From Candidatus Neomarinimicrobiota bacterium (GTDB taxonomy: Bacteria > Fidelibacterota > Marinisomatia > Marinisomatales > TCS55), in assembly GCA_018651745.1 (NCBI GenBank), contig JABIDL010000028.1:12079-76078 (forward strand): a stretch of 64,000 nucleotides of DNA, in the 5' to 3' direction. Position 1 is the first letter of the stretch, and each line of letters begins with the position of its first letter. Both the position numbers and the translations under genes were made by a program. The notes beneath the pieces were generated by a model. The model was given only the letters and a program-made list of their open reading frames with translations. It had not been told where the DNA came from and searched no databases. This document shows positions 1-64,000 of the stretch, in pieces.

Positions 1-617
1 GATTTCCGTTTTTTCCAAAGAAATGCAAATATCAAAAAACCAATAATCGTTTCGTACATTTGAGTAGGATGAACCGTCAAATTTCCCGGAGCCCATCCTG
101 AAATATCGACCCAAGGATAATAGTTTTCAAAACTGAATGTTGTTGTTGCAGGAATTCCATTTGGAAAATGCATCGCCCACGGAAGTCGGCTTGGAATCCC
201 ATAATCGTCGCCAACAAGAAAACACCCAACACGGCCAATCGCATATCCAAGAATCATCATAGGTGCAGCAACATCTGCAAATTCTAGCCAATTCAATTTA
301 TGCTTTCTAAAAACAAGCGTAACACCAAGGATTCCGCCCATGAGTCCACCTAAAAACACAAGTCCGGAACCACTAAAAATCATTCCAAAAGGATCTTCAA
401 TAACTCGACTATAATTTTCAATTAGATAATAGATTTTTGAACCCAAAATTCCGCCAATAGCAGATGCCATAATAATGTTGGACGCCAGTTCTGAATTATG
501 CCCAAGACGTTTCAAATCTTTTGCTAAAAGGAAATAGCAAGAATAAAACGCTACAACGAGCATGAACCCGTATGAATAAATCTTGATAGGGCCAATTTCA
601 AATAATACGGGAATCAT
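1..617 (-). CDS. lgt: Prolipoprotein diacylglyceryl transferase, C-terminus cut by window edge
   Basis: Lgt is an inner-membrane enzyme that moves a diacylglyceryl group from phosphatidylglycerol to the lipobox cysteine of prelipoproteins. The reading frame stays open from an ATG at 617 to the left edge, giving 205 codons. It encodes several membrane segments and the family core: a glycine-rich SGLVFLGGLMGG stretch followed by GYAIGRVGCFLVGDDYG and later HPTQMYE. About 60 or more C-terminal residues lie outside the window. The ATG directly abuts the TAA of the upstream gene, so translation is probably coupled. Substrates are plentiful nearby: LptE, the SPOR protein and a BudA-like protein all carry lipoboxes. 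Confidence 0.96.
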   Translation of the reverse strand, partial: MIPVLFEIGPIKIYSYGFMLVVAFYSCYFLLAKDLKRLGHNSELASNIIMASAIGGILGSKIYYLIENYSRVIEDPFGMIFSGSGLVFLGGLMGGILGVTLVFRKHKLNWLEFADVAAPMMILGYAIGRVGCFLVGDDYGIPSRLPWAMHFPNGIPATTTFSFENYYPWVDISGWAPGNLTVHPTQMYETIIGFLIFAFLWKKRK

Positions 618-1451
618 TTATTGTTCCTTTCCGCATTTCGCGCAAAATTTATCGTTCGGCTGAACACCTGAACCGCATGATGTGCAAAACGCCTTTCCTT
701 CGCCATGTTCTTCCCTTTTACGCTGTTGGGTAAACAATAAACCAATTATAATCGCCAATGCGCCTAAAACGGTTAGAGGCTGCCACGTTGGAAGTGTATG
801 GCGCTGGATCGCACCCATCGACTTCGACCGATTAGGTTTTTCTCTATTTGTGTTTGTATTATTGGTATTAAGCATCGATTTTAGAAGATCAATTGTCGTT
901 TCTCCTGAAGTATTTTGATACGAAACGACTATGGATTTGTTCGCACCGGGCTTTACATCTTTTACATGAAATCGATGAAACGTCAATCCGTGTGTATCCT
1001 GAAAAACTTCTGCACCTTTTTCCGATAAAGTAAATAACTCTGCAACCATAGGTTCTTGAATTAATATGTGTGCATCAGCAACGATTGCATCTATTTCCAG
1101 AATAACATCAAATGAAACAGAATGTCCTTTTCGCTCTACTGAATAAAAGTAGAAAATTCGGACAGAAACATTCGATTCGGGAATTACAATTTGACTTTCT
1201 CCATCAAAGGAATGGATTGCTAATAATATCGGTTCGCTCTCATCAGATTGACCTACCATAAACGCCGAGTCGGCATTGGATGGTATGACCATTGAAAATT
1301 CCGGAAACGATTGTCCCTCTAATGGTTCTACCTGAATCTCAACCATGACACCGGGAAAATAATATTCCGGATACACGGCAACATCAAATCTGCTGAAATC
1401 ATTCCCGAATGCAAATATTGGGATAATGAGAAGTAAAAAACGTTTTTTCAT
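618..1451 (-). CDS. Exported membrane-anchored protein with C-terminal zinc ribbon, function unknown
   Basis: I do not recognise a named family. The 277-residue product starts with a signal peptide (lysines 2-3, hydrophobic core to about residue 16). A beta-rich, presumably periplasmic region of about 170 residues follows, then a polar Asn/Thr/Arg-rich linker near residues 195-215 and one membrane helix at about 226-246. The tail is a short zinc ribbon with CxxC pairs at residues 256/259 and 270/273. By topology the ribbon should face the cytoplasm. The stop codon touches the lgt start, so the two genes are probably co-expressed. Confidence 0.8.
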   Translation of the reverse strand: MKKRFLLLIIPIFAFGNDFSRFDVAVYPEYYFPGVMVEIQVEPLEGQSFPEFSMVIPSNADSAFMVGQSDESEPILLAIHSFDGESQIVIPESNVSVRIFYFYSVERKGHSVSFDVILEIDAIVADAHILIQEPMVAELFTLSEKGAEVFQDTHGLTFHRFHVKDVKPGANKSIVVSYQNTSGETTIDLLKSMLNTNNTNTNREKPNRSKSMGAIQRHTLPTWQPLTVLGALAIIIGLLFTQQRKREEHGEGKAFCTSCGSGVQPNDKFCAKCGKEQ

Positions 1452-1498
1452 TGTTCCATCCTTATTGGTTATTTAGACGTTAATCCTCTTCTAAAGTT

Positions 1499-2236
1499 TC
1501 ATGAACGAGTTGCAACCTGGAAAAGGACAATCAGGTCGTAAATTGTATGGGTGTAAGCTGCAACACCAAATCCGCGAAAAACATATAATGTTCCTAGAAA
1601 TATTCCTGCAGAAAACCGAATTAAAAATAAGGCTAATGTAGGCGTATCTCCAAATTCTCCAACAAAATGAAATGCTGAAAACAATGCAGATGCTAGAATT
1701 ATGGCACCTACACGACTCGTTGATCGTTTCCATTGAAAAATAAATCCAAGGACGGCGACAAAAATGCTTATCAAAATGACTCGAAAAACAAATTCTTCAT
1801 AGATTCCCGCTCCGATGGCAAGAACACCCTGCTGAACCAATTGGCCAAGGACAGGCGACATGAGCAACAGTGGAGTAAAAGACATAACCAAAAACAGGAT
1901 ACATCCCCACATAACGCTTTCCCCGAGCATTCTGAGAAGATACTCGCTTCTGACTGCTGTGGATGCCAATGCTTTTTTCTGTCGCATAAAGGCTGCCATA
2001 AATCCAATTAAAAATGCTCCGCTAAACCCATACATTCCGTACATGCCAAGCGATCCCAATACTTGCCGCATAAGTACGTCGGCACCGTTTCTTAAAACCA
2101 TCAAATCATTTTTAGTTATAGCAAAAACACCGAGTTCATAGATCAAAAACAAGGGTAGCGTAAACACAAAACTGTAAAATGGTGTAGCGGTATCCTGCCA
2201 ATATGTGGTTTTCTGTCTAGCCACGAAGAACGCCAA
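1499..2236 (-). CDS. CPBP (CAAX/Abi-type) intramembrane metalloprotease
   Basis: This is a 245-residue polytopic membrane protein of the CPBP glutamic/metalloprotease family, related to CAAX prenyl endopeptidase Rce1. The family motifs are all visible: EEFVFR (Glu147, Glu148, Arg152), FSAFH with His190, and a third motif with His230 and Asp234. The start used is TTG at 2236; a GTG four codons later (2224) is an alternative. Its natural substrate is unknown. In bacteria such proteins act in peptide processing, bacteriocin immunity or protein maturation. It lies between lepA and the zinc-ribbon gene on the same strand with a short gap each side. Confidence 0.85.
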   Translation of the reverse strand: MAFFVARQKTTYWQDTATPFYSFVFTLPLFLIYELGVFAITKNDLMVLRNGADVLMRQVLGSLGMYGMYGFSGAFLIGFMAAFMRQKKALASTAVRSEYLLRMLGESVMWGCILFLVMSFTPLLLMSPVLGQLVQQGVLAIGAGIYEEFVFRVILISIFVAVLGFIFQWKRSTSRVGAIILASALFSAFHFVGEFGDTPTLALFLIRFSAGIFLGTLYVFRGFGVAAYTHTIYDLIVLFQVATRS

Positions 2237-2258
2237 TTTTCTCTAAGGGTTTTATGTC

Positions 2259-2323
2259 AGCCACAGAGATCACAGAGTGTACTTTAAGTTTTTCAAAATC
2301 ATTTCTCTGTGTGCTCTGTCGCT
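2259..2323. repeat. Intergenic imperfect inverted repeat (19-bp arms)
   Basis: The arms are AGCCACAGAGATCACAGAG at 2259-2277 and, on the other strand, the related AGCGACAGAGCACACAGAG ending at 2323. They match at 16 of 19 positions and are separated by about 27 bases. The right arm stops just short of the lepA stop codon. Both arms share the sub-motif CACAGAG. The layout resembles a small palindromic mobile repeat (a MITE or REP-like unit) or a structured 3' end for lepA mRNA. No transposase is nearby. Confidence 0.5.
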
Positions 2324-2325
2324 CA

Positions 2326-4128
2326 TCAATTTTTATCCAATTGCAGTACAGCAAGAAGGGCTTCCTGCGGAATTTCAACTTTGCCAATTTTTTTCATCCG
2401 CTTTTTCCCTGCTTTTTGTTTTTCCCACAATTTCCGCTTCCGTGTAATATCGCCGCCATAACACTTGGCTGTTACATTTTTTTTAAGCGCTTTTACGGTA
2501 GCGCGTGAAATAATCCGTGTACCAATAGAAGCCTGAATTGCTACTTCAAACATTTGCCTGGGAATCAGTTCTTTTAATTTTGAACAAAGAGCAACCCCTC
2601 GTTGGTAGGCTTCGTCTGAGTGAATAATAGTGGACAGCGCATCTACGGGATCACCCGCGAGAAGAATATCCAATTTCTGAAGCGTTCCTGGACGAAAATC
2701 CTGCAGCGTGTAATCCAGCGATGCGTACCCGCGGGAAGCCGATTTCAGCTTATCGTAAAAATCAAAAATGATTTCACCCAAAGGAAGATCATAATGCAAC
2801 TGCGCCTTGTCCGGAGTAAGATAATCAGTATTCTTATAAATCCCCCGTTTAGATTGGCATAGTTTCATAAGTCCGCCAATGTATTCTTTGGGAGTTACAA
2901 TTTCGGCAGATACGAAGGGCTCATTTATTTTATCAATTTCTCCGGAAGATGGCATTTTTGCGGGAGTGTCAACTTCCAATTCTGTTCCATCGCGAAGATT
3001 GAGCTTATACTTTACATTAGGCGTTGTTGTTACCAGTGTCAGATTAAATTCTCTTTCGAGTCGTTCTTGAATAATTTCCATATGCAGAAGTCCGAGAAAT
3101 CCGCAGCGGAATCCGAATCCCATAGCTTCACTTGTTTCCGGATCAAAAATGAGCGATGCATCATTTAGCTTAAGTTTTTCAAGTGCTTGCCGAAGCTGTT
3201 CATAATCATCTGCATCCGCCGGATACATTCCCGAAAAAACCATCGGTTTCATTTCTTCATATCCCGGCAATGGCTCGGATGCGGGATTTTCTTTGGTGGT
3301 AAGAGTATCACCGGGAAGGACATGATTCACATCTCTTATATTTCCAACCACATAACCAACATCCCCGGATTTAATCTCGGCAGATTTGATTCGATTCATG
3401 ATAAAATGACCGACTTCGCTAATGTCGTATTCTCTGTCGTGTGCAAAAAATCTAGCACGGTTTCCTGGTTTTAATACGCCATCCATTACTCGAACATACG
3501 CGATGGCACCCTGGTAATTATCATAGGTGGAATCAAAAATGAGGGCACGCGCCGGCGCATTTTCATTTTCTTTTGGAGCTGGTATCTGATCCACCACGGC
3601 ACTCAAAAGCGCATCAATTCCTGAACCATCTTTCGCACTGGTGTGAATTATTTCCTCTGGTTTGCACCCAATGAGTTCCACAATTTGCCCGGTTACGTCT
3701 TCTATCCGAGCGCTGGGAAGATCTATCTTGTTTATGACGGGAATAATTACCAGGTCGTGTTCAATTGCCAAATACGCATTGCTTACAGTTTGCGCTTCTA
3801 CACCTTGTGACGAATCCACCAATAGCAGCGCACCCTCGCACGCGGCAAGGCTTCGGCTGACTTCGTATGAAAAATCCACGTGGCCTGGCGTATCAATAAG
3901 ATTAATAATATATTCGGTGCCGTCACCATGTTTGTAATGCATTTGAATCGGATGACTTTTGATGGTAATACCGCGCTCGCGCTCTAGGTCCATCGAATCC
4001 AACACTTGTGCTTTCATGTCCTTTTTGCGGAGCGTGTGGGTGACTTCTAATAGTCTATCCGCAAGCGTAGACTTGCCGTGATCAATGTGGGCGATGATGC
4101 AGAAATTTCGTATGTGGGTGGTTGACAT
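2326..4128 (-). CDS. lepA: Elongation factor 4 (LepA), ribosomal back-translocase GTPase
   Basis: LepA is a translational GTPase that binds stalled or mis-translocated ribosomes and aids 30S biogenesis. The 600-residue length is normal for the family. The N-terminal G domain shows the P-loop AHIDHGKST near residues 13-21, the switch II motif DTPGH and the NKID specificity motif. The C-terminal LepA-specific domain ends with the lysine-rich KRKLWEKQKAGKKRMKKIG region typical of EF4. The ATG at 4128 gives the canonical N-terminus. I see no clear Shine-Dalgarno site upstream. Confidence 0.98.
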   Translation of the reverse strand: MSTTHIRNFCIIAHIDHGKSTLADRLLEVTHTLRKKDMKAQVLDSMDLERERGITIKSHPIQMHYKHGDGTEYIINLIDTPGHVDFSYEVSRSLAACEGALLLVDSSQGVEAQTVSNAYLAIEHDLVIIPVINKIDLPSARIEDVTGQIVELIGCKPEEIIHTSAKDGSGIDALLSAVVDQIPAPKENENAPARALIFDSTYDNYQGAIAYVRVMDGVLKPGNRARFFAHDREYDISEVGHFIMNRIKSAEIKSGDVGYVVGNIRDVNHVLPGDTLTTKENPASEPLPGYEEMKPMVFSGMYPADADDYEQLRQALEKLKLNDASLIFDPETSEAMGFGFRCGFLGLLHMEIIQERLEREFNLTLVTTTPNVKYKLNLRDGTELEVDTPAKMPSSGEIDKINEPFVSAEIVTPKEYIGGLMKLCQSKRGIYKNTDYLTPDKAQLHYDLPLGEIIFDFYDKLKSASRGYASLDYTLQDFRPGTLQKLDILLAGDPVDALSTIIHSDEAYQRGVALCSKLKELIPRQMFEVAIQASIGTRIISRATVKALKKNVTAKCYGGDITRKRKLWEKQKAGKKRMKKIGKVEIPQEALLAVLQLDKN

Positions 4129-4160
4129 GACTTTATTAATATTTTCGAGGTAAAATCAGT

Positions 4161-4601
4161 TCAGGGTTTATATTTTTTCTGAGCTTTTAACAAAAGAAAA
4201 TTGCCTTTTTTTCGTTCGCCGTCCTGTGCCAGTGATACAATTCGAATAGCTTCCGTTAGTGGAATTCTTACATTGTCTGAATTGGCATAAAGTGCATCTA
4301 GCGAACCGGTAATTAGTGACAAGTTACCTCCAACTTCGGTAGATAAAAATTCATCGATAATTTGGTAATAGCGTTCAATGTAATACGGTTCAATAAATGA
4401 CGGATCTCCGGTATATTGCTTTTTAACTTCAAAATCGTGAAGAGTTTGCAACCGAGAGGTCATCGCATAAGCGCCATTTACAAAGGTCAGTTTTTCTTCC
4501 TGACTTAGAGATTGCCAATAATCCGCCGGGGTTTTTCCCTGCCCAATAAGAGAACCCGTACATACAGAAAAAATAGCCATGATTAATACAAATTGTTTCA
4601 C
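4161..4601 (-). CDS. Small exported protein of unknown function
   Basis: The 146-residue product has a signal peptide (lysine 2, hydrophobic core, likely cleavage near residue 21 after SLIGQ). The mature part is mostly helical by composition. I recognise no domain. The start codon is GTG at 4601, one base after the nadE TGA stop, so it is probably translated from the nadE message. The mature protein is rich in Tyr, Leu and charged residues, with no cysteine. A periplasmic role is inferred only from the signal peptide. Confidence 0.7.
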   Translation of the reverse strand: MKQFVLIMAIFSVCTGSLIGQGKTPADYWQSLSQEEKLTFVNGAYAMTSRLQTLHDFEVKKQYTGDPSFIEPYYIERYYQIIDEFLSTEVGGNLSLITGSLDALYANSDNVRIPLTEAIRIVSLAQDGERKKGNFLLLKAQKKYKP

Positions 4602-4602
4602 A

Positions 4603-6207
4603 TCAGTCTCCCTTAAAATGATTTACAATAGGAATGCGTCGTCCCATCCCGAATGCTTTTCGCGTAACTCTTAAACCTGTAGCCGCTTGCCGTCGTTTAT
4701 ACTCATTTATGCGGATTCGATTTGCCAGATCATTCACCAAATCAGCGTCAGCTCCATCATTAATTAGCGAAGATGGACTTTGTCTTTCTTCTACTAGGGC
4801 ATCTACTAACGGACTGACAATTTCATAATTAAACGGATCTTCCTGTCCCGGCGCTAATTCTGCAGATGGTGTTTTGGTAATACATCGATTTGGAATTCGC
4901 TCAGAATCGCGATTCACCCAATTGGAAAGGGCGTACACATCAGATTTGGACAAATCAGAAATAACAGAAAGTCCGCCGCTCATATCTCCGTAGAGCGTGC
5001 AATAGCCGAGCGCAAGTTCAGTTTTATTTCCCGTGGAAAGACACAGCCAGCCAAATTTATTTGACATTGCCATCAGGATGTTTCCCCGAGCACGTGCCTG
5101 TATATTTTCTTCGGTAACATTGGGTTTTTGTCCGATAAACACAGATTTCAATGAATTCTCATACGTATCCACAAGTTCGTTGATCGGAATTGTTTCAAAA
5201 TTGATGTTCAGATTTTCTGCAAGCGCCTTCGCGTCAACGAGACTATGATCGCTCGAGTATTTGGATGGCATAGCAACACCGTGGACTTGGTCTGCGCCGA
5301 GCGCATCTGCAGCAATACAGGCTACCAGACTGGAATCAATTCCTCCGCTGAGGCCAATCACCGCTTCCGAATGGTTAGTTTTCCTGAAATAATCTTTCAC
5401 ACCGAGGACAAGTGCAGAATACATTTCTTCCTCGCGCTGCATGGAATGCGTGTGTGCTGGATTAAGATTATCGGTATCTACCAATACCAAGTCTTCAGAA
5501 AATGCTTTTCCGCAAGCAATCACAACGCCGGCTGCATTCATCGCCAGAGACGATCCGTCAAAAATGAGCTCATCTTGTGCGCCGACCATATTACAGTACA
5601 CAAATGGAAGTTCTGTTTCATTCACTTTTTTGGAAATGAGATTGCGACGATTTGCAGACTTTCCTTCCCTGTAGGGAGAAGCGGAAATATTAATAATCAT
5701 TTCAGCGTCAGAATTTTTGAGTTCACTAGAAACTTTGCATGTGTAATCCTCATCCCAAAGGTCTTCACAGATCTGAATTCCGATTTTTATCAATTTTTCT
5801 TTTAGAGTAATTTGAAAAATCCCAGGCTTCGTTCCGGCAGTAAAGTAGCGATCTTCATCAAATACATCATACGTTGGTAATAGAATTTTGTCGTAAGAAT
5901 CCACTATTTCCCCATTGCTGCACAGGGCGGCGCTGTTGTAAAGATTGCCATTCTCTCTTCTCACATAGCCGATTATCATCGGGACAGTCGTTTTTAAAAC
6001 AATAGAATTAAGTGTTTCGAGATTCTTCTCGATAAAAGAATCCCAATACAGCAAATCCTGAGGTGGATAACCCGTAATTGCTAATTCCGGGAAAACGACA
6101 AGATCAGCATCCTGACCGACTGCATTATTGTAAACATCCAGCATCTTTTCTTCATTGAAAGAAAAAGCACCGAGCGTTGGATTGATTTGGCAGAGGGCAA
6201 TTTTCAT
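4603..6207 (-). CDS. nadE: Glutamine-dependent NAD+ synthetase
   Basis: This enzyme makes NAD+ from deamido-NAD+ using ammonia released from glutamine. The N-terminal nitrilase-like amidase carries the catalytic triad context: Glu in FPELAITGYPP, Lys in YDKILLP and Cys in IQICEDLWD. The C-terminal synthetase has the PP-loop LSGGIDSS. The start chosen is ATG at 6207 (534 residues), because MKIALCQINPT is the usual N-terminus. The open frame runs 39 codons further upstream into the acylphosphatase gene, but that extension has no family resemblance. A GAGAGG element precedes the chosen ATG. Confidence 0.96.
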   Translation of the reverse strand: MKIALCQINPTLGAFSFNEEKMLDVYNNAVGQDADLVVFPELAITGYPPQDLLYWDSFIEKNLETLNSIVLKTTVPMIIGYVRRENGNLYNSAALCSNGEIVDSYDKILLPTYDVFDEDRYFTAGTKPGIFQITLKEKLIKIGIQICEDLWDEDYTCKVSSELKNSDAEMIINISASPYREGKSANRRNLISKKVNETELPFVYCNMVGAQDELIFDGSSLAMNAAGVVIACGKAFSEDLVLVDTDNLNPAHTHSMQREEEMYSALVLGVKDYFRKTNHSEAVIGLSGGIDSSLVACIAADALGADQVHGVAMPSKYSSDHSLVDAKALAENLNINFETIPINELVDTYENSLKSVFIGQKPNVTEENIQARARGNILMAMSNKFGWLCLSTGNKTELALGYCTLYGDMSGGLSVISDLSKSDVYALSNWVNRDSERIPNRCITKTPSAELAPGQEDPFNYEIVSPLVDALVEERQSPSSLINDGADADLVNDLANRIRINEYKRRQAATGLRVTRKAFGMGRRIPIVNHFKGD

Positions 6208-6229
6208 TGTATTATTTTTTATTTTCCTC

Positions 6230-6529
6230 TCACCTTCGAATTTCAAAATCCCTGAAGCGGTGCTCATACGGAAGCCACTCCACTTGAACTTCATCGACAT
6301 CCGCTCCACGCGGTCCCGTTTCAACTTCCTTTATTAAAGATTCGATATCCATTTTTTTGCCTTCCGCTTCAATTAAAACAGTGCCATCTTTTAAGTTTTT
6401 TGCGTACCCAGCCAATCTAAAATCCTGAGCCCATTGAACGGTAAACCATCGGAATCCGACTTGCTGCACTTTACCGCTGACTCCAAGCTTCGCTCCGGCG
6501 TTTTCTGGCTTATGAATATCGAAGTCCAC
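6230..6529 (-). CDS. acyP: Acylphosphatase
   Basis: Acylphosphatases hydrolyse acyl-phosphates such as 1,3-bisphosphoglycerate and carbamoyl phosphate. The signature GKVQQVGFRWF is present, with the catalytic Arg, and KNLKDGTV carries the catalytic Asn. I place the start at a GTG at 6529 that shares one base with the TAG stop of the upstream gene. This gives 99 residues, close to the usual 90. A longer open frame exists, but its extra residues merely run antiparallel to the neighbouring coding frame. The arrangement suggests translational coupling in the asnS-LOG-acyP-nadE run. Confidence 0.88.
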   Translation of the reverse strand: MDFDIHKPENAGAKLGVSGKVQQVGFRWFTVQWAQDFRLAGYAKNLKDGTVLIEAEGKKMDIESLIKEVETGPRGADVDEVQVEWLPYEHRFRDFEIRR

Positions 6530-6984
6530 TAAATGTGTTCCTTTATTTGTTTTATCACATCTGAAGGCGAATCTGCGTGATTTACTTTTGGAATATCCCA
6601 AGTGTGAAAACCGATTACAGGTTTCTCGAGTTGCAAAGCGTAAGCAATTTCGGACAAAGTTCCGTATTCACCTGAAATCGCTACAGCAATATCACAATTG
6701 TAAGCCAACATCAGATTTCGATAAATGCCGAGACCAGTCGTAATCGGAAGAGAAATAAATTCATTCGCCTCTTCGAGAGAACCATCTTTTAATATTCCTA
6801 CGCAGGTTCCTCCGCCTTCATTCACACCTTTGGCAATGGCTTCCATCACGCCTGAACCTCCGCCACAAAAAACGAGATATCCTTCTTCCGCCATACTTTT
6901 TCCAAGCTCAACAGTTTGGCTGTACACCTCATCGGTAATGTTGCGACCGCCGAAAACAGAAACTCTTGTTGTAAAATTCTTCAC
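6529..6984 (-). CDS. LOG-like/TIGR00725-type Rossmann nucleotide-binding protein
   Basis: This 151-residue protein belongs to the lysine-decarboxylase-like (LOG) superfamily. It shows the phosphate-binding pattern [14 protein letters not shown], the GILKDG stretch and the [13 protein letters not shown] segment that resembles the PGGxGTxxE motif, with the Glu kept and GG replaced. It may bind or hydrolyse a nucleotide or nucleotide-derived cofactor; the true substrate is unknown. The start is GTG at 6984, overlapping the asnS TGA stop as GTGA. A longer in-frame start is open but reads through the asnS C-terminus. Confidence 0.82.
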
Positions 6985-8273
6985 GGTTCTAATCGTGAAA
7001 GTGTTCTTGGAAACGGAATGGTTTCTCGAATATGCTGAATTCCGGTTATCCACGCCACAGTTCGCTCAAGCCCAAGTCCAAATCCAGAATGCGGAACCGA
7101 ACCATATCTTCTTAAATCTAGGTACCATTTGAACTCATCCTCAGGAAGATCGTGTTTTTTGATACGTCTTTGCAAAGTTTCTAAATCATCTTCCCTCTGC
7201 CCTCCGCCAATTATTTCCCCGTAACCTTCCGGAGCAATCATATCCACACCAAGGGCAAGGTTATCATTTTCTGCATCGCGCTTCATGTAAAATGCCTTGG
7301 CTTCTTTTGGCCAGCGATGAATCATGACAGGACTTTCGAATTCGTTAGAAATAATGGTTTCATCTGTTCCGCCAAAATCGCTTCCATATTCAAAATCGAC
7401 ATCGTTTTTCTTCAAAATTTCGACTGCATCATCGTAAGTGATTCGCGGAAATGGTAAAGACACCGCCTTCAGTTTTGTAACATCCCGCTCCAATGTTTTC
7501 AGTTGTTCTTCACATCGGTCAAGACACCTTTCTAAAATAAAAGCAACCAGCCGCTCCGCCCATTCCATATTTTCATCAAGATCACAAAAGGCTATCTCAG
7601 GTTCAATCATCCAAAATTCTGTGAGATGACGGCGTGTCTTGGATTTTTCCGCTCGAAATGTTGGACCAAAACAATATATTTTACCAAATGCCATTGCAGC
7701 CGCTTCGCCGTATAATTGTCCACTTTGCGTTAAATAAGCGGTTCGGTCAAAATATTCCACATTAAACAAATTGGATGTTCCTTCGCAGGCGTTTGCCGTA
7801 AATATGGGGGTATCAATCAGCGTAAATCCGTTTTCCTCAAAAAAGTCTCTGCAAGCTTTAATAATTTGATTTCGAATTCCCAATATGGCGTGTTGCTTTT
7901 TGGATCGAAGCCACAAATGCCGGTGATCCATCAAAAAAGCTGTACCGTGTTCTTTGGGAGAAATAGGATATTCCTCTGCAATTTGATGCGTTTTAATGTC
8001 TTTGACAGTAAGCTCAAATCCTCCAACAGACCTATCATCTTTCCGCACTGTCCCCGTTACAGAAAGGGATGATTCCTGCGTCAGAGTTGGTTCAATGTTA
8101 AACACCTCTTCCGAAACTTCACTTTTAACGACGACGCACTGCGTCATTCCTGTTCCGTCACGAAGCATCAAAAACCAAATTTTCCCACTGGATCTTTTGG
8201 AATAAACCCACCCATGAAAAGTGACGTCTTGCCCTTCAAATTCTGCTATGTTTGCTATGTATTTATGTTTCAT
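6981..8273 (-). CDS. asnS: Asparaginyl-tRNA synthetase
   Basis: This class IIb synthetase charges tRNA-Asn. The 430 residues begin with an OB-fold anticodon-binding domain ([20 protein letters not shown]). The class II core follows, with motif 2 [16 protein letters not shown] and motif 3 [15 protein letters not shown]. The phrase EFWMIEPE and the C-terminal FPRTLSR support AsnRS over the related AspRS. Its presence suggests at least a direct route to Asn-tRNA. Its stop overlaps the start of the next gene. Seven bases separate its ATG from the lptE stop upstream. Confidence 0.95.
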
Positions 8274-8280
8274 AATTCCT

Positions 8281-8841
8281 TTACCATGATGTCATTATTT
8301 CGTTAAGTATATCTTCCGCAATTTTTTTTACCGCAACATTAGTAGCGAATTCACGAGCATCGCCAAATTCATCATCATCTTCATCATCAGTTAAACCGTC
8401 ACCATCATTGTCAATACCGTCGGTACTAATATCTCCGCTTAATCCGTATGCGCCAAAACTGGAAAAATTCTTCTCAAATAGTGTTTTATCTTCATTTACA
8501 TCAAACCATTCAACTTTCAAATTAACCGTAAATCGGTATTCCGTAACTGCTTCTTCTTTCGTGTAAGTGTAAGGCGCATCTTTTATGCTAATAATAGTCC
8601 CACGCAAGATGGAATCTGCATCATTTCCATCTTGAACTCGAAGAATGTTTTCTTCTGTGAATTTTTCAACCAGATTATCTGTCACTGCTTCCGCCATTCC
8701 AAATTCTGAAGTCTGATTTTCTACGAGCGGAATGGCGATGCTTTTTATGTGAGGCGGAATAGAACCTGCCATCGAGTAAAACATGCATCCTGGGACTAAC
8801 AAAACGGAAAGAATGAAGATGTAAATTGTTCTAATCACCAT
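8281..8841 (-). CDS. lptE: LptE-family outer-membrane LPS assembly lipoprotein with Asp-rich loop
   Basis: LptE plugs the LptD barrel and helps insert lipopolysaccharide in the outer membrane. The predicted product has 186 residues with a lipobox (LLVPGC, Cys19) after a short signal. The LptE-like pattern follows: [17 protein letters not shown], then a long stretch ending in a helix. The start is ATG at 8841, inside the 3' end of the sigma-54 activator gene (11-base overlap); an earlier ATG exists but would spoil the signal peptide. Unusually, residues 144-157 form an Asp-rich loop ([14 protein letters not shown]) that looks like a thrombospondin-type-3 or EF-hand calcium site. Confidence 0.88.
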
Positions 8842-10045
8842 TCTTTTTCCTTCGCTTAATTTTCGGTTCCAATCCGTATTCTTCAATTTTTCTGTATAAG
8901 GTTCTTTCGCTCATTCCGAGGGACCTTGCAGTAGCTCTCCGGCTATTATTAAAATATTTCAGAGTGCGCTCTAGTGCCTCTTTTTCGAGATTTTTCAAAT
9001 TCATATCTCCTATAGAAGCACCGCGAATATACTCATCAAAAATTTGATCCACAGGAATTCGCCCATCCTCTGATTGTACTTCGGCAGTATAAGCCGGTAT
9101 TTCCCCTTCGTTTATTACCGGTAACCCTTGACCGCTTAACATTGATTTTACCCATTCAACATCCTGGCGAAGAAGCAATAGTTGACGTAAAATTAATTCC
9201 CGTTCAGCTTGTTCAGGTGTTTGGCTCATTACCATCGGAAGATTTCCTTTTGATGGCATTCTTGCATTTCCTATCTGTTCCTCAACCATAACCGCTGTGA
9301 TTCGCTCACCTTTTTCCAAAACCAGAATACTTTCTACAAAATTTTTAAGTTCACGAACGTTTCCAGGCCAATCATGATGTTTCATGATACGAATAGCGTC
9401 GGGCACAAATCCTCTATAAGGGATGTCATTACTCCTTGTAAATTCTAAAGCAAAGCGCTCAACTAGCAAATTCAAATCTTCTAATCTGGTACGTAATGTT
9501 GGAACATCAATCGTAATCGTTTTCAATCTAAAGTAAAGATCCTGTCGGAATTTTCCATTTTCCACAAGTGTGGCTAAATCCTTATTGGTCGCAGCAACGA
9601 CTCGAACATCAGTTCTTAACGTTTTGGAATCCCCAACGCGCATAAACTCCCCGGTTTCAAGCACCCGTAATAATTTTACCTGTGTTTCATATGGCATTTC
9701 ACCAATCTCATCTAAAAATATGGTTCCTTTATGGGCTGATTCAAAATACCCTTTTCGGTCTTCTCCAGCGCCAGTGTAGGCACCCTTTTTATGTCCAAAT
9801 AATTCACTTTCTATAATTCCTGCCGGAATAGCACCGCAGTTTACTACTACCAATCCTTCATGAGTTCTTCTACTAAATTTATGGATCGCTTTGGCAACAA
9901 CCTCTTTCCCAGTTCCAGATTCACCAGTTACCAAAACAGAAATATCTACTGGAGCAATTTGAGCTATCATTTCCAACACTTGACGAATAGCATCGCTTCT
10001 ACCAATGATACCAGACCTTTTTTGTAATTTATCTAAATCAATCAT
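8831..10045 (-). CDS. Sigma-54-dependent transcriptional activator (AAA+ plus Fis HTH)
   Basis: The 404-residue protein starts directly with the AAA+ sigma-54 interaction domain and has no receiver, GAF or PAS input domain. Walker A GESGTGKE is at residues 41-48. The sigma-54 contact loop is GAYTGA at 88-93, the Tyr variant of GAFTGA. Walker B is TIFLDEIGE. A Fis-type helix-turn-helix closes the protein (ATARSLGMSERTLYRKI). It requires RpoN, which is not in this window. Adjacency with lptE is a recurring arrangement in Bacteroidota and relatives. Control is presumably by expression level or partner proteins. Confidence 0.94.
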   Translation of the reverse strand: MIDLDKLQKRSGIIGRSDAIRQVLEMIAQIAPVDISVLVTGESGTGKEVVAKAIHKFSRRTHEGLVVVNCGAIPAGIIESELFGHKKGAYTGAGEDRKGYFESAHKGTIFLDEIGEMPYETQVKLLRVLETGEFMRVGDSKTLRTDVRVVAATNKDLATLVENGKFRQDLYFRLKTITIDVPTLRTRLEDLNLLVERFALEFTRSNDIPYRGFVPDAIRIMKHHDWPGNVRELKNFVESILVLEKGERITAVMVEEQIGNARMPSKGNLPMVMSQTPEQAERELILRQLLLLRQDVEWVKSMLSGQGLPVINEGEIPAYTAEVQSEDGRIPVDQIFDEYIRGASIGDMNLKNLEKEALERTLKYFNNSRRATARSLGMSERTLYRKIEEYGLEPKIKRRKKNGD

Positions 10046-10132
10046 GGAATGTTTCTCCTAAGCAGTTTTTTTTAATTCGTCGGCTGGGATATTCGGAATG
10101 ATCTGCGCTTTTGATTTTTGTATTCAACTCAA

Positions 10133-10155
10133 CCCCTCTCTTTCAAAAAGAGGGG
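10133..10155. repeat. Short palindrome CCCCTCT / AGAGGGG
   Basis: Seven-base perfect arms lie at 10133-10139 and 10149-10155, with a nine-base A/T-rich loop. The hairpin is followed by CTGGGAGTGAG, in the 127-base gap between galE and the sigma-54 activator gene. It is one of several C4/G4-armed hairpins in this window. It could stop transcription leaving galE or be a dispersed REP-like unit. There is no T-run directly after it on the minus strand, so it does not look like a classical terminator. Confidence 0.5.
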
Positions 10156-10172
10156 CTGGGAGTGAGATCTAA

Positions 10173-11147
10173 TCATTCAGTAACCTCCGCATGGCAATAA
10201 ATTTCCCACATTGTTGAAATCAATGTTTCAATTTCAGAATGTTCGGCAGACCATTTTAATATTTCTTTTGCGTTTTCTGAGCTCGCAACCAACTTTGGCG
10301 GGTCTCCCGATCTGCGACTTTTGATCTCTGTAGGAATTATTTCTCCTGTTATTTTTCTAGCTGTGTCAATGATTTCTTGAACAGAATATCCAACTTCAGA
10401 TCCAAGATTTACTGTAATTGATGGATTATTTTTTAAATAGTTCACTGAAAGAATGTGCGCTTTTGCGAGGTCTGAAACATGAATATAGTCCCGTACGCCG
10501 GTTCCATCAGGTGTTTTATAATCGTTTCCAAATACATTCATTTTATTGCGAGTTCCATTTGCTGTTTCCATCACAATCGGAAGTAAGTTATTCGGCCCTT
10601 TTTCCGGAATTCGTATCCGGCCTTTAATGTCATATCCGGCTGCATTAAAATATCGAAGTGATGCAGATCTGATTCCTTTGGATTCATATACATCCTTAAG
10701 AATTTTCTCAATGATTAATTTTGATTCGCCATAGGGATTAATAGGATTCACTGGATGTCGCTCATCAATGGGCAAATATTTAGGATCTCCGTACACAGCT
10801 GCGGAAGATGAAAACACAAAATTTTGAATGGATAAATCAACCATAGTATCAAGCAAAGTCAATGTTCCGTACACATTATTATGCATATATTTTTCAGGAT
10901 TTTCAACAGATTCCCCAGCAGCTTTGAAAGCAGCCATGTGAATCACTGCATCGACACCATCAAGCGCTTTTTCATTATCTTCTCGATTCAAAATAGATCC
11001 AAGAATAAACTCGGCTCGTGTATCTACATTTTCCTTTGTGCCCATCGAAAGATCATCAAGTACTACCACTTCATATCCCTGATCTAGTAATTCCAAGCCG
11101 ACATGAGCTCCAATATAACCGGCACCTCCTGTTATCAGTATTTTCAT
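10173..11147 (-). CDS. galE: UDP-glucose 4-epimerase
   Basis: GalE interconverts UDP-glucose and UDP-galactose, supplying galactose for surface polysaccharide. The 324-residue short-chain dehydrogenase fold has the NAD-binding GGAGYIG at residues 7-13, a catalytic SSSAAVYG segment and the YxxxK pair (Tyr139, Lys143). The specificity segment DYKTPDGTGVRDYIHVSDLA is typical of true GalE. The start overlaps the uvrB stop as ATGA, so the two are one transcript although functionally unrelated. Confidence 0.95.
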   Translation of the reverse strand: MKILITGGAGYIGAHVGLELLDQGYEVVVLDDLSMGTKENVDTRAEFILGSILNREDNEKALDGVDAVIHMAAFKAAGESVENPEKYMHNNVYGTLTLLDTMVDLSIQNFVFSSSAAVYGDPKYLPIDERHPVNPINPYGESKLIIEKILKDVYESKGIRSASLRYFNAAGYDIKGRIRIPEKGPNNLLPIVMETANGTRNKMNVFGNDYKTPDGTGVRDYIHVSDLAKAHILSVNYLKNNPSITVNLGSEVGYSVQEIIDTARKITGEIIPTEIKSRRSGDPPKLVASSENAKEILKWSAEHSEIETLISTMWEIYCHAEVTE

Positions 11148-13165
11148 GAAGATTTGCCTCCTTCAAAAATTCCAGCCAATTCTTTTTCAAATTTCTGAAT
11201 TTCATCTCTCAATTTTGCTGCTTGTTCAAATTCTAAATCATCTGCTGCTTCCAACATTTCCTTTCGCATCATTTCAAGCGCAAGCTGTTTATCCAACTGA
11301 TCAAAATCTATCCCTTTGCGTTTTGTCTTTGGTTGAAACGCATCTTTTTCCTGAAGTGAATCTGCAACAGCAGTGCTATGCAAAATATCATCCATAGATT
11401 TGTAAACAGATTTCGGTTCAATATTATGGGTTATATTGTATTTCTGCTGAACTTTTCGGCGACGTTTTGTTTCACTAATGAGGTATTGCATCGCTTCAGT
11501 GATTTTATCGCCGTAAAGGATAACTGTCCCGTTTAAATGACGTGCCGCTCTACCCGCCACTTGCATTAGCGAACTCTTTGATCTAAGAAACCCTTGCTTA
11601 TCTGCATCCAAAACAGCCACCAAAGATACTTCAGGAAGGTCTAATCCTTCTCTCAAAAGATTAATACCAACTAAAACATCAAATTCACCAAGACGAAGAT
11701 CACGTAAAATTTTAACTCGGTCTAAAGTATGAATATCGCTATGTAAATATCTCACTCTGAGACTTAGTCCACGCAAATATTCCGTTAAATCTTCTGCCAT
11801 ACGTTTTGTTAAGGTTGTAATGAGACAACGTTCATTCATTTTTGTCCGGTTCTGTATTTCATTCACAAGATCATCCATTTGTCCATTTGTGCTGCGAGTT
11901 TTCACTATTGGATCAAGCAATCCGGTTGGGCGAATTAATTGCTCTGCAATTATACCATTAGCCAATTCAAGCTCACGATCAGACGGTGTTGCCGAAACAT
12001 AAGTCACCTGGTTTTGCATTTTCATAAATTCATCTATTTGAAGCGGACGATTATCCAATGCGCTTGGTAGACGAAAACCATGTTCCACAAGTGTTAATTT
12101 TCGAGCACGATCGCCATTATACATTCCCTGCACCTGAGAAAGTGTGACATGTGACTCATCTATAAAAGTCATGTAGTTATCAGGAAAAAAGTCTAATAAT
12201 GTAAATGGCTTTTCCCCCGCCTTTCGACCTGAGAAATAGCGAGAATAATTTTCAATCCCGGAGCAGTAACCTAGTTCCATCATCATTTCTAGATCAAAAT
12301 TGGTTCTTTGTTCCAATCGCTGTGCTTCTAATAGTTTATTATTTTTTCTGAAATCCGATAGCTTTTCATCGAGTTCTTTACGAATGGTTTTAACGATTCC
12401 CTTAATTTGCTTTTTATCGGTTACAAAATGTTTTGCAGGATAAATAATGACTGAGTCCATTTCACCCAGAATTTCTCCGGTAAGGGGATCGAATCGAGTG
12501 ATGGAATCCACTTCAGTTCCAAACATTTCTATTCGTGTGCAGGCCACATCGTAAGCGGGGAAAATTTCAATTACATCTCCGCGCACTCGAAAATTACCAC
12601 GTTCTAGAACTGTATCGTTTCGCGCATAATGAATATGTATGAGTTTTGTAAAGACCTCTTTTCTATGAAGTGGTTTTCCTTTTACTATCCTCACAATTTG
12701 ATCACGGTATTCATCTGGAGATCCAATACCATAGATACAAGAAACTGAGCTCACAACAATGACATCTTTTCGTTCCAATAGCGCAGTGGTGGTTTTCAGC
12801 CTTAGGCGATCAATTTCTTCATTCACTGCCATATCTTTTTCGATAAAAGTGTCTGTAACAGGTAGGTACGCCTCAGGTTGATAATAATCATAATACGAAA
12901 TAAAATATTCCACAGCATTTTCCGGGAAAAGCTGCTTGAATTCACCATAAAGTTGTGCGGCTAATGTTTTGTTGTGCGATATAATCAATGTTGGACGCTG
13001 GACTTCTTGAATCACTTGCGCCATCGTAAACGTTTTTCCACTACCAGTTACTCCAAGTAAAACTTGATGATCCAGTTTCTGTTTTAATCCGCCCACCAAT
13101 GAGGATATTGCCTGCGGCTGATCACCTTTGGGTTCGAATTCCGAATGAATCTTGAACTCTGCCAT
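11144..13165 (-). CDS. uvrB: Excinuclease ABC subunit B
   Basis: UvrB is the damage-verifying helicase-like subunit of nucleotide excision repair. The 673-residue product contains Walker A GVTGSGKT, the Tyr-rich beta-hairpin region YYDYYQPEAY that clamps DNA, Walker B-like DESH, helicase motif VAGRAARH, and a C-terminal UVR domain (LEAADDLEFEQAAKLRDEI) that docks UvrC. The length and full motif set indicate an intact gene. It opens a uvrB-galE pair; the gap to the next gene upstream is only 57 bases. Confidence 0.98.
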   Translation of the reverse strand: MAEFKIHSEFEPKGDQPQAISSLVGGLKQKLDHQVLLGVTGSGKTFTMAQVIQEVQRPTLIISHNKTLAAQLYGEFKQLFPENAVEYFISYYDYYQPEAYLPVTDTFIEKDMAVNEEIDRLRLKTTTALLERKDVIVVSSVSCIYGIGSPDEYRDQIVRIVKGKPLHRKEVFTKLIHIHYARNDTVLERGNFRVRGDVIEIFPAYDVACTRIEMFGTEVDSITRFDPLTGEILGEMDSVIIYPAKHFVTDKKQIKGIVKTIRKELDEKLSDFRKNNKLLEAQRLEQRTNFDLEMMMELGYCSGIENYSRYFSGRKAGEKPFTLLDFFPDNYMTFIDESHVTLSQVQGMYNGDRARKLTLVEHGFRLPSALDNRPLQIDEFMKMQNQVTYVSATPSDRELELANGIIAEQLIRPTGLLDPIVKTRSTNGQMDDLVNEIQNRTKMNERCLITTLTKRMAEDLTEYLRGLSLRVRYLHSDIHTLDRVKILRDLRLGEFDVLVGINLLREGLDLPEVSLVAVLDADKQGFLRSKSSLMQVAGRAARHLNGTVILYGDKITEAMQYLISETKRRRKVQQKYNITHNIEPKSVYKSMDDILHSTAVADSLQEKDAFQPKTKRKGIDFDQLDKQLALEMMRKEMLEAADDLEFEQAAKLRDEIQKFEKELAGIFEGGKSS

Positions 13166-13222
13166 AATGTCTAAATTACGACGGATAAAAGATAAGGATC
13201 AATGGCAGAGAATTTAATTATG

Positions 13223-14161
13223 TTAAAAGGGTAATGTGAATAAATCCACATTTCCACCTGAAAGAATAATTCCCACTTTCTTCCTCTGAAATAAGGACTT
13301 TTCTTTCAACACTGCAGCTAGAGAAATTGCGCCTGATGGCTCAACCAAAATTTTCATCCGTTCCCAAATCAATTCCATTGCATCAATTATTTCTGCATCC
13401 GTCACAGTTATAATTCCTGTTACCATTCTTTGAATTATCGGGAAAGTAAGTATTCCAATTTGGGACCGTAATCCATCCGCAATCGTATCGACTCTTTTAT
13501 TCGGGACAATTTCTCCCGCTTTCATAGACAAAAACGTATCATCAGCCCCTTCCGGCTCGGCGCCAAATACATCCGTGTTTGAATTCATCCCTTTCACCGC
13601 CAGAGCCGTTCCGCTAAGCAGTCCGCCTCCACTCACAGGCGAAATAACAGCGTCCAATTCCGGTTGACCTTCCATGAGTTCAAGCCCAGCTGTTCCCTGA
13701 CCTGCAATAATGCGTTCATCATTATAAGGATGAATAACTGCCACATCTGTTTTGGATACATATTCTTGAAGAGCAGATTCACGGGAGATTTGATCCGGTT
13801 CGCAGGTGATAATTTCGGCACCATAAGATTTAACTGCTTCAAATTTGATCTTGGCTGAGTTATAAGGCATTATAACTGTAACAGGAATTCCTCGAATCTG
13901 AGCAGCTTTTGCCAAAGCGGCGCCGTGATTCCCGGATGAAACTGTTGCCACGCCTCGCTTGGCATCTTCATCGGATAAACTCAAAATTGCATTGGTCGCA
14001 CCGCGAGCTTTGAAAGCACCGGCTTTCTGAAAATTCTCACATTTAAAAAACATCGTTGCCTCGGACATTTGATCCAATGTAGCAGAGGTAAGAATTGGCG
14101 TTCGATGAATGTAGGGTTCGATACGCTCATGCGCATCTTTTATATCAGCTAGTGAGACCAA
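13223..14161 (-). CDS. Fold-type II PLP enzyme: threonine dehydratase / serine racemase-like
   Basis: The 312-residue protein matches the catabolic threonine/serine ammonia-lyase and serine racemase group. It has the PLP lysine in FKARGA, the SSGNHGAALA phosphate region and the glycine loop SGGGLLSG. The C-terminal ACT regulatory domain of biosynthetic IlvA is absent, so it is not the feedback-controlled isoleucine enzyme. The start is a TTG that directly abuts the TAA of mce, giving the family-typical ADIKDAHERI N-terminus. It could feed 2-oxobutyrate towards propionyl-CoA and the neighbouring epimerase; a racemase or hydroxyaspartate lyase role is equally possible. Confidence 0.85.
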   Translation of the reverse strand: MVSLADIKDAHERIEPYIHRTPILTSATLDQMSEATMFFKCENFQKAGAFKARGATNAILSLSDEDAKRGVATVSSGNHGAALAKAAQIRGIPVTVIMPYNSAKIKFEAVKSYGAEIITCEPDQISRESALQEYVSKTDVAVIHPYNDERIIAGQGTAGLELMEGQPELDAVISPVSGGGLLSGTALAVKGMNSNTDVFGAEPEGADDTFLSMKAGEIVPNKRVDTIADGLRSQIGILTFPIIQRMVTGIITVTDAEIIDAMELIWERMKILVEPSGAISLAAVLKEKSLFQRKKVGIILSGGNVDLFTLPF

Positions 14162-14569
14162 TTACTTTGGTTTCTGTGAAAGTTCGACAAGCACGCCACC
14201 GGTGCTATTCGGATGGATGAATATTACCAACATTCCCTCAGCGCCAACCGATGGCTCATCGGTAATCGTTTCAATACTATTATCTTTTAATTCTCTTATT
14301 GCTTCAAAAATGTTTTCTACTTCAAGACAAATATGATGCATGCCCGGTCCACGTTTTTTAAGAAATTTTACCATCGGCGAATCGACACCCAAAGCTTCCA
14401 ATAGTTCAATTTTTCCATGTTCCGTATTATAAATATCTGTCGTAACCCCTTGGCCTTTCACCGATTCTGTTCCCAAATGTTGTATTCCTAAAATGTGTTT
14501 CCAAAAAGGTGCGTCTTTTTCAATGCTTTCAACAGCTATCCCCACATGTTCAATTCTAAGAATTTTCAT
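14162..14569 (-). CDS. mce: Methylmalonyl-CoA epimerase
   Basis: The enzyme swaps (2S)- and (2R)-methylmalonyl-CoA between propionyl-CoA carboxylase and methylmalonyl-CoA mutase. The 135-residue vicinal-oxygen-chelate fold shows the expected metal ligands and motifs: RIEHVGIAV at the N-terminus, GPGMHHICLEV in the middle and the C-terminal GVLVELSQ. The start overlaps the upstream epimerase stop as ATGA. Neither mutase nor carboxylase genes are in the window. Placement beside a threonine dehydratase-like gene fits propionate formation from threonine. Confidence 0.93.
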   Translation of the reverse strand: MKILRIEHVGIAVESIEKDAPFWKHILGIQHLGTESVKGQGVTTDIYNTEHGKIELLEALGVDSPMVKFLKKRGPGMHHICLEVENIFEAIRELKDNSIETITDEPSVGAEGMLVIFIHPNSTGGVLVELSQKPK

Positions 14570-15594
14570 ATCAACCCCTCAATTCCAGATCTTAAAGTAA
14601 TTCCTGCCCCATTTCCATCCGGAAGAACCAATTTCCCATTTTCAACGCTAACGCCTTGATATGGATCATTCGAAATCAGAAGGTTTCCATCAAGATCGGC
14701 GAAATCAACCAACGGAGATAAATGAGCAGCTGCCGTAATCCCTATAGACGATTCCACCATACAACCCAACATAATTTTTAAATCATGTTTTCTTGCAGAT
14801 TCAATCATTCGCTTCGCTTCAAACAAACTTCCACATTTCATTAGTTTGATATTAATTCCATCAAAGGCATACGCTATTTTTGGAATATCTTCAGCAGAAA
14901 TTGAATTTTCATCCGCAAAAATTGGAAGCGGAGACTCATCGCGTAAAACAGAAGATTCATCCAGAGAATCCGATGGTAATGGCTGTTCCACAAATTGCAC
15001 ATTTCGTTCCGATAACCATTGACACATTTCAATTCCTTGTGCGAGAGTCCAGCCTTCATTTGCATCTACTCGAATAGGTTTATCGGTGCAACCGCGGACT
15101 GCATTAATGATTTCTTTATCTTCATCTGTCCCAAGCTTCACCTTAATAATTGCATAGGGCTTTGCTTCTTTGATTTTTTGTGGAATTTCATCTAAATCGC
15201 CAATCGCAACAGTGAAAGAAGTTTGCGGCGTTGCATCTTTATTGGCATGTAATAACTGATGTAACGGAATTTCATCACGTTGGCACCACCAATCTAAAGC
15301 AGCCATACTCAAAGCGGACTCTAGCGCTTTAATACCTATAGTTTGGCCAGTTAATTTATTTTCCCAAGATTCATACTCATCATCTAAAGACGGAATTTCA
15401 ATCCCTTTTTCTAATAGATCCACAATAGCAGAAGTGGATTCATCATATCGCTTGGACGGAGCTGCCTCTCCTCGCCCAATAAAACCATCTCCCGTCAAAT
15501 AGATATACACAATATCGTAATAATTTACCGTTCCGCGTGATAAACCAAACGGATGCGTGCATTCTATTCGATATGTTGCCCAGCTTAATTCCAA
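14566..15594 (-). CDS. dgcA: Enolase-superfamily epimerase, DgcA-like N-acetyl-glutamate racemase or dipeptide epimerase
   Basis: The 342 residues form a muconate-lactonising/mandelate-racemase-type barrel. The catalytic elements are KVKLG (KxK-like lysine), RVDANEGW, VEQPLP, FADEN and NIKLMKCG with the second catalytic lysine. By sequence this is the group annotated as L-Ala-D/L-Glu (dipeptide) epimerase. The immediate upstream gene, overlapping by 10 bases, is a DUF1611 protein. In marine proteobacteria and haloarchaea that pair has been described as DgcN/DgcA, for D-glutamate use via N-acetyl-glutamate. I infer that role from context; dipeptide epimerisation remains possible. The start is TTG. 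Confidence 0.75.
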   Translation of the reverse strand: MELSWATYRIECTHPFGLSRGTVNYYDIVYIYLTGDGFIGRGEAAPSKRYDESTSAIVDLLEKGIEIPSLDDEYESWENKLTGQTIGIKALESALSMAALDWWCQRDEIPLHQLLHANKDATPQTSFTVAIGDLDEIPQKIKEAKPYAIIKVKLGTDEDKEIINAVRGCTDKPIRVDANEGWTLAQGIEMCQWLSERNVQFVEQPLPSDSLDESSVLRDESPLPIFADENSISAEDIPKIAYAFDGINIKLMKCGSLFEAKRMIESARKHDLKIMLGCMVESSIGITAAAHLSPLVDFADLDGNLLISNDPYQGVSVENGKLVLPDGNGAGITLRSGIEGLI

Positions 15595-16619
15595 TTTTGC
15601 ACATCCTTTAGAATGGAATCGATCAAGGATTGATCGCCAAATCGAACAAGATCGGTGGTGGGAATTCCGATTTTTGATTCAATATCAGATATGGTTTTCT
15701 TCGCTTCCTTTTCAGGTTGGTTTACCGTTAACAGATTGATACCTACAAATCGGGAAGACTTAAAAGGTTTCATAAGATCAATATATGTTGGCATGCAATC
15801 TCGGAGCTTTGCAGATGGAAACCCTGTGGTATCCGATTTTCTTACAACTTCGTGAGTCATCACAAGAAAGTCCGGCATCGATCCATGCAAAAGTCCAAGT
15901 GTAACACCTGCATAATATTGATTGGTTAAGGATCCCTGTCCTTCTACAATAATGAGATCACATTCGCCAATTTTTTCAATGGAATGTTCAATTTCACCTG
16001 CCATAAAATCTGACACAACAGCATCAATTGGGACACCATTCCCGCTCAGCAAAATTCCCGTCTGGCCCGTTCCGAGAAATTCAGCGTTCAGTCCTTTTTT
16101 CTTCAATCGGTTTGCCAATTCCCAAGCAGTGGTCATTTTTCCTGTATCGCAATCAGAGCCAACAACCAACAGAACTGGAATTTTTCGATCTTTCCATAAA
16201 CCTTTCGGGAAATGAGGCGGATTGGGTGGCCGCCTTAAATCAGTGAGCGTACATGAATATTGTTCCGCCAAATTTCTTATTTCTGGGTCATCATTCAAAA
16301 AAGTGTGCATTCCACTAATGATATCACATCCACTTTCCAATGCGTGATTTATTTCTGAACGAACTAATTGAGAAATGATCCCGCCTTGAGGAGCACCACC
16401 TAATACAAGTGTATCAGGTTTAGTGTATTGCGCTTTGGCAAATGAAGAAACCACCGGAATTTTTCCACCATATCCAATAACATCTTGTGCAGTTTTCCCC
16501 GCATGCTCGGGGGAAATTACAGCGCACACGTCCTCTGGCCTGTACCTGAGAAGCATATTGCCCGTCTTATTAAGCATATAATTAAATACCCCGGAAGAAA
16601 GGATCACAAATTTCATCAT
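15585..16619 (-). CDS. dgcN: DUF1611 P-loop protein, DgcN-like D-glutamate N-acetyltransferase
   Basis: The 344-residue protein has an N-terminal Rossmann-like region and a P-loop domain with Walker A GSDCDTGKMTT near the middle. The segments GTGQTGI and EGQGSLTNQYYAGVT are typical of DUF1611. This family pairs repeatedly with the enolase-superfamily epimerase found next door. One characterised member (DgcN) is reported to acetylate D-glutamate. The overlap with the downstream epimerase and the 4-base gap to the crotonase upstream indicate one operon. The biochemical call rests on family and context, not on a diagnostic residue. Confidence 0.75.
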   Translation of the reverse strand: MMKFVILSSGVFNYMLNKTGNMLLRYRPEDVCAVISPEHAGKTAQDVIGYGGKIPVVSSFAKAQYTKPDTLVLGGAPQGGIISQLVRSEINHALESGCDIISGMHTFLNDDPEIRNLAEQYSCTLTDLRRPPNPPHFPKGLWKDRKIPVLLVVGSDCDTGKMTTAWELANRLKKKGLNAEFLGTGQTGILLSGNGVPIDAVVSDFMAGEIEHSIEKIGECDLIIVEGQGSLTNQYYAGVTLGLLHGSMPDFLVMTHEVVRKSDTTGFPSAKLRDCMPTYIDLMKPFKSSRFVGINLLTVNQPEKEAKKTISDIESKIGIPTTDLVRFGDQSLIDSILKDVQNWN

Positions 16620-16623
16620 TTTA

Positions 16624-17397
16624 TTAGGATCGAAAGTTTGGCGGACGCTTTTCGATGAACGCAGTCAGTCCTTCTTTAGCTTCTTCTGTGCTAAATAATT
16701 GGCTGAAATTATTGACTTCGATATCCAATCCATCTTCTATCGAAATACCGGACCCCGCATTAATCGATGCAAGCGATTTAGCAATAGCATTGGGACTATT
16801 ATGAAGCATTGTCTCTCCCATTTTTCGACATGACTCTTCAAGGTCTTTATGCGCCACCGTTGCATTCACGAGCCCAATCCGATAGGCTTCATCCGCAGAA
16901 ACCATTTCGCCGGTTAAAATCATTTCGTTTGCTTTCCCTTTTCCCACAATTTTCGGCAACCGTTGGGTACCACCCCAACCGGGTATTAATCCTAACTTTA
17001 CTTCCGGCTGGGAAAAAACAGCAGTGTCACTCGCTATTCGAATATGACATGCTAACGCTATTTCGCACCCTCCACCAAAAGCAAAACCATTCACAGCTGC
17101 AATGACAGGTTTCGGTGAATTTTCAATGATTGAAGTCATTTCTTGCCCGTTTTTCCCAAATTCAAGCGCTTCATTAGAATTCATTTTTGACATTTTTTTG
17201 ATGTCCGCACCGGCAACAAATGCTTTTTCGCCTGCTCCGGTGAGAATAATAACACCAATGGACTCTTCAGAAATTGCATCAGTTAAAGCTTGACTCAGTT
17301 CTGACACAACCACATCATTAACCGCATTCAAAACGTCTGGGCGATTAATGGTTATGGTAGCTATTCCGTTCTGATTCTGTATCAATAATGTTTGCAT
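16624..17397 (-). CDS. Enoyl-CoA hydratase/isomerase (crotonase family)
   Basis: The 257-residue protein has the crotonase fold. Oxyanion-hole motifs AGADIKKM and FAFGGGCEIALACHI are present, and a catalytic-type acidic residue lies near QPEVKLGLIPGWGGTQRLP. This GWGGTQRL version is that of short-chain enoyl-CoA hydratases (3-hydroxybutyryl-CoA dehydratase type). It probably hydrates crotonyl-CoA in fatty acid, butyrate or amino-acid degradation. It heads the catabolic cluster running down to the threonine dehydratase-like gene. Confidence 0.9.
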   Translation of the reverse strand: MQTLLIQNQNGIATITINRPDVLNAVNDVVVSELSQALTDAISEESIGVIILTGAGEKAFVAGADIKKMSKMNSNEALEFGKNGQEMTSIIENSPKPVIAAVNGFAFGGGCEIALACHIRIASDTAVFSQPEVKLGLIPGWGGTQRLPKIVGKGKANEMILTGEMVSADEAYRIGLVNATVAHKDLEESCRKMGETMLHNSPNAIAKSLASINAGSGISIEDGLDIEVNNFSQLFSTEEAKEGLTAFIEKRPPNFRS

Positions 17398-17409
17398 CTA
17401 ATTAAATAC

Positions 17410-18879
17410 TTATTTCCAAAATACACGGCTAAATATTACCATAATGGTGAAGATTTCTAACCTACCCAAAAGCATACAAAAAGATAATAGCCATTTTCCA
17501 ATCGGATGTAATAATGCATAATTTTCTGTTGGGCCAAAATCGCCAAGCGCTGGACCAATATTTCCAATTGATGATGCAGCAACACTGACAGCGGAAATGA
17601 TATCTAAATCCATGGCCGTAAGGGTAATAGAAGTAATCGCAAAGATGGACACGTAAAAAAGAAAAAATCCGAGAGTATTTCGAATAATGTCCTCACTAAT
17701 TAATCTTTTCCCAATTCGAATAGGAATTATTGCTTTTGTGTGTAGCATTCTTCGTGTTTCACTAGCGGCATATTTCAAAATTAACATAAATCTGATCGTT
17801 TTCATTCCACCACCTGTGGACCCTCCCATGCCTCCTATAAACATTAGGTTTAGTAATAAAAATTGAGCAAAAAAGGTCCAAAGTTCATAATCCGCAGAAC
17901 CAAATCCGGTAGTTGTTAAAATAGAAACAGTTTGAAATAACGCATTCTGAAAATTACTGTGAGACCAATCATTTTTTGGAGCACCAAGTGTCAAAAAGAT
18001 AATGAAAGTTATCGTCATAATTAATCCAAGGTAAAACAGAAATTCCTTATCTCTGAAATAGGTTTTTACATTTCCGGTAATTGCCCTGAAATGAAGTGTA
18101 AAATTCACACCGGCGATCATCATAAAGATGATGATTATATAATGTGTTACCGGATTTGCAAATGCCCCAATGCTAGCATTTTTTGTTGAGAACCCGCCTG
18201 TTGGCATGGTGGTAAATGCATGACAAACTGAATCAAACCAAGACATTCCGCTCATAGATAAAAGAATGATTTCAGCAAAAGTAAATCCGAGGTAAGTCAT
18301 CCAAAGGAATCGAGCTGTTTCTTTAACACGTGGTCGAATTTTATCGGCAACCGGGCCGGGCATTTCTGCCTTAAAAAGTTGAACACCTCCAACTCCCAAT
18401 AAAGGTAAAATTGCAATATAAAAAACTATGATACCCATTCCGCCAATCCATTGAATAAACGATCTCCAAAACAGTACACTCATTGGAAGACTTTCTATAC
18501 CATTGGGTAAGTGAGGCATTGTGATTGGACTGCCAATGATAGTCGCACCGGTTGTTGTAACGCCGGACATTGCTTCAAAAAATGCGTCTGTAATATTTGG
18601 GATTGCGCCCGTCATGTAAAAAGGAATCGCAGAAATGATTGCGGTCGTTATCCAAGAAAATGCAACGATGGCAAATCCATCCCTATTGGTTAATCTGCGA
18701 TCATTACGGAAAATAAACCATAATGGAACTCCAAATAATATGCAAAATCCTGAACTAAATAAAAACCCTGATTCCACACCTTCTCCATAATACCAAGAAA
18801 TACCGGCGGGAATTAGAAGTGTAATTCCAAGCGATGCCATTAGCATTGCTAAGATATTAAGGATTGTTTTATAATTCAT
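17410..18879 (-). CDS. trkH: Trk-type potassium uptake channel subunit TrkH
   Basis: TrkH is the K+ translocating membrane subunit. The 489 residues contain four pore-loop repeats whose selectivity glycines can be seen: GVTTTGAT, MPTGGFST, LTTTGFGS and SSIGNIGP. The intramembrane gate region after the third repeat (GGSTGGGMK) is present. It overlaps the trkA stop by one base (TAATG), so channel and regulatory subunit are translated together. Confidence 0.96.
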   Translation of the reverse strand: MNYKTILNILAMLMASLGITLLIPAGISWYYGEGVESGFLFSSGFCILFGVPLWFIFRNDRRLTNRDGFAIVAFSWITTAIISAIPFYMTGAIPNITDAFFEAMSGVTTTGATIIGSPITMPHLPNGIESLPMSVLFWRSFIQWIGGMGIIVFYIAILPLLGVGGVQLFKAEMPGPVADKIRPRVKETARFLWMTYLGFTFAEIILLSMSGMSWFDSVCHAFTTMPTGGFSTKNASIGAFANPVTHYIIIIFMMIAGVNFTLHFRAITGNVKTYFRDKEFLFYLGLIMTITFIIFLTLGAPKNDWSHSNFQNALFQTVSILTTTGFGSADYELWTFFAQFLLLNLMFIGGMGGSTGGGMKTIRFMLILKYAASETRRMLHTKAIIPIRIGKRLISEDIIRNTLGFFLFYVSIFAITSITLTAMDLDIISAVSVAASSIGNIGPALGDFGPTENYALLHPIGKWLLSFCMLLGRLEIFTIMVIFSRVFWK

Positions 18880-20225
18880 TAAGCCGAGAACAGCTTACGT
18901 AATTTCGGAATAGCTTTCTGCTTTGCAAACACAAGGACAATATCATCTTCGGTTAATTGTGACGATCCACGTGCTATACTTAAATGCCCATGGTGATTAA
19001 TAATACCCACAATACTATCTTTGGGAAAATGAACCTCGGACAATGGAATGTCCATCACTTTACTTCCAGGCTCAGGACTGAATTCTAACACATCCACTTC
19101 TAATTCTTCAAATGAGGTAACCGCTGAATCTGAAAACCCACTTTTTATATTTTGCAGAATGGCATTTACGGTGGATATATTTTTACTAACCATGCAACCA
19201 ATTCCAATTTCTTGAACAACAGGAAGATATTCTGTTGTATTAATGTGAATTATAGTCTGTTTTGTACCAAGATGGTGAGCTAACAATCCGCAAAGTAAAT
19301 TGGTTTGCTCGCTTTGAGTTACAGAAATAAAACTATCTAATTCATGAATATTTTCAGATTTAAGGAATTCAACATCTGTTCCATCACTATTTAAAACCAT
19401 GGTGTTTGGTAGCGTGGATGCAAGCCGTTCTGCTTTATCTCTATTTGCATCAATAAGCCTAACAGACATTTCATTTTGAAGAGTTTCTGCAAGGTTTCTG
19501 CCAATTTTACTTCCACCTAAAATCATAACGCCTTTCGCTTCTATAGCTTCTTTACCAAGCATTTCCATAATCTGGTCTAAATAATCCTTTTTAAAAATAA
19601 AATAACATGTGTCCCCTTCTCGGAAAATGAAATCGGACCATGGAACTTCAGTAGAACCATTTCGTGTTACTGCCACCACTCCAAATCTAAAATCTTCATT
19701 CTCTTCACAAATTTCCCGAATTGTTTTGGTCGCAATAGGACAATTTTTATCCAATCTAAATCCAATCATTTCCATTCGTCCACCTTCAAAATCCATCGCT
19801 TGTGTAGCATAAGAATGCCGCACCAATCTCACTATTTCGTCGCTGGCTGCTTTTTCGGGATGAATAACAAGATCAATGCCAAAAGATTCGGGTCGGATGA
19901 TTGAATCACGTCTTGTATATTGCTCATTCCGGAGTCTTGCAATAATCTTTTTTGCACCCATTTTATGTGCTTGTTGGGATGCAATTAAGTTTACTTCGTC
20001 TGTGCGGGTTAGACTAAGAACGAGATCCGCGTCTTCAACGACGGCTTCGCGAAGGGTATTTGGACTCGCCCCATTTCCTTCGACGGTAATAACGTCTATA
20101 TGATCGGAAGCTCGTTTGGTTTTGGCGGGATCGATATCAACAATCGTGATGTCATGATTTTCACCACACAACGCTTTTGCAGCATGGAATCCGACTTCTC
20201 CACCACCTATTATAACTACTTTCAT
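18879..20225 (-). CDS. trkA: Trk potassium uptake regulatory protein TrkA
   Basis: TrkA is the cytoplasmic NAD(H)/ATP-binding gating ring of the Trk channel. The 448-residue protein has two tandem RCK_N/RCK_C halves. The first Rossmann motif is IIGGGEVGFHAA at the N-terminus and the second is ILGGSKIGRNLA near residue 235. Each half ends with a TrkA_C domain. This double-RCK form is the usual partner of TrkH. It is the first gene of a trkA-trkH pair and lies 67 bases after murA's start. Confidence 0.96.
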   Translation of the reverse strand: MKVVIIGGGEVGFHAAKALCGENHDITIVDIDPAKTKRASDHIDVITVEGNGASPNTLREAVVEDADLVLSLTRTDEVNLIASQQAHKMGAKKIIARLRNEQYTRRDSIIRPESFGIDLVIHPEKAASDEIVRLVRHSYATQAMDFEGGRMEMIGFRLDKNCPIATKTIREICEENEDFRFGVVAVTRNGSTEVPWSDFIFREGDTCYFIFKKDYLDQIMEMLGKEAIEAKGVMILGGSKIGRNLAETLQNEMSVRLIDANRDKAERLASTLPNTMVLNSDGTDVEFLKSENIHELDSFISVTQSEQTNLLCGLLAHHLGTKQTIIHINTTEYLPVVQEIGIGCMVSKNISTVNAILQNIKSGFSDSAVTSFEELEVDVLEFSPEPGSKVMDIPLSEVHFPKDSIVGIINHHGHLSIARGSSQLTEDDIVLVFAKQKAIPKLRKLFSA

Positions 20226-20292
20226 TGTTCAGCTTTAAGAACCTTTAAGGCTAGAAAATCTACACCATTCCTAATAAAAACAAAAAACATCC

Positions 20293-21543
20293 TTACTCAT
20301 ATTCCCGGGAAATTTCTGCACCCAAATTCCTGAATTTTTGTTCAATATTTTCGTAACCCCGATCAATGTGATATACTCTGCTTACGTCCGTTTTACCCTC
20401 GGAAAATAGTCCGCCTAGGATAAGCGATGCGCTCGCACGTATATCCGTAGACATAACATTTGCACCCTTCAAAGAAGGTTTACCACGCACAAATGCTACA
20501 TTATTTTCCACGCGAATATTTGCACCAAGTCTAATTAATTCAGGTACATGAGAAAATCTGTCATGGTAAACCGTGTCAGTAACCATCGAGGAACCCTCCG
20601 CTATCGTCATAAGCGCTATCCATTGCGCTTGTAAATCTGTTGGAAATCCAGGATACACATCCGTCGTAACATCCACCGGTTTTACACCCTTTGCTTTTTT
20701 GATGAGAATCGAATTTTCATTAATGGAGATTTCTGCGCCGACATTTTTTAATTTTTCAAGAACAATTGACAAATGGCTGGGTTCAACATTATGTAAGGTA
20801 AAATCCCCAATTGCAGCACCACAGATTAAAAAAGTACCTGCTTCAATTCTATCGGGAATTACGGTTATTTCTTGAGCAGTTAGTGATTGCACTCCTTGAA
20901 TGACGAGTGTGCTGGTCCCAATGCCGGTAATATTACTTCCCATCTGAACGAGTACATCTGCCAATTGGGTGATTTCTGGTTCCATAGCAGCGTTAGTAAT
21001 GGCTGTTGTTCCTTCGGCAAGGACTGCCGCCATTATGGTATTTCCTGTCGCTCCTACCGATGGAATTTCAAAATGAATTTCATTACCTTTTAATGTTTTT
21101 GCTTTTGCATTGATATATCCCTCATCCAACTGAATATCTGCACCCAATTTTTCCATGGCAGCCAAATGAAAATTCACAGGTCGAGGACCCCAAGCGCATC
21201 CACCCGGTAAAGATACTTTTGCAGAACCGAATCTGGCTAGTAACGGACCAAGAACATAAAAGGATGCTCGCATAGTTTTAACGAGCTCGTAAGGAGCAAA
21301 TGGCGTGTCCACTGTGCTCCCATCAATGGTTAGCGTTCCATCTTTAAACTCAATCCCGGCACCCGTCATTTCAAGCAAACTAATCATGGTCCGGGTGTCT
21401 TTCAAATTTGGTACTTTATGAAGAATTGTTACACCTTGGGATAACAAAGAAGTTGCCATAAGAGGCAAAACTGCATTTTTTGCCCCACTAATTTCTACCG
21501 AACCAGAAAGTGATTTTTGTCCATGTATTACAATTTTATCCAT
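20293..21543 (-). CDS. murA: UDP-N-acetylglucosamine 1-carboxyvinyltransferase
   Basis: MurA commits UDP-GlcNAc to peptidoglycan synthesis by adding enolpyruvate from PEP. The 416 residues match the family length. The N-terminus has the SGAKNAVLP motif with the catalytic lysine. Cys116 lies in PGGCAWGPRPVNFHL, so the fosfomycin-reactive cysteine is retained. The C-terminal RASASLILGGL and GYENIEQKFRNLGAE segments are typical. It follows the VanZ-like gene with a four-base gap. Confidence 0.97.
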   Translation of the reverse strand: MDKIVIHGQKSLSGSVEISGAKNAVLPLMATSLLSQGVTILHKVPNLKDTRTMISLLEMTGAGIEFKDGTLTIDGSTVDTPFAPYELVKTMRASFYVLGPLLARFGSAKVSLPGGCAWGPRPVNFHLAAMEKLGADIQLDEGYINAKAKTLKGNEIHFEIPSVGATGNTIMAAVLAEGTTAITNAAMEPEITQLADVLVQMGSNITGIGTSTLVIQGVQSLTAQEITVIPDRIEAGTFLICGAAIGDFTLHNVEPSHLSIVLEKLKNVGAEISINENSILIKKAKGVKPVDVTTDVYPGFPTDLQAQWIALMTIAEGSSMVTDTVYHDRFSHVPELIRLGANIRVENNVAFVRGKPSLKGANVMSTDIRASASLILGGLFSEGKTDVSRVYHIDRGYENIEQKFRNLGAEISREYE

Positions 21544-21547
21544 AATC

Positions 21548-21907
21548 TTATTTAACCGACTGTATTTTAAACCATTTTAATGCAAAAATCGAACCGAAAA
21601 TAAAACCCAACCCATCCGCAAACATATCGAAAACGCTGGAATCTCTCCCCGGTTGAAATGATTGCCAGGTTTCATCCATTCCCGAAACGACAATTCCTCC
21701 AATAATTAAAAAGAATATCATGCGGGGATTCGGTTTGTCAATACTGTTACATGCTAAAAGCCCAAAGAAAAAATATTCAATAAAGTGAACAACCTTATCC
21801 CATTGAGGGAATAGCTGAGTTGGAAGCGATTCTCCCGGAATTGCGGACAAACTAAAAATCGCAATGATGTATAGTCCCAATAACCACCTGAATTTCCGAT
21901 TATTCAT
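21548..21907 (-). CDS. VanZ-like small membrane protein
   Basis: This 119-residue protein has about four membrane segments and the VanZ pattern. The start segment SAIPGESLP is followed by WDKVVHFIEYFFFGLL and then DETWQSFQPGRDSSVFDMFADGLG, which carries the conserved E-x(n)-Q-x-F-x-P-x-R-x-x-x-D-x-x-A-N/D pattern. Its role is undefined; distant VanZ relatives are associated with teicoplanin resistance. The start chosen (ATG at 21907) overlaps the nnrED stop by eight bases. An upstream in-frame ATG would overlap nnrED further. Confidence 0.82.
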   Translation of the reverse strand: MNNRKFRWLLGLYIIAIFSLSAIPGESLPTQLFPQWDKVVHFIEYFFFGLLACNSIDKPNPRMIFFLIIGGIVVSGMDETWQSFQPGRDSSVFDMFADGLGFIFGSIFALKWFKIQSVK

Positions 21908-23426
21908 ACAAAGCAATCGCTTTTGGAATTGTATTAAGTAGATCAGATGCAATCATACCACGCTGACCTAGTTCGCGAGCACAAATATCCGCCGCTTTTC
22001 CGTGTAAAAAGACTCCGATTTGCGAAGCGATAAATGGATCAAACCCTTGGGCCATTAAACTCCCCAACATTCCCGATAATACATCCCCCGTTCCACCCGT
22101 TGAAAGACCAGAGTTTCCTGATGGATTAAATATACCATGTGATCCTTTTAATGTGATAGTTGGTGCATTTTTTGCGACCAACACTCCATTAATATTTTTT
22201 GAAAGGTTGGAAGCCATTTCAGGAAAGTTATTTTCAAGATGCGTTTTGCCAACTTTTAGAATCTTACTTAATTCGCCACAATGAGGCGTTATAATAAACG
22301 GTGCCTCAACCTTGGATAGTAATTGATCATTATCATAGAATATTTCTAACGCATCTGCGTCTATAACCATCGGAATATTTGAGGTTACAACTATTTTTTC
22401 AACCATATTTTTTGTTGAAGAATGGTTTCCAATTCCCGGGCCAATCACCACGCAATCGCACCATTTTATTGCACTTTTCAACAGTTTAATGTTGTCCATT
22501 TGAAGTCGTCCTAAATCATGGTCTTCGCATGGAATGGTCATTACTTCAGTCATTTTCGTTTCAAAAATTGTATTTAGAGATTCCGGAACACATGCTTTTA
22601 CCAACCCCGCGCCAGTTCGCATGGCTCCGATTCCTGCAAGAACCGCTGCTCCAGTCATCCCTTTTGATCCGGCGATTAATAGAACTTTACCCTGAGAATG
22701 CTTCGAAGAATTTCTTGGTAATTTTGGGAATAGGGTCTTCATATCAGAATCATCAAAAATTGACCAATGCATGTCTTTTTTCTTTTCAAGTAGATTCGGG
22801 AATCCAATATCTGCAGTTACAATTTCACCAGATGCATCGGGTCCATCATTATGCAACATCCCAATTTTTGGATATCCCATTGTAACAGTTTTATTCGCTG
22901 TAACGCAAATGGGATTGACTAACCCGGTATCCGCATGTAGACCGGAAGGAATATCGGCAGATAGAATCTGTGAATTTTGTTCATCCATCCAGCGTATCCA
23001 GGATGTTATTTCAGATTGCAATTCTCCTCTCACGCCAGTACCCAAAACAGCATCAATAATTAAAGAATAAGATATATTTTTTGTTGGTGAATGCGCAATG
23101 AATTGAACTTCTTGCCCTGCTTCGATGAGTTTTGAATAAAATGTTTTCGCATCTCCTGTAATGTTTGATTCTGGATATAGAGAATACACGTCTATGTTTC
23201 TTCCGCAATCTTTTAAAATCTGTGCAGCTGCAAAACCATCACCACCATTATTTCCTTTCCCACACACGACAGCAATTGCCATGTTCGCATTAGAGGCTGT
23301 TATTTCTTCTGCTAATTTTGCAATCGCCATTCCTGCGTTTCCCATTAATTGCTCTCCCGGGATTCCTTCTTTTACCATGGCCATTAAATCAAGTTCTTTG
23401 GCCTGTTTTTTCGTAAGAATTCTCAT
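21900..23426 (-). CDS. nnr: Bifunctional NAD(P)H-hydrate epimerase / ADP-dependent NAD(P)H-hydrate dehydratase
   Basis: This is a fused metabolite-repair enzyme that restores hydrated NAD(P)H. The N-terminal YjeF epimerase domain (about residues 1-215) has the CGKGNNGGDGFAAA motif and the later catalytic DAVLGTG. The C-terminal ribokinase-like dehydratase (about 225-505) has VLLIAGSKGMTGAAVL, the GPGIG loop and GTGDVLSGMLGSL. The 508-residue length is that of the usual fusion. Its ATG overlaps the acpS stop as ATGA. Confidence 0.95.
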   Translation of the reverse strand: MRILTKKQAKELDLMAMVKEGIPGEQLMGNAGMAIAKLAEEITASNANMAIAVVCGKGNNGGDGFAAAQILKDCGRNIDVYSLYPESNITGDAKTFYSKLIEAGQEVQFIAHSPTKNISYSLIIDAVLGTGVRGELQSEITSWIRWMDEQNSQILSADIPSGLHADTGLVNPICVTANKTVTMGYPKIGMLHNDGPDASGEIVTADIGFPNLLEKKKDMHWSIFDDSDMKTLFPKLPRNSSKHSQGKVLLIAGSKGMTGAAVLAGIGAMRTGAGLVKACVPESLNTIFETKMTEVMTIPCEDHDLGRLQMDNIKLLKSAIKWCDCVVIGPGIGNHSSTKNMVEKIVVTSNIPMVIDADALEIFYDNDQLLSKVEAPFIITPHCGELSKILKVGKTHLENNFPEMASNLSKNINGVLVAKNAPTITLKGSHGIFNPSGNSGLSTGGTGDVLSGMLGSLMAQGFDPFIASQIGVFLHGKAADICARELGQRGMIASDLLNTIPKAIALYE

Positions 23427-23794
23427 ATTTTGGGTTTCACGATCGCAAAGGCGATTGCAAATTCTTCTGTGTGAGATATACTCACTTTACAATCCAAAGA
23501 TTCATTGAGGTTCACGTGAGGTTCCCCTGAATCTAACCGTTGAATTTCTATCTTTTTTAAAGAAATTGTAGATTTGGGATTATAGGATAAAATTGCTTTT
23601 TTTAGTGCTTCTTTTGCAGCAAACCTCCCGGCGTAATGAATAGCTGGATTATTCCTTTTACCACAGTAAGAGATTTCACCTTTTGTAAAAATACGAGATA
23701 TGAAAGAATCTTGTTCTTTGTTAATAATGCTCGAAATTCTGGGAACAGAAACAATATCTGTTCCAATGAACCAATTAGGTTCGGTTGAGTTCAT
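23423..23794 (-). CDS. acpS: Holo-[acyl-carrier-protein] synthase
   Basis: AcpS attaches 4'-phosphopantetheine from CoA to apo-ACP; the acpP product at 55511 is the presumed substrate. The 123-residue protein shows FIGTDIVSVPRI (metal-binding Asp13), FAAKEALKKAI and the C-terminal VSISHTEEFAIAFAIV. I chose the ATG at 23794, which gives the standard N-terminus and a 20-base overlap with the upstream HAD gene. An in-frame extension is open but family-atypical. Confidence 0.94.
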   Translation of the reverse strand: MNSTEPNWFIGTDIVSVPRISSIINKEQDSFISRIFTKGEISYCGKRNNPAIHYAGRFAAKEALKKAILSYNPKSTISLKKIEIQRLDSGEPHVNLNESLDCKVSISHTEEFAIAFAIVKPKI

Positions 23795-24464
23795 TGACAA
23801 TATCAAGAATTTCGGATACATCATTAATATCCCAATCTGCACCAGATTCTACCGTTCCAAATGTATCACCATATCGTGCATAAATAGTCTTAATTCCGAG
23901 CTGTTTTGCACCTTCCACATCTCGCTCCGGCCAATCTCCTATCATGATTGCCTCATCTGCTTTAACCGATAATTGATCGAGTGCCATTTCAAATGGTTTT
24001 GGTGATGGTTTTCGAACTCCCGTATCATCGAAGGTAAGTACAATATCAAACACATGATGAAGGTTTAGATAGAAAATTCTCATCCAAGCTTCGCGACGAG
24101 GCGCATCTGATACAATTGCTAGTTTTAGTCCCATTTTTCCAAGGGAAACTAATGTCTGATTTACGTTGGGGTACACTTTGAGGTTGGCTTCCCGTGCTCG
24201 GCGATAAGCTACAATTCCGGCAGCTAAAAATTTTGCATCAACTTTACCATGAATTTCCTCTAAAAATATATCAAATATTTGTTGATTCTCCCACCCTTTT
24301 GCCTCATATAATTCGAAAATTCTATCGACTGATTTATCTTGGTCAACCGTAAGACCGGCTTCAATCATGGACTCAATTCCTGCCCGAACGGCTTGTCGTT
24401 TCATTTTCATGAAATCTAACAAGGTATTATCTAAATCAAAAATAATTGCTTTTATCTTCAACAA
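23775..24464 (-). CDS. HAD-superfamily phosphatase
   Basis: The 229-residue HAD hydrolase carries motif I DLDNTLLDF, motif II VSDAPR and motif III/IV GDWPERDVEGAKQLG. A C1-type helical cap lies between motifs I and II. Substrate is unknown; small phosphoesters are usual for this subgroup. The start is one of two consecutive TTG codons (24464 or 24461), preceded by AAAGGA, which favours use of TTG here. It overlaps acpS by 20 bases. Confidence 0.88.
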   Translation of the reverse strand: MLKIKAIIFDLDNTLLDFMKMKRQAVRAGIESMIEAGLTVDQDKSVDRIFELYEAKGWENQQIFDIFLEEIHGKVDAKFLAAGIVAYRRAREANLKVYPNVNQTLVSLGKMGLKLAIVSDAPRREAWMRIFYLNLHHVFDIVLTFDDTGVRKPSPKPFEMALDQLSVKADEAIMIGDWPERDVEGAKQLGIKTIYARYGDTFGTVESGADWDINDVSEILDIVNELNRT

Positions 24465-24504
24465 ATTTTCCTTTACAGTAAACGGACTAATTAATATATT
24501 TTAT

Positions 24505-25806
24505 TTAACGTGGAGTTCGGATTTCTTTTATCAAATGCTCACAGGATGGACGCCAATTTCTATCATTTCTTCCGCGTTCGAGCGAATTGAGTGAAGCTGT
24601 TTTATTCCCTTTTCCTCCACACCATTCTGCAATACCAAGCTCATACCAACCCCCACCAAATTTAGGTTTTTGTTCCGTTGCTTCCCTCGCTGCACGTTTG
24701 CTATTTTCGCAATCTTCCACACCATTATATGCAGAGGCAAGTCTGAACCAAACCATTGCATCTTTCGGTTTTAATTCGGATGCGGTTTCTAAAGGACTAA
24801 TTGCATCCTGAAAAAGTTCTTGATTTAAATAAACAATCCCCAATCCAATAAATGATTTGGCATAGGTTGAATCTACAATTGAGCCTTGTAGAAATGCTTG
24901 AAGCGCCGCATCATAATTCTGGTTTGCAAGATGTAAATCGCCAATCGCGCCGTACGCCTTAGAATATTTCGGATGAACTTCAATAGCTTGATTAAATGCC
25001 GCGATGGCTCCTTCTGAATCGCCTATCCTATTCTTTGCTTTACCAATTGCATACCATCCTTTGTAAAACCCGGGTTGAATATCCAGCGCACTTTGATAGT
25101 TTTCTATAGCAATGTTATCATTCCCAAGTTTTGCTTCAATCACACCAAGTTGATAAAAAGACTGATAAAATGTTTCATCAATCCCAATTGCCTTTCTGTA
25201 CGATTCCAATGCAGATTCAAGATCGCCACGTTTATAATATTGATTCCCGGACAGAAAAGATCTTTTTGCTTCATTCTTGATTGCTTTCAGAGCGTTTTCA
25301 TGATAAGGATTAATTCGAAGTGCATTTTTAAAACTCTCAACCGCTGCAGGCGTCTCGCCATTCCTTGAATATGCCAAGCCCATTCTAAAGGCCGCTTCCG
25401 AAAAGGTAGAAAACCTTTCAAGAATGATCCTGAATGTTTCAAGAGCCTCCGATATTTCACCATTACTGTAATAACGATTCCCCTGATTCATTAACGTATT
25501 TAATTCGCTGAGCTGTTCAAATTCATCTCGAAATTCTTGATTTTCAGGTTCCATATCAATTGCTTCTCTTAAAAACTTCCCTGTATTGGTTAAATCACCT
25601 TTCCGCAGGCTTACTCTTGAAAGACCAAGAAATGCCAGAGAAAATGATGGGTCCATATCTAGAGCACTTTTAAAAAGGGATTCTGCAATATCAATATTAC
25701 CTTTTGCAAGTTCTTCCTGAGCACGCGCATGATCCGCCATTGGATCTTGGGAAAAACACATGGCTGAAACCATCAGGATAAATATGAGATTTTTCTTTAA
25801 TTTCAT
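24505..25806 (-). CDS. Exported tetratricopeptide-repeat protein
   Basis: The 433-residue protein starts with a signal peptide (MKLKKNLIFILMVSAMCFSQ). At least eight tetratricopeptide repeats of 34 residues follow, from about residue 28 to 400; the A/G-x(3)-Y/A-x(7)-P spacing is clear, for example GDLESALESYRKAIGID and GDSEGAIAAFNQAIEVHP. The repeats make a superhelical scaffold, probably periplasmic or outer-membrane facing, for protein-protein contact. No catalytic domain is seen. The tRNA-Leu gene lies 29 bases upstream, so the gene may be read from the tpiA-secG-tRNA transcript. Confidence 0.88.
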   Translation of the reverse strand: MKLKKNLIFILMVSAMCFSQDPMADHARAQEELAKGNIDIAESLFKSALDMDPSFSLAFLGLSRVSLRKGDLTNTGKFLREAIDMEPENQEFRDEFEQLSELNTLMNQGNRYYSNGEISEALETFRIILERFSTFSEAAFRMGLAYSRNGETPAAVESFKNALRINPYHENALKAIKNEAKRSFLSGNQYYKRGDLESALESYRKAIGIDETFYQSFYQLGVIEAKLGNDNIAIENYQSALDIQPGFYKGWYAIGKAKNRIGDSEGAIAAFNQAIEVHPKYSKAYGAIGDLHLANQNYDAALQAFLQGSIVDSTYAKSFIGLGIVYLNQELFQDAISPLETASELKPKDAMVWFRLASAYNGVEDCENSKRAAREATEQKPKFGGGWYELGIAEWCGGKGNKTASLNSLERGRNDRNWRPSCEHLIKEIRTPR

Positions 25807-25835
25807 GTGAATTTTGTTCCTTTATTAATATTCAG

Positions 25836-25919
25836 TGCCGAAAGCCGGACTCGAACCGGCACGGGGTTTCCCCCACTGCCCCCTCAAGACAGCGTGTCTA
25901 CCAGTTCCACCACTTCGGC
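25836..25919 (-). tRNA. tRNA-Leu (anticodon GAG)
   Basis: Read on the minus strand the gene runs from 25919 to 25836 (84 nt). The acceptor stem is GCCGAAG with TTTCGGC (last pair G-U). A long variable arm (GGGGGAAACCCC type) marks a class II tRNA. The T arm is GCCGG-TTCGAGT-CCGGC. The anticodon loop TTGAGGG, closed by CTGTC and GGCAG, gives anticodon GAG for CUC/CUU leucine. The 3' CCA is not encoded. The 5' end is seven bases past the secG stop, so it is probably processed from the secG transcript. Confidence 0.96.
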
Positions 25920-25926
25920 TAAACAT

Positions 25927-26271
25927 TTATTGGTCATTTTGGGGATAAATTTGCACCCCTGGGAGTGATAATTCAGCCCCGGGTGCTAAAGACCCTTCTT
26001 CAACGGCTTCCTGAAGAATTGATGTGGATGAGTCTCCACTTAAAGATGAGCCCACTAAACTAATCAAAATAGCCAATGCCATGAACATCACTACAAGCCA
26101 AGTCGTAATTTTGCTCAGCATAGAAGCCGTTCCGCGAGATCCGAGGATAGCATTAGATGCTTGCCCTCCAAATGAACCGGCAAGCCCTCCGCCTTGACTG
26201 GCTTGCATTAATATACTTGTCACCAAAAATAGGCTGACAATTGTATGAATTGTAATGAGAAATCCTAACAT
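25927..26271 (-). CDS. secG: Protein translocase subunit SecG
   Basis: SecG is the small auxiliary subunit of the SecYEG channel. The 114 residues contain two membrane helices (about 3-22 and 54-74). Between them is the typical QASQGGGLAGSFGGQ loop and the GSRGTASMLSKIT segment. The C-terminal tail is acidic and proline-poor. It lies between tpiA (seven-base gap) and tRNA-Leu(GAG), an order also seen around secG in distant bacteria such as E. coli, where secG is followed by leuU. Confidence 0.95.
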   Translation of the reverse strand: MLGFLITIHTIVSLFLVTSILMQASQGGGLAGSFGGQASNAILGSRGTASMLSKITTWLVVMFMALAILISLVGSSLSGDSSTSILQEAVEEGSLAPGAELSLPGVQIYPQNDQ

Positions 26272-26278
26272 ATTTTTT

Positions 26279-27043
26279 TTACTCCCTGATACTGGTTTCT
26301 ACTTTTGTAATAATTTCCGAAAATGATTCCGGTTCCAAACTAGCGCCGCCAATTAAAAAACCATCTACGCCATTCGCAAGAATTAATTCACCAACATTGG
26401 TTGATTTAACAGAGCCTCCATATAAAACCGGAATTGTACTTCCAAAGTCTCCGAGGGTTTGTTGAACAAGATTTTTTACCAAACCATGAGCATCCTCAAT
26501 TTGATCTACCGATGCATTTTCTCCGGTACCAATAGCCCAAACCGGTTCGTATGCTATAAGAAATCCATTCACGTCAGATATATCTTTTAACCCATTCGAA
26601 ATTTGCTTTTCTAGCACGTCTTTCATATTTCCGGCTTGTCTTTCTTCTAGAGTTTCCCCTACGCAAAATATGGGTCGTAAGCCCGCTAAAAAAGCAAGGT
26701 GCATTTTCTTGTTAATCCATTCATCAGATTCGCCAAAAATGTGACGTCTTTCAGAATGTCCAAGGATAACGTATGTCACTCCACACGCTTTCAGCATTTC
26801 GGAAGAAATTTCCCCGGTAAATGCACCGGATCCTTCCCAATGCATATTTTGGGCACCCAATAACCACGATTCTCCCTCAAGAGATTTTCCCATGTCAAAC
26901 AGCGCCGTAAAAGGCGGGCAGAATATAACCTGCGCTTTTTCCATATTCAAATTCAATTTGGACGATTTTTCGAGGAAAAATTGTGCTTCTTCACTCGTTT
27001 TATTCATTTTCCAATTTGCCACTACAAAAAATTTCGATTTCAT
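26279..27043 (-). CDS. tpiA: Triosephosphate isomerase
   Basis: TpiA interconverts dihydroxyacetone phosphate and glyceraldehyde-3-phosphate in glycolysis. The 254-residue TIM barrel shows catalytic lysine in VANWKMNK, catalytic histidine in ILGHSERR, catalytic glutamate in AYEPVWAIGTG, and the phosphate loop LYGGSV. It is one base downstream of pgk, so glycolytic genes pgk-tpiA form one transcript. gapA is not in this window. Confidence 0.98.
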   Translation of the reverse strand: MKSKFFVVANWKMNKTSEEAQFFLEKSSKLNLNMEKAQVIFCPPFTALFDMGKSLEGESWLLGAQNMHWEGSGAFTGEISSEMLKACGVTYVILGHSERRHIFGESDEWINKKMHLAFLAGLRPIFCVGETLEERQAGNMKDVLEKQISNGLKDISDVNGFLIAYEPVWAIGTGENASVDQIEDAHGLVKNLVQQTLGDFGSTIPVLYGGSVKSTNVGELILANGVDGFLIGGASLEPESFSEIITKVETSIRE

Positions 27044-27044
27044 A

Positions 27045-28232
27045 TTATTGCTCCAATACTTCTAATGCCGGTAAGGTATTTCCGCTTAAAATCTGTAACG
27101 ATGCGCCACCGCCTGTAGAAACATGACTCATACTATGGTTTAGACCAAATTGATTAAGAGCCGACGCAGAATCGCCACCACCCACAACGGAAATTGATCC
27201 GTTTTCTACCGCGTCTGCCATTGCATTTGCAACACCTAATGTTCCCTTTTCAAATCCCGGAACTTCAAACACTCCCATAGGTCCATTCCAAAATATTGTT
27301 TGTGAATTCATTATTTCATTTCGAAATCTTTCAATAGTCTCCGGACCAATATCTACTCCTACTTTATTTTTCGGTAATTCTTTCGAAGAACAGACTGATA
27401 TTTTTTCGTCTTTTTTTATGCTATTCACACATTTAATATCTGTGGGAAATAGAAATTTTACCTTGCGTTCATGCGCAAGCCCAATAATTTCTTTTGCAGT
27501 TGACAACATAGCGTCATCCACAAGTGAAGTTCCAATTTCCATCCCTCGTGCCTTTAAAAATGTGAACACCATACCGCCACCAATTAATATGGTGTCAGCT
27601 TCCATCAGAAACCGTTTAATTAATGCCACCTTTGTTTTTAGTTTCGCACCTCCTAAAACAAGGGTAAACGGTTTTTTGGGTTTGGTCATAATTCCATTTA
27701 GAAAATGGATCTCTTTTTCCATAAGATGACCTATGCCTTTAAGCTGTAAGTGTTTCGCAATACCCGTATTCGAAGCATGAGCCCGGTGAGCAGTTCCAAA
27801 TGCATCATTGATATAAATGTGAGCGTGCTTTGCCAAAATTCCGGAAAATTTCGGATCATTTTTTTCCTCACCCGAGTGAAAACGTACATTTTCTAATAAA
27901 TGAATTTCACCCGGTTTCAGTCCTAGGGAAACATCCAAAGCGTCTCTCGACACACAATCATCAGAAAATTTTATGGGCATTTCAAATAAATCCGCCAACG
28001 TTTCGCCAACAGGGACTAAACTATATTTATTATCAGGCTTCCCATTCGGACGGCCAAGATGTGACATTAAAATAATCGCAGCTCCTCGGTTCATACAATC
28101 CTTAATTGTTGGTAAAGCGGCACGAAGACGAAAATCGTCTATAACACGTTCTCCATCCATGGGAACATTAAAATCAACGCGGATCAGTACTTTCCGATTT
28201 TTTACATCAAAATATTTTAATGATTTTATCAT
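27045..28232 (-). CDS. pgk: Phosphoglycerate kinase
   Basis: Pgk transfers phosphate from 1,3-bisphosphoglycerate to ADP. The 395 residues fit the family. The N-terminal domain has RVDFNVPMDG, LMSHLGRPNG and LLENVRFHSGEEKND; the C-terminal nucleotide domain has NGPMGVFE and the terminal GGGDSASAL and STGGGASL motifs. The start overlaps the comF stop as ATGA. Confidence 0.98.
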   Translation of the reverse strand: MIKSLKYFDVKNRKVLIRVDFNVPMDGERVIDDFRLRAALPTIKDCMNRGAAIILMSHLGRPNGKPDNKYSLVPVGETLADLFEMPIKFSDDCVSRDALDVSLGLKPGEIHLLENVRFHSGEEKNDPKFSGILAKHAHIYINDAFGTAHRAHASNTGIAKHLQLKGIGHLMEKEIHFLNGIMTKPKKPFTLVLGGAKLKTKVALIKRFLMEADTILIGGGMVFTFLKARGMEIGTSLVDDAMLSTAKEIIGLAHERKVKFLFPTDIKCVNSIKKDEKISVCSSKELPKNKVGVDIGPETIERFRNEIMNSQTIFWNGPMGVFEVPGFEKGTLGVANAMADAVENGSISVVGGGDSASALNQFGLNHSMSHVSTGGGASLQILSGNTLPALEVLEQ

Positions 28233-28912
28233 GTTTTCTCAGTGGGTCTTGGTGTTGCACACGTCAAGGCAATCACTTTTTTTGTACCACATTTTTTCAA
28301 CGCGATAGCTGCTGAAGACATAGTGGATCCGGTTGTCAATACATCATCGATCAACACAATTGTTTTATCCTTTACATTCCGACGAACCACAATCGCATCG
28401 GCTAAATTTTGAATACGCTCTTGTTTATTAAGTTGTGTTTGACTTTCAGTAAATTTGGTTCGACGCAACACATCAGTTCGTACAGGACAATTCCAAGATG
28501 TGGAAAGTCCTTTTGCTATAAAATCTGCCTGATTGTATCCGCGTTTCCGTTTTTTAACTGTGTGAAGTGGAATGGGAATAAGCATATCAATTTCACGTAT
28601 ATTATCCACCTGAATCGTTTTTCCCATGAGTTTACCCAATTGAGTTCCAACTCCAGCATAATCACTGTATTTCAATAAATGAATGACCTGTTGTAGTTCA
28701 TCATCAAAAAACCAACATGAGAATGCTGCATCTATTCCTTCAGAGCAGGACATTGATTTTATCCAATTACCGAATTGAGTTTGTCTCAATTTATTTAAAC
28801 ATGTGCCACATACAAGATTACTTCCGGTCATCATATCTCCGCACGATTTGCAAAGATTCGGATAAACCAAGTCCGAAAGTACGTTAAAAGGTAATGTAAG
28901 TGCTGAAATCAT
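28229..28912 (-). CDS. comF: ComF-family phosphoribosyltransferase-like protein
   Basis: The 227-residue protein belongs to the ComF/GntX group, linked to DNA uptake or utilisation. An N-terminal zinc-binding cluster is present: CKSC near residues 20-23, then CGTC. The C-terminal phosphoribosyltransferase domain carries the PRPP loop IVLIDDVLTTGSTMSS and the RKRGYNQADFIAKGLS segment. The ligand is unknown. It is the first gene of the long minus-strand run, with only 68 bases between it and the divergent gene at 28981, so promoters for both must lie there. Confidence 0.9.
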   Translation of the reverse strand: MISALTLPFNVLSDLVYPNLCKSCGDMMTGSNLVCGTCLNKLRQTQFGNWIKSMSCSEGIDAAFSCWFFDDELQQVIHLLKYSDYAGVGTQLGKLMGKTIQVDNIREIDMLIPIPLHTVKKRKRGYNQADFIAKGLSTSWNCPVRTDVLRRTKFTESQTQLNKQERIQNLADAIVVRRNVKDKTIVLIDDVLTTGSTMSSAAIALKKCGTKKVIALTCATPRPTEKT

Positions 28913-28980
28913 ATTAGTAAACCTACATAATTCCCTACAATACGCACACGTTTTGTATGGTTATTTTTCTTTAGTTTCCG

Positions 28981-31956
28981 ATGATGGCTGAAACAATAAA
29001 AACATTGCGTTCGCAAGTCAATTTTCAAGATCTGATGCTGGTGAGGATTCATGAAATCCTTTTGGTTGCAAGCCCATACGATGCATTTATTTTGGAAGAA
29101 GAAGGAGGACTTACGCAACAGATTCTTTATGAATATCTTGGAATGAATTTGAGCTATGCCCCCCGTGTTTGGCATGCAAAAAGTGCTACAAAAGCATTGG
29201 ATATGCTTTCTCATCGAAAATATGACATGGTTATTGTGATGATGAGAATTGCGGATATGGATCCGGTGACTTTTGGTTCAAAAGTAAAAAAATTATTCCC
29301 CAAAAAACCAGTCATCTTGCTTGCTTTCGATCCCTCAGAAATTAAGCAAATTCCGGAAAAGAGGTTGACGAAATCCATCGATAAAATATTTATTTGGTCC
29401 GGGAATGCTAATGTATTCCCTGCAATTATAAAATATTATGAAGATAAGAAAAATGTTAAGCGAGATTATAAGATTGCTGATATAAGATGTATTATTGTTG
29501 TGGAGGACAATCCTAGGTATTATTCTATTCTTCTTCCGTTATTATATAAAATCGCATTGAAACATGCACGAAATCTTATCAACTCTAGCCTTTCGGATGC
29601 AGATAGAATTTTGATGTTTCGGGCCCGTCCTAAAATTTTGCTCACTTCTACTTACGAAGAGGCTATCGATTATTACAAGAAATATCGGAATAATATTCTT
29701 GGAATTGTGTCAGATGTTCGTTTCCCAATGAGTGGAAAACTAGATCCGGATGCCGGTGTAAAGCTTACAAGGTTTATTAAAGAATTGGATCCAGATATGC
29801 CAATCATTCTCCAATCAACGAACCAAGATCAGGAGAAAGAAGCCCAAAAGGCAGATGCACAGTTTTTGCATAAACATTCCGGAAATCTGCTACAGGAAAT
29901 AGAAAAATTCATTGTAAATAATTTTGGTTTCGGTGATTTTGTATTTCGAACATCAAAACAAAAAGAAATATCCAGAGCAACTGATCTCATATCGCTTAAA
30001 AAAGCAATAAAACTCGTTCCTGGGAAAAGCCTTGAATTCCACGCATCACGAAATCATTTTTCAAACTGGATTGCTGTAAGAGGAGAATTCAAAATCGCTT
30101 CCAAATTAAGATCGATGAAAATCCATCATTTTGATAAGACCGAAGATTTACGAAATATTTTAATTGAATTTATTGATAAAGCCATCCTAGAACAGCATAA
30201 AGGTCGAATTGCCGCATATTCGAAATCTTCGAGAGAAAAGAAAATGAACTTTACCCGGATATCTACCGGGTCTTTGGGTGGAAAAGCACGAGGGCTTGCA
30301 TTTGCAAATTCAATGTTAATGGAATCCGGTATTCCCGAAAAATATCCGAATATCCTAATTCGAATTCCCAATATTTCCGTGATTGGTACAGATGAATTCG
30401 ATCAATTTATGGGTGATAATAATCTTTGGCAAAAAGTAGTAACAGATAAATCAAACTCATCCATTAACAGACTTTTTCTAAAAGCATCTCTTCCTACAGA
30501 ATTGGAGAAACTTCTTAAAAATTTTCTCAATGATGTAAAATATCCATTAGCCGTGCGATCGTCTAGCTTGTTCGAAGATTCACAATATCAACCATTGGCA
30601 GGTATGTATGCGACCTACATGATTCCCAATGCAAATAAGCATAAGAAAGATCGATTACATCAGCTTTGTAATGCCATTAAACTTGTGTACGCTTCTATGT
30701 TTTACCAAGAACCGAAAGCACTCATCGAATCTTCTGTCCATAATCTTTCTGAAGAAAAAATGGCAGTAGTTTTAATGGAATTGATCGGAAAAAAATATGA
30801 CGATATCTTTTATCCAACTATCAGCGGATCGGCACAAAGTTTTAATTATTATCCCGTATCTTATATGGAACGAGAAGAAGGTGTTGCGTTTGTAGCGCTT
30901 GGGTTAGGGCGCACTGTTGTAGAAGGTGAAAAAGCACTTCGGTTCTCCCCAAAATATCCAGCTATTCTACCTCAATATTATTCTATCAAAGCAACCATAG
31001 ATAGCTCGCAAAACAGCTTTTATGCACTCAATCTCACTCCCAATAAAAAACTTTTATCCAAAGGTGAAAAGGGGAATCTGAAGTCCTATAAATTAAGCCG
31101 CGCGGAAAAAGACGGAGAACTAAAATGGGCAGCAAGTGTGGTCTGTGGGCAAGATAACGTGATTCGTGAATCTCTTCGCTACCAAGGAACCCGCGTTATC
31201 ACTTTTCCATCAGTTTTGAAATGGAATACCATTCCATTAACAGATATAATTTTAGACCTCCTTGAAATTGGAGAAAATTCACTCGGCTGTCCTGTAGAAA
31301 TTGAATTCGCATCTAATGTGTATGACGAAGATGACAAACCCTCGGAATTTTGTCTTCTTCAAATCAAACCTTTAGTAACGCGCTCTTTGGACCGTTTCGA
31401 GGAGTTGGAGTCTAGTTCTCCAGAGAACATCATCTGCAAAAGCGAAGCAGCTCTTGGGAATGGAATCATTCAGGGAATTCAAGATATTATCTTAGTTGAC
31501 CCCCAAGGTTTTGATCCTGCACATACAAAAATAATGGCTAAAGAAATTGAATTTCTAAACATCAAACTTGAAGGAAAACCGTGCATATTAATGGGGCCTG
31601 GCCGATGGGGATCCGCAGATCATTGGTTGGGAATTCCGGTAAAATGGCAACAAATTTCTAATGCAAAGGTCATTGTTGAACTTGGGATCGAGGATTTTCC
31701 GGTTGATCCATCTTTTGGGAGTCATTTTTTCCAAAATGTTACCAGCATGCGTATTGGGTATTTCACAGTTAATCATAAAAAGAAATCAGATGATTGTAAT
31801 TTGAAGTGGATAAAATCTCAACATACCCAAAAGAAAAAGAAATATACCAGATTGATTCACCTTGAAAACCCTCTCCTCGTAAAAATTGACGGACGAACAG
31901 GGACAGGAATTATCCAGAAACCAGTTGAACAGAAGATGGAATTAATGGACGAACAA

Positions 31957-31974
<18 letters not shown>
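28981..31974 (+). CDS. Response-regulator receiver plus PEP/pyruvate-binding (PPDK-N) protein
   Basis: The 997-residue protein has three parts. Residues about 24-150 resemble a receiver domain without the phosphoacceptor Asp (VIVMMRI where VILD is expected). Residues 168-315 are a receiver with a plausible full site: Glu175/Asp176, Asp245, Thr280 and Lys298. Residues about 425-810 form the ATP-grasp domain of PEP synthase/PPDK, with STGSLGGKARGLA, AVRSSSLFEDS and LLQIKPLVTR. The swivelling phosphohistidine domain and the PEP-binding barrel are both absent, so it cannot be a normal PEP synthase. The C-terminus has a distinct GPGRWGSADHWLG segment. Function is unknown; a phospho-signal-controlled phosphotransfer role is my inference. 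Confidence 0.8.
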
Positions 31975-33319
<1,345 letters not shown>

Positions 33320-33465
33320 TTATTCTCCTTCATTGTGAGTAAATTTGTTCAATAACTATGATATTTAGATCAGAAAATTACATAATAAAGTCTATCCTGT
33401 CACATAAACTTTTGCAGTATTTTCCATTGATTTAAGTAAGGGTAACGAATAATTTCCTCCCCAGT

Positions 33466-33497
33466 TTTGGCGGAGTAGATCCCCGCAAGGTGCGGGG
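33466..33497. repeat. Partial tRNA 5'-end copy followed by a GC-rich hairpin
   Basis: TTTGGCGGAGTAG at 33466-33478 repeats exactly at 33521-33533, where it is the 5' edge of the tRNA gene. The upstream copy is followed by a hairpin with arms CCCCGC (33481-33486) and GCGGGG (33492-33497) and loop AAGGT, then CAGGACGC. It does not form a complete tRNA. It may be a tRNA gene remnant, a recombination scar or an insertion boundary. Confidence 0.5.
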
Positions 33498-33523
33498 CAG
33501 GACGCTTCAGTGATATTTTATTT

Positions 33524-33600
33524 GGCGGAGTAGCTCAGCTGGTTAGAGCAGCGGAATCATAATCCGCGTGTCGGGGGTTCAAATCCCTCCTCCGCTACCA
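33524..33600 (+). tRNA. tRNA with CAT anticodon (elongator Met or Ile2)
   Basis: The 77-nt gene includes an encoded CCA. The acceptor stem GGCGGAG pairs with CTCCGCT (first pair G-U). The D arm contains AGCTCAGCTGGTTAGAGC. The anticodon stem GCGGA/TCCGC closes loop ATCATAA, so the anticodon is CAT. The T arm is GGGGG-TTCAAAT-CCCTC. The first pair and stem do not look like an initiator tRNA. Deciding between Met and lysidine-modified Ile2 needs identity-element comparison. Confidence 0.95.
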
Positions 33601-33607
33601 AAATAGA

Positions 33608-33637
33608 AATCCCCGTTCTTTGGGGATTTTTGTTTTA
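33608..33637 (+). terminator. Rho-independent terminator after the tRNA
   Basis: Perfect eight-base arms AAATCCCC (33608-33615) and GGGGATTT (33623-33630) are followed by TTGTTTT. The hairpin begins eight bases past the tRNA CCA, which fits termination of the single-tRNA transcript. Confidence 0.85.
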
Positions 33638-33717
33638 TGGACCGCCTACTTTTTTATTCTGAAAAAAACTCCCATCATTTAAAGTACGGATTTGTTAACC
33701 GATTTTCACGATTGCTC

Positions 33718-33743
33718 TAGGGGTGGGATATGTCTCGCCCCTA
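33718..33743. repeat. Hairpin repeat TAGGGG...CCCCTA
   Basis: TAGGGG (33718-33723) and CCCCTA (33738-33743) extend inward to an almost continuous 11-pair stem with two G-T wobbles and a TATG tetraloop. It lies just past the 3' end of the methyltransferase gene and downstream of the tRNA terminator. It may separate these convergent units or be a dispersed REP-like element. Confidence 0.5.
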
Positions 33744-33749
33744 CAAGCT

Positions 33750-34688
33750 TTAAGCTGGTTTTTTAAACACCATCAGCCGATAGGTTTTATATTTTATAAA
33801 TGTTTCCGCATTTAGGTGACCTGAAAAATAAATGCGATTAATTTTTTCGTACCGTTCTCTGAATTTCCATCGAAACAGTTTCATCAGTTTCGGATAGTGG
33901 CTGTCAAAGTATTTACCAGAAATTTCGCCAACGGGACCTGCAACCTTTTCTACAAAATCTTCTAATATCGTCATCGTTTTGGCGGTGTCTTCCGTGATGT
34001 CAATATCTACAATTTGTTCGAAATCTGTTTTTTCTATGGCTTCCTTAAAAAACGGGAATCTATGTCCACCTCCCAGTGGAACTTCCCCCTCAGCCGGAAC
34101 TGTGAAAAAGTCGCAAATAAGAAGATGCCCTCCCGGATTTAACATGTTAAATGTTTGGTCCAGCGCACGCTCCACCGGCACATATTGAAAACTTTCACTA
34201 AACTGAATTTGATCGTACATCTTATCCGTTTTGAGGTCTTCATATTTGCATCGGAAAATTTCCGTCTCATCTCCTACTTTTTCGTGAATGGCGTCTGAGA
34301 GATAACTACTTGGCGAAACACAATCCACCTTAAAACCGTTATCCAACAATCGTCTCGCCAGATTACCCGATCCGCTACCAACATCAAGAATCGTGTGGGT
34401 ACCTTCCTGAATGTTCTCAATAATCAGATCGGAATGATATTCCTGAGATTTCCGGAAATTGAGTCCTTTCGGCTCGAGTCCATCTTTAAATAATCCATAA
34501 TGTAAGTCTTCTGTATCGAAGAAAAACCTACCAATGAGCAGACCGATTTCCAGCCCCGCTTCTTTTGAATCTACTTTGTGTTTATGTGCCATAATGAAAG
34601 CGCTGAACTTAGGGTGTCCTACCAAGGAAATAAATAAATTTAATGATGACGAAGCAAAATCTTTCATTTTATTGCAAATTTTCACCAT
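33750..34688 (-). CDS. Class I SAM-dependent methyltransferase
   Basis: The 312-residue protein has a SAM-binding motif I ILDVGSGSGNLARRLL near residue 100, an acidic post-I segment and a later motif PGGHLLICDFF. About 95 residues precede the SAM fold, including a DTEDLHYGLF segment. A C-terminal region of about 60 residues follows. This size and layout recall small-molecule or lipid methyltransferases (UbiE/sterol-type), but the substrate cannot be read from sequence. It is divergent from the fused isoprenoid-alcohol kinase gene at 34922, with 233 bases between, so they may be co-regulated. Confidence 0.82.
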   Translation of the reverse strand: MVKICNKMKDFASSSLNLFISLVGHPKFSAFIMAHKHKVDSKEAGLEIGLLIGRFFFDTEDLHYGLFKDGLEPKGLNFRKSQEYHSDLIIENIQEGTHTILDVGSGSGNLARRLLDNGFKVDCVSPSSYLSDAIHEKVGDETEIFRCKYEDLKTDKMYDQIQFSESFQYVPVERALDQTFNMLNPGGHLLICDFFTVPAEGEVPLGGGHRFPFFKEAIEKTDFEQIVDIDITEDTAKTMTILEDFVEKVAGPVGEISGKYFDSHYPKLMKLFRWKFRERYEKINRIYFSGHLNAETFIKYKTYRLMVFKKPA

Positions 34689-34772
34689 CTTTCTTTCTAT
34701 TTTCTATTAAGATTACAACTAAATAAATCATACCTATAAATTATGAATAGCCATTTTTTTGACCCCTTTGTG

Positions 34773-34826
34773 TTTCCCCTGTTACGGGGGAAATCCTTTT
34801 ACTTTATCCCCTGTCATAGGGGATAA
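34773..34826. repeat. Two tandem C4/G4 hairpins in the divergent intergenic region
   Basis: The first hairpin has arms TTTCCCC (34773-34779) and GGGGAAA (34787-34793). The second has perfect eight-base arms TTATCCCC (34804-34811) and GGGGATAA (34819-34826). Both share the core CCCCTGT followed by GGGG, so they are related copies. They sit between the divergent methyltransferase and kinase/DUF92 genes, in a region that must hold both promoters. Confidence 0.6.
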
Positions 34827-34921
34827 TCGAAGTGCGATCCATACATTACCCAACAAGCAAATAATTTATTGAAAGAAATGAACATTTATTTAATTTGGTT
34901 TTGCAATAAGGATAAATACTT

Positions 34922-36412
34922 ATGAATCTTCCACTATTTCAACCCTTTGCCAATGAATGGATAACATTCGGTATATTTTTTATCGGAATCCTTTCTATGG
35001 TAGCCACTGCAGAATTATTGCTTTACAAAAAGAATGTACATCCTGAATTTGTTAGAAAATTTGTTCATGTACTTGTCGGGATTCTAGTTTCCACCTGTCC
35101 ATTTATTTTCGAATCAAACCTTCCGCCAATGGCGCTCGCTGGTATTTTCATCGTCGTGAATTTTCTTTCTCTCAAATCAGGGAAATTGAAAGGCATGCAC
35201 TCAACAGATAGAGTTACATACGGCACCGTTTATTTTCCGATTGCTTTCCTGATTCTTGCTACATTTTTTTGGGAAAAACCGATAACCTTAATTTTAAGTA
35301 TGCTGGTGATGTCGCTTTCAGACACAGCAACCGGAATTTCCGGATCAAAGGCAGATCATCCACGAATATTCACGTTGTGGAAAGATTCAAAAACTCTGGA
35401 AGGATCCACAGTGATGTTTCTTACAACATTTCTGATTGTTTATGTTGGAACAGATTTTTTTGCATGGATTTTCGGTGCAGCATTTTTTATTCCGTTACCG
35501 AATCTTATCAGCCTCGCCGGATTTGTTGCAATGATGGCAACACTGGCAGAAGCTGTATCTTGCGAAGGTTCGGACAATCTGTCCGTTCCGCTGGTTGCAG
35601 CCATTACCTATGAGCTCTATTTAATCAATTATACGCATGGGACTCTTCCGATATTTATGCTCTGGACGGTGGGTTCTGGGATCATATTTTTATACGCTTT
35701 CAAATTAAGAACACTTTCGGCAAGCGGGACGGCAGGCGCTTTTTTAATGGGCGTTTTGGTGTTTGGGGTTCAGGGAGTTTATGGCATAGTTCCACTATTG
35801 ACTTTTTTCTTACTTTCATCCTTTCTATCTAAGATTGGAAACAAACAAGAGAACACGTTTCAAAAAGGATCTCAAAGGGACATCATTCAAGTATTAGCGA
35901 ATGGCGGCGTTGGAATGCTGATTTTACTTTGGAATTTTTTCTACCCTTTCGAAGGTGCATATCTCATTTTCCTCGGAAGTATCGCAGCAGCAACGGCGGA
36001 TACGTGGGCAACAGAAATCGGGTTTTTCAGCCGGTCAAATCCGCGGAAAATTTCGACATTCAAACAGGTAGAAAAAGGAACTTCCGGTGGGGTAACACTC
36101 ATTGGAACATTTGGATCTTTTCTGGGGGCCGGTGTAATAGCCGGAGTTGGATTATTGCTGGGTGTGGATCCTGAACTCTTTTGGATTATTACCGCCGCGG
36201 GGTTCATTGGGAGTATTGCTGACTCTATTTTGGGAGGAACCGTTCAGGCGCGGTTTTATTGCAAATCCTGTGAAAAAGAAACCGAAAAACGGAGGCATTG
36301 TAGTGGCGTAACTCAGCATGTAAACGGATTCAAGTGGATGGATAATGATATGGTGAATTTTCTAAATACTATAACGGGAGCAGTGGTAACATATTTTTCC
36401 GTCCTGATTTAG
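34922..36412 (+). CDS. Fused VTE5-like isoprenoid-alcohol kinase and DUF92 (VTE6-like) membrane protein
   Basis: The 496-residue protein is almost entirely membrane segments in two halves. Residues about 1-245 resemble CTP-dependent phytol/dolichol kinases (RKFVHVLVGI, SDTATGISGSK, SKTLEGSTVMF). Residues about 250-496 are DUF92: SQRDIIQVLANGG, AATADTWATEIG, GTSGGVTLIGTFGS, IADSILGGTVQ and a C-terminal DNDMVNFLNT, plus a CKSC pair. In plants VTE5 phosphorylates phytol and the DUF92 protein VTE6 acts on phytyl phosphate. A fusion could convert an isoprenoid alcohol to its diphosphate. That reaction is inferred; the substrate is unknown. Confidence 0.8.
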   Translation: MNLPLFQPFANEWITFGIFFIGILSMVATAELLLYKKNVHPEFVRKFVHVLVGILVSTCPFIFESNLPPMALAGIFIVVNFLSLKSGKLKGMHSTDRVTYGTVYFPIAFLILATFFWEKPITLILSMLVMSLSDTATGISGSKADHPRIFTLWKDSKTLEGSTVMFLTTFLIVYVGTDFFAWIFGAAFFIPLPNLISLAGFVAMMATLAEAVSCEGSDNLSVPLVAAITYELYLINYTHGTLPIFMLWTVGSGIIFLYAFKLRTLSASGTAGAFLMGVLVFGVQGVYGIVPLLTFFLLSSFLSKIGNKQENTFQKGSQRDIIQVLANGGVGMLILLWNFFYPFEGAYLIFLGSIAAATADTWATEIGFFSRSNPRKISTFKQVEKGTSGGVTLIGTFGSFLGAGVIAGVGLLLGVDPELFWIITAAGFIGSIADSILGGTVQARFYCKSCEKETEKRRHCSGVTQHVNGFKWMDNDMVNFLNTITGAVVTYFSVLI

Positions 36413-36483
36413 TTTTTTTATCCCAATAGTTTTTAAACCTTTACCATTAGCTCTGCGTGCATTCTGGTTATAGAACTAAAAAA

Positions 36484-36505
36484 GGGCTCCCTAAAGAGCC
36501 CATTT
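36484..36505. terminator. Bidirectional rho-independent terminator
   Basis: Arms GGGCTC (36484-36489) and GAGCCC (36496-36501) with a six-base loop are flanked by AAAAAA on the left and ATTTTT on the right. This works for both the plus-strand gene ending at 36412 and the minus-strand gene ending at 36530. Confidence 0.85.
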
Positions 36506-36529
36506 TTAGTTGCCATTCTACAGAAAATT

Positions 36530-36766
36530 TTAAATGACTTTGTAAACCAGCAAACCCACCATTACAATCAGGGAAATAAAGATCAGCGACACTCCCATGT
36601 TGCCATTCTTGATTTCTTCCCATTCATCAATATCGGTGGAAAGCCAGTCGAAAACCTTTAATGCGATTCCTACGCCAAAGGCAAATCCCACAGCAGCCAC
36701 AACGGACCAACCGAGTGCTCTTCCGTATGTCAAAAAAAGTCCCTCAAGACTATTTGGATCTAACAT
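36530..36766 (-). CDS. Small two-helix membrane protein, DUF350-like
   Basis: The 78-residue protein has two membrane helices (about 17-39 and 56-77). Between them lies EEIKNGNMGVSLIF, resembling the E-x-x-x-G-N-x-A motif of DUF350. Function is unknown; DUF350 proteins are often beside transport or tellurite-type membrane genes. The ATG is preceded by AAGGAGG at 36777-36771, one of the strongest ribosome sites in the window. It is 12 bases after the stop of the gene at 36779, so they are probably co-transcribed. Confidence 0.78.
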   Translation of the reverse strand: MLDPNSLEGLFLTYGRALGWSVVAAVGFAFGVGIALKVFDWLSTDIDEWEEIKNGNMGVSLIFISLIVMVGLLVYKVI

Positions 36767-36778
36767 GCAACCTCCTTA

Positions 36779-37261
36779 TTAGAGTGTTTGAATTGAATCT
36801 TTAATTTGCCGCATGAATTCCGCTGAATCAATCCTGCCTTCCACCATTCTGAGTATCTGTTCTTCAGTAGCGGCGGCCGAAACAATCATCGGTGTTTTTC
36901 CCATGGGCACATTAACTGTAATAAAAACTTTTTCAAGGACAACAGGATTATATCCCTCTTTTTTCTTTGCTAACGATTTTTGATGCAATATCGCCTGACC
37001 GGCCGAAATAAAGCCGATAATCATAACCATCTCAAAATTATTTCTATTACTGTCCAGAATAAGACTAAAATTTTTCGCGCCTTTATCGTTTGATGTCAAA
37101 TTCATATTCTGTGTTTCAGAATTGATTCTGTAATATTTACAGGTGGCGGTCACCTTCTTGTAAAATGCGTAGTTGGCATTCAGTCCATCGGATATCAAAA
37201 GAATTGCAAAGCCGAGCAATAAAACTTTCCGTGTGACTTTTAAGTGGTTTTGGTTTATCAT
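36779..37261 (-). CDS. Exported protein of unknown function
   Basis: The 160-residue protein has a signal peptide or N-terminal anchor (residues about 11-29, RKVLLLGFAILLISDGLNA). The remainder has hydrophobic patches but no motif I recognise. A single cysteine (residue 41) is present. It precedes the DUF350-like gene on the same strand and lies 23 bases after the hutI stop, so it may be read from the hutI message. No function is proposed. Confidence 0.65.
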   Translation of the reverse strand: MINQNHLKVTRKVLLLGFAILLISDGLNANYAFYKKVTATCKYYRINSETQNMNLTSNDKGAKNFSLILDSNRNNFEMVMIIGFISAGQAILHQKSLAKKKEGYNPVVLEKVFITVNVPMGKTPMIVSAAATEEQILRMVEGRIDSAEFMRQIKDSIQTL

Positions 37262-37284
37262 AGCGAAGCGGAATTTTACAGGAT

Positions 37285-38472
37285 TTATCTGCTTACCTCA
37301 AAGACTTTTCCTCGCTTTATTACAGCGCGGATTGGAAGCGATTTATTTCTATTTGGAATATCCTTCAAAGCTGATACTTCCCAGATGATCAAGTCGGCCT
37401 GTTTTCCGATTTCAATTGAACCAACGTTGCTTCCAATTACCAAAGATTGCGCCGCATGATACGTTGCCGATGCAAATGCTTCTTCGACTGTCATATACAT
37501 TTCATCTATGGCGAGGGAAATAATGTAGGGCATAGAATTAATTCGGCAACTCCCCGGATTAAAATCCGTTGCAAGCGCAACGGTGATTCCTTCATCAATC
37601 AGTTTTCGTGCCGGCGCATATCCTTCTTTTCCAAGGAAATGGGTGGTTCCAGGCAAAAGTGTGGCAATTACGTTTTGCTCCTGCATAGCTCGAATTCCCG
37701 CGTCGCTGATTGCCATCAGGTGATCTGCTGAAATCGCCTCAACCTCGGCAGCCAGTTCAGCAGCACCGGAATCCTCAAATTCATCCGCATGCATTCTAAG
37801 CTTCATTCCATTTTCTTTTGCAACGGTCAAAATCCGTCGTGATTGGTCGGCGCTAAAATATCCATTTTCACAGAATACATCGCAAAAGATTGGGATTCCC
37901 TGTTCTGCTACCGCCGGAATCATTTCATTACAAATGAGATCAACATATTCTTCAGGATTATGCTTAAATTCCGGTGGAGTAGCATGGGCCCCTAAAAAAG
38001 TTGGTATCATGTCAATTGGATGGGATTTATTCACTTCATCAATAACTTTAAGTGATTTCAGTTCTGAGTCTGTATTTAGACCATATCCGCTTTTTGCTTC
38101 AATCGTTGTTGTACCCAATTCCAGGAAAACATCCATGCGTTTTGCAACGCGATTTATCAACGCATTTTTCGACGAATCCCGCACTGCCCTAATACTGGAA
38201 TTAATCCCGCCCCCGTCTGCTGCTATATCTTCGTAGGATGCGCCGGCAAGTCTCCGAGCTATTTCATCTTCTCTGGCGTCCACGTATACCGGATGCGTGT
38301 GCGGATCCACAAATCCCGGGGTGACCAGTCCACCGGCACAATCGAATGACTTGCCTTTTGCTTGTTCGGAAATCTTCCCGTCGCGAACAAAGATATTGGA
38401 ATCATCTGATATTTCGACCTTTCCCGAATCGGGATTGTAGGATGCGATACTTCCTATATTTTCGAGAATCAT
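37285..38472 (-). CDS. hutI: Imidazolonepropionase
   Basis: HutI hydrolyses 4-imidazolone-5-propionate to formiminoglutamate in histidine degradation. The 395-residue amidohydrolase has metal-binding VDPHTHPVY near residue 55, LRMHADEF with a further metal histidine, and ATDFNPGS. It lies 191 bases downstream of hutU on the same strand. The gap contains a hairpin, so separate expression is possible. hutH and the last enzymes are not in this window. Confidence 0.96.
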   Translation of the reverse strand: MILENIGSIASYNPDSGKVEISDDSNIFVRDGKISEQAKGKSFDCAGGLVTPGFVDPHTHPVYVDAREDEIARRLAGASYEDIAADGGGINSSIRAVRDSSKNALINRVAKRMDVFLELGTTTIEAKSGYGLNTDSELKSLKVIDEVNKSHPIDMIPTFLGAHATPPEFKHNPEEYVDLICNEMIPAVAEQGIPIFCDVFCENGYFSADQSRRILTVAKENGMKLRMHADEFEDSGAAELAAEVEAISADHLMAISDAGIRAMQEQNVIATLLPGTTHFLGKEGYAPARKLIDEGITVALATDFNPGSCRINSMPYIISLAIDEMYMTVEEAFASATYHAAQSLVIGSNVGSIEIGKQADLIIWEVSALKDIPNRNKSLPIRAVIKRGKVFEVSR

Positions 38473-38574
38473 TATTTGGTTGGATTATGAATATGCATTA
38501 AGATTTTCTTATTGCTTTTAATTCAGAATTATTCACTGTCTTAATGTTCTTCATTTTTGTCCCGCTTTTTATTC

Positions 38575-38593
38575 CCCCCTATTAAGCAGGGGG
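38575..38593. repeat. C5/G5 hairpin between hutU and hutI
   Basis: Arms CCCCCT (38575-38580) and AGGGGG (38588-38593) flank loop ATTAAGC. It sits in the 191-base hutU-hutI gap, followed by a C/G-rich stretch (GAGCCCCATCCTGTAATCGG, about 38610). The layout resembles the other C4/G4 hairpins here and could lower readthrough from hutU into hutI. Confidence 0.5.
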
Positions 38594-38663
38594 TATAGTA
38601 AAATCATCCGAGCCCCATCCTGTAATCGGAGGGGATTTAGAGAAAGTAATAAGATATAAAGCA

Positions 38664-40319
38664 TCATAATTTCTTAATCATTGGAATATCCACATTCCAG
38701 TCCTTAGCATTTAGGATAGCATCTTCGTATCCTGCATCTGAGTGACGCATAATTCCCAAACCCGGGTCGGTGGTCAGCACCCGCTCAAGACGTTTTTCCA
38801 TTTCAGGGGATCCGTCGGCACAAATCACCTGTCCGGCATGAATCGCAAGTCCCATGCCGACGCCGCCACCGTGATGAATCGAAACCCACGTTGCACCACT
38901 CGCGGTATTCGCCAAAGCGTTCAATAATGGCCAATCTGCAACTGCGTCTGAACCATCTTTCATGGATTCTGTTTCGCGATACGGCGACGCGACCGAACCG
39001 GTATCCAAATGATCTCGACCGATTACAATCGGCGCCTTCAAATCCCCGCTGGCAACCATGCGATTCAGTTCTACGCCAAACTTTGCTCTCTGCGTATAAC
39101 TCAACCAACATATTCTTGACGGCAACCCTTGGAATTGAATTTTTTCTTTCGCCATTCCGATCCAGCGTGACAGTGTTTCATCCTCCGGAAAAAGTTCAAG
39201 CACACGCTCGTCTGTCTTGTAAATATCTTCCGGATCACCTGAAAGCGCTACCCAGCGGAAAGGGCCCTTCCCTTCGCAAAACAGCGGACGCACATATGCC
39301 GGGACAAATCCGGGGAAATCGAACGCATTTTCAACGCCGGCTTTTCTTGCCTGACCCCGAAGATTGTTACCATAATCAAAGGTAATCGACCCTTTTTTCA
39401 TAAGATCCAGCATTCCCTGACAATGTTCACCCATGGCGCGAAAACTTTCTGTGATATATTTTTGCGGATCAGATTTCCGTAGTGCAAGCGCTTCTGCGTA
39501 AGACATTCCATTCGGAACGTATCCATCCAATTCATCATGAGCGGAGGTCTGATCGGTAACCAAATCCGGGATGAGGTCCATTTCAGCGAATTTTGGTACA
39601 AGGTCGGCGGCATTGCCCAAAAGCCCAATAGAGAGTGGCTTTTTCTCTTCTGCGGCATTTTGGGCCATGGAAACCGCTTCGTTTAAATCTTCGGTAGAAA
39701 CATCCAGATATCGCGTTTCCAAGCGGCGCGAAATGCGGTGTGGATCAATTTCAATGCAGATGGCGACACCGTTATTCATTGTCACAGATAAAGGCTGAGC
39801 GCCGCCCATGCCACCGAGCCCGGCGGTGAGAACAATTTTGCCCGTCAAATCAGCATTGTAATGAGTTTTTCCAGCTGCGGCAAATGTTTCGTAGGTACCC
39901 TGCAAAATTCCCTGTGTTCCAATATAAATCCACGAGCCGGCTGTCATTTGCCCATACATCATCAATCCTTTCTTATCGAGCTCATTGAAATGATCCCAGT
40001 TTGCCCAGTCCGGCACAAGATTGGAATTGGCGATTAGCACCCGTGGCGATGTGGTGTGCGACTTGATAACACCTACGGGCTTACCGCTTTGCACCAATAG
40101 CGTTTCATCCGGTTTCATTCTTTTCAGTGTTTCAAGAATGGAATGGAAACACTCCCAATTCCGGGCGGCTTTTCCTTTGCCACCATACACAACAAGTTCA
40201 TCAGGATTTTCGGCCACATCCGGATCAAGATTATTTTGGATCATACGGTACGGCGCCTCGATCTGCCAGTTAGCACAGGTGAGGTTTGTTCCGGTTGGGG
40301 CGTGAATTTCTTTTGGCAT
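38664..40319 (-). CDS. hutU: Urocanate hydratase
   Basis: HutU adds water to urocanate to form 4-imidazolone-5-propionate, using tightly bound NAD+. The 551-residue length is normal. The NAD-binding segment [14 protein letters not shown], the [12 protein letters not shown] motif and the catalytic-region [13 protein letters not shown] and HHGGGVGMG stretches are present. It leads the hutU-hutI pair. A perfect nine-base inverted repeat lies about 135-165 bases upstream of its ATG and could take part in control. Confidence 0.97.
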
Positions 40320-40453
40320 AATGTACCTAGTTTGAGAGTATGAATTTATTCAAATGTACGGTATGAACAAAGGTGGCGGGTGAAAGAATTTGAATGCTCA
40401 ATCCATGCATCATTCGCATTAATGAGATTAGAAATTATAGCCACAAGTAAGTT

Positions 40454-40484
40454 TAGAAATGATTCACTTTGCTCATCATTTCTA
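40454..40484. promoter_or_regulatory. Perfect inverted repeat upstream of hutU
   Basis: Arms TAGAAATGA (40454-40462) and TCATTTCTA (40476-40484) are perfect and separated by 13 bases. The site lies in the 267-base region between hutU (start 40319) and the rpmB terminator. It could be an operator for hut genes or a structured untranslated region. No regulator gene of the HutC type is in the window. Confidence 0.35.
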
Positions 40485-40535
40485 CCCTTAGGTTTGTTAG
40501 CTTCCTAAACGACAAAAAAAGAAGTGCTTAAAATA

Positions 40536-40567
40536 AAAGAAGCCCCCAAACGGGAGCTTCTTTTTTT
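40536..40567 (-). terminator. Terminator downstream of rpmB
   Basis: A stem of about ten pairs with one mismatch joins AGAAGCCCCC (40538-40547) with GGGAGCTTCT (40552-40561), loop AAAC. It lies 20 bases past the rpmB stop on the minus strand, which continues into TTTTATTTT. A T-run also follows on the plus strand. Confidence 0.8.
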
Positions 40568-40586
40568 AGGGGATTGATGTTATAAG

Positions 40587-40823
40587 TTAAACTTTTTGAC
40601 CACGAGCGCGCATTTCATTCACCACTTTGCGAATGCCGCGCTTATCAATGATCCGAAGACCATGCGTGGAAACATTCAGCGAAATAAATCGCCGTTCGTC
40701 TGCTAGCCAAAACTTTTTCTTTTGTAGGTTAATATTAAACCGCCGACGGGTTCTATTCTTCGCATGGCTCACATTATTCCCGAACATCGGTTTTTTTCCT
40801 GTTACGTCACACATTCTACTCAT
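40587..40823 (-). CDS. rpmB: 50S ribosomal protein L28
   Basis: The 78-residue protein has the L28 signature [25 protein letters not shown] and later [15 protein letters not shown]. Only the first cysteine is present; the CxxC pairs of zinc-binding L28 forms are missing, so this is a zinc-independent version. It is monocistronic with its own terminator at 40536-40567. Confidence 0.97.
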
Positions 40824-40982
40824 AATTATTTTCTTTGTTTAATGTTAAAAAATGCGGGCGAATTTAATCTCAGGAATGGAATTCGCAAAACCAAAATTAC
40901 TCTGGTTTGTATTTTTTGTAAACATCATTGCCAGCTTTTTTAATTAAATCAACCTTGCATCTATTTTTATCCCCTTCATATC

Positions 40983-40997
40983 TCCCCAAATTGGGGA
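40983..40997. repeat. Perfect palindrome TCCCCAA-A-TTGGGGA
   Basis: Seven-base perfect arms lie at 40983-40989 and 40991-40997 around a single central A. It is in the 284-base gap between the divergent rpmB and GNAT genes, so it could be a protein-binding operator or another member of the C4/G4 family. The rest of the gap is A/T-rich with no open frame I can support. Confidence 0.45.
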
Positions 40998-41107
40998 AAA
41001 TTAATGGATCAGAGGAAATTGAAAAACGTTTGAAAATAGTACATTCTTTTTAAGAAAATAATCTTTATTTCAGTAATACCCATTTCAGCAATAAATTCCT
41101 TCCCACT

Positions 41108-41566
41108 GTGATACTGCGTACATCCACCCAATCAGACCTAAGCACTATTGTTTCCTTCAATTCTGCTATGGCAAAAGAAACTGAAGGAAAAATGCTTGAC
41201 CCCTCAGCAATCGAATCCGGTGTTCTGTCATTAATTGAAGATAACTCGAAAGGATTTTATCTACTTGCTGAAAAAGAAAATCGAGTGATTGGTCAACTTA
41301 TGATAACCAAAGAATGGTCTGATTGGCGAAATGGTAATTTTTGGTGGATCCAATCTGTGTATGTTCTACCTGATTATAGAGGTAAAGGCGTGTATCGCGC
41401 TTTGCACGAGAAAGTAATTGAATTGGGGAAAGCAGAAAAAGACGTCTGCGGAATACGACTATATGTGGATAAAGAAAATAAAGGCGCTCAGGAAGTGTAC
41501 AACAAAATGGGAATGAAAGAATCCAATTATATATTTTTCGAAGAAGATTGGTTGAAGGGTGAATAA
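41108..41566 (+). CDS. GNAT-family N-acetyltransferase
   Basis: The 152-residue protein shows the GNAT acetyl-CoA loop SVYVLPDYRGKGVYRALHEKVI (R/Q-x-x-G-x-G/A pattern) and the C-terminal N-x-G-A...Y-x-K-M-G-M motif (NKGAQEVYNKMGM). The start is GTG at 41108. The substrate is unknown. It stands alone between rpmB and dusB. Confidence 0.85.
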   Translation: MILRTSTQSDLSTIVSFNSAMAKETEGKMLDPSAIESGVLSLIEDNSKGFYLLAEKENRVIGQLMITKEWSDWRNGNFWWIQSVYVLPDYRGKGVYRALHEKVIELGKAEKDVCGIRLYVDKENKGAQEVYNKMGMKESNYIFFEEDWLKGE

Positions 41567-41656
41567 AAACGCATTCTTTCCTCTAATCTTTGTGTCATAA
41601 AGGCAGAGGGGTACCGCGAATTCGCTATTTATTAACGTATTCAAACAAATAAAATA

Positions 41657-42628
41657 ATGAAAATCGGAAACCTTAATATTGATTTTCCGGTATTTCTGGC
41701 GCCGATGGCCGGAGTTACCGATCATTCCTTTCGCATTTTGTGCAAAGAAAAAGGTGCCGGATTGGTGTATTCCGAATTTGTGTCTGCGCATGGAATAATT
41801 CGGGAGAACGAAAAAACACTGGATATGATTCGGTTTGTGGAAGCAGAACGGCCGATCGGTATTCAAATTTTCGGCGATTCTTCTGAAGTTATGGCAAAAG
41901 CGGCGAAGGTAGTGTACGATAAATTTATGCCTGATCTCATCGACATTAATTACGGATGCCCCGTTCCAAAAGTAACAAAAAAAGGCGCCGGATCTGCTGC
42001 ACTCAAAGATCTATGCCTCATGGACGACATAACATCCGCCGTGGTCGAGTCTGTTCCAGAAATTCCTGTTACCGTTAAAATGCGAGCCGGATGGGACAGC
42101 AATAATATCGTATCCACTGAGGCAGGTCCCCGACTTGAAAAAATCGGGGTTAAGGCAATTGCGCTGCATCCGAGAACAACCAAACAAGGTTACAAAGAAA
42201 CTGCTAATTGGGAATTGATAAAAGAATTAAAGGAAGCATTGTCAATTCCGGTTATTGGAAACGGTGACATTAAAACGCCCGAGGACATCTTGCGAATGGT
42301 CGAAGAAACAGGCTGTGATGCCGTGATGGTCGCCAGAGCCGCTTTAGGAAATCCCTGGTTTTTTGAGCAATCCAGCTCCATTCTAAAAGGAATGAAAAAT
42401 GCAATCGAACCTTCTACTCAGGATAAAATCACCACGTGTATTCGCCATCTTGATTTGTTGATTCAAAACCGAGGCACGCGGATTGGAACCAATTTAATGC
42501 GGAAACATTTCGGCTGGTATATCAAGGGATTTCCAGGTGCCTCTACCCTGCGCCAAAACCTTGTAACTTCCAATAACTACACAACCATGGTGGAACTATT
42601 GAATGAAGTTTCAAAACCGGCAGAATAA
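41657..42628 (+). CDS. dusB: tRNA-dihydrouridine synthase B
   Basis: DusB reduces uridine to dihydrouridine in the tRNA D-loop with FMN and NADPH. The 323-residue TIM barrel has LAPMAGVTDHSFR, the INYGCPVPKV loop with catalytic cysteine (DINYGCP), and the FMN phosphate-binding VIGNGDI and MVARAALGNPW segments. The length and motifs are those of the DusB group. It starts the plus-strand run that continues through rnc. Confidence 0.95.
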   Translation: MKIGNLNIDFPVFLAPMAGVTDHSFRILCKEKGAGLVYSEFVSAHGIIRENEKTLDMIRFVEAERPIGIQIFGDSSEVMAKAAKVVYDKFMPDLIDINYGCPVPKVTKKGAGSAALKDLCLMDDITSAVVESVPEIPVTVKMRAGWDSNNIVSTEAGPRLEKIGVKAIALHPRTTKQGYKETANWELIKELKEALSIPVIGNGDIKTPEDILRMVEETGCDAVMVARAALGNPWFFEQSSSILKGMKNAIEPSTQDKITTCIRHLDLLIQNRGTRIGTNLMRKHFGWYIKGFPGASTLRQNLVTSNNYTTMVELLNEVSKPAE

Positions 42629-42726
42629 AACCTGCAAATCTATGTTCCAATCCTTGATTCACTGTCCGCCCATAAACTAAATTCCCAAGCTTTATTCAAA
42701 CTACTTTCTTACAATAAAAGGAATAC

Positions 42727-44346
42727 ATGTCTATACCAATACCTGTAAATGAACCCATTTTAGAATTTTCGGCGGGTTCTCCAGAGAAACATTCTCTTAA
42801 AGAAAAATTGGCTGAATTGAGTGGAAAAGAAATCGAAATTCCTCTCATAATAAATGGCGAAGAAGTCAAAACCGGTAACATAGGAACCTGTGTGATGCCC
42901 CATGATCACGGTCATGTTCTCGCCCACTTCCACCAGGCAGGTGAGCCAGAGGTTCAGCAAGCAATTGAGTCATCTCTAAATGCGTGGAAATCGTGGTCAA
43001 AAACACACCTACAGGAACGCGCTGATGTTTTATTAAAAGCAGCCGATTTGCTCGCAGGTCCGTGGCGAAACACGTTAAATGCCGCCACCATGCTAAATAT
43101 GAGCAAAAATGCGTATCAAGCTGAAATTGATGCTGCATGCGAACTGATCGATTTCTGGCGGTTCAATCCGTATTTTGCGCAAGAAATTCATAATCAGAAC
43201 CCTATGTATTCACCAGATGGAACTCGAAATTCATCTGAACACCGTCCGCTGGAAGGATTCGTTTTTGCGGTAACACCTTTTAACTTTATTAGCATTGGCG
43301 GGAATTTACCCACCGCTCCTGCCTTAATGGGAAATGTGGCTCTATGGAAACCAGCATCAAGTGCGGTTTACCCCGCTTATTTTGTTATGGAAATTCTTAA
43401 AGAAGCCGGGCTTCCCAATGGTGTTATTAATTTTATTCCGGGATCCGGCGCTGTTGTTGGCCCCCTTGTCATGAATCATCCAAATTTTACCGGAGTGCAT
43501 TTTACAGGATCCACTCCAGTTTTTCAGGGAATGTGGAAAACCATCGGTGAAAATATCAGCAATTATAAAAGTTACCCCCGGATTGTTGGTGAAACCGGCG
43601 GAAAAGATTTTGCCATTGTGCATAAATCTGCAAATCCCGATGCCGTAATTACCGCTATGGTGCGAGGTGCTTTCGAATTTCAAGGACAAAAATGTTCAGC
43701 GCTTTCTCGTGCATATATTCCGAATCCCCTTTGGAACAAAATCAATGAAAAATTTATATCCGAAGTTCAATCGATTCAAATGGGTGATGTTCAGAATTTT
43801 TCAAATTTTATGAATGCAGTCATAGACAAAGCTGCTTTTGAATCCATTATGGAATTTATATCCTATGCAAAACATCATGAAGATGCCGAAATCCTTATAG
43901 GAGGAAACGGCGATGATTCAACCGGATATTTTATTGACCCGACCGTAATATTAACGACTGATCCTCATTTTAAAACAATGGAAGAAGAAATATTTGGTCC
44001 TGTGCTAACCGTATATCTTTATGATCCGGCGGACTGGGATTCAACTCTAAAACTTGTGGACAGTACTTCACCATATGCACTAACGGGTTGTGTTATTGCA
44101 GAAGATGAAAAAGCGATAAAAGAAGCTCGAGAATTTTTGACACATTCTGCGGGGAATTTCTATATTAACGATAAACCAACCGGTGCTGTAGTTGGCCAAC
44201 AGCCGTTTGGCGGCGGACGAGCATCCGGAACAAACGATAAAGCCGGATCCATGCTCAATTTGCAAAGATGGGTTTCGCAACGCACAATCAAAGAGACTCA
44301 TAATCCACCAAAAAATTACCGGTATCCATTTTTGGAAGAAGAATGA
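42727..44346 (+). CDS. pruA: 1-pyrroline-5-carboxylate (L-glutamate gamma-semialdehyde) dehydrogenase
   Basis: The enzyme oxidises P5C to glutamate in proline and ornithine/arginine breakdown. The 539-residue aldehyde dehydrogenase has the catalytic glutamate in VGETGGKD, catalytic cysteine in FQGQKCSALSRAY, and the NAD-binding TGSTPVF. The stand-alone form lacks a fused proline dehydrogenase domain; no putA or prodh gene is in the window. The GETGGKD and FQGQKCS versions are specific to the P5CDH subgroup. Confidence 0.96.
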   Translation: MSIPIPVNEPILEFSAGSPEKHSLKEKLAELSGKEIEIPLIINGEEVKTGNIGTCVMPHDHGHVLAHFHQAGEPEVQQAIESSLNAWKSWSKTHLQERADVLLKAADLLAGPWRNTLNAATMLNMSKNAYQAEIDAACELIDFWRFNPYFAQEIHNQNPMYSPDGTRNSSEHRPLEGFVFAVTPFNFISIGGNLPTAPALMGNVALWKPASSAVYPAYFVMEILKEAGLPNGVINFIPGSGAVVGPLVMNHPNFTGVHFTGSTPVFQGMWKTIGENISNYKSYPRIVGETGGKDFAIVHKSANPDAVITAMVRGAFEFQGQKCSALSRAYIPNPLWNKINEKFISEVQSIQMGDVQNFSNFMNAVIDKAAFESIMEFISYAKHHEDAEILIGGNGDDSTGYFIDPTVILTTDPHFKTMEEEIFGPVLTVYLYDPADWDSTLKLVDSTSPYALTGCVIAEDEKAIKEAREFLTHSAGNFYINDKPTGAVVGQQPFGGGRASGTNDKAGSMLNLQRWVSQRTIKETHNPPKNYRYPFLEEE

Positions 44347-44461
44347 GAAAATACTTTAACAGAATTCTCTATTACCGTCAAACGTTTGGGTTTACATAAA
44401 CCTTATTCGGAATAACTGAATCTAAATTAACCCTAATTTCAAACGAGTAAGGAATCAAATC

Positions 44462-45778
44462 ATGAAACCAATAAAAACAATCATAATGGGTGCCGCAGGG
44501 CGCGATTTTCACAATTTTAATGTTGTGTACAGACAAAATAATGCATACAAAGTGGTGGCATTTACTGCTACCCAAATTCCCGATATCGAAGGACGTTTGT
44601 ATCCTTCTGTTCTTTCCGGGGAATTATACCCAAATGGGATTCCAATTTACGATGAAAGCAAGTTGGAAGAACTCATATCCGAACACAAAATAGAAGAAGT
44701 TGTATTTTCTTATTCAGATATTTCTCACGAAGATGTTATGCACAAAGCATCTCGAGTAATCGCTTCGGGCACGCACTTCAAATTTCTGGGTGGCGAACCA
44801 ACGATGATACAATCATCCAAGCCGGTGATTTCTGTATGTGCAGTGAGAACTGGTTGCGGAAAAAGCCAGACGACACGCAAAATAGCAGAAATCCTAAAAG
44901 CTTCCGGAAAAAAAGTAGCCGTCATCCGGCATCCCATGCCCTATGGTGAATTGGCGAAGCAAGAAGTCCAACGATTTACCGAACTTGCAGACCTGGAAAA
45001 ACATAAATGCACCATCGAGGAAATGGAAGAATATGAGCCACATATTACTCGTGGAAATGTGGTGTTTGCCGGCGCAGATTATCAATCCATTATTCGAGAG
45101 GCAGAAAAGGAAGCAGATTTTATTTTATGGGACGGAGGTAATAACGACCTGTCATTCTATAAACCGGATCTTTCGATAGTGGTTACCGATCCCCATCGTG
45201 CCGGTCATGAATTGAGGTATTTCCCGGGTGAAACAAATCTGATGATGGCTGATGTTGTTGTGATTAATAAAATCGATACAGCAGATGAAAAAGATGTGGA
45301 AACCGTTGCTCAAAATATCCGAATGGTTAATCCGAAAGCGACTATTATTAAAGGAGCATCACCCATAACTGTCGAGAATTCTGAACTGATTGAAGGAAAA
45401 AAAGTTTTGGTGGTTGAAGACGGGCCAACTTTGACCCATGGTGAAATGAAAATTGGCGCAGGAATGGTTGCCGCAGAAAAATTTGGGGCAGCAGAAACAA
45501 TAGATCCGCGACCATATCTCGTCGGAAAACTGAAGGAAACATTTGAACATTATCCGAACATTGGCACTCTTTTGCCGGCAATGGGCTACGGAAATGAGCA
45601 AATACAAGATCTAGAAGAAACTATCAACAAAACTGACTGCGATGTGGTCATTATTGGAACACCTATAGACCTTCGAAGGATAGTGAACATTACACAACCC
45701 TCCGTGCGAGTAACCTACGATCTTGAGGAAATTGGTTCGCCAACTTTGGTTGACATTCTAGAACCCCACATCAGATGA
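44462..45778 (+). CDS. Cyclic 2,3-diphosphoglycerate synthetase-like P-loop protein
   Basis: The 438-residue protein has an N-terminal Rossmann-like domain starting IIMGAAGRDFHNFN. A P-loop domain follows with Walker A VRTGCGKSQTTRK near residues 128-140, a Walker B-like FILWDGGNND and the base-recognition-like VINKID. It resembles archaeal cyclic-2,3-diphosphoglycerate synthetase, but bacterial members are mostly uncharacterised and cDPG itself is not expected here. Its stop overlaps the carbamate kinase start as ATGA, so the two are translated together. That suggests chemistry related to acyl/carbamoyl phosphates; this is inference. Confidence 0.78.
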   Translation: MKPIKTIIMGAAGRDFHNFNVVYRQNNAYKVVAFTATQIPDIEGRLYPSVLSGELYPNGIPIYDESKLEELISEHKIEEVVFSYSDISHEDVMHKASRVIASGTHFKFLGGEPTMIQSSKPVISVCAVRTGCGKSQTTRKIAEILKASGKKVAVIRHPMPYGELAKQEVQRFTELADLEKHKCTIEEMEEYEPHITRGNVVFAGADYQSIIREAEKEADFILWDGGNNDLSFYKPDLSIVVTDPHRAGHELRYFPGETNLMMADVVVINKIDTADEKDVETVAQNIRMVNPKATIIKGASPITVENSELIEGKKVLVVEDGPTLTHGEMKIGAGMVAAEKFGAAETIDPRPYLVGKLKETFEHYPNIGTLLPAMGYGNEQIQDLEETINKTDCDVVIIGTPIDLRRIVNITQPSVRVTYDLEEIGSPTLVDILEPHIR

Positions 45779-46722
45779 ATAAAACTGTCATCATTGCCTT
45801 GGGTGGAAATGCCCTTTCGCCCAAGGGTGATGCCGGCACCATTCAAGATCAGTTTGCGCACACGCGTGAGACTGCGAGTCAAATTATGAATTTTGTCAAT
45901 GCCGGTTATAATATTTGTCTTACACATGGAAATGGTCCGCAGGTTGGGGATGAACTTTTACGAATGGATTTAACTCACAAGCAAGTCCCCCCTCTTCCGC
46001 TTGGCGTTTGCGTAGCAGGTACTCAAGGAACAATCGGCTATATGATTCAACAATCAATGCAAAATGCACTCAGAACTGTAAAAGTGGACAAGGAAGTGGT
46101 CACAATGGTAACGCAGGTGATGGTCCATGCGGACGATCCATCCATTCAAAATCCTTCAAAATATGTTGGTGAAAGATATTCCGAAGATACGGCAAAAGAA
46201 CTTGCTGATCAGTTTGGGTGGAATATAAAAGAACAGGATCCCGGAGAATGGCGTAGAGTTGTCCCAAGCCCAGATCCCGATTTTGTGATGCATGGAATAA
46301 GTATTCGAACGCTTGTAGAACATGGGACGATAGTTCTTGCTGCTGGAGGCGGGGGCATTCCCGCAATCAATGCGAAAGACGGAAATCTCGAAGGATTGGA
46401 TGCAGTCATCGATAAAGATTTAACCGCAGCAAAACTGGGCCGCGTCATTCGTGCAAAAGAATATTGGATTATTACGGATATTGATCAAGTCTATCTAAAT
46501 TTCAACACACCAACTCAGAAACCCATAAACAAAATGACAAGTGCAGAAGCGCGGCAATATATGGAAGCCGGTCATTTTCAAAAAGGAAGCATGGCACCAA
46601 AAATTCGGTCTGCCATTTATTTTCTAAAACATTACGGAGAAAAAGTCGTCATCACTTCTATTGAAAATATAAAGGAAGCGGTTCAAGGGAATGCAGGGAC
46701 AACAATTTTAAAAAAAGGATAA
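45775..46722 (+). CDS. arcC: Carbamate kinase
   Basis: Carbamate kinase makes ATP from carbamoyl phosphate, or the reverse. The 315 residues show IIALGGNALSPKG at the N-terminus, LTHGNGPQVG, GGGGIPAI and the Lys-containing VIDKDLTAAKLG motif. No ornithine or other carbamoyltransferase is in the window. Its overlap with the preceding P-loop gene and the four-base gap to the BudA-like lipoprotein gene place all three in one transcript. Confidence 0.95.
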   Translation: MNKTVIIALGGNALSPKGDAGTIQDQFAHTRETASQIMNFVNAGYNICLTHGNGPQVGDELLRMDLTHKQVPPLPLGVCVAGTQGTIGYMIQQSMQNALRTVKVDKEVVTMVTQVMVHADDPSIQNPSKYVGERYSEDTAKELADQFGWNIKEQDPGEWRRVVPSPDPDFVMHGISIRTLVEHGTIVLAAGGGGIPAINAKDGNLEGLDAVIDKDLTAAKLGRVIRAKEYWIITDIDQVYLNFNTPTQKPINKMTSAEARQYMEAGHFQKGSMAPKIRSAIYFLKHYGEKVVITSIENIKEAVQGNAGTTILKKG

Positions 46723-46725
46723 ATA

Positions 46726-47484
46726 ATGAAAACCAAGACCATAGCCCAGGATAGAATAGATTTCGGCAAAACGAAACAGACATTATTTTTTATAATCATG
46801 ATGATTTTTGTGTCGTGCACAAATAATAGCCAAAACGAAATTCAAGTTTTTGGCACCCTATCAGACATAATGCACAAGGGGGCTCGAGAAGGAGTTGTGG
46901 TAATTTCTGAAGCCATTTCCGAAGATCATATTTATGGGCTTGGGGCAATGGAAAACTTAGATGGTGAAATTATAATTATGGATAGTCGGCCATTTATTAC
47001 TCGTGCACAACCGGGAAAATCACCAACGAATCAAACCGAATTAACATCCGAAACAAAAGCATTGTTATTGGTTAGCACTAAGGTAACTCAATGGAATAGT
47101 GTAACTTTGAATTCAGAAACGGATTACAATTCAATTGAAACCATGATTAAAGCTGAAGCGAAAAAAATTGGGATAAATCCCGATAATCCTTTCCCCTTTT
47201 TAATAGAAGGGGATTTTGACCAATTAAATTGGCATATTATTTCTCCGCAAGGAACGGATGGTAGCCACGACGATCATTTGACAAATTCCTGGAAAAAAGA
47301 AGAGTCGAACGTGAATGGTAAAATATTAGGTTTTTATTCGGAACGCCACCAAACTATTTTTACCCATCATTCACGCTATTCTCACATGCATATTATATTT
47401 GAATCTGAATCATTATCGGGTCATGTTGATGATTTAGTGATTACGAAACCATGGAAACTATCTTTCCCTAAATTTCCAAATTAA
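46726..47484 (+). CDS. Lipoprotein with alpha-acetolactate decarboxylase (BudA) fold
   Basis: The 252-residue protein has a lipoprotein-type signal with lipobox FVSC (Cys31), so it is probably anchored outside the cytoplasm. The mature part fits the acetolactate decarboxylase family: VFGTLSDIMHKG, MENLDGEIIIMD (Glu81), and a C-terminal metal site His220-x-His222 with His233 eleven residues later in SGHVDD. By my alignment the catalytic Arg of the enzyme is replaced by His170, and the C-terminal glutamate segment is missing. Normal acetolactate decarboxylation is therefore doubtful; metal binding is likely retained. Confidence 0.72.
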   Translation: MKTKTIAQDRIDFGKTKQTLFFIIMMIFVSCTNNSQNEIQVFGTLSDIMHKGAREGVVVISEAISEDHIYGLGAMENLDGEIIIMDSRPFITRAQPGKSPTNQTELTSETKALLLVSTKVTQWNSVTLNSETDYNSIETMIKAEAKKIGINPDNPFPFLIEGDFDQLNWHIISPQGTDGSHDDHLTNSWKKEESNVNGKILGFYSERHQTIFTHHSRYSHMHIIFESESLSGHVDDLVITKPWKLSFPKFPN

Positions 47485-47487
47485 AAC

Positions 47488-48696
47488 ATGAAAATACACG
47501 AATATCAGGCTAAAGAATTATTTAGAAAATATGGTGTATCTGTTCCTTTCGGAATTGCAGTCGAATCGGTAGAATCTGCACTGAAAGCTTATCAAGATCT
47601 TGGATCCGGAACAGTTGTCGTAAAATCCCAAATTCACGCCGGTGGTCGCGGAAAAGGCACTGTTCACTGTCCCAATACCGGCGACATCCTTTTGGAAGGC
47701 GGAGTCCATCTTGCCCATTCCAAAGAAGAAGTTGAGCAGTTTGCAAAGACAATGTTAAATCACATTCTTATCACCCACCAAACCGGCCCTGCAGGAAAAG
47801 AAGTGCAAAAACTTCTTATTGAATCTGGCGTTGATATTAAACGCGAACTTTATGCTGGGATTGTTTTGGACCGCGTGGATAGAAAATTCGTCTTTATGGT
47901 GTCTACAGAAGGCGGTATGGATATTGAAACTGTTGCAGATAAAACTCCTGAAAAAATTGTGAAGGAATGGATTGAACCAGAAACCGGACTTACCAACACT
48001 CAAGCGATTACTCTAGCGAAGGCTTTAGAACTGGAAGAGGATCAAATCGACTCTGCAGTAAGCATTTTTTCTGCACTTTGGGCAGCTTTTTCTGAAAATG
48101 ATTGTTCTCTCATGGAAATCAATCCACTAGTTGTCACAGGTGATAATACCGTCATGGCGTTGGATGCAAAAATAAATATTGATGATAATTCGCTATTTCG
48201 TCATGCAGATCTTAAAGAATTATATGACCCTAATGAGGAAGACGCAGCTGAAGTTGAAGCATCAAAAAATAATCTGAATTACATCAAACTCGACGGCAAG
48301 GTCGGATGTATGGTCAACGGTGCAGGGCTCGCGATGGGAACAATGGATATTATTAAACTGTACGGTGGTGAGCCAGCAAATTTTTTGGACGTCGGAGGAG
48401 TCGCAAATGCAGAAACTGTATCCAACGGATTTAAGATTATTCTTACGGACCCAAATGTGAAATCTATTTTAATCAATATATTTGGAGGAATTGTTCGATG
48501 TGACCGAGTTGCAAAAGGCGTTATTGAAGCAATGGAATCCGAAAATATTACTGTTCCTGTTGTTGTCCGTCTTGAAGGAACTAATTCTAAAGAAGCATCT
48601 CAAATTTTGAATGATGATTCCTTTGATTTTATTGTAGCAACAAGTTTGGGCGATGCTGCCGAAAAAGCTGTAAAAGCAACCGGAGTGACATCATGA
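47488..48696 (+). CDS. sucC: Succinyl-CoA synthetase beta subunit
   Basis: SucC is the nucleotide-binding, ATP-grasp subunit. The 402-residue protein has [14 protein letters not shown] at the N-terminus, [14 protein letters not shown] and the C-terminal domain with [16 protein letters not shown]. The stop overlaps the sucD start as ATGA. It is the TCA-cycle step that captures succinyl-CoA as ATP/GTP and joins propionate entry through methylmalonyl-CoA. Confidence 0.98.
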
Positions 48697-49565
48697 GTAT
48701 TTTAATCGATCAAAATACAAAATTGATTATTCAAGGGATTACAGGGACAGAAGGATCTTTTCATGGTAAACAAATGCAGGATTATGGAACTCAGGTTGTC
48801 GGCGGAGTTACGCCGGGAAAAGGTGGTCAAGAAGCTCTGGGTGTACCCGTTTTCCATACTGTCAAGGAAGCAATAGATACAACAGGTGCAAACGCTTCGG
48901 TCATCTTTGTACCTCCTCCCTTTGCAGCCAGCGCTGTGATCGAAGCTGTCAAAGCAGAAATTGAATTAATCATCTGTATTACAGAAGGAATTCCCACCAA
49001 AGATATGGTAACAGTCAATGCGGTTCTTGCTGACAGCTCAACACGCATGTTAGGTCCCAATTGCCCCGGACTTATTTCACCCGGGAAATGTAAGATCGGC
49101 ATCATGCCGGGATTTATTCATACACCGGGAACGATTGGAGTTATTTCCAGATCAGGAACGCTGACATACGAAGCAGTACATCAATTGGGCGAAGTTGGAC
49201 TCGGTCAATCAACATCCATGGGCATCGGCGGCGATCCCATTATTGGTACCACTTTTATAGATGCACTTTCTTTATTTTTGGAGGACGACGATACAACAGG
49301 TGTAGTCCTAATTGGAGAAATTGGCGGTACTGCAGAAGAAGAAACTGCCGAATGGGTTACACAAAATAATTTTCAAAAACCGATCGTCGCATTTATCGCA
49401 GGTGCTACCGCGCCTCCCGGCCGACGAATGGGGCATGCCGGAGCAATCATTGCCGGTGGGAAAGGAACAGCTGACGATAAAAAAGCAGCACTCAAAGCTG
49501 CAAATATATCTGTGGTAGATAGTCCTGCCGAAATTGGATCTGCCATGAAAAAATTGATTTCATAA
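48693..49565 (+). CDS. sucD: Succinyl-CoA synthetase alpha subunit
   Basis: SucD carries the phosphohistidine and binds CoA. The 290-residue protein has the CoA-binding [30 protein letters not shown] and active-site His248 in [10 protein letters not shown]. It is translationally coupled to sucC. ndk follows after a 15-base gap. Confidence 0.98.
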
Positions 49566-49580
49566 ACAATGGAGATATAA

Positions 49581-50003
49581 ATGAGTAATAAAACATTAGC
49601 AATCATTAAACCGGATGCGGTTAAAAATGCTTACACCGGTAAAATTATTGATCGAATACTTTCTGCGGATTTTAAAGTCCTTGGAGCGCGATTAGTGCAT
49701 CTGTCTCGAGAAAAGGCGGAAGAATTTTATACTGTTCATAAGGATCGTCCCTTCTACAACGATTTGGTAGATTTTATGACATCTGGACCGTGCATGCCTT
49801 TAGCATTGAACCATGAAGATGCTGTGAATTCTTTTCGTAAATTAATTGGGTCAACAAACCCTGCAGAAGCAGAGGAAGGAACCATTCGGAAAGATTTTGC
49901 GGAAAGTGTTCAGAACAATGCCGTACATGGATCTGACTCAAATGAAAATGCTGAAAAAGAAATTGCTTTTTTCTTCACTTCCAATGAAATTCACTACACC
50001 TGA
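49581..50003 (+). CDS. ndk: Nucleoside diphosphate kinase
   Basis: Ndk transfers gamma-phosphate between NTPs and NDPs through a phosphohistidine. The 140-residue protein has LAIIKPDAVKN and the active-site His116 in NAVHGSDS. It is downstream of sucCD, a sensible partner because succinyl-CoA synthetase may produce GTP. Confidence 0.97.
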   Translation: MSNKTLAIIKPDAVKNAYTGKIIDRILSADFKVLGARLVHLSREKAEEFYTVHKDRPFYNDLVDFMTSGPCMPLALNHEDAVNSFRKLIGSTNPAEAEEGTIRKDFAESVQNNAVHGSDSNENAEKEIAFFFTSNEIHYT

Positions 50004-50011
50004 TACATTGA

Positions 50012-50869
50012 ATGAAACTGCGTAAACTATCTATGTCAAATCGCTTTCCAGCAATTTTTTTATCGCTGCTCTTATATAGCGGCTGTTCAAAGGAATCCAT
50101 TCCCGGGTTTATTGGCAAAGCCTATACCGTAACGGTTGACCTTCCTGAAGATAGTGCTGATATGGAATTTGTTTGGGATGTTATAAATAAACCGCTGGTA
50201 AGCAATCTCACATACAGCGGTTTTGATTTTACCGATAATAATTCGCACATGACCTTTACTCCCGACGTAGAAGGAAATTATTCGTTTGAAGTGAATATAT
50301 ATCAGTATAATGATAAAATTGCTACCCAAGCTTTTTCCTTTGAAATTATAGATGATGGGTTTCGCCCTGAGCAAGATATTTTACCAATTACAGAAGAAAT
50401 GTCCGAACCAACAAAACCAGAGCCCATTTCTGAAACTGCATCCTCAGCTATCAAAGCAGTTGAGTCTGAACCAGCCATTAAACACACTCCAAAACCGGAA
50501 CCCGTTATTCAGGTAACACCAGAACCTGAAATCCAAATAGTTGAAACATCCATCAAACCTAAATCGAAAACCAAAAAACCAAAAAAATCGAATCCGGGAA
50601 GTTCTATTCCCTATGATAAAGGTAGATTTACAATTCAGATTGCATCTAAAAAAAACTTGGAAGATGCAAAACGTGTTGCATCAGATTTAATTAAAGATGG
50701 TTTCGATGCCTATATCCAAAAGGCATATTTTGAAGAAACTGATGCTGTGTGGTTTCGAATCCGTGTTGGGAGCTACGATGACCGTGAAACAGCTAAAAAA
50801 GTAGCTGCAGAAGTTTCAAAAATTATGTCAGAACCGGCTTGGGTTGATTTCGTACGATATGAAGAATAA
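50012..50869 (+). CDS. SPOR-domain lipoprotein
   Basis: The 285-residue protein has a lipoprotein signal (LYSGC lipobox near residue 25). The middle is a beta-rich region followed by a long Pro/Glu/Lys-rich linker (about residues 130-200). The C-terminal SPOR domain (about 205-282, FTIQIASKKNLEDAKRVAS and WFRIRVGSYDDRETAKKVA) binds denuded glycan strands at division septa. Either of two in-frame ATGs (codon 1 or 8) could start the protein. Confidence 0.85.
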   Translation: MKLRKLSMSNRFPAIFLSLLLYSGCSKESIPGFIGKAYTVTVDLPEDSADMEFVWDVINKPLVSNLTYSGFDFTDNNSHMTFTPDVEGNYSFEVNIYQYNDKIATQAFSFEIIDDGFRPEQDILPITEEMSEPTKPEPISETASSAIKAVESEPAIKHTPKPEPVIQVTPEPEIQIVETSIKPKSKTKKPKKSNPGSSIPYDKGRFTIQIASKKNLEDAKRVASDLIKDGFDAYIQKAYFEETDAVWFRIRVGSYDDRETAKKVAAEVSKIMSEPAWVDFVRYEE

Positions 50870-50891
50870 TGAACAATAGGAGGAAATAACA

Positions 50892-52028
50892 ATGGATCCA
50901 GTAAAACTTCATTTTGATTTTAGAGATATTTTTCGCGCACCGCGTCTTGCTCTCAGTGGGAAGAAAATATGGACGTTTATGGTTGGGAATTTCCTTGGAT
51001 ATTCTGGATATTTCCTCTTTACGTATATTGCTCTTTTTTCTTCAGGCATATCCATTATTCAGAGTTGGGAAAGGTTTGGGCTATATCCTTTGGTGAATGT
51101 GTTTAATCTACCATGGTTTTCTCTTCTCATTTATTTCGCAGGTGTGTTATGCGCTTTCATTATGTTGAGTTTATCTTGTGCAGCTGTATCGCGAATAACC
51201 TATAAACAACTAAAGGGAAATGACTTTTATTCATCCGCTGATGCTTGGAACTATATTAAAAAACATTGGCATCCTGTCGTTTTCACTCTCATAGCGCTCA
51301 GTTTAATTATTGCCTTTTTTGTTCTCATGGCAGGGGCATTTGCTTTGCTTGGAAAAATTCCTTTTATCGGTGAATTTTTATTTGCCATTCCTTATCCCCT
51401 CTATTTCTTAGGGGCACTTTTTACCCTTTATTCATTCGTTGTAATTGTAGTAGCCAGTATTTATATCCCAATTATTGTGGGGTCTTATGAAGAGGACACA
51501 ATGGGTACAGTTTTTCAAAGTTATGTTATCACATGGTCACAACCCTGGAGAATTATTGCTTATCATTTAATCCTTCTTCCTATTTTTAGCATTGCTACCG
51601 CCATTTTTTATGGTTTTTTTCAACTATCATTTGAATTTGTTAATAGCGTTTTTGGTTGGGTCATAGGTGATAAGTTGAATCATATTGTTGACGCAGCAGT
51701 ATCAATTGTTTGTCCGCCTTTATACGCATATGGATCTGTGGCTGGTTTGTCAGGAACCGAATGGTTATCTTCTGGCATTCTAGCTTTCTTTTTCTTTCTA
51801 CTCATGCTGGCTGTAATTGGTTATAGCCTTTCTATTCTCTCAGTTGGTGAAACACTCATGTTCATCATTTTCAAAATGAAATCCGATGATGATAATATTC
51901 TTGCTAGAAAAGACGAAGAAGAACTTGAAGAAGAGGAAAATGAGGACGTACCATTAGATAAATTACAAGAGGATGACTCTTCCCAAGAGGATAATGCACT
52001 GGAAGAATCAAAATCTGACAGCGAATAA
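50892..52028 (+). CDS. Polytopic membrane protein with acidic C-terminal tail
   Basis: The 378-residue protein has about six to seven membrane helices between residues 25 and 325. A hydrophilic, strongly acidic tail of about 45 residues follows (rich in Glu, Asp and Ser). I do not recognise a family. It is preceded by TAGGAGG eight bases before the ATG, a strong ribosome site. It lies between the SPOR lipoprotein and DUF177 genes, so envelope or division-related work is a weak inference from neighbours. Confidence 0.75.
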   Translation: MDPVKLHFDFRDIFRAPRLALSGKKIWTFMVGNFLGYSGYFLFTYIALFSSGISIIQSWERFGLYPLVNVFNLPWFSLLIYFAGVLCAFIMLSLSCAAVSRITYKQLKGNDFYSSADAWNYIKKHWHPVVFTLIALSLIIAFFVLMAGAFALLGKIPFIGEFLFAIPYPLYFLGALFTLYSFVVIVVASIYIPIIVGSYEEDTMGTVFQSYVITWSQPWRIIAYHLILLPIFSIATAIFYGFFQLSFEFVNSVFGWVIGDKLNHIVDAAVSIVCPPLYAYGSVAGLSGTEWLSSGILAFFFFLLMLAVIGYSLSILSVGETLMFIIFKMKSDDDNILARKDEEELEEEENEDVPLDKLQEDDSSQEDNALEESKSDSE

Positions 52029-52087
52029 TTGCTGCAACTTGTAGCTTTGTAAACAACAAAATAAAGAAGTAGTTTCCCGAGTTTCTT

Positions 52088-52579
52088 ATGAAGATAAATC
52101 GTTCCGAATTGGAACGCGGTTTTAAAAACAAGCTGTTTGACATACCGGTTGAAGGATTACATCTTGAGGATGTTCGCATAGAAAATGACCCCATGGAGTG
52201 CATTTTATCTGCAGACCCTTTCCCAAAAGGAATAAAACTATCAGGATCCTTAAAGGTACATTTTCTGGAATCTTGCGATAGATGTTTGGAATCATTAGTA
52301 GAGGTCCATACTACTAAAGTGAACTGTTTGCTGACACCTATTAAAGCAATGATTGATGATTTTGAAACGCAAGTTATCTACTTCAATTCCACCGATCTTG
52401 AAGTAGATATTGGACCAATCTTGAAAGAGATAATTCTTCTTGAAGAATCATGGAAGCGATTGTGCCGTGAGGATTGCAAGGGGCTCTGCCCTACCTGCGG
52501 GATTAATCAAAATTTTGGAACATGCGAATGCCATGATGATTCTTCGGATTCACCTTGGGATGCACTTAAACAAATTTAA
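52088..52579 (+). CDS. yceD: DUF177/YceD family protein, linked to 23S rRNA/ribosome assembly
   Basis: The 163-residue protein has the DUF177 layout: a beta-rich N-terminal part, CDRCLE in the middle, and a C-terminal cysteine cluster CREDCKGLCPTCG plus CEC. It is followed by rpmF 19 bases later, the conserved YceD-L32 pair seen in most bacteria. YceD is associated with 23S rRNA maturation in E. coli; the exact chemistry is unknown. No signal peptide or membrane segment is present. Confidence 0.92.
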   Translation: MKINRSELERGFKNKLFDIPVEGLHLEDVRIENDPMECILSADPFPKGIKLSGSLKVHFLESCDRCLESLVEVHTTKVNCLLTPIKAMIDDFETQVIYFNSTDLEVDIGPILKEIILLEESWKRLCREDCKGLCPTCGINQNFGTCECHDDSSDSPWDALKQI

Positions 52580-52598
52580 ATAATATTCAGGAGATAGA

Positions 52599-52781
52599 AT
52601 GGCTCTACCAAAAAGAAAACAATCGAAAGCACGCGGACGAAAACGACGCACACATTATAAAGCACGTCAAATAAATTTGACTGACTGCGCACAATGCAGC
52701 CAGAAAAAAATGCCTCACCGTGCATGCCCAAATTGCGGGTATTACAGGGGCAGACCTGTTGTTTCAGCAACTGAAAATTAA
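52599..52781 (+). CDS. rpmF: 50S ribosomal protein L32
   Basis: The 60-residue basic protein starts MALPKRKQSKARGRKRRTH and carries a zinc ribbon with cysteines in DCAQC and ACPNCG. CAGGAGA lies before the ATG. It stands between yceD and fabH. plsX, the gene usually found between rpmF and fabH, is absent here. Confidence 0.97.
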   Translation: MALPKRKQSKARGRKRRTHYKARQINLTDCAQCSQKKMPHRACPNCGYYRGRPVVSATEN

Positions 52782-52853
52782 ATATAAATGATTGAGGCGA
52801 TCCGAATTATATGAGTAAAGGGTTTCGTTTCAAAACCGTTTAATGGCAAAATC

Positions 52854-53843
52854 GTGAACGCAACTATTACAACTACTGCTCGATATTTACCGGATCGTAT
52901 TCTAACTAATTTTGATCTGGAAAAAATGGTCGATACATCCGATGAATGGATTCGTTTAAGGACAGGGATTAGCAAACGTCATCTTGTAGCAGAAGGTGAA
53001 GCGACTTCTGATATGTGTGCTGCTGTTATGAAACAACTTCTTGAACGATCCGGAAAAAGTCCTGAGGATATTGACCTTTTAATTGTTGCAACTATTACAC
53101 CGGATGTTTTTGTGGCCTCAACCGCAGCGATTGTTTTAGACAAAGTTGGTGCTACCAATGCCTGGGGTTTTGATCTTGCTGCTGCGTGTTCGGGATTTTT
53201 ATACGGCATTGAAACCGGTTCTAAAATGATAGAATCTGGCCAATATAAAAATGTAGTTGTGATTGGCGCAGATACAATGAGTTCTATAATTGATTATACA
53301 GATCGCAATACCTGTGTACTATTTGGTGATGGAGCAGGCGGTGTTTTGCTAGAGCCAACCGATAGTAATGGCGGAATTTTGGATTCTTTACTTTTTTCAG
53401 ATGGAAGTGGGAGTAAAGCGTTGCAAGTTCCTGCCGGTGGAAGCCTCCACCCTGCTTCACAAGATACTGTTGAAAAACGAATGCATTATGTTTATCAAGA
53501 TGGAAAAACTGTTTTCAAATTCGCCGTAAAAAAAATGGCGGATGTTAGTGCTGAAATTCTTAAAAATAATGGGTTAACAGGGAAAAATGTTTCACTTTTC
53601 ATTCCCCACCAAGCAAATAAACGCATTATTGATGCAACAGCTGAACGGTGTAATCTTTCCGAAGATCAGGTCCTGATAAATATTGATAAATATGGAAATA
53701 CAACTGGAGGAACAATTCCAATCGCTTTAGATGAAGCAGTGGAAACAGGAAGATTAAAAAATAATGATTTGTTGTTATTAGCAGCATTTGGCGGAGGATT
53801 TACTTGGGGAAGCGTATTAATTCGCTGGACTGCATCCTCTTGA
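52854..53843 (+). CDS. fabH: 3-oxoacyl-ACP synthase III
   Basis: FabH starts fatty-acid synthesis by condensing acetyl-CoA with malonyl-ACP. The 329-residue thiolase-fold protein has the catalytic Cys112 in AAACSGFLYG, His in IPHQANKR and Asn in KYGNTTGGT. The start is GTG at 52854. The 72-base stretch before it carries a weak inverted repeat (GGTTT...AAACC) and three very short open frames, but no gene I can support. Its TGA overlaps the fabD start. Confidence 0.96.
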   Translation: MNATITTTARYLPDRILTNFDLEKMVDTSDEWIRLRTGISKRHLVAEGEATSDMCAAVMKQLLERSGKSPEDIDLLIVATITPDVFVASTAAIVLDKVGATNAWGFDLAAACSGFLYGIETGSKMIESGQYKNVVVIGADTMSSIIDYTDRNTCVLFGDGAGGVLLEPTDSNGGILDSLLFSDGSGSKALQVPAGGSLHPASQDTVEKRMHYVYQDGKTVFKFAVKKMADVSAEILKNNGLTGKNVSLFIPHQANKRIIDATAERCNLSEDQVLINIDKYGNTTGGTIPIALDEAVETGRLKNNDLLLLAAFGGGFTWGSVLIRWTASS

Positions 53844-54757
53844 GTCTGGCGTTGCTTTTTCCGGGACAGGGATCTCAAAAGGTGGGAATGGGGATTGACC
53901 TATTTAAGAATACTGAAATTGGAAAAAAACGATTTGACCAAGCAAATACCATCATGAATACAGATATTCAATCTATTATTTTTGAAGGAAGTGAAGACGA
54001 TTTGAAGCAAACACGAATAACGCAACCATCCATATATATTATAAGTGTTATTTTATCAGAATTACTTTTTGAAAATGAAATTACTATTGGGGCAGCCGCC
54101 GGGCATAGCCTTGGAGAATATTCGGCATTAACCGCCGCTGGGGCATTCGATTTTCAAACCGGACTCACTTTAGTAAAACTTCGTGCTGAAAGCATGCAAA
54201 AAACAGGTGACGAAACAGATGGAACAATGGCTGCAGTATTAGGACTTGAGGATAAGGTCATTGATGAAATGTGCACATCCATCACTCAAGGTGTAGTTGT
54301 TGCAGCGAATTTTAATGTGCTAGGACAAGTAGTTATTTCCGGTGAAACTAATGCAGTAAAAGATGCTATGGAATCAGCAATAAAACTTGGAGCAACAAAA
54401 GTAATTCCCCTGAATGTGAGTGGCGCCTTCCATTCTCCTCTTATGTCACCCGCGCGAGAAGCGCTTGCAGAGAAGTTGGCTACCACAGAAATTCTAGATA
54501 CATATTTCCCTGTTTACGTGAATTACAGTGCAAAGCCCATATCATCAGCTAATGAAATCAGGAATGCCCTGATAAAGCAACTTGATCATCCTGTGAAATG
54601 GCATGAATCTGTTTCAAATATGATTTCTGACGGTGCATCATCCTTTTTAGAAGTCGGTCCAGGTCGAGTTCTGCAAGGATTAAATCGGCGTATAAACCGA
54701 GATGTACCTATGAAAGGAATTTCAACGTGGGAAGACGTCAATAATTATCATGTATGA
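53840..54757 (+). CDS. fabD: Malonyl-CoA:ACP transacylase
   Basis: FabD transfers malonyl from CoA to ACP. The 305-residue protein begins with the family start LLFPGQGSQKVGMG and has the nucleophile elbow AGHSLGEYSAL and the catalytic-type histidine in VSGAFHSP. I place the start at TTG 53840, which overlaps the fabH stop as TTGA. An earlier TTG would add 12 untypical residues. It overlaps fabG by eight bases. Confidence 0.95.
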   Translation: MSLALLFPGQGSQKVGMGIDLFKNTEIGKKRFDQANTIMNTDIQSIIFEGSEDDLKQTRITQPSIYIISVILSELLFENEITIGAAAGHSLGEYSALTAAGAFDFQTGLTLVKLRAESMQKTGDETDGTMAAVLGLEDKVIDEMCTSITQGVVVAANFNVLGQVVISGETNAVKDAMESAIKLGATKVIPLNVSGAFHSPLMSPAREALAEKLATTEILDTYFPVYVNYSAKPISSANEIRNALIKQLDHPVKWHESVSNMISDGASSFLEVGPGRVLQGLNRRINRDVPMKGISTWEDVNNYHV

Positions 54758-55496
54758 TTTAACAGAAAAAACGGCCATTGTAACCGGCGCATCTCGGGGA
54801 ATCGGAAAAAGTATTGCTGAAGTTTTAGCAAAATATGGCGCACAAGTGGTCTGTGTTAGCCGGTCCGAAGATGCTGTGAATACGGTTGCGACTGAAATAC
54901 AATCTAATGGCGGAAAAGCCGTTGGAATGTCCTGCGATGTTTCAGATGCATCGAATGTGACCCAATTAATGAAAGATGTTCAAACCCAATTCCAAACGAT
55001 TGATGTTTTAATAAATAATGCGGGAATAACTCGGGACGGATTAATTATGAGAATGTCGAATGAAGATTGGGAAACGGTTTTAGATATCAATTTAAAAGGT
55101 GCCTACCATACCATTAAAGCTGTCGCCCGCCCTATGATGAAACAACGTAGCGGAAGAATCATTAATATATCCTCAATCGTTGGACTTACCGGAAATGCCG
55201 GCCAAGCAAATTATGCTGCTTCTAAAGCAGGTCTCATAGGACTTACAAAATCCATGGCACAAGAACTTGCCCCTCGGGGGATAACCGTCAATTGTATAGC
55301 ACCCGGATATATTGAAACTGATATGACCGACTCATTAACGGATAATATTAAAGAAAATATTACAAAACAAATACCGCTTGGACGGATCGGGAAACCAAAA
55401 GAGGTCGCTGCTCTGGCGCTCTTTTTAAGTTCGGACGAAGCGGAGTATATCACCGGGCAAACGATAACGGTTGACGGTGGTATGGTAATGAACTAA
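54750..55496 (+). CDS. fabG: 3-oxoacyl-ACP reductase
   Basis: FabG reduces 3-ketoacyl-ACP with NADPH. The 248-residue short-chain dehydrogenase has [19 protein letters not shown], the catalytic Ser in NISSIVG, and YAASKAG with Tyr and Lys. The C-terminal [13 protein letters not shown] is typical. ATG at 54750 overlaps fabD. Confidence 0.97.
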
Positions 55497-55510
55497 CTAA
55501 GGAGGAAAAC

Positions 55511-55741
55511 ATGGCAACAATAGACAAAGTAAAAGAAGTTATCATTGATAAACTGGGAGTTGAGGAAGATAAAATCAAACTAGAAGCATCTTTTGTGGAT
55601 GATTTGGGTGCCGATTCCCTCGACACAGTCGAACTCATTATGGAACTTGAAGAAGAATTTGGACTTGAAATTCCCGATGAAGATGCTGAAGGACTCACGA
55701 CTGTTGGCTCTGTCGTAGATTATCTCGAAAGCAATTCATAG
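55511..55741 (+). CDS. acpP: Acyl carrier protein
   Basis: The 76-residue acidic protein has the phosphopantetheine site [12 protein letters not shown] with Ser36. AAGGAGG lies at 55499-55505 before its ATG, the strongest ribosome site in the fab block, as expected for a very abundant protein. It should be activated by the AcpS encoded at 23423-23794. Confidence 0.98.
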
Positions 55742-55747
55742 CATATT

Positions 55748-56992
55748 ATGTCCCGTAAACGGGTAGTTATTACCGGCATGGGGGTTCTTGCTCCCAATGG
55801 AAATTCAGTTTCTGAATTTTGGTCTGCATTGTGCATCGGAAAAAGCGGCATTGGACCAATTTCATATTTTGATGCAACTGAATTTCCTGTAAAAATTGCG
55901 GGAGAACTCTCCGGATTTAGATCTGAAAATCACTTTGATCGGAAAGAACTCAGAAAGCTCGATCCATTCTCAGTGTATGCATTAGTTTCAACACGGGAAG
56001 CTATCAATCAAGCTGAGCTCAATCCCGATACAATAGATTGCACTCGTGTCGGTGTTATACTCGGAACCGGTATTGGCGGAGTGAATACTTTTGAAGAACA
56101 GAAGATCAACATTCACACGCGTGGAAATCGTCGAGTGTCACCGTTCTTCGTTCCTAAAATGATTGCAAACATTGCTGCTGGGCACATCGCCATTGAATAT
56201 GGTTTTAAAGGTCCAAATAAGACGGTTATCTCTGCCTGTGCATCGGCTACAGATGCTTTAGGTACAGCACTTAGAACCATTCAGTATGGAGATGCCGATG
56301 TAGTCATTTCCGGTGGAACGGAAGCATCTATTACGGACTTAACCATTGCCGGGTTTGGAAATATGAAAGCTTTATCCACTCGAAATGATGAACCCGAAAA
56401 AGCAAGCAGACCGTTTGAAATAGATCGAGATGGCTTTGTGTTAGGTGAAGGCGCCGGTATTCTTATCTTGGAGTCCGAAGAACATGCTAAATCTAGAGGC
56501 GCAACAATCCTTGCAGAACTTTCAGGATATGGTGCCACAGATGATGCATTTCACATCACTCAACCTGCAGTTGGCGGAACAGGAGCAATGGAAGCCATGC
56601 GCTTGGCTATTCAAGATTCCGGAATGGAAATTTCGGATGTTGACTATATTAATGCACATGGAACATCTACACCATTTAATGATAAAAATGAATCTGCGGC
56701 AATTGCATCTCTATTTGGGGAACACACTCAACATCTAAAAATCAGTTCCACAAAATCAATGACAGGGCATCTTCTAGGTGGCGCAGGTGGAATAGAGGCT
56801 GTAGCATCTGTCATGGCTATTCAAAACCAAACCATTCCTCCTACCATCAATTATGTCAATCCAGATCCTGAATGCACACTCGACTACACACCGAATGAAG
56901 CATGTAAAAAAGATGTAAATGCTGTCTTATCCAATACGTTTGGATTTGGCGGGCACAATGCAGTCATTATGGTAAAAGGCTGGACCGGGTGA
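55748..56992 (+). CDS. fabF: 3-oxoacyl-ACP synthase II
   Basis: FabF elongates fatty acids. The 414-residue protein has catalytic Cys164 in SACASATDALG, His in AHGTSTPFND and His in MTGHLLGGAGG. The C-terminal NTFGFGGHNA is diagnostic. Its TGA overlaps the rnc GTG start. With FabH present, this is a standard two-synthase system. Confidence 0.97.
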   Translation: MSRKRVVITGMGVLAPNGNSVSEFWSALCIGKSGIGPISYFDATEFPVKIAGELSGFRSENHFDRKELRKLDPFSVYALVSTREAINQAELNPDTIDCTRVGVILGTGIGGVNTFEEQKINIHTRGNRRVSPFFVPKMIANIAAGHIAIEYGFKGPNKTVISACASATDALGTALRTIQYGDADVVISGGTEASITDLTIAGFGNMKALSTRNDEPEKASRPFEIDRDGFVLGEGAGILILESEEHAKSRGATILAELSGYGATDDAFHITQPAVGGTGAMEAMRLAIQDSGMEISDVDYINAHGTSTPFNDKNESAAIASLFGEHTQHLKISSTKSMTGHLLGGAGGIEAVASVMAIQNQTIPPTINYVNPDPECTLDYTPNEACKKDVNAVLSNTFGFGGHNAVIMVKGWTG

Positions 56993-57693
56993 ACCTGCTA
57001 AAGCGGTTACTCGGAAAACCATCCTCAAAAATATCTCACCCTCTAGAAAAACATTTAGGTTATTCTTTTTCTAACCGCGCATTACTGAAGCAAGCGTTTA
57101 CCCATAGATCTATCACCACTGAACCAAAACAAAATTATGAAAGGTTAGAGTTTCTTGGCGATGCCGTGATTGATATCATCATCAGCCAAGAACTCATGAA
57201 AGATTTCAAAAATGAAGATGAAGGTTTTTTAACTCAAAAACGATCTTCTCTGGTTCAAAAATCATTTTTAGGATCAATGGGGAAAAAATTAAACTTGCTC
57301 TCCCATTTAAATATAGAATCAACTGTTGATCTAAATCTGGAAAAAATTGCTGAAAAACAGGCTGCGAATACGTATGAAGCACTTGTCGGCGCTATCTTTT
57401 TGGACGGAGGTTTAAAACCTGCCCGTAAACTAATTTTGAACACCTTATGGGTGAATAGGCAGGAAGCTTGGAAAGCAATTAACTATAAAGGACAACTTAT
57501 AGAGTTATGTCACATTTTGAAAATTGGAAATCCACGATTTTTGGTTACAAATGTTTCCGGTCCTGATCATCAAAAACTTTTCGAAGTGTATGTAATAATT
57601 AAGGATGATCAATTTCCCACAGGAATTGGTACAAATAAAAAAACGGCAGAACAATCTGCCGCTCAGTATGCTTTAGAAGCGTTAAGCAGTTAA
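56989..57693 (+). CDS. rnc: Ribonuclease III
   Basis: RNase III cuts double-stranded RNA in rRNA and mRNA processing. The 234-residue protein has the catalytic signature ERLEFLGDAVIDI and a C-terminal double-stranded RNA-binding domain ending KKTAEQSAAQYALEAL. The start is GTG, overlapping the fabF stop as GTGA. Its TAA overlaps the stop codon of the convergent DUF151 gene at TTAA (57690-57693). Confidence 0.96.
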   Translation: MNLLKRLLGKPSSKISHPLEKHLGYSFSNRALLKQAFTHRSITTEPKQNYERLEFLGDAVIDIIISQELMKDFKNEDEGFLTQKRSSLVQKSFLGSMGKKLNLLSHLNIESTVDLNLEKIAEKQAANTYEALVGAIFLDGGLKPARKLILNTLWVNRQEAWKAINYKGQLIELCHILKIGNPRFLVTNVSGPDHQKLFEVYVIIKDDQFPTGIGTNKKTAEQSAAQYALEALSS

Positions 57694-58232
57694 TTCGAAG
57701 AAATATCTTTTATTTTATCCCGTAAACGGGCAGCACGCTCATATTCCTCCTCTTCAATCGCTTTATGAAGTTGATCCTCTAATATGTCGAGTCCCGGATC
57801 TTGTTGTATACCTTCCAATTCATTTCCATTATTCATAAACGCAGCTTCATTCATTACATCCAAATCAATTAATATCGGAGCCTCAAGTCGTAAAGCGACT
57901 GCCAACGCATCACTCGGACGAGAATCAACTACCTTATCTTTCATAGTTTTTCCTTGTAACTCCAGCGATGCATAAAATATACCATCTTTTAATTCTGTTA
58001 TTTTCACGGCTTTCAGTTTAGCATCGATTTCTTTAAGGATATTTCCTATCAAGTCGTGAGTTAGCGGACGCGGGGTATCCATGTATTCCATGGCAAGAGC
58101 GATTGACTGTGCCTCAAATGTACCAACGATGACAGGAAGTTGTCTTTCTCCATCAATCTCCTTAAGTATAACTGCGTAGCTTCTACTAGGAGGATGGTAA
58201 GTAATTTTTTGGACCTTAACTGGAATCATCAT
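57690..58232 (-). CDS. DUF151 bifunctional nuclease with C-terminal UVR motif
   Basis: The 180-residue protein carries the DUF151 (BFN) domain at about residues 5-140 (LPVIVGTFEAQSIALAME, DSRPSDALAVAL). A C-terminal UVR-like helical hairpin (AIEEEEYERAARLRDKI) resembles the tail of UvrB. BFN proteins are reported to have DNase/RNase activity, and the UVR tail suggests contact with protein partners. It is convergent with rnc. Confidence 0.88.
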   Translation of the reverse strand: MMIPVKVQKITYHPPSRSYAVILKEIDGERQLPVIVGTFEAQSIALAMEYMDTPRPLTHDLIGNILKEIDAKLKAVKITELKDGIFYASLELQGKTMKDKVVDSRPSDALAVALRLEAPILIDLDVMNEAAFMNNGNELEGIQQDPGLDILEDQLHKAIEEEEYERAARLRDKIKDISSN

Positions 58233-58281
58233 GATAATTTGCCGTTAATTTAATGAGTGTATTGTGTCGATTCAATCTATT

Positions 58282-59325
58282 TCAATTCAATTTAGACAAT
58301 GCATCCTTTAATTGATCAATTTTAACCACGGGAGTGGGATCTGTCCCATGTTTTAACGCACACCAATAACTAATCCAATCCCCAAGATGAATTAAGTGCA
58401 AAAGTTCCCCAATTTTCGAGTCCTGATTGGCTTCAAGCAAGACATCATTCGCAGAAAGTTCACCTACAATAGATCGAGTGATGTCTCTCCTAATTTTTGT
58501 CCGAAGATGACTTGTTTGATCCGCCATCCAAACTAAACTCATTTTCAGAGATAATTCGGCATTGTTTTCCCATCCAACAATTTCATTGTGGTTTAATTCA
58601 GGAAGGCGATTGCACCAAGCATGGATTTTTGCATTTTCATTTAGTTGACCTTTAAAACGAATGGCAGCTACTTCCGACAAATCTGAATCAGAATACAGGA
58701 TTGGAATGGTATTATAAATTGTATTAGCAATATCAATCGCAAGATTTGGATTGTCATCTGATCCCCATATTTGACGATTATCTTTAAGGTGGAAAATAGA
58801 ATTCTTTAGTTCAGAGACAAAACCATCAGTAATTAAACCAATGGTATTTAAAATGTATAGCATTGGTACAAATGAAAAGGCAAGCGATGCCCGAGGTTGC
58901 AATCCGCCTGGAATTTTTACAGCATCGAGATTATTTGCCTTTAGCATTTCAGTTAATGTGCCACCTGTAGTAATACCAATTATCTGAGCGTTTTTCGACA
59001 CCGCATCCTCAAATGCTGAAAGTGTTTCTTCTGTATTGCCAGAATACGATGAACAAATAACGAGGGTGTTTTGATTGACCCAATTTGGAAGCGTATAATC
59101 CCTGGAAACCAACATTGGTACATGTATCGTGTTCCCGGTCAAAACACGTGTTACATCTCCTCCGATTGCAGACCCTCCCATCCCCGCTACTACAATTCCA
59201 TTAACATGTTTGTAATTGTTCGTTAAAGAAATATTTTCACCGATTTGAATTGCTTCAAGCAAATGATCTGGAAATTCAAAAATGGATTGATACATATTGT
59301 TTATGTCTGTGTCTCTTCCTGACAT
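58282..59325 (-). CDS. Bifunctional phosphoglucose/phosphomannose isomerase (SIS domains)
   Basis: The 347-residue SIS-fold protein shows MGGSAIGGDV near residue 50 and SYSGNTEET near residue 95, and a C-terminal bifunctional PGI/PMI domain with HNEIVGWE. This family isomerises both glucose-6-P and mannose-6-P. It is two bases from the prenyl synthase and close to phosphomannomutase, so it probably supplies mannose-6-P or fructose-6-P to nucleotide-sugar and envelope synthesis. Confidence 0.9.
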   Translation of the reverse strand: MSGRDTDINNMYQSIFEFPDHLLEAIQIGENISLTNNYKHVNGIVVAGMGGSAIGGDVTRVLTGNTIHVPMLVSRDYTLPNWVNQNTLVICSSYSGNTEETLSAFEDAVSKNAQIIGITTGGTLTEMLKANNLDAVKIPGGLQPRASLAFSFVPMLYILNTIGLITDGFVSELKNSIFHLKDNRQIWGSDDNPNLAIDIANTIYNTIPILYSDSDLSEVAAIRFKGQLNENAKIHAWCNRLPELNHNEIVGWENNAELSLKMSLVWMADQTSHLRTKIRRDITRSIVGELSANDVLLEANQDSKIGELLHLIHLGDWISYWCALKHGTDPTPVVKIDQLKDALSKLN

Positions 59326-59327
59326 TC

Positions 59328-60302
59328 TTACTTCTCCCTGTTTAAAATCATCAACGCAAACTGTTCTAATTCAGCTTTATGCATTTCCGGAATTACCTTC
59401 AAACAACGGCGGGCTTCCTCGATAGCTGTCTCCGCAAGTAATGATGCTTTCAATCTAATTCCACTCTTCTCATAATATGTTCGCAGAAACGTTAATCGAT
59501 CATGAATATTCAATTCTTTTGCTTCTTTTGATATTTTATCCCACTCGGCGGAATTATCCTTTTTTGCGAGCAAACTGAGAACAGTTTGCTTATCCGTTAA
59601 CACATCACTTCCTAAACTCTTTCCCATCGATTCTGGATTGCTGAATATTTCCAAAATATCATCCTGAATTTGAAACGCTTTTCCCAACTCACAACCAAAA
59701 GTATGTAGATGACTACAGATATTCTCATTTTGATTTGCCAAAATGCCTCCAAGCTCTGCAGAGCATCCCAACAAACTTCCAGTTTTTTTTTCAATCATGT
59801 TTAGATAATCCATTATTCCAATTTTAGTTCCCGATGCAAAATCAAGATCCATGGCTTGCCCTTCACAAACTGTGAGCGCTGCTTTATTAAAACACTTAAT
59901 TGCCTGAAATGTTTGATGATGAACTCGATTCAAAGCAAGTTGCGCCAAAACGATAATTCCATCGCCAGCTAAAATAGCTGTCGATTCATTCCATTTGATG
60001 TGAACTGAATCCTGCCCATGTCGAGTATCATCGGCATCCATAATGTCATCGTGGACAAGGGTAAAATTGTGAAGTAATTCAACAGCAATTCCGGCATTCA
60101 TGAGATCTTCAGGATCAGCTTGGAATGCTCTTCCAACCAAATGCGTAAGAATGGGTCGAAGCCTTTTTCCTTCCCCTTTTAACGCATAGGTAATGGGGTC
60201 ATATAACGTAGATGGATTTTGAGGAAGTGGCAGGCGCTTAAGAGCCTTATCAGTTTCCTTTCTCAGAAAATCAATATGGTCTGTGAAATCAGGTGTGTCC
60301 AA
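59328..60302 (-). CDS. Polyprenyl diphosphate synthase (trans-isoprenyl type)
   Basis: The 324-residue protein has the first Asp-rich motif DDIMDADDTRHG (Asp85, Asp86, Asp89) and the second FQIQDDILEIF. Phe80 lies five residues before the first motif, the position that limits chain length in some geranylgeranyl synthases, which suggests a short (C15-C20) product; this is inference. It overlaps the phosphomannomutase gene by 14 bases. The product could serve quinone, undecaprenyl or other isoprenoid synthesis. Confidence 0.9.
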   Translation of the reverse strand: MDTPDFTDHIDFLRKETDKALKRLPLPQNPSTLYDPITYALKGEGKRLRPILTHLVGRAFQADPEDLMNAGIAVELLHNFTLVHDDIMDADDTRHGQDSVHIKWNESTAILAGDGIIVLAQLALNRVHHQTFQAIKCFNKAALTVCEGQAMDLDFASGTKIGIMDYLNMIEKKTGSLLGCSAELGGILANQNENICSHLHTFGCELGKAFQIQDDILEIFSNPESMGKSLGSDVLTDKQTVLSLLAKKDNSAEWDKISKEAKELNIHDRLTFLRTYYEKSGIRLKASLLAETAIEEARRCLKVIPEMHKAELEQFALMILNREK

Positions 60303-61659
60303 CTTCTAATTCCAAATTGCCAAATTCCTGTAACTTTGTGAGGACTAATTCTTTCAATGCTTCCATACGGTCCTTTGTATTTGCTTCGAATCTGCATACA
60401 ATAACCGGTTGGGTATTCGATGAACGAACCAATCCCCAGCCGTCACCAAATCGAATCCGTACTCCATCAACAGTACTGCAATCATAATTTTTTTTGAAAT
60501 ATTCCACCGCTTCATTTGCTATGCGAAATTTTTCTTCATCCGATTCTGCAGCCAACCGCATTTCCGGAGTAGAAACATATTGAGGGAGTTCGGCCATCAT
60601 TTCAGATAATTTTATGTTGGTGCGGGATAACATTTGAACCGTACGAGCAGCCACATAAATACCATCATCATACCCATAATAATCATCTGCAAAAAAGATA
60701 TGTCCACTCATTTCACCGCCAAATTTGCAATTTATCTCTGCCATTCTTTGTTTAATGAGTGAATGACCGGTTTTCCACATCACAGGATTTCCACCATACT
60801 TGGCTATCATTTCTTCGAGCCCCTGAGAACACTTAACGTCATATAAAATATCCTCACCTCCTTTAATTATCTCCGGAAGGAATAAACACATAAGTTGATC
60901 AGCCCAAACGATTTCGCCTGAATCATCCACCACGCCAACTCTGTCAGCATCGCCGTCAAAAGCTACACCGACATCGTACTTCCCGGTTTTCATGAGAGTG
61001 ATTAAATCTTCGAGATTTTCTTTGACCGTAGGATCGGGATGGTGATTAGGGAAAGTACCGTCAATGTCGCAATACAATTCGGTGAGTTCCACGTCCAAAT
61101 TTTTAAAAATTTCCGGACCTGCTATACAGCCGGCGGCGTTCCCACAATCCATGACAACACGCATAGTGCGGTCAAGATTAATTTTATTCGTTACCATGTT
61201 GATATAATCATCTCGGATATTGTAAGATGCTTCGCTTCCTTCTCCCGTTTCGAAATCTTCCGCATCAATCCATTTTCGTATTTGTTGAATTGTTTCGCCA
61301 AACACTGGGCGATTTTCCATTGAAAGCTTAAACCCATTAAATTCAGGTGGGTTGTGGCTTCCAGTGATTTGACAAGACCCTCCCACATCGAGTTTGAACA
61401 TGGAATAATAATTCGCCGGCGTTGGGAGTGTGCCTATGTTTATTACATCGAGCCCGGTGGAAAGAACACCTTTTTTGAAAGCTTGGATGAGATCAGGCGT
61501 TGTCAGTCGAATATCTCCACTGAGAGTAATTTCCCTTCCACCATTTCTGAGTATAAGGGTACCAAAACCTTTTCCAATGAGTTCCACCACATCAAGTGGA
61601 AAATCATCCGCCACTTTGCCGCGGATATCGTACTCTCTAAAGATGTATGGATTCATCAT
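60289..61659 (-). CDS. Phosphomannomutase/phosphoglucomutase
   Basis: The 456-residue alpha-D-phosphohexomutase has four family motifs: catalytic Ser101 in TGSHNPPEFNG, metal-binding FDGDADRVGVVD, the sugar-binding GEMSGHIFF, and the phosphate-binding RSSNTQPVIV. It interconverts the 1- and 6-phosphates of mannose or glucose, and with the SIS isomerase next door makes mannose-1-P or glucose-1-P. The start can be either of two consecutive ATGs. Confidence 0.95.
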   Translation of the reverse strand: MMNPYIFREYDIRGKVADDFPLDVVELIGKGFGTLILRNGGREITLSGDIRLTTPDLIQAFKKGVLSTGLDVINIGTLPTPANYYSMFKLDVGGSCQITGSHNPPEFNGFKLSMENRPVFGETIQQIRKWIDAEDFETGEGSEASYNIRDDYINMVTNKINLDRTMRVVMDCGNAAGCIAGPEIFKNLDVELTELYCDIDGTFPNHHPDPTVKENLEDLITLMKTGKYDVGVAFDGDADRVGVVDDSGEIVWADQLMCLFLPEIIKGGEDILYDVKCSQGLEEMIAKYGGNPVMWKTGHSLIKQRMAEINCKFGGEMSGHIFFADDYYGYDDGIYVAARTVQMLSRTNIKLSEMMAELPQYVSTPEMRLAAESDEEKFRIANEAVEYFKKNYDCSTVDGVRIRFGDGWGLVRSSNTQPVIVCRFEANTKDRMEALKELVLTKLQEFGNLELEVGHT

Positions 61660-61730
61660 GATAGGTTTGAATTTCGGAATAATTATTGAAGGATGAAACG
61701 GATTCGATTAGAATTTTTAGAAAAAAGTAC

Positions 61731-62642
61731 TTAACCTGAGTTTAAATAACTTCGCAATGATCCTCCCACTTCATTTAAACTTTTTTCTGCCTCTATTAAG
61801 GAACAATTTTTATTTACCATCACAATAGCTTTCTTAACTGATTTATTTGCTTCGAACAATGCTAATTTTGCTTCTTCATAATTCAGATCGGTTAGTTGAG
61901 AAATAATTCTGATGCCGCGGTCCACCAGTTTTTCATTCACCGCCATCAAATCCACCATGAGATTACCGTACACCTTTCCGAGATTTACCATAGTTGTTGT
62001 TGATATCATATTGAGGACAAGTTTCGTTGCTGTACCTGATTTCATCCGCGTGGAACCGGTTATCACTTCAGGGCCAACGTCCACTCGAATGATTACATCC
62101 GCATCCGCATCCAGAAATGGTTTTGGATTACAAATGAGGTACACCGCTTTTCCACTTTTTGATTGAGCATATTCAATAGCAGATTTTACATACGCTGCAG
62201 CACCACTCGTGCTAATACCAATCAACACGTCGCCGGCAGAAAACCCGGATTCCATTAAATCTGTTACAGCTTCTTCCGGTTTGTCTTCTGCCCCTTCAAT
62301 GGATTTTTTCAGGGCATCATCACCGCCGGCGATAATTCCTGTGAACCAGGAATGTGGCGCTGAAAAGGTCGGCGGCATTTCGGATGCATCGAGAACACCA
62401 AGGCGACCGCTGGTGCCGGCACCGATATAAAATATTCGATTCCCACTACGAATTGCATCCGTAGTAAGTCCAACAACCTTTTCAATTTCCGGGAGAGCTT
62501 CCCTCACTCGATCTGCAACTGTCCTATCTTCGTTGCTGATAATCGTTAAAATTTCAGCCGAGGATAGCATGTCAAGATTCACGCTAGATGGATTTTGTTT
62601 CTCCGTTGAAAGGTTTGCACGGGATTTTTTTGAATCAGTCAT
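61731..62642 (-). CDS. murQ: N-acetylmuramic acid 6-phosphate etherase
   Basis: MurQ cleaves the lactyl ether of MurNAc-6-P to give GlcNAc-6-P in peptidoglycan recycling. The 303 residues contain the SIS domain with YIGAGTSGRLGVLDASEMPPTF, the GEDKPEEA-like acidic motif (Glu catalytic region) and the C-terminal SGTATKLVLNMIST. No PTS or AnmK gene is in the window, so the source of MurNAc-6-P is open. It starts one base before the stop of the transporter gene. Confidence 0.96.
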   Translation of the reverse strand: MTDSKKSRANLSTEKQNPSSVNLDMLSSAEILTIISNEDRTVADRVREALPEIEKVVGLTTDAIRSGNRIFYIGAGTSGRLGVLDASEMPPTFSAPHSWFTGIIAGGDDALKKSIEGAEDKPEEAVTDLMESGFSAGDVLIGISTSGAAAYVKSAIEYAQSKSGKAVYLICNPKPFLDADADVIIRVDVGPEVITGSTRMKSGTATKLVLNMISTTTMVNLGKVYGNLMVDLMAVNEKLVDRGIRIISQLTDLNYEEAKLALFEANKSVKKAIVMVNKNCSLIEAEKSLNEVGGSLRSYLNSG

Positions 62643-64000
62643 TTAGGATGAAAAATACCGTTTTGTTTCTTCCATAACTTTTGGCGATAACAACAATGCT
62701 GATATCATCGTTGGTATAGCCATGAGGGCAAACATAATGTCCACAATGTTGATGGCAATATCAATGGATACAATGGCTGCAAGCACAATTGATAAAACAT
62801 ACACCATATTGTAAACCGGTTTCCATTTTGTTCCAAACAAATATCCTGTGCACTTTTGCCCATAATATGAATACCCAAACATGGTTGATAAACTAAAACA
62901 CAATACTGCCAAAACGAGCATTCCTTCTCCCAATCCTCCTAATTCTGATTTAAATGCCATAGCGGTGAGCGTAACACCATTTGCATCAGAAGCGTGCACA
63001 CCAGACACTAAAATCACAAATGCTGTGATAGAGCAAACGACGATGGTATCAATAAAAGGTCCGATCATTGCCACCAATCCTTCTCTAACCGGCTCTTTGG
63101 TTTTGGCTGCTCCATGCGCCATAGCTTCGGTACCGATCCCAGCTTCATTTGAAAATGCTGCTCGTCGAATTCCAACTATAATAATCGCGCCTAGCGAACC
63201 ACCCAAAATCGCGTCACCCGTAAACGCATCTTTCAGGATGGAGGAAAATATCACAGGTACTTCACCTAAGTTTTGGATAAGCACCAGTAAAGCTGCCACA
63301 AGATATATGGCAACCATAAATGGAACTAATCTTGAAGCAACCAGTCCGATTCTTTTTATTCCGCCAAAAATCACCATAGAAACCATACCAGCTGCAAGGA
63401 TTCCAGTAGTGAGGTCACCCGTCAAAGCACTTTCTGAAAAAAACCCATTTGGAACATATACCAAATCTCGAACGAGCTGGGCAAGCTGATTCGCCTGGAA
63501 CAACACTAAACAACCAATTAGCCCCGCGACACTGAAAAGAATAGCAAGCGGTTTGTAGGATTTCCCAAGTCCTTCTTCGATTACATACATCGGCCCACCT
63601 TGAATTTCTCCTCTATCATCTTTTCCGCGGTACATGATGGACAACGTACACGTAAAATACTTGGTTGCCATCCCGACAATGGCGCTCACCCACATCCAAA
63701 AAATAGCACCCGGCCCACCTGTATGAATTGCAATCGCGACTCCACCGATATTTCCCATGCCTACTGTACTTGCTAAAGCGCTCGAAAGTGCCTGAAAATG
63801 ACTTATTTGCCCGGGATCATTTGGATCATCATATTTCCCGGTTAATATCGCAATCCCGTGGCCAAAATGACGAAACGGAATAAATCTGCTGTACAGCATA
63901 AAATAGAAGCCGCCTCCAACAAGCAGGATTATTAATGGCATTCCCCAGACTAGTTCAACCAATGAAACTGTCAAGCCTTCTATGCGTTCAAGCAATGTCA
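62643..64000 (-). CDS. Sodium:alanine/glycine symporter (AGCS family)
   Basis: The protein has about ten to eleven membrane segments and the AGCS signatures AIHTGGPGAIFWMWVSAI, FSNEAGIGTEAMAHG and GYSYYGQKCTGYLFG. It imports small amino acids with Na+. The first clear start in the window is TTG at 63995 (450 residues). The frame continues one codon upstream (ACA) to an NTG that crosses the right edge (63999-64001), so the true start is probably an ATG at 64001. murQ follows directly, with its ATG at 62642. Confidence 0.93.
   Translation of the reverse strand, partial: TLLERIEGLTVSLVELVWGMPLIILLVGGGFYFMLYSRFIPFRHFGHGIAILTGKYDDPNDPGQISHFQALSSALASTVGMGNIGGVAIAIHTGGPGAIFWMWVSAIVGMATKYFTCTLSIMYRGKDDRGEIQGGPMYVIEEGLGKSYKPLAILFSVAGLIGCLVLFQANQLAQLVRDLVYVPNGFFSESALTGDLTTGILAAGMVSMVIFGGIKRIGLVASRLVPFMVAIYLVAALLVLIQNLGEVPVIFSSILKDAFTGDAILGGSLGAIIIVGIRRAAFSNEAGIGTEAMAHGAAKTKEPVREGLVAMIGPFIDTIVVCSITAFVILVSGVHASDANGVTLTAMAFKSELGGLGEGMLVLAVLCFSLSTMFGYSYYGQKCTGYLFGTKWKPVYNMVYVLSIVLAAIVSIDIAINIVDIMFALMAIPTMISALLLSPKVMEETKRYFSS

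Follow-up and report, generated by a model that had tools for sequence, protein, structure and literature searches.

The 997 aa protein considered here is encoded in a 64,000 nt stretch of a Candidatus Neomarinimicrobiota genome (referred to as the window). It joins two receiver domains to an ATP-grasp domain of the type found in pyruvate phosphate dikinase (PPDK) and PEP synthase, and it is annotated in a relative only as a PEP/pyruvate-binding domain-containing protein. It carries no PEP barrel, and the question raised by this locus is what such a phosphotransfer engine acts on.

Domain composition and conservation

The gene is a single uninterrupted open reading frame and is a real gene rather than a chance frame, as full-length relatives were found at ~38-71% identity. 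A single scan of species genomes picked out at least 574 relatives, from taxa that include Bacteroidota, Ignavibacteria, Acidobacteria, Deltaproteobacteria, Gemmatimonadota and Desulfosporosinus. Of 120 genomes sampled from the same phylum, 101 contain a relative, in most cases a single full-length copy; in some of the 101 there is no more than a shorter paralogue or a fragment. The features assigned are listed in Table 1.

Table 1. Features of the gene and of its convergent neighbour, with positions in the window.
Feature	Position	Strand	Basis
Receiver-receiver-ATP-grasp-swivel (predicted) protein gene, 997 aa	28981..31974	+	ORF, Pfam, relatives
Receiver domain 1, pseudo-receiver (residues ~22-158)	29044..29454	+	Pfam, alignment, structure match
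Receiver domain 2, complete (residues ~168-317)	29482..29931	+	alignment, structure match
DUF5752-like linker segment (residues ~320-409)	29938..30207	+	Pfam, alignment
PPDK/PEP-synthase-type ATP-grasp domain (residues ~424-800)	30250..31380	+	Pfam, alignment, structure match
Divergent C-terminal swivelling (phosphohistidine-type) domain (residues ~805-982), predicted fold	31393..31926	+	predicted model, alignment
Glutamate dehydrogenase (GDH), 445 aa, convergent neighbour, proposed target	31979..33316	-	PF00208 E 2.6e-97

Receiver 1 (Pfam receiver match at residues 49-115) closely resembles the PorX receiver when the predicted model is compared with solved structures (Z 15.9 over 121 residues, rmsd 2.2). 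D34 and W139 are conserved among 55 diverse full-length relatives, and an acceptor Asp was found at position 87 or 88 in none of them (0/55). The predicted fold of receiver 2 also matches known receivers (Z ~15 over 113-122 residues, rmsd ~2). In the same 55 relatives, E175, D245 (codon 29713-29715) and K298 are each invariant, position 176 is Asp in 48 and Asn in 7, and position 279 is always Ser or Thr (S279 in the window protein). Receiver 2 therefore has the acidic pair, acceptor Asp, Thr/Ser and Lys expected of a receiver, whereas receiver 1 fails on the acceptor Asp. Because this pattern holds across 55 diverse relatives, one degenerate and one complete receiver is a rule of the family and not an accident of a single sequence. 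The likeness to PorX and other two-component response regulators lies in the receiver folds and in the full active-site set of receiver 2. In those proteins the output is DNA-binding, cyclase or PglZ, whereas here it is a PPDK-type phosphotransfer core.

The segment that links the receivers to this core gives a weak Pfam match to DUF5752 (PF19027, residues 355-409, E 4.4e-5, 23.4 bits against a cut-off of 23), and H354, S361 and W363 within the segment are invariant in the 55 relatives. A free-standing protein of 229 aa consisting of the same segment was seen in an acidobacterial genome (locus L202, 4953-5642), upstream of an apparent trehalose-type glycosyltransferase gene and near an apparent alpha-amylase-type gene. 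DUF5752 was discarded as a clue to function, as this free-standing version lies among what appear to be glycogen/trehalose-type genes and not with GDH. No mention of DUF5752 was found in a literature search that was thin on subscription journals.

The ATP-grasp domain belongs to Pfam PPDK_N (PF01326; E 8.7e-34, residues 431-803). K435, R526, E773, E775 and Q794 are invariant in the 55 relatives, and position 796 is Arg or Lys (K796 in the window protein); these we take to be the ATP-site residues, equated to those of PPDK by motif. In an alignment of 61 proteins that spans all subfamilies, down to ~26% identity, K435, E775 and Q794 are retained in 61/61 and R526 in 60/61, while position 773 is Glu or Asp. 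In the same alignment G874, R875, W, G877, G884, E900, S911, G913, H915 and F916 of the C-terminal region are each present in 60-61 of the 61 proteins, and the C-terminus is thus as conserved as the ATP site. No PEP/pyruvate TIM barrel was detected by Pfam or in the predicted model, and the protein ends at residue 997. The initial annotation had described one degenerate and one apparently complete receiver, an ATP-grasp domain of the PEP-synthase family and no PEP barrel, and all of this is borne out. It had also named loss of ATP-binding residues as a point to check, and none of the six has been lost. The DUF5752-like segment and the downstream GDH gene were both missed.

The C-terminal domain

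In PPDK, PEP synthase and rifampin phosphotransferase (RPH), the core reaction places the ATP beta phosphate on a His of a swivelling domain. The profile for that domain (PF00391, with the motif GGxTSH) has no match in the 997 aa protein. The C-terminal region is instead marked by the motifs GPGRWGS and PS-x-GSHFFQN, the latter including His915 (codon 31723-31725). Comparison of narrow and broad profiles of this region with known swivel domains using HHalign was not significant. Forced HHalign alignments placed His915 on the catalytic His with confidence near zero, and these were not counted as sequence proof.

In the AlphaFold2 model (mean pLDDT 84.7), residues 426-981 align with residues 4-466 of PEP synthase 2ols (Z 26.2, 362 residues, rmsd 4.7), and residues 423-982 with residues 8-511 of PPDK 1dik (Z 18.6, 351 residues, rmsd 5.0). 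As the ATP-binding fragment of RPH alone aligns over 276 residues (Z 23.1), the additional residues aligned with PEP synthase and PPDK come from the C-terminus. When folded alone (residues 803-985, pLDDT 91), the C-terminus was matched best by the extra domain of pyruvate kinase (Z 7.3, 107 residues), followed by the swivel domains of RPH (Z 7.0, 112 residues) and PPDK (Z 6.4, 117 residues) and a PPDK carrier domain (Z 5.9, 117/128); Z scores of 6-7 are modest and within the range of common arrangements. Mixed among these matches are other domains of the swivelling beta/beta/alpha fold, as well as a DRTGG domain. Swivel domains came to the top only with the second structural aligner, unlike with Foldseek, which returned nothing below E 0.03 for the C-terminus alone. 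In the model, His915 is the first residue of a helix (915-922) that follows a strand and the Pro-Ser-x-Gly-Ser loop, and the catalytic His of PPDK likewise lies within a helix.

The predicted fold and the invariant His915 make it very probable that the C-terminus is a diverged phosphohistidine domain. The initial annotation had held that no such domain follows the ATP-grasp domain, and had proposed structure prediction as the check for a hidden one. The predicted model has a divergent swivel fold at residues ~805-982, contrary to that claim.

Association with glutamate dehydrogenase

The GDH gene lies 4 bp downstream of the 997 aa protein gene, on the opposite strand and with its own end facing it, and is the only PF00208 match found in the genome. 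When all neighbours of 80 named relatives were clustered, GDH was the sole widespread family apart from the query itself. A GDH gene was located within 1.5 kb of 49 of these relatives, from many phyla, with a median gap of 74 bp and in all four relative arrangements: the 57 GDH genes at these 49 loci comprise 20 upstream and 17 downstream on the same strand, and 12 downstream and 8 upstream on the opposite strand. No GDH gene is present within 1.5 kb in the other 31, where some contigs end early. Within the same phylum, GDH was found within 6 kb of 58/79 full-length copies and within 1.5 kb of 17/19 shorter paralogues, compared with none of 37 true PPDK genes (6 kb) used as a control. The difference between 58/79 and 0/37 gives a Fisher p of 2e-15, which is indicative only as the genomes are related. 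Mere conserved synteny was ruled out as the reason for the adjacency by the four arrangements, the many phyla, the several GDH types and the PPDK control at zero. Co-location gives no direction, that is, which of the kinase and GDH acts on the other.

In Desulfobacterota, the phylum of a Desulfobacterium relative, GDH was present at 19 of 30 sampled loci with flanks of only ~1.5 kb, and most of the kinase proteins at these GDH loci are paralogues only 25-32% identical. In Parabacteroides distasonis, the gene (WP_041525632.1) lies between gdhA and a second NADP-GDH gene 3.5 kb further on, and a Phocaeicola record has the same layout. Two loci form alternating arrays, GDH-kinase-GDH-kinase-GDH in L065 (2-10418) and GDH-kinase-GDH-kinase in L032 (879-10335). 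The link has been lost in genus g39 of family f18 of the same phylum.

The core also occurs without the receivers. Related proteins of 776-801 aa carry another N-terminus, forms of ~865-911 aa and 1070 aa have N-termini that read from the sequence as KaiC-like and GAF-like, respectively, the latter with an NTP_transf_2 domain at the C-terminus, and a 586 aa form has little beyond the ATP-grasp domain and C-terminus. These forms are matched to particular GDH types, with the receiver form paired with a 445 aa GDH type in 83/89 cases, the 776 aa form with a 415 aa type in 9/9, the 586 and 1070 aa forms with a 430 aa type in 11/12, and the 867 aa form with the 445 aa type in 7/8. As subfamilies without receivers are also linked to GDH, the receivers serve as an input module, and it is the core that is tied to GDH. 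The pairing and the alternating arrays would be difficult to account for if GDH itself were not what the core works with.

Three loci (L042 422-6681, L046 1901-8170 and L047 1101-7458) contain an apparent operon of a GDH gene (~430 aa), a 586 aa paralogue and a 1070 aa paralogue, with the last two genes overlapping. The NTP_transf_2 C-terminus of the 1070 aa protein has an intact GS...SDIDI motif, and the arrangement points to a GDH regulator of two subunits that may also carry out nucleotidyl transfer. Proteins of 865-881 aa in L147, L146 and L162, the N-terminus of which appears to be of KaiC/RecA type with no obvious P-loop, are from a subfamily found beside GDH at part of its loci.

The 997 aa protein gene was missing from eight small genomes (0.8-1.0 Mb) of one genus and from a few others of the 120. 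The eight (G006, G028, G036, G060, G083, G098, G102 and G115; f2/g5, same order) keep GDH-family genes, and the kinase is therefore dispensable for GDH in streamlined lineages.

Possible function and alternatives

The 997 aa protein is not a member of the PPDK or PEP synthase families, which have a PEP/pyruvate barrel and the motif GGxTSHAA where this protein has no barrel and GSHFFQN. It shares the ATP-grasp residues and the order of ATP-grasp and (predicted) swivel domain with those enzymes, and probably works as they do up to the phosphohistidine step. Taken together, the order of the domains, the residues conserved, the predicted folds and both the linkage to GDH and the subfamily pairing lead us to place at about 0.55 the probability that the protein is a dikinase-type histidine kinase, gated by a signal and dedicated to the neighbouring GDH. 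The ATP-grasp domain would use ATP to phosphorylate His915 on the swivelling domain, in the manner of PPDK, PEP synthase and RPH. Because there is no PEP barrel, the phosphorylated domain would then act on the GDH next door, either by passing on the phosphate or by binding, and so alter GDH activity. The effect might be one of restraint, a guess made by analogy with VadK (below). A sensor histidine kinase encoded elsewhere would phosphorylate Asp245 of receiver 2 and thereby switch the engine, so that ammonia would enter or leave glutamate at a rate set by the signal. Several points count against this reading: the C-terminus has no sequence-level similarity to known swivel domains and its structural scores are modest, 31 of 80 relatives have no GDH gene within 1.5 kb, the link has been lost in genus g39, and the small f2/g5 genomes keep GDH in the absence of the kinase gene.

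The closest precedent is VadK (Rv1127c) of Mycobacterium tuberculosis, a PPDK derivative without the barrel that autophosphorylates His422, co-purifies with the methylcitrate-cycle enzymes methylcitrate synthase and dehydratase, and reportedly binds enzymes of that cycle and modulates them (PMC13400623). Both proteins combine a PPDK-derived ATP-grasp domain with a phosphohistidine domain (here a predicted fold) and no PEP barrel. However, VadK is a truncated PPDK, whereas the swivel domain here is too diverged for detection by sequence, and across the present family twin receivers or GAF-like, KaiC-like or nucleotidyltransferase modules are attached to the core. The activity of VadK has been demonstrated, while the 997 aa protein is known from sequence, predicted fold and gene context, with GDH as its partner by context.

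RPH, which phosphorylates its swivel His with the ATP beta phosphate (PMC4844700), and HpeHI (PMC12167813) use the same engine for purposes other than PEP, and characterised swivel-His relatives mostly act on small molecules. The 997 aa protein could accordingly be a small-molecule dikinase in the pathway of GDH, with phospho-His915 donating its phosphate to a metabolite in glutamate or ammonia metabolism, the receivers acting allosterically and GDH a neighbour rather than the target; PigC and RedH ligases are also among the sequence matches. This is unlikely. RPH and HpeHI carry an acceptor-binding domain, and none is visible here by Pfam or fold matches, though a non-homologous site is possible, and the 586 aa form barely exceeds the ATP-grasp domain and C-terminus. 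No gene other than GDH recurs widely as a neighbour, and pairing with distinct GDH types fits recognition of a protein better. Somewhat less probable again is a non-catalytic sensor of ATP/AMP and signal that binds GDH and exerts allosteric control over it, in which the ATP-grasp domain only senses the adenylate pool. Linkage to GDH would be expected of it and the departure of the swivel motif from GGxTSH is in keeping with it, but the ATP-site residues are fully kept, with H915, S911, G913 and E900 invariant, in all subfamilies, which favours a catalytic role.

Transfer from phosphohistidine to Asp is standard receiver chemistry, and this chain contains both an invariant His and a receiver Asp that is likewise invariant. 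An internal phosphorelay between the ATP-grasp/His915 unit and Asp245, making a self-contained unconventional two-component protein with an output that binds GDH, is nevertheless improbable and could not be the shared core reaction, since GDH-linked subfamilies without receivers exist. The most doubtful of the alternatives is that of the initial annotation, in which the ATP-grasp domain lacks a phosphohistidine domain and works with a separate histidine protein encoded elsewhere. It agrees with the lack of any swivel-domain match to the C-terminus from PF00391 or sequence profiles, but is opposed by the predicted fold and placement of that region. No stand-alone swivel partner was found: a search of the genome with PF00391 detected a single domain, which is part of a separate full PPDK (903 aa open frame, contig 41). 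What survives of this earlier picture is phospho-signal input to an ATP-grasp protein that is unable to make PEP and is probably directed at a partner; the partner, then described as unknown, is now proposed from context to be GDH.

Ammonia and glutamate are connected mainly by two routes, of which GDH is one. On the other, it is textbook knowledge that glutamine synthetase is controlled rapidly by covalent modification, whereas no comparable general control of bacterial GDH is known to us. A literature search that had most subscription journals outside its reach found no GDH-linked PPDK-like regulator. More tentatively, and with somewhat less than even odds, the dedicated GDH kinase proposed here may represent an unrecognised class of bacterial enzyme regulators. 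In this class, PPDK-type ATP-grasp/phosphohistidine engines with interchangeable sensors would each be matched to one GDH type and control it by phosphorylation, as a GDH counterpart of the GlnE/GlnD system for glutamine synthetase. A GDH kinase of the kind proposed would join VadK as a second case in which a PPDK engine has been converted into a regulator of proteins. Gene order and the matching of subfamilies link the family, present in most genomes of the phylum and in gut Bacteroidales, acidobacteria and sulfate reducers, to GDH, and proteins left unassigned under a generic name thereby become a directly testable candidate regulator.

Two further observations were made. In a Riflebacteria locus (L091, 5899-11413), a gene for the receiver form lies immediately 5′ of one for a 784 aa paralogue of the 1070 aa class, with no GDH within the stretch examined. 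At 34922-36412 in the window, a 496 aa protein appears from its sequence to consist of two membrane domains, the first half cytidylyltransferase/phytol-kinase-like and the second DUF92-like.
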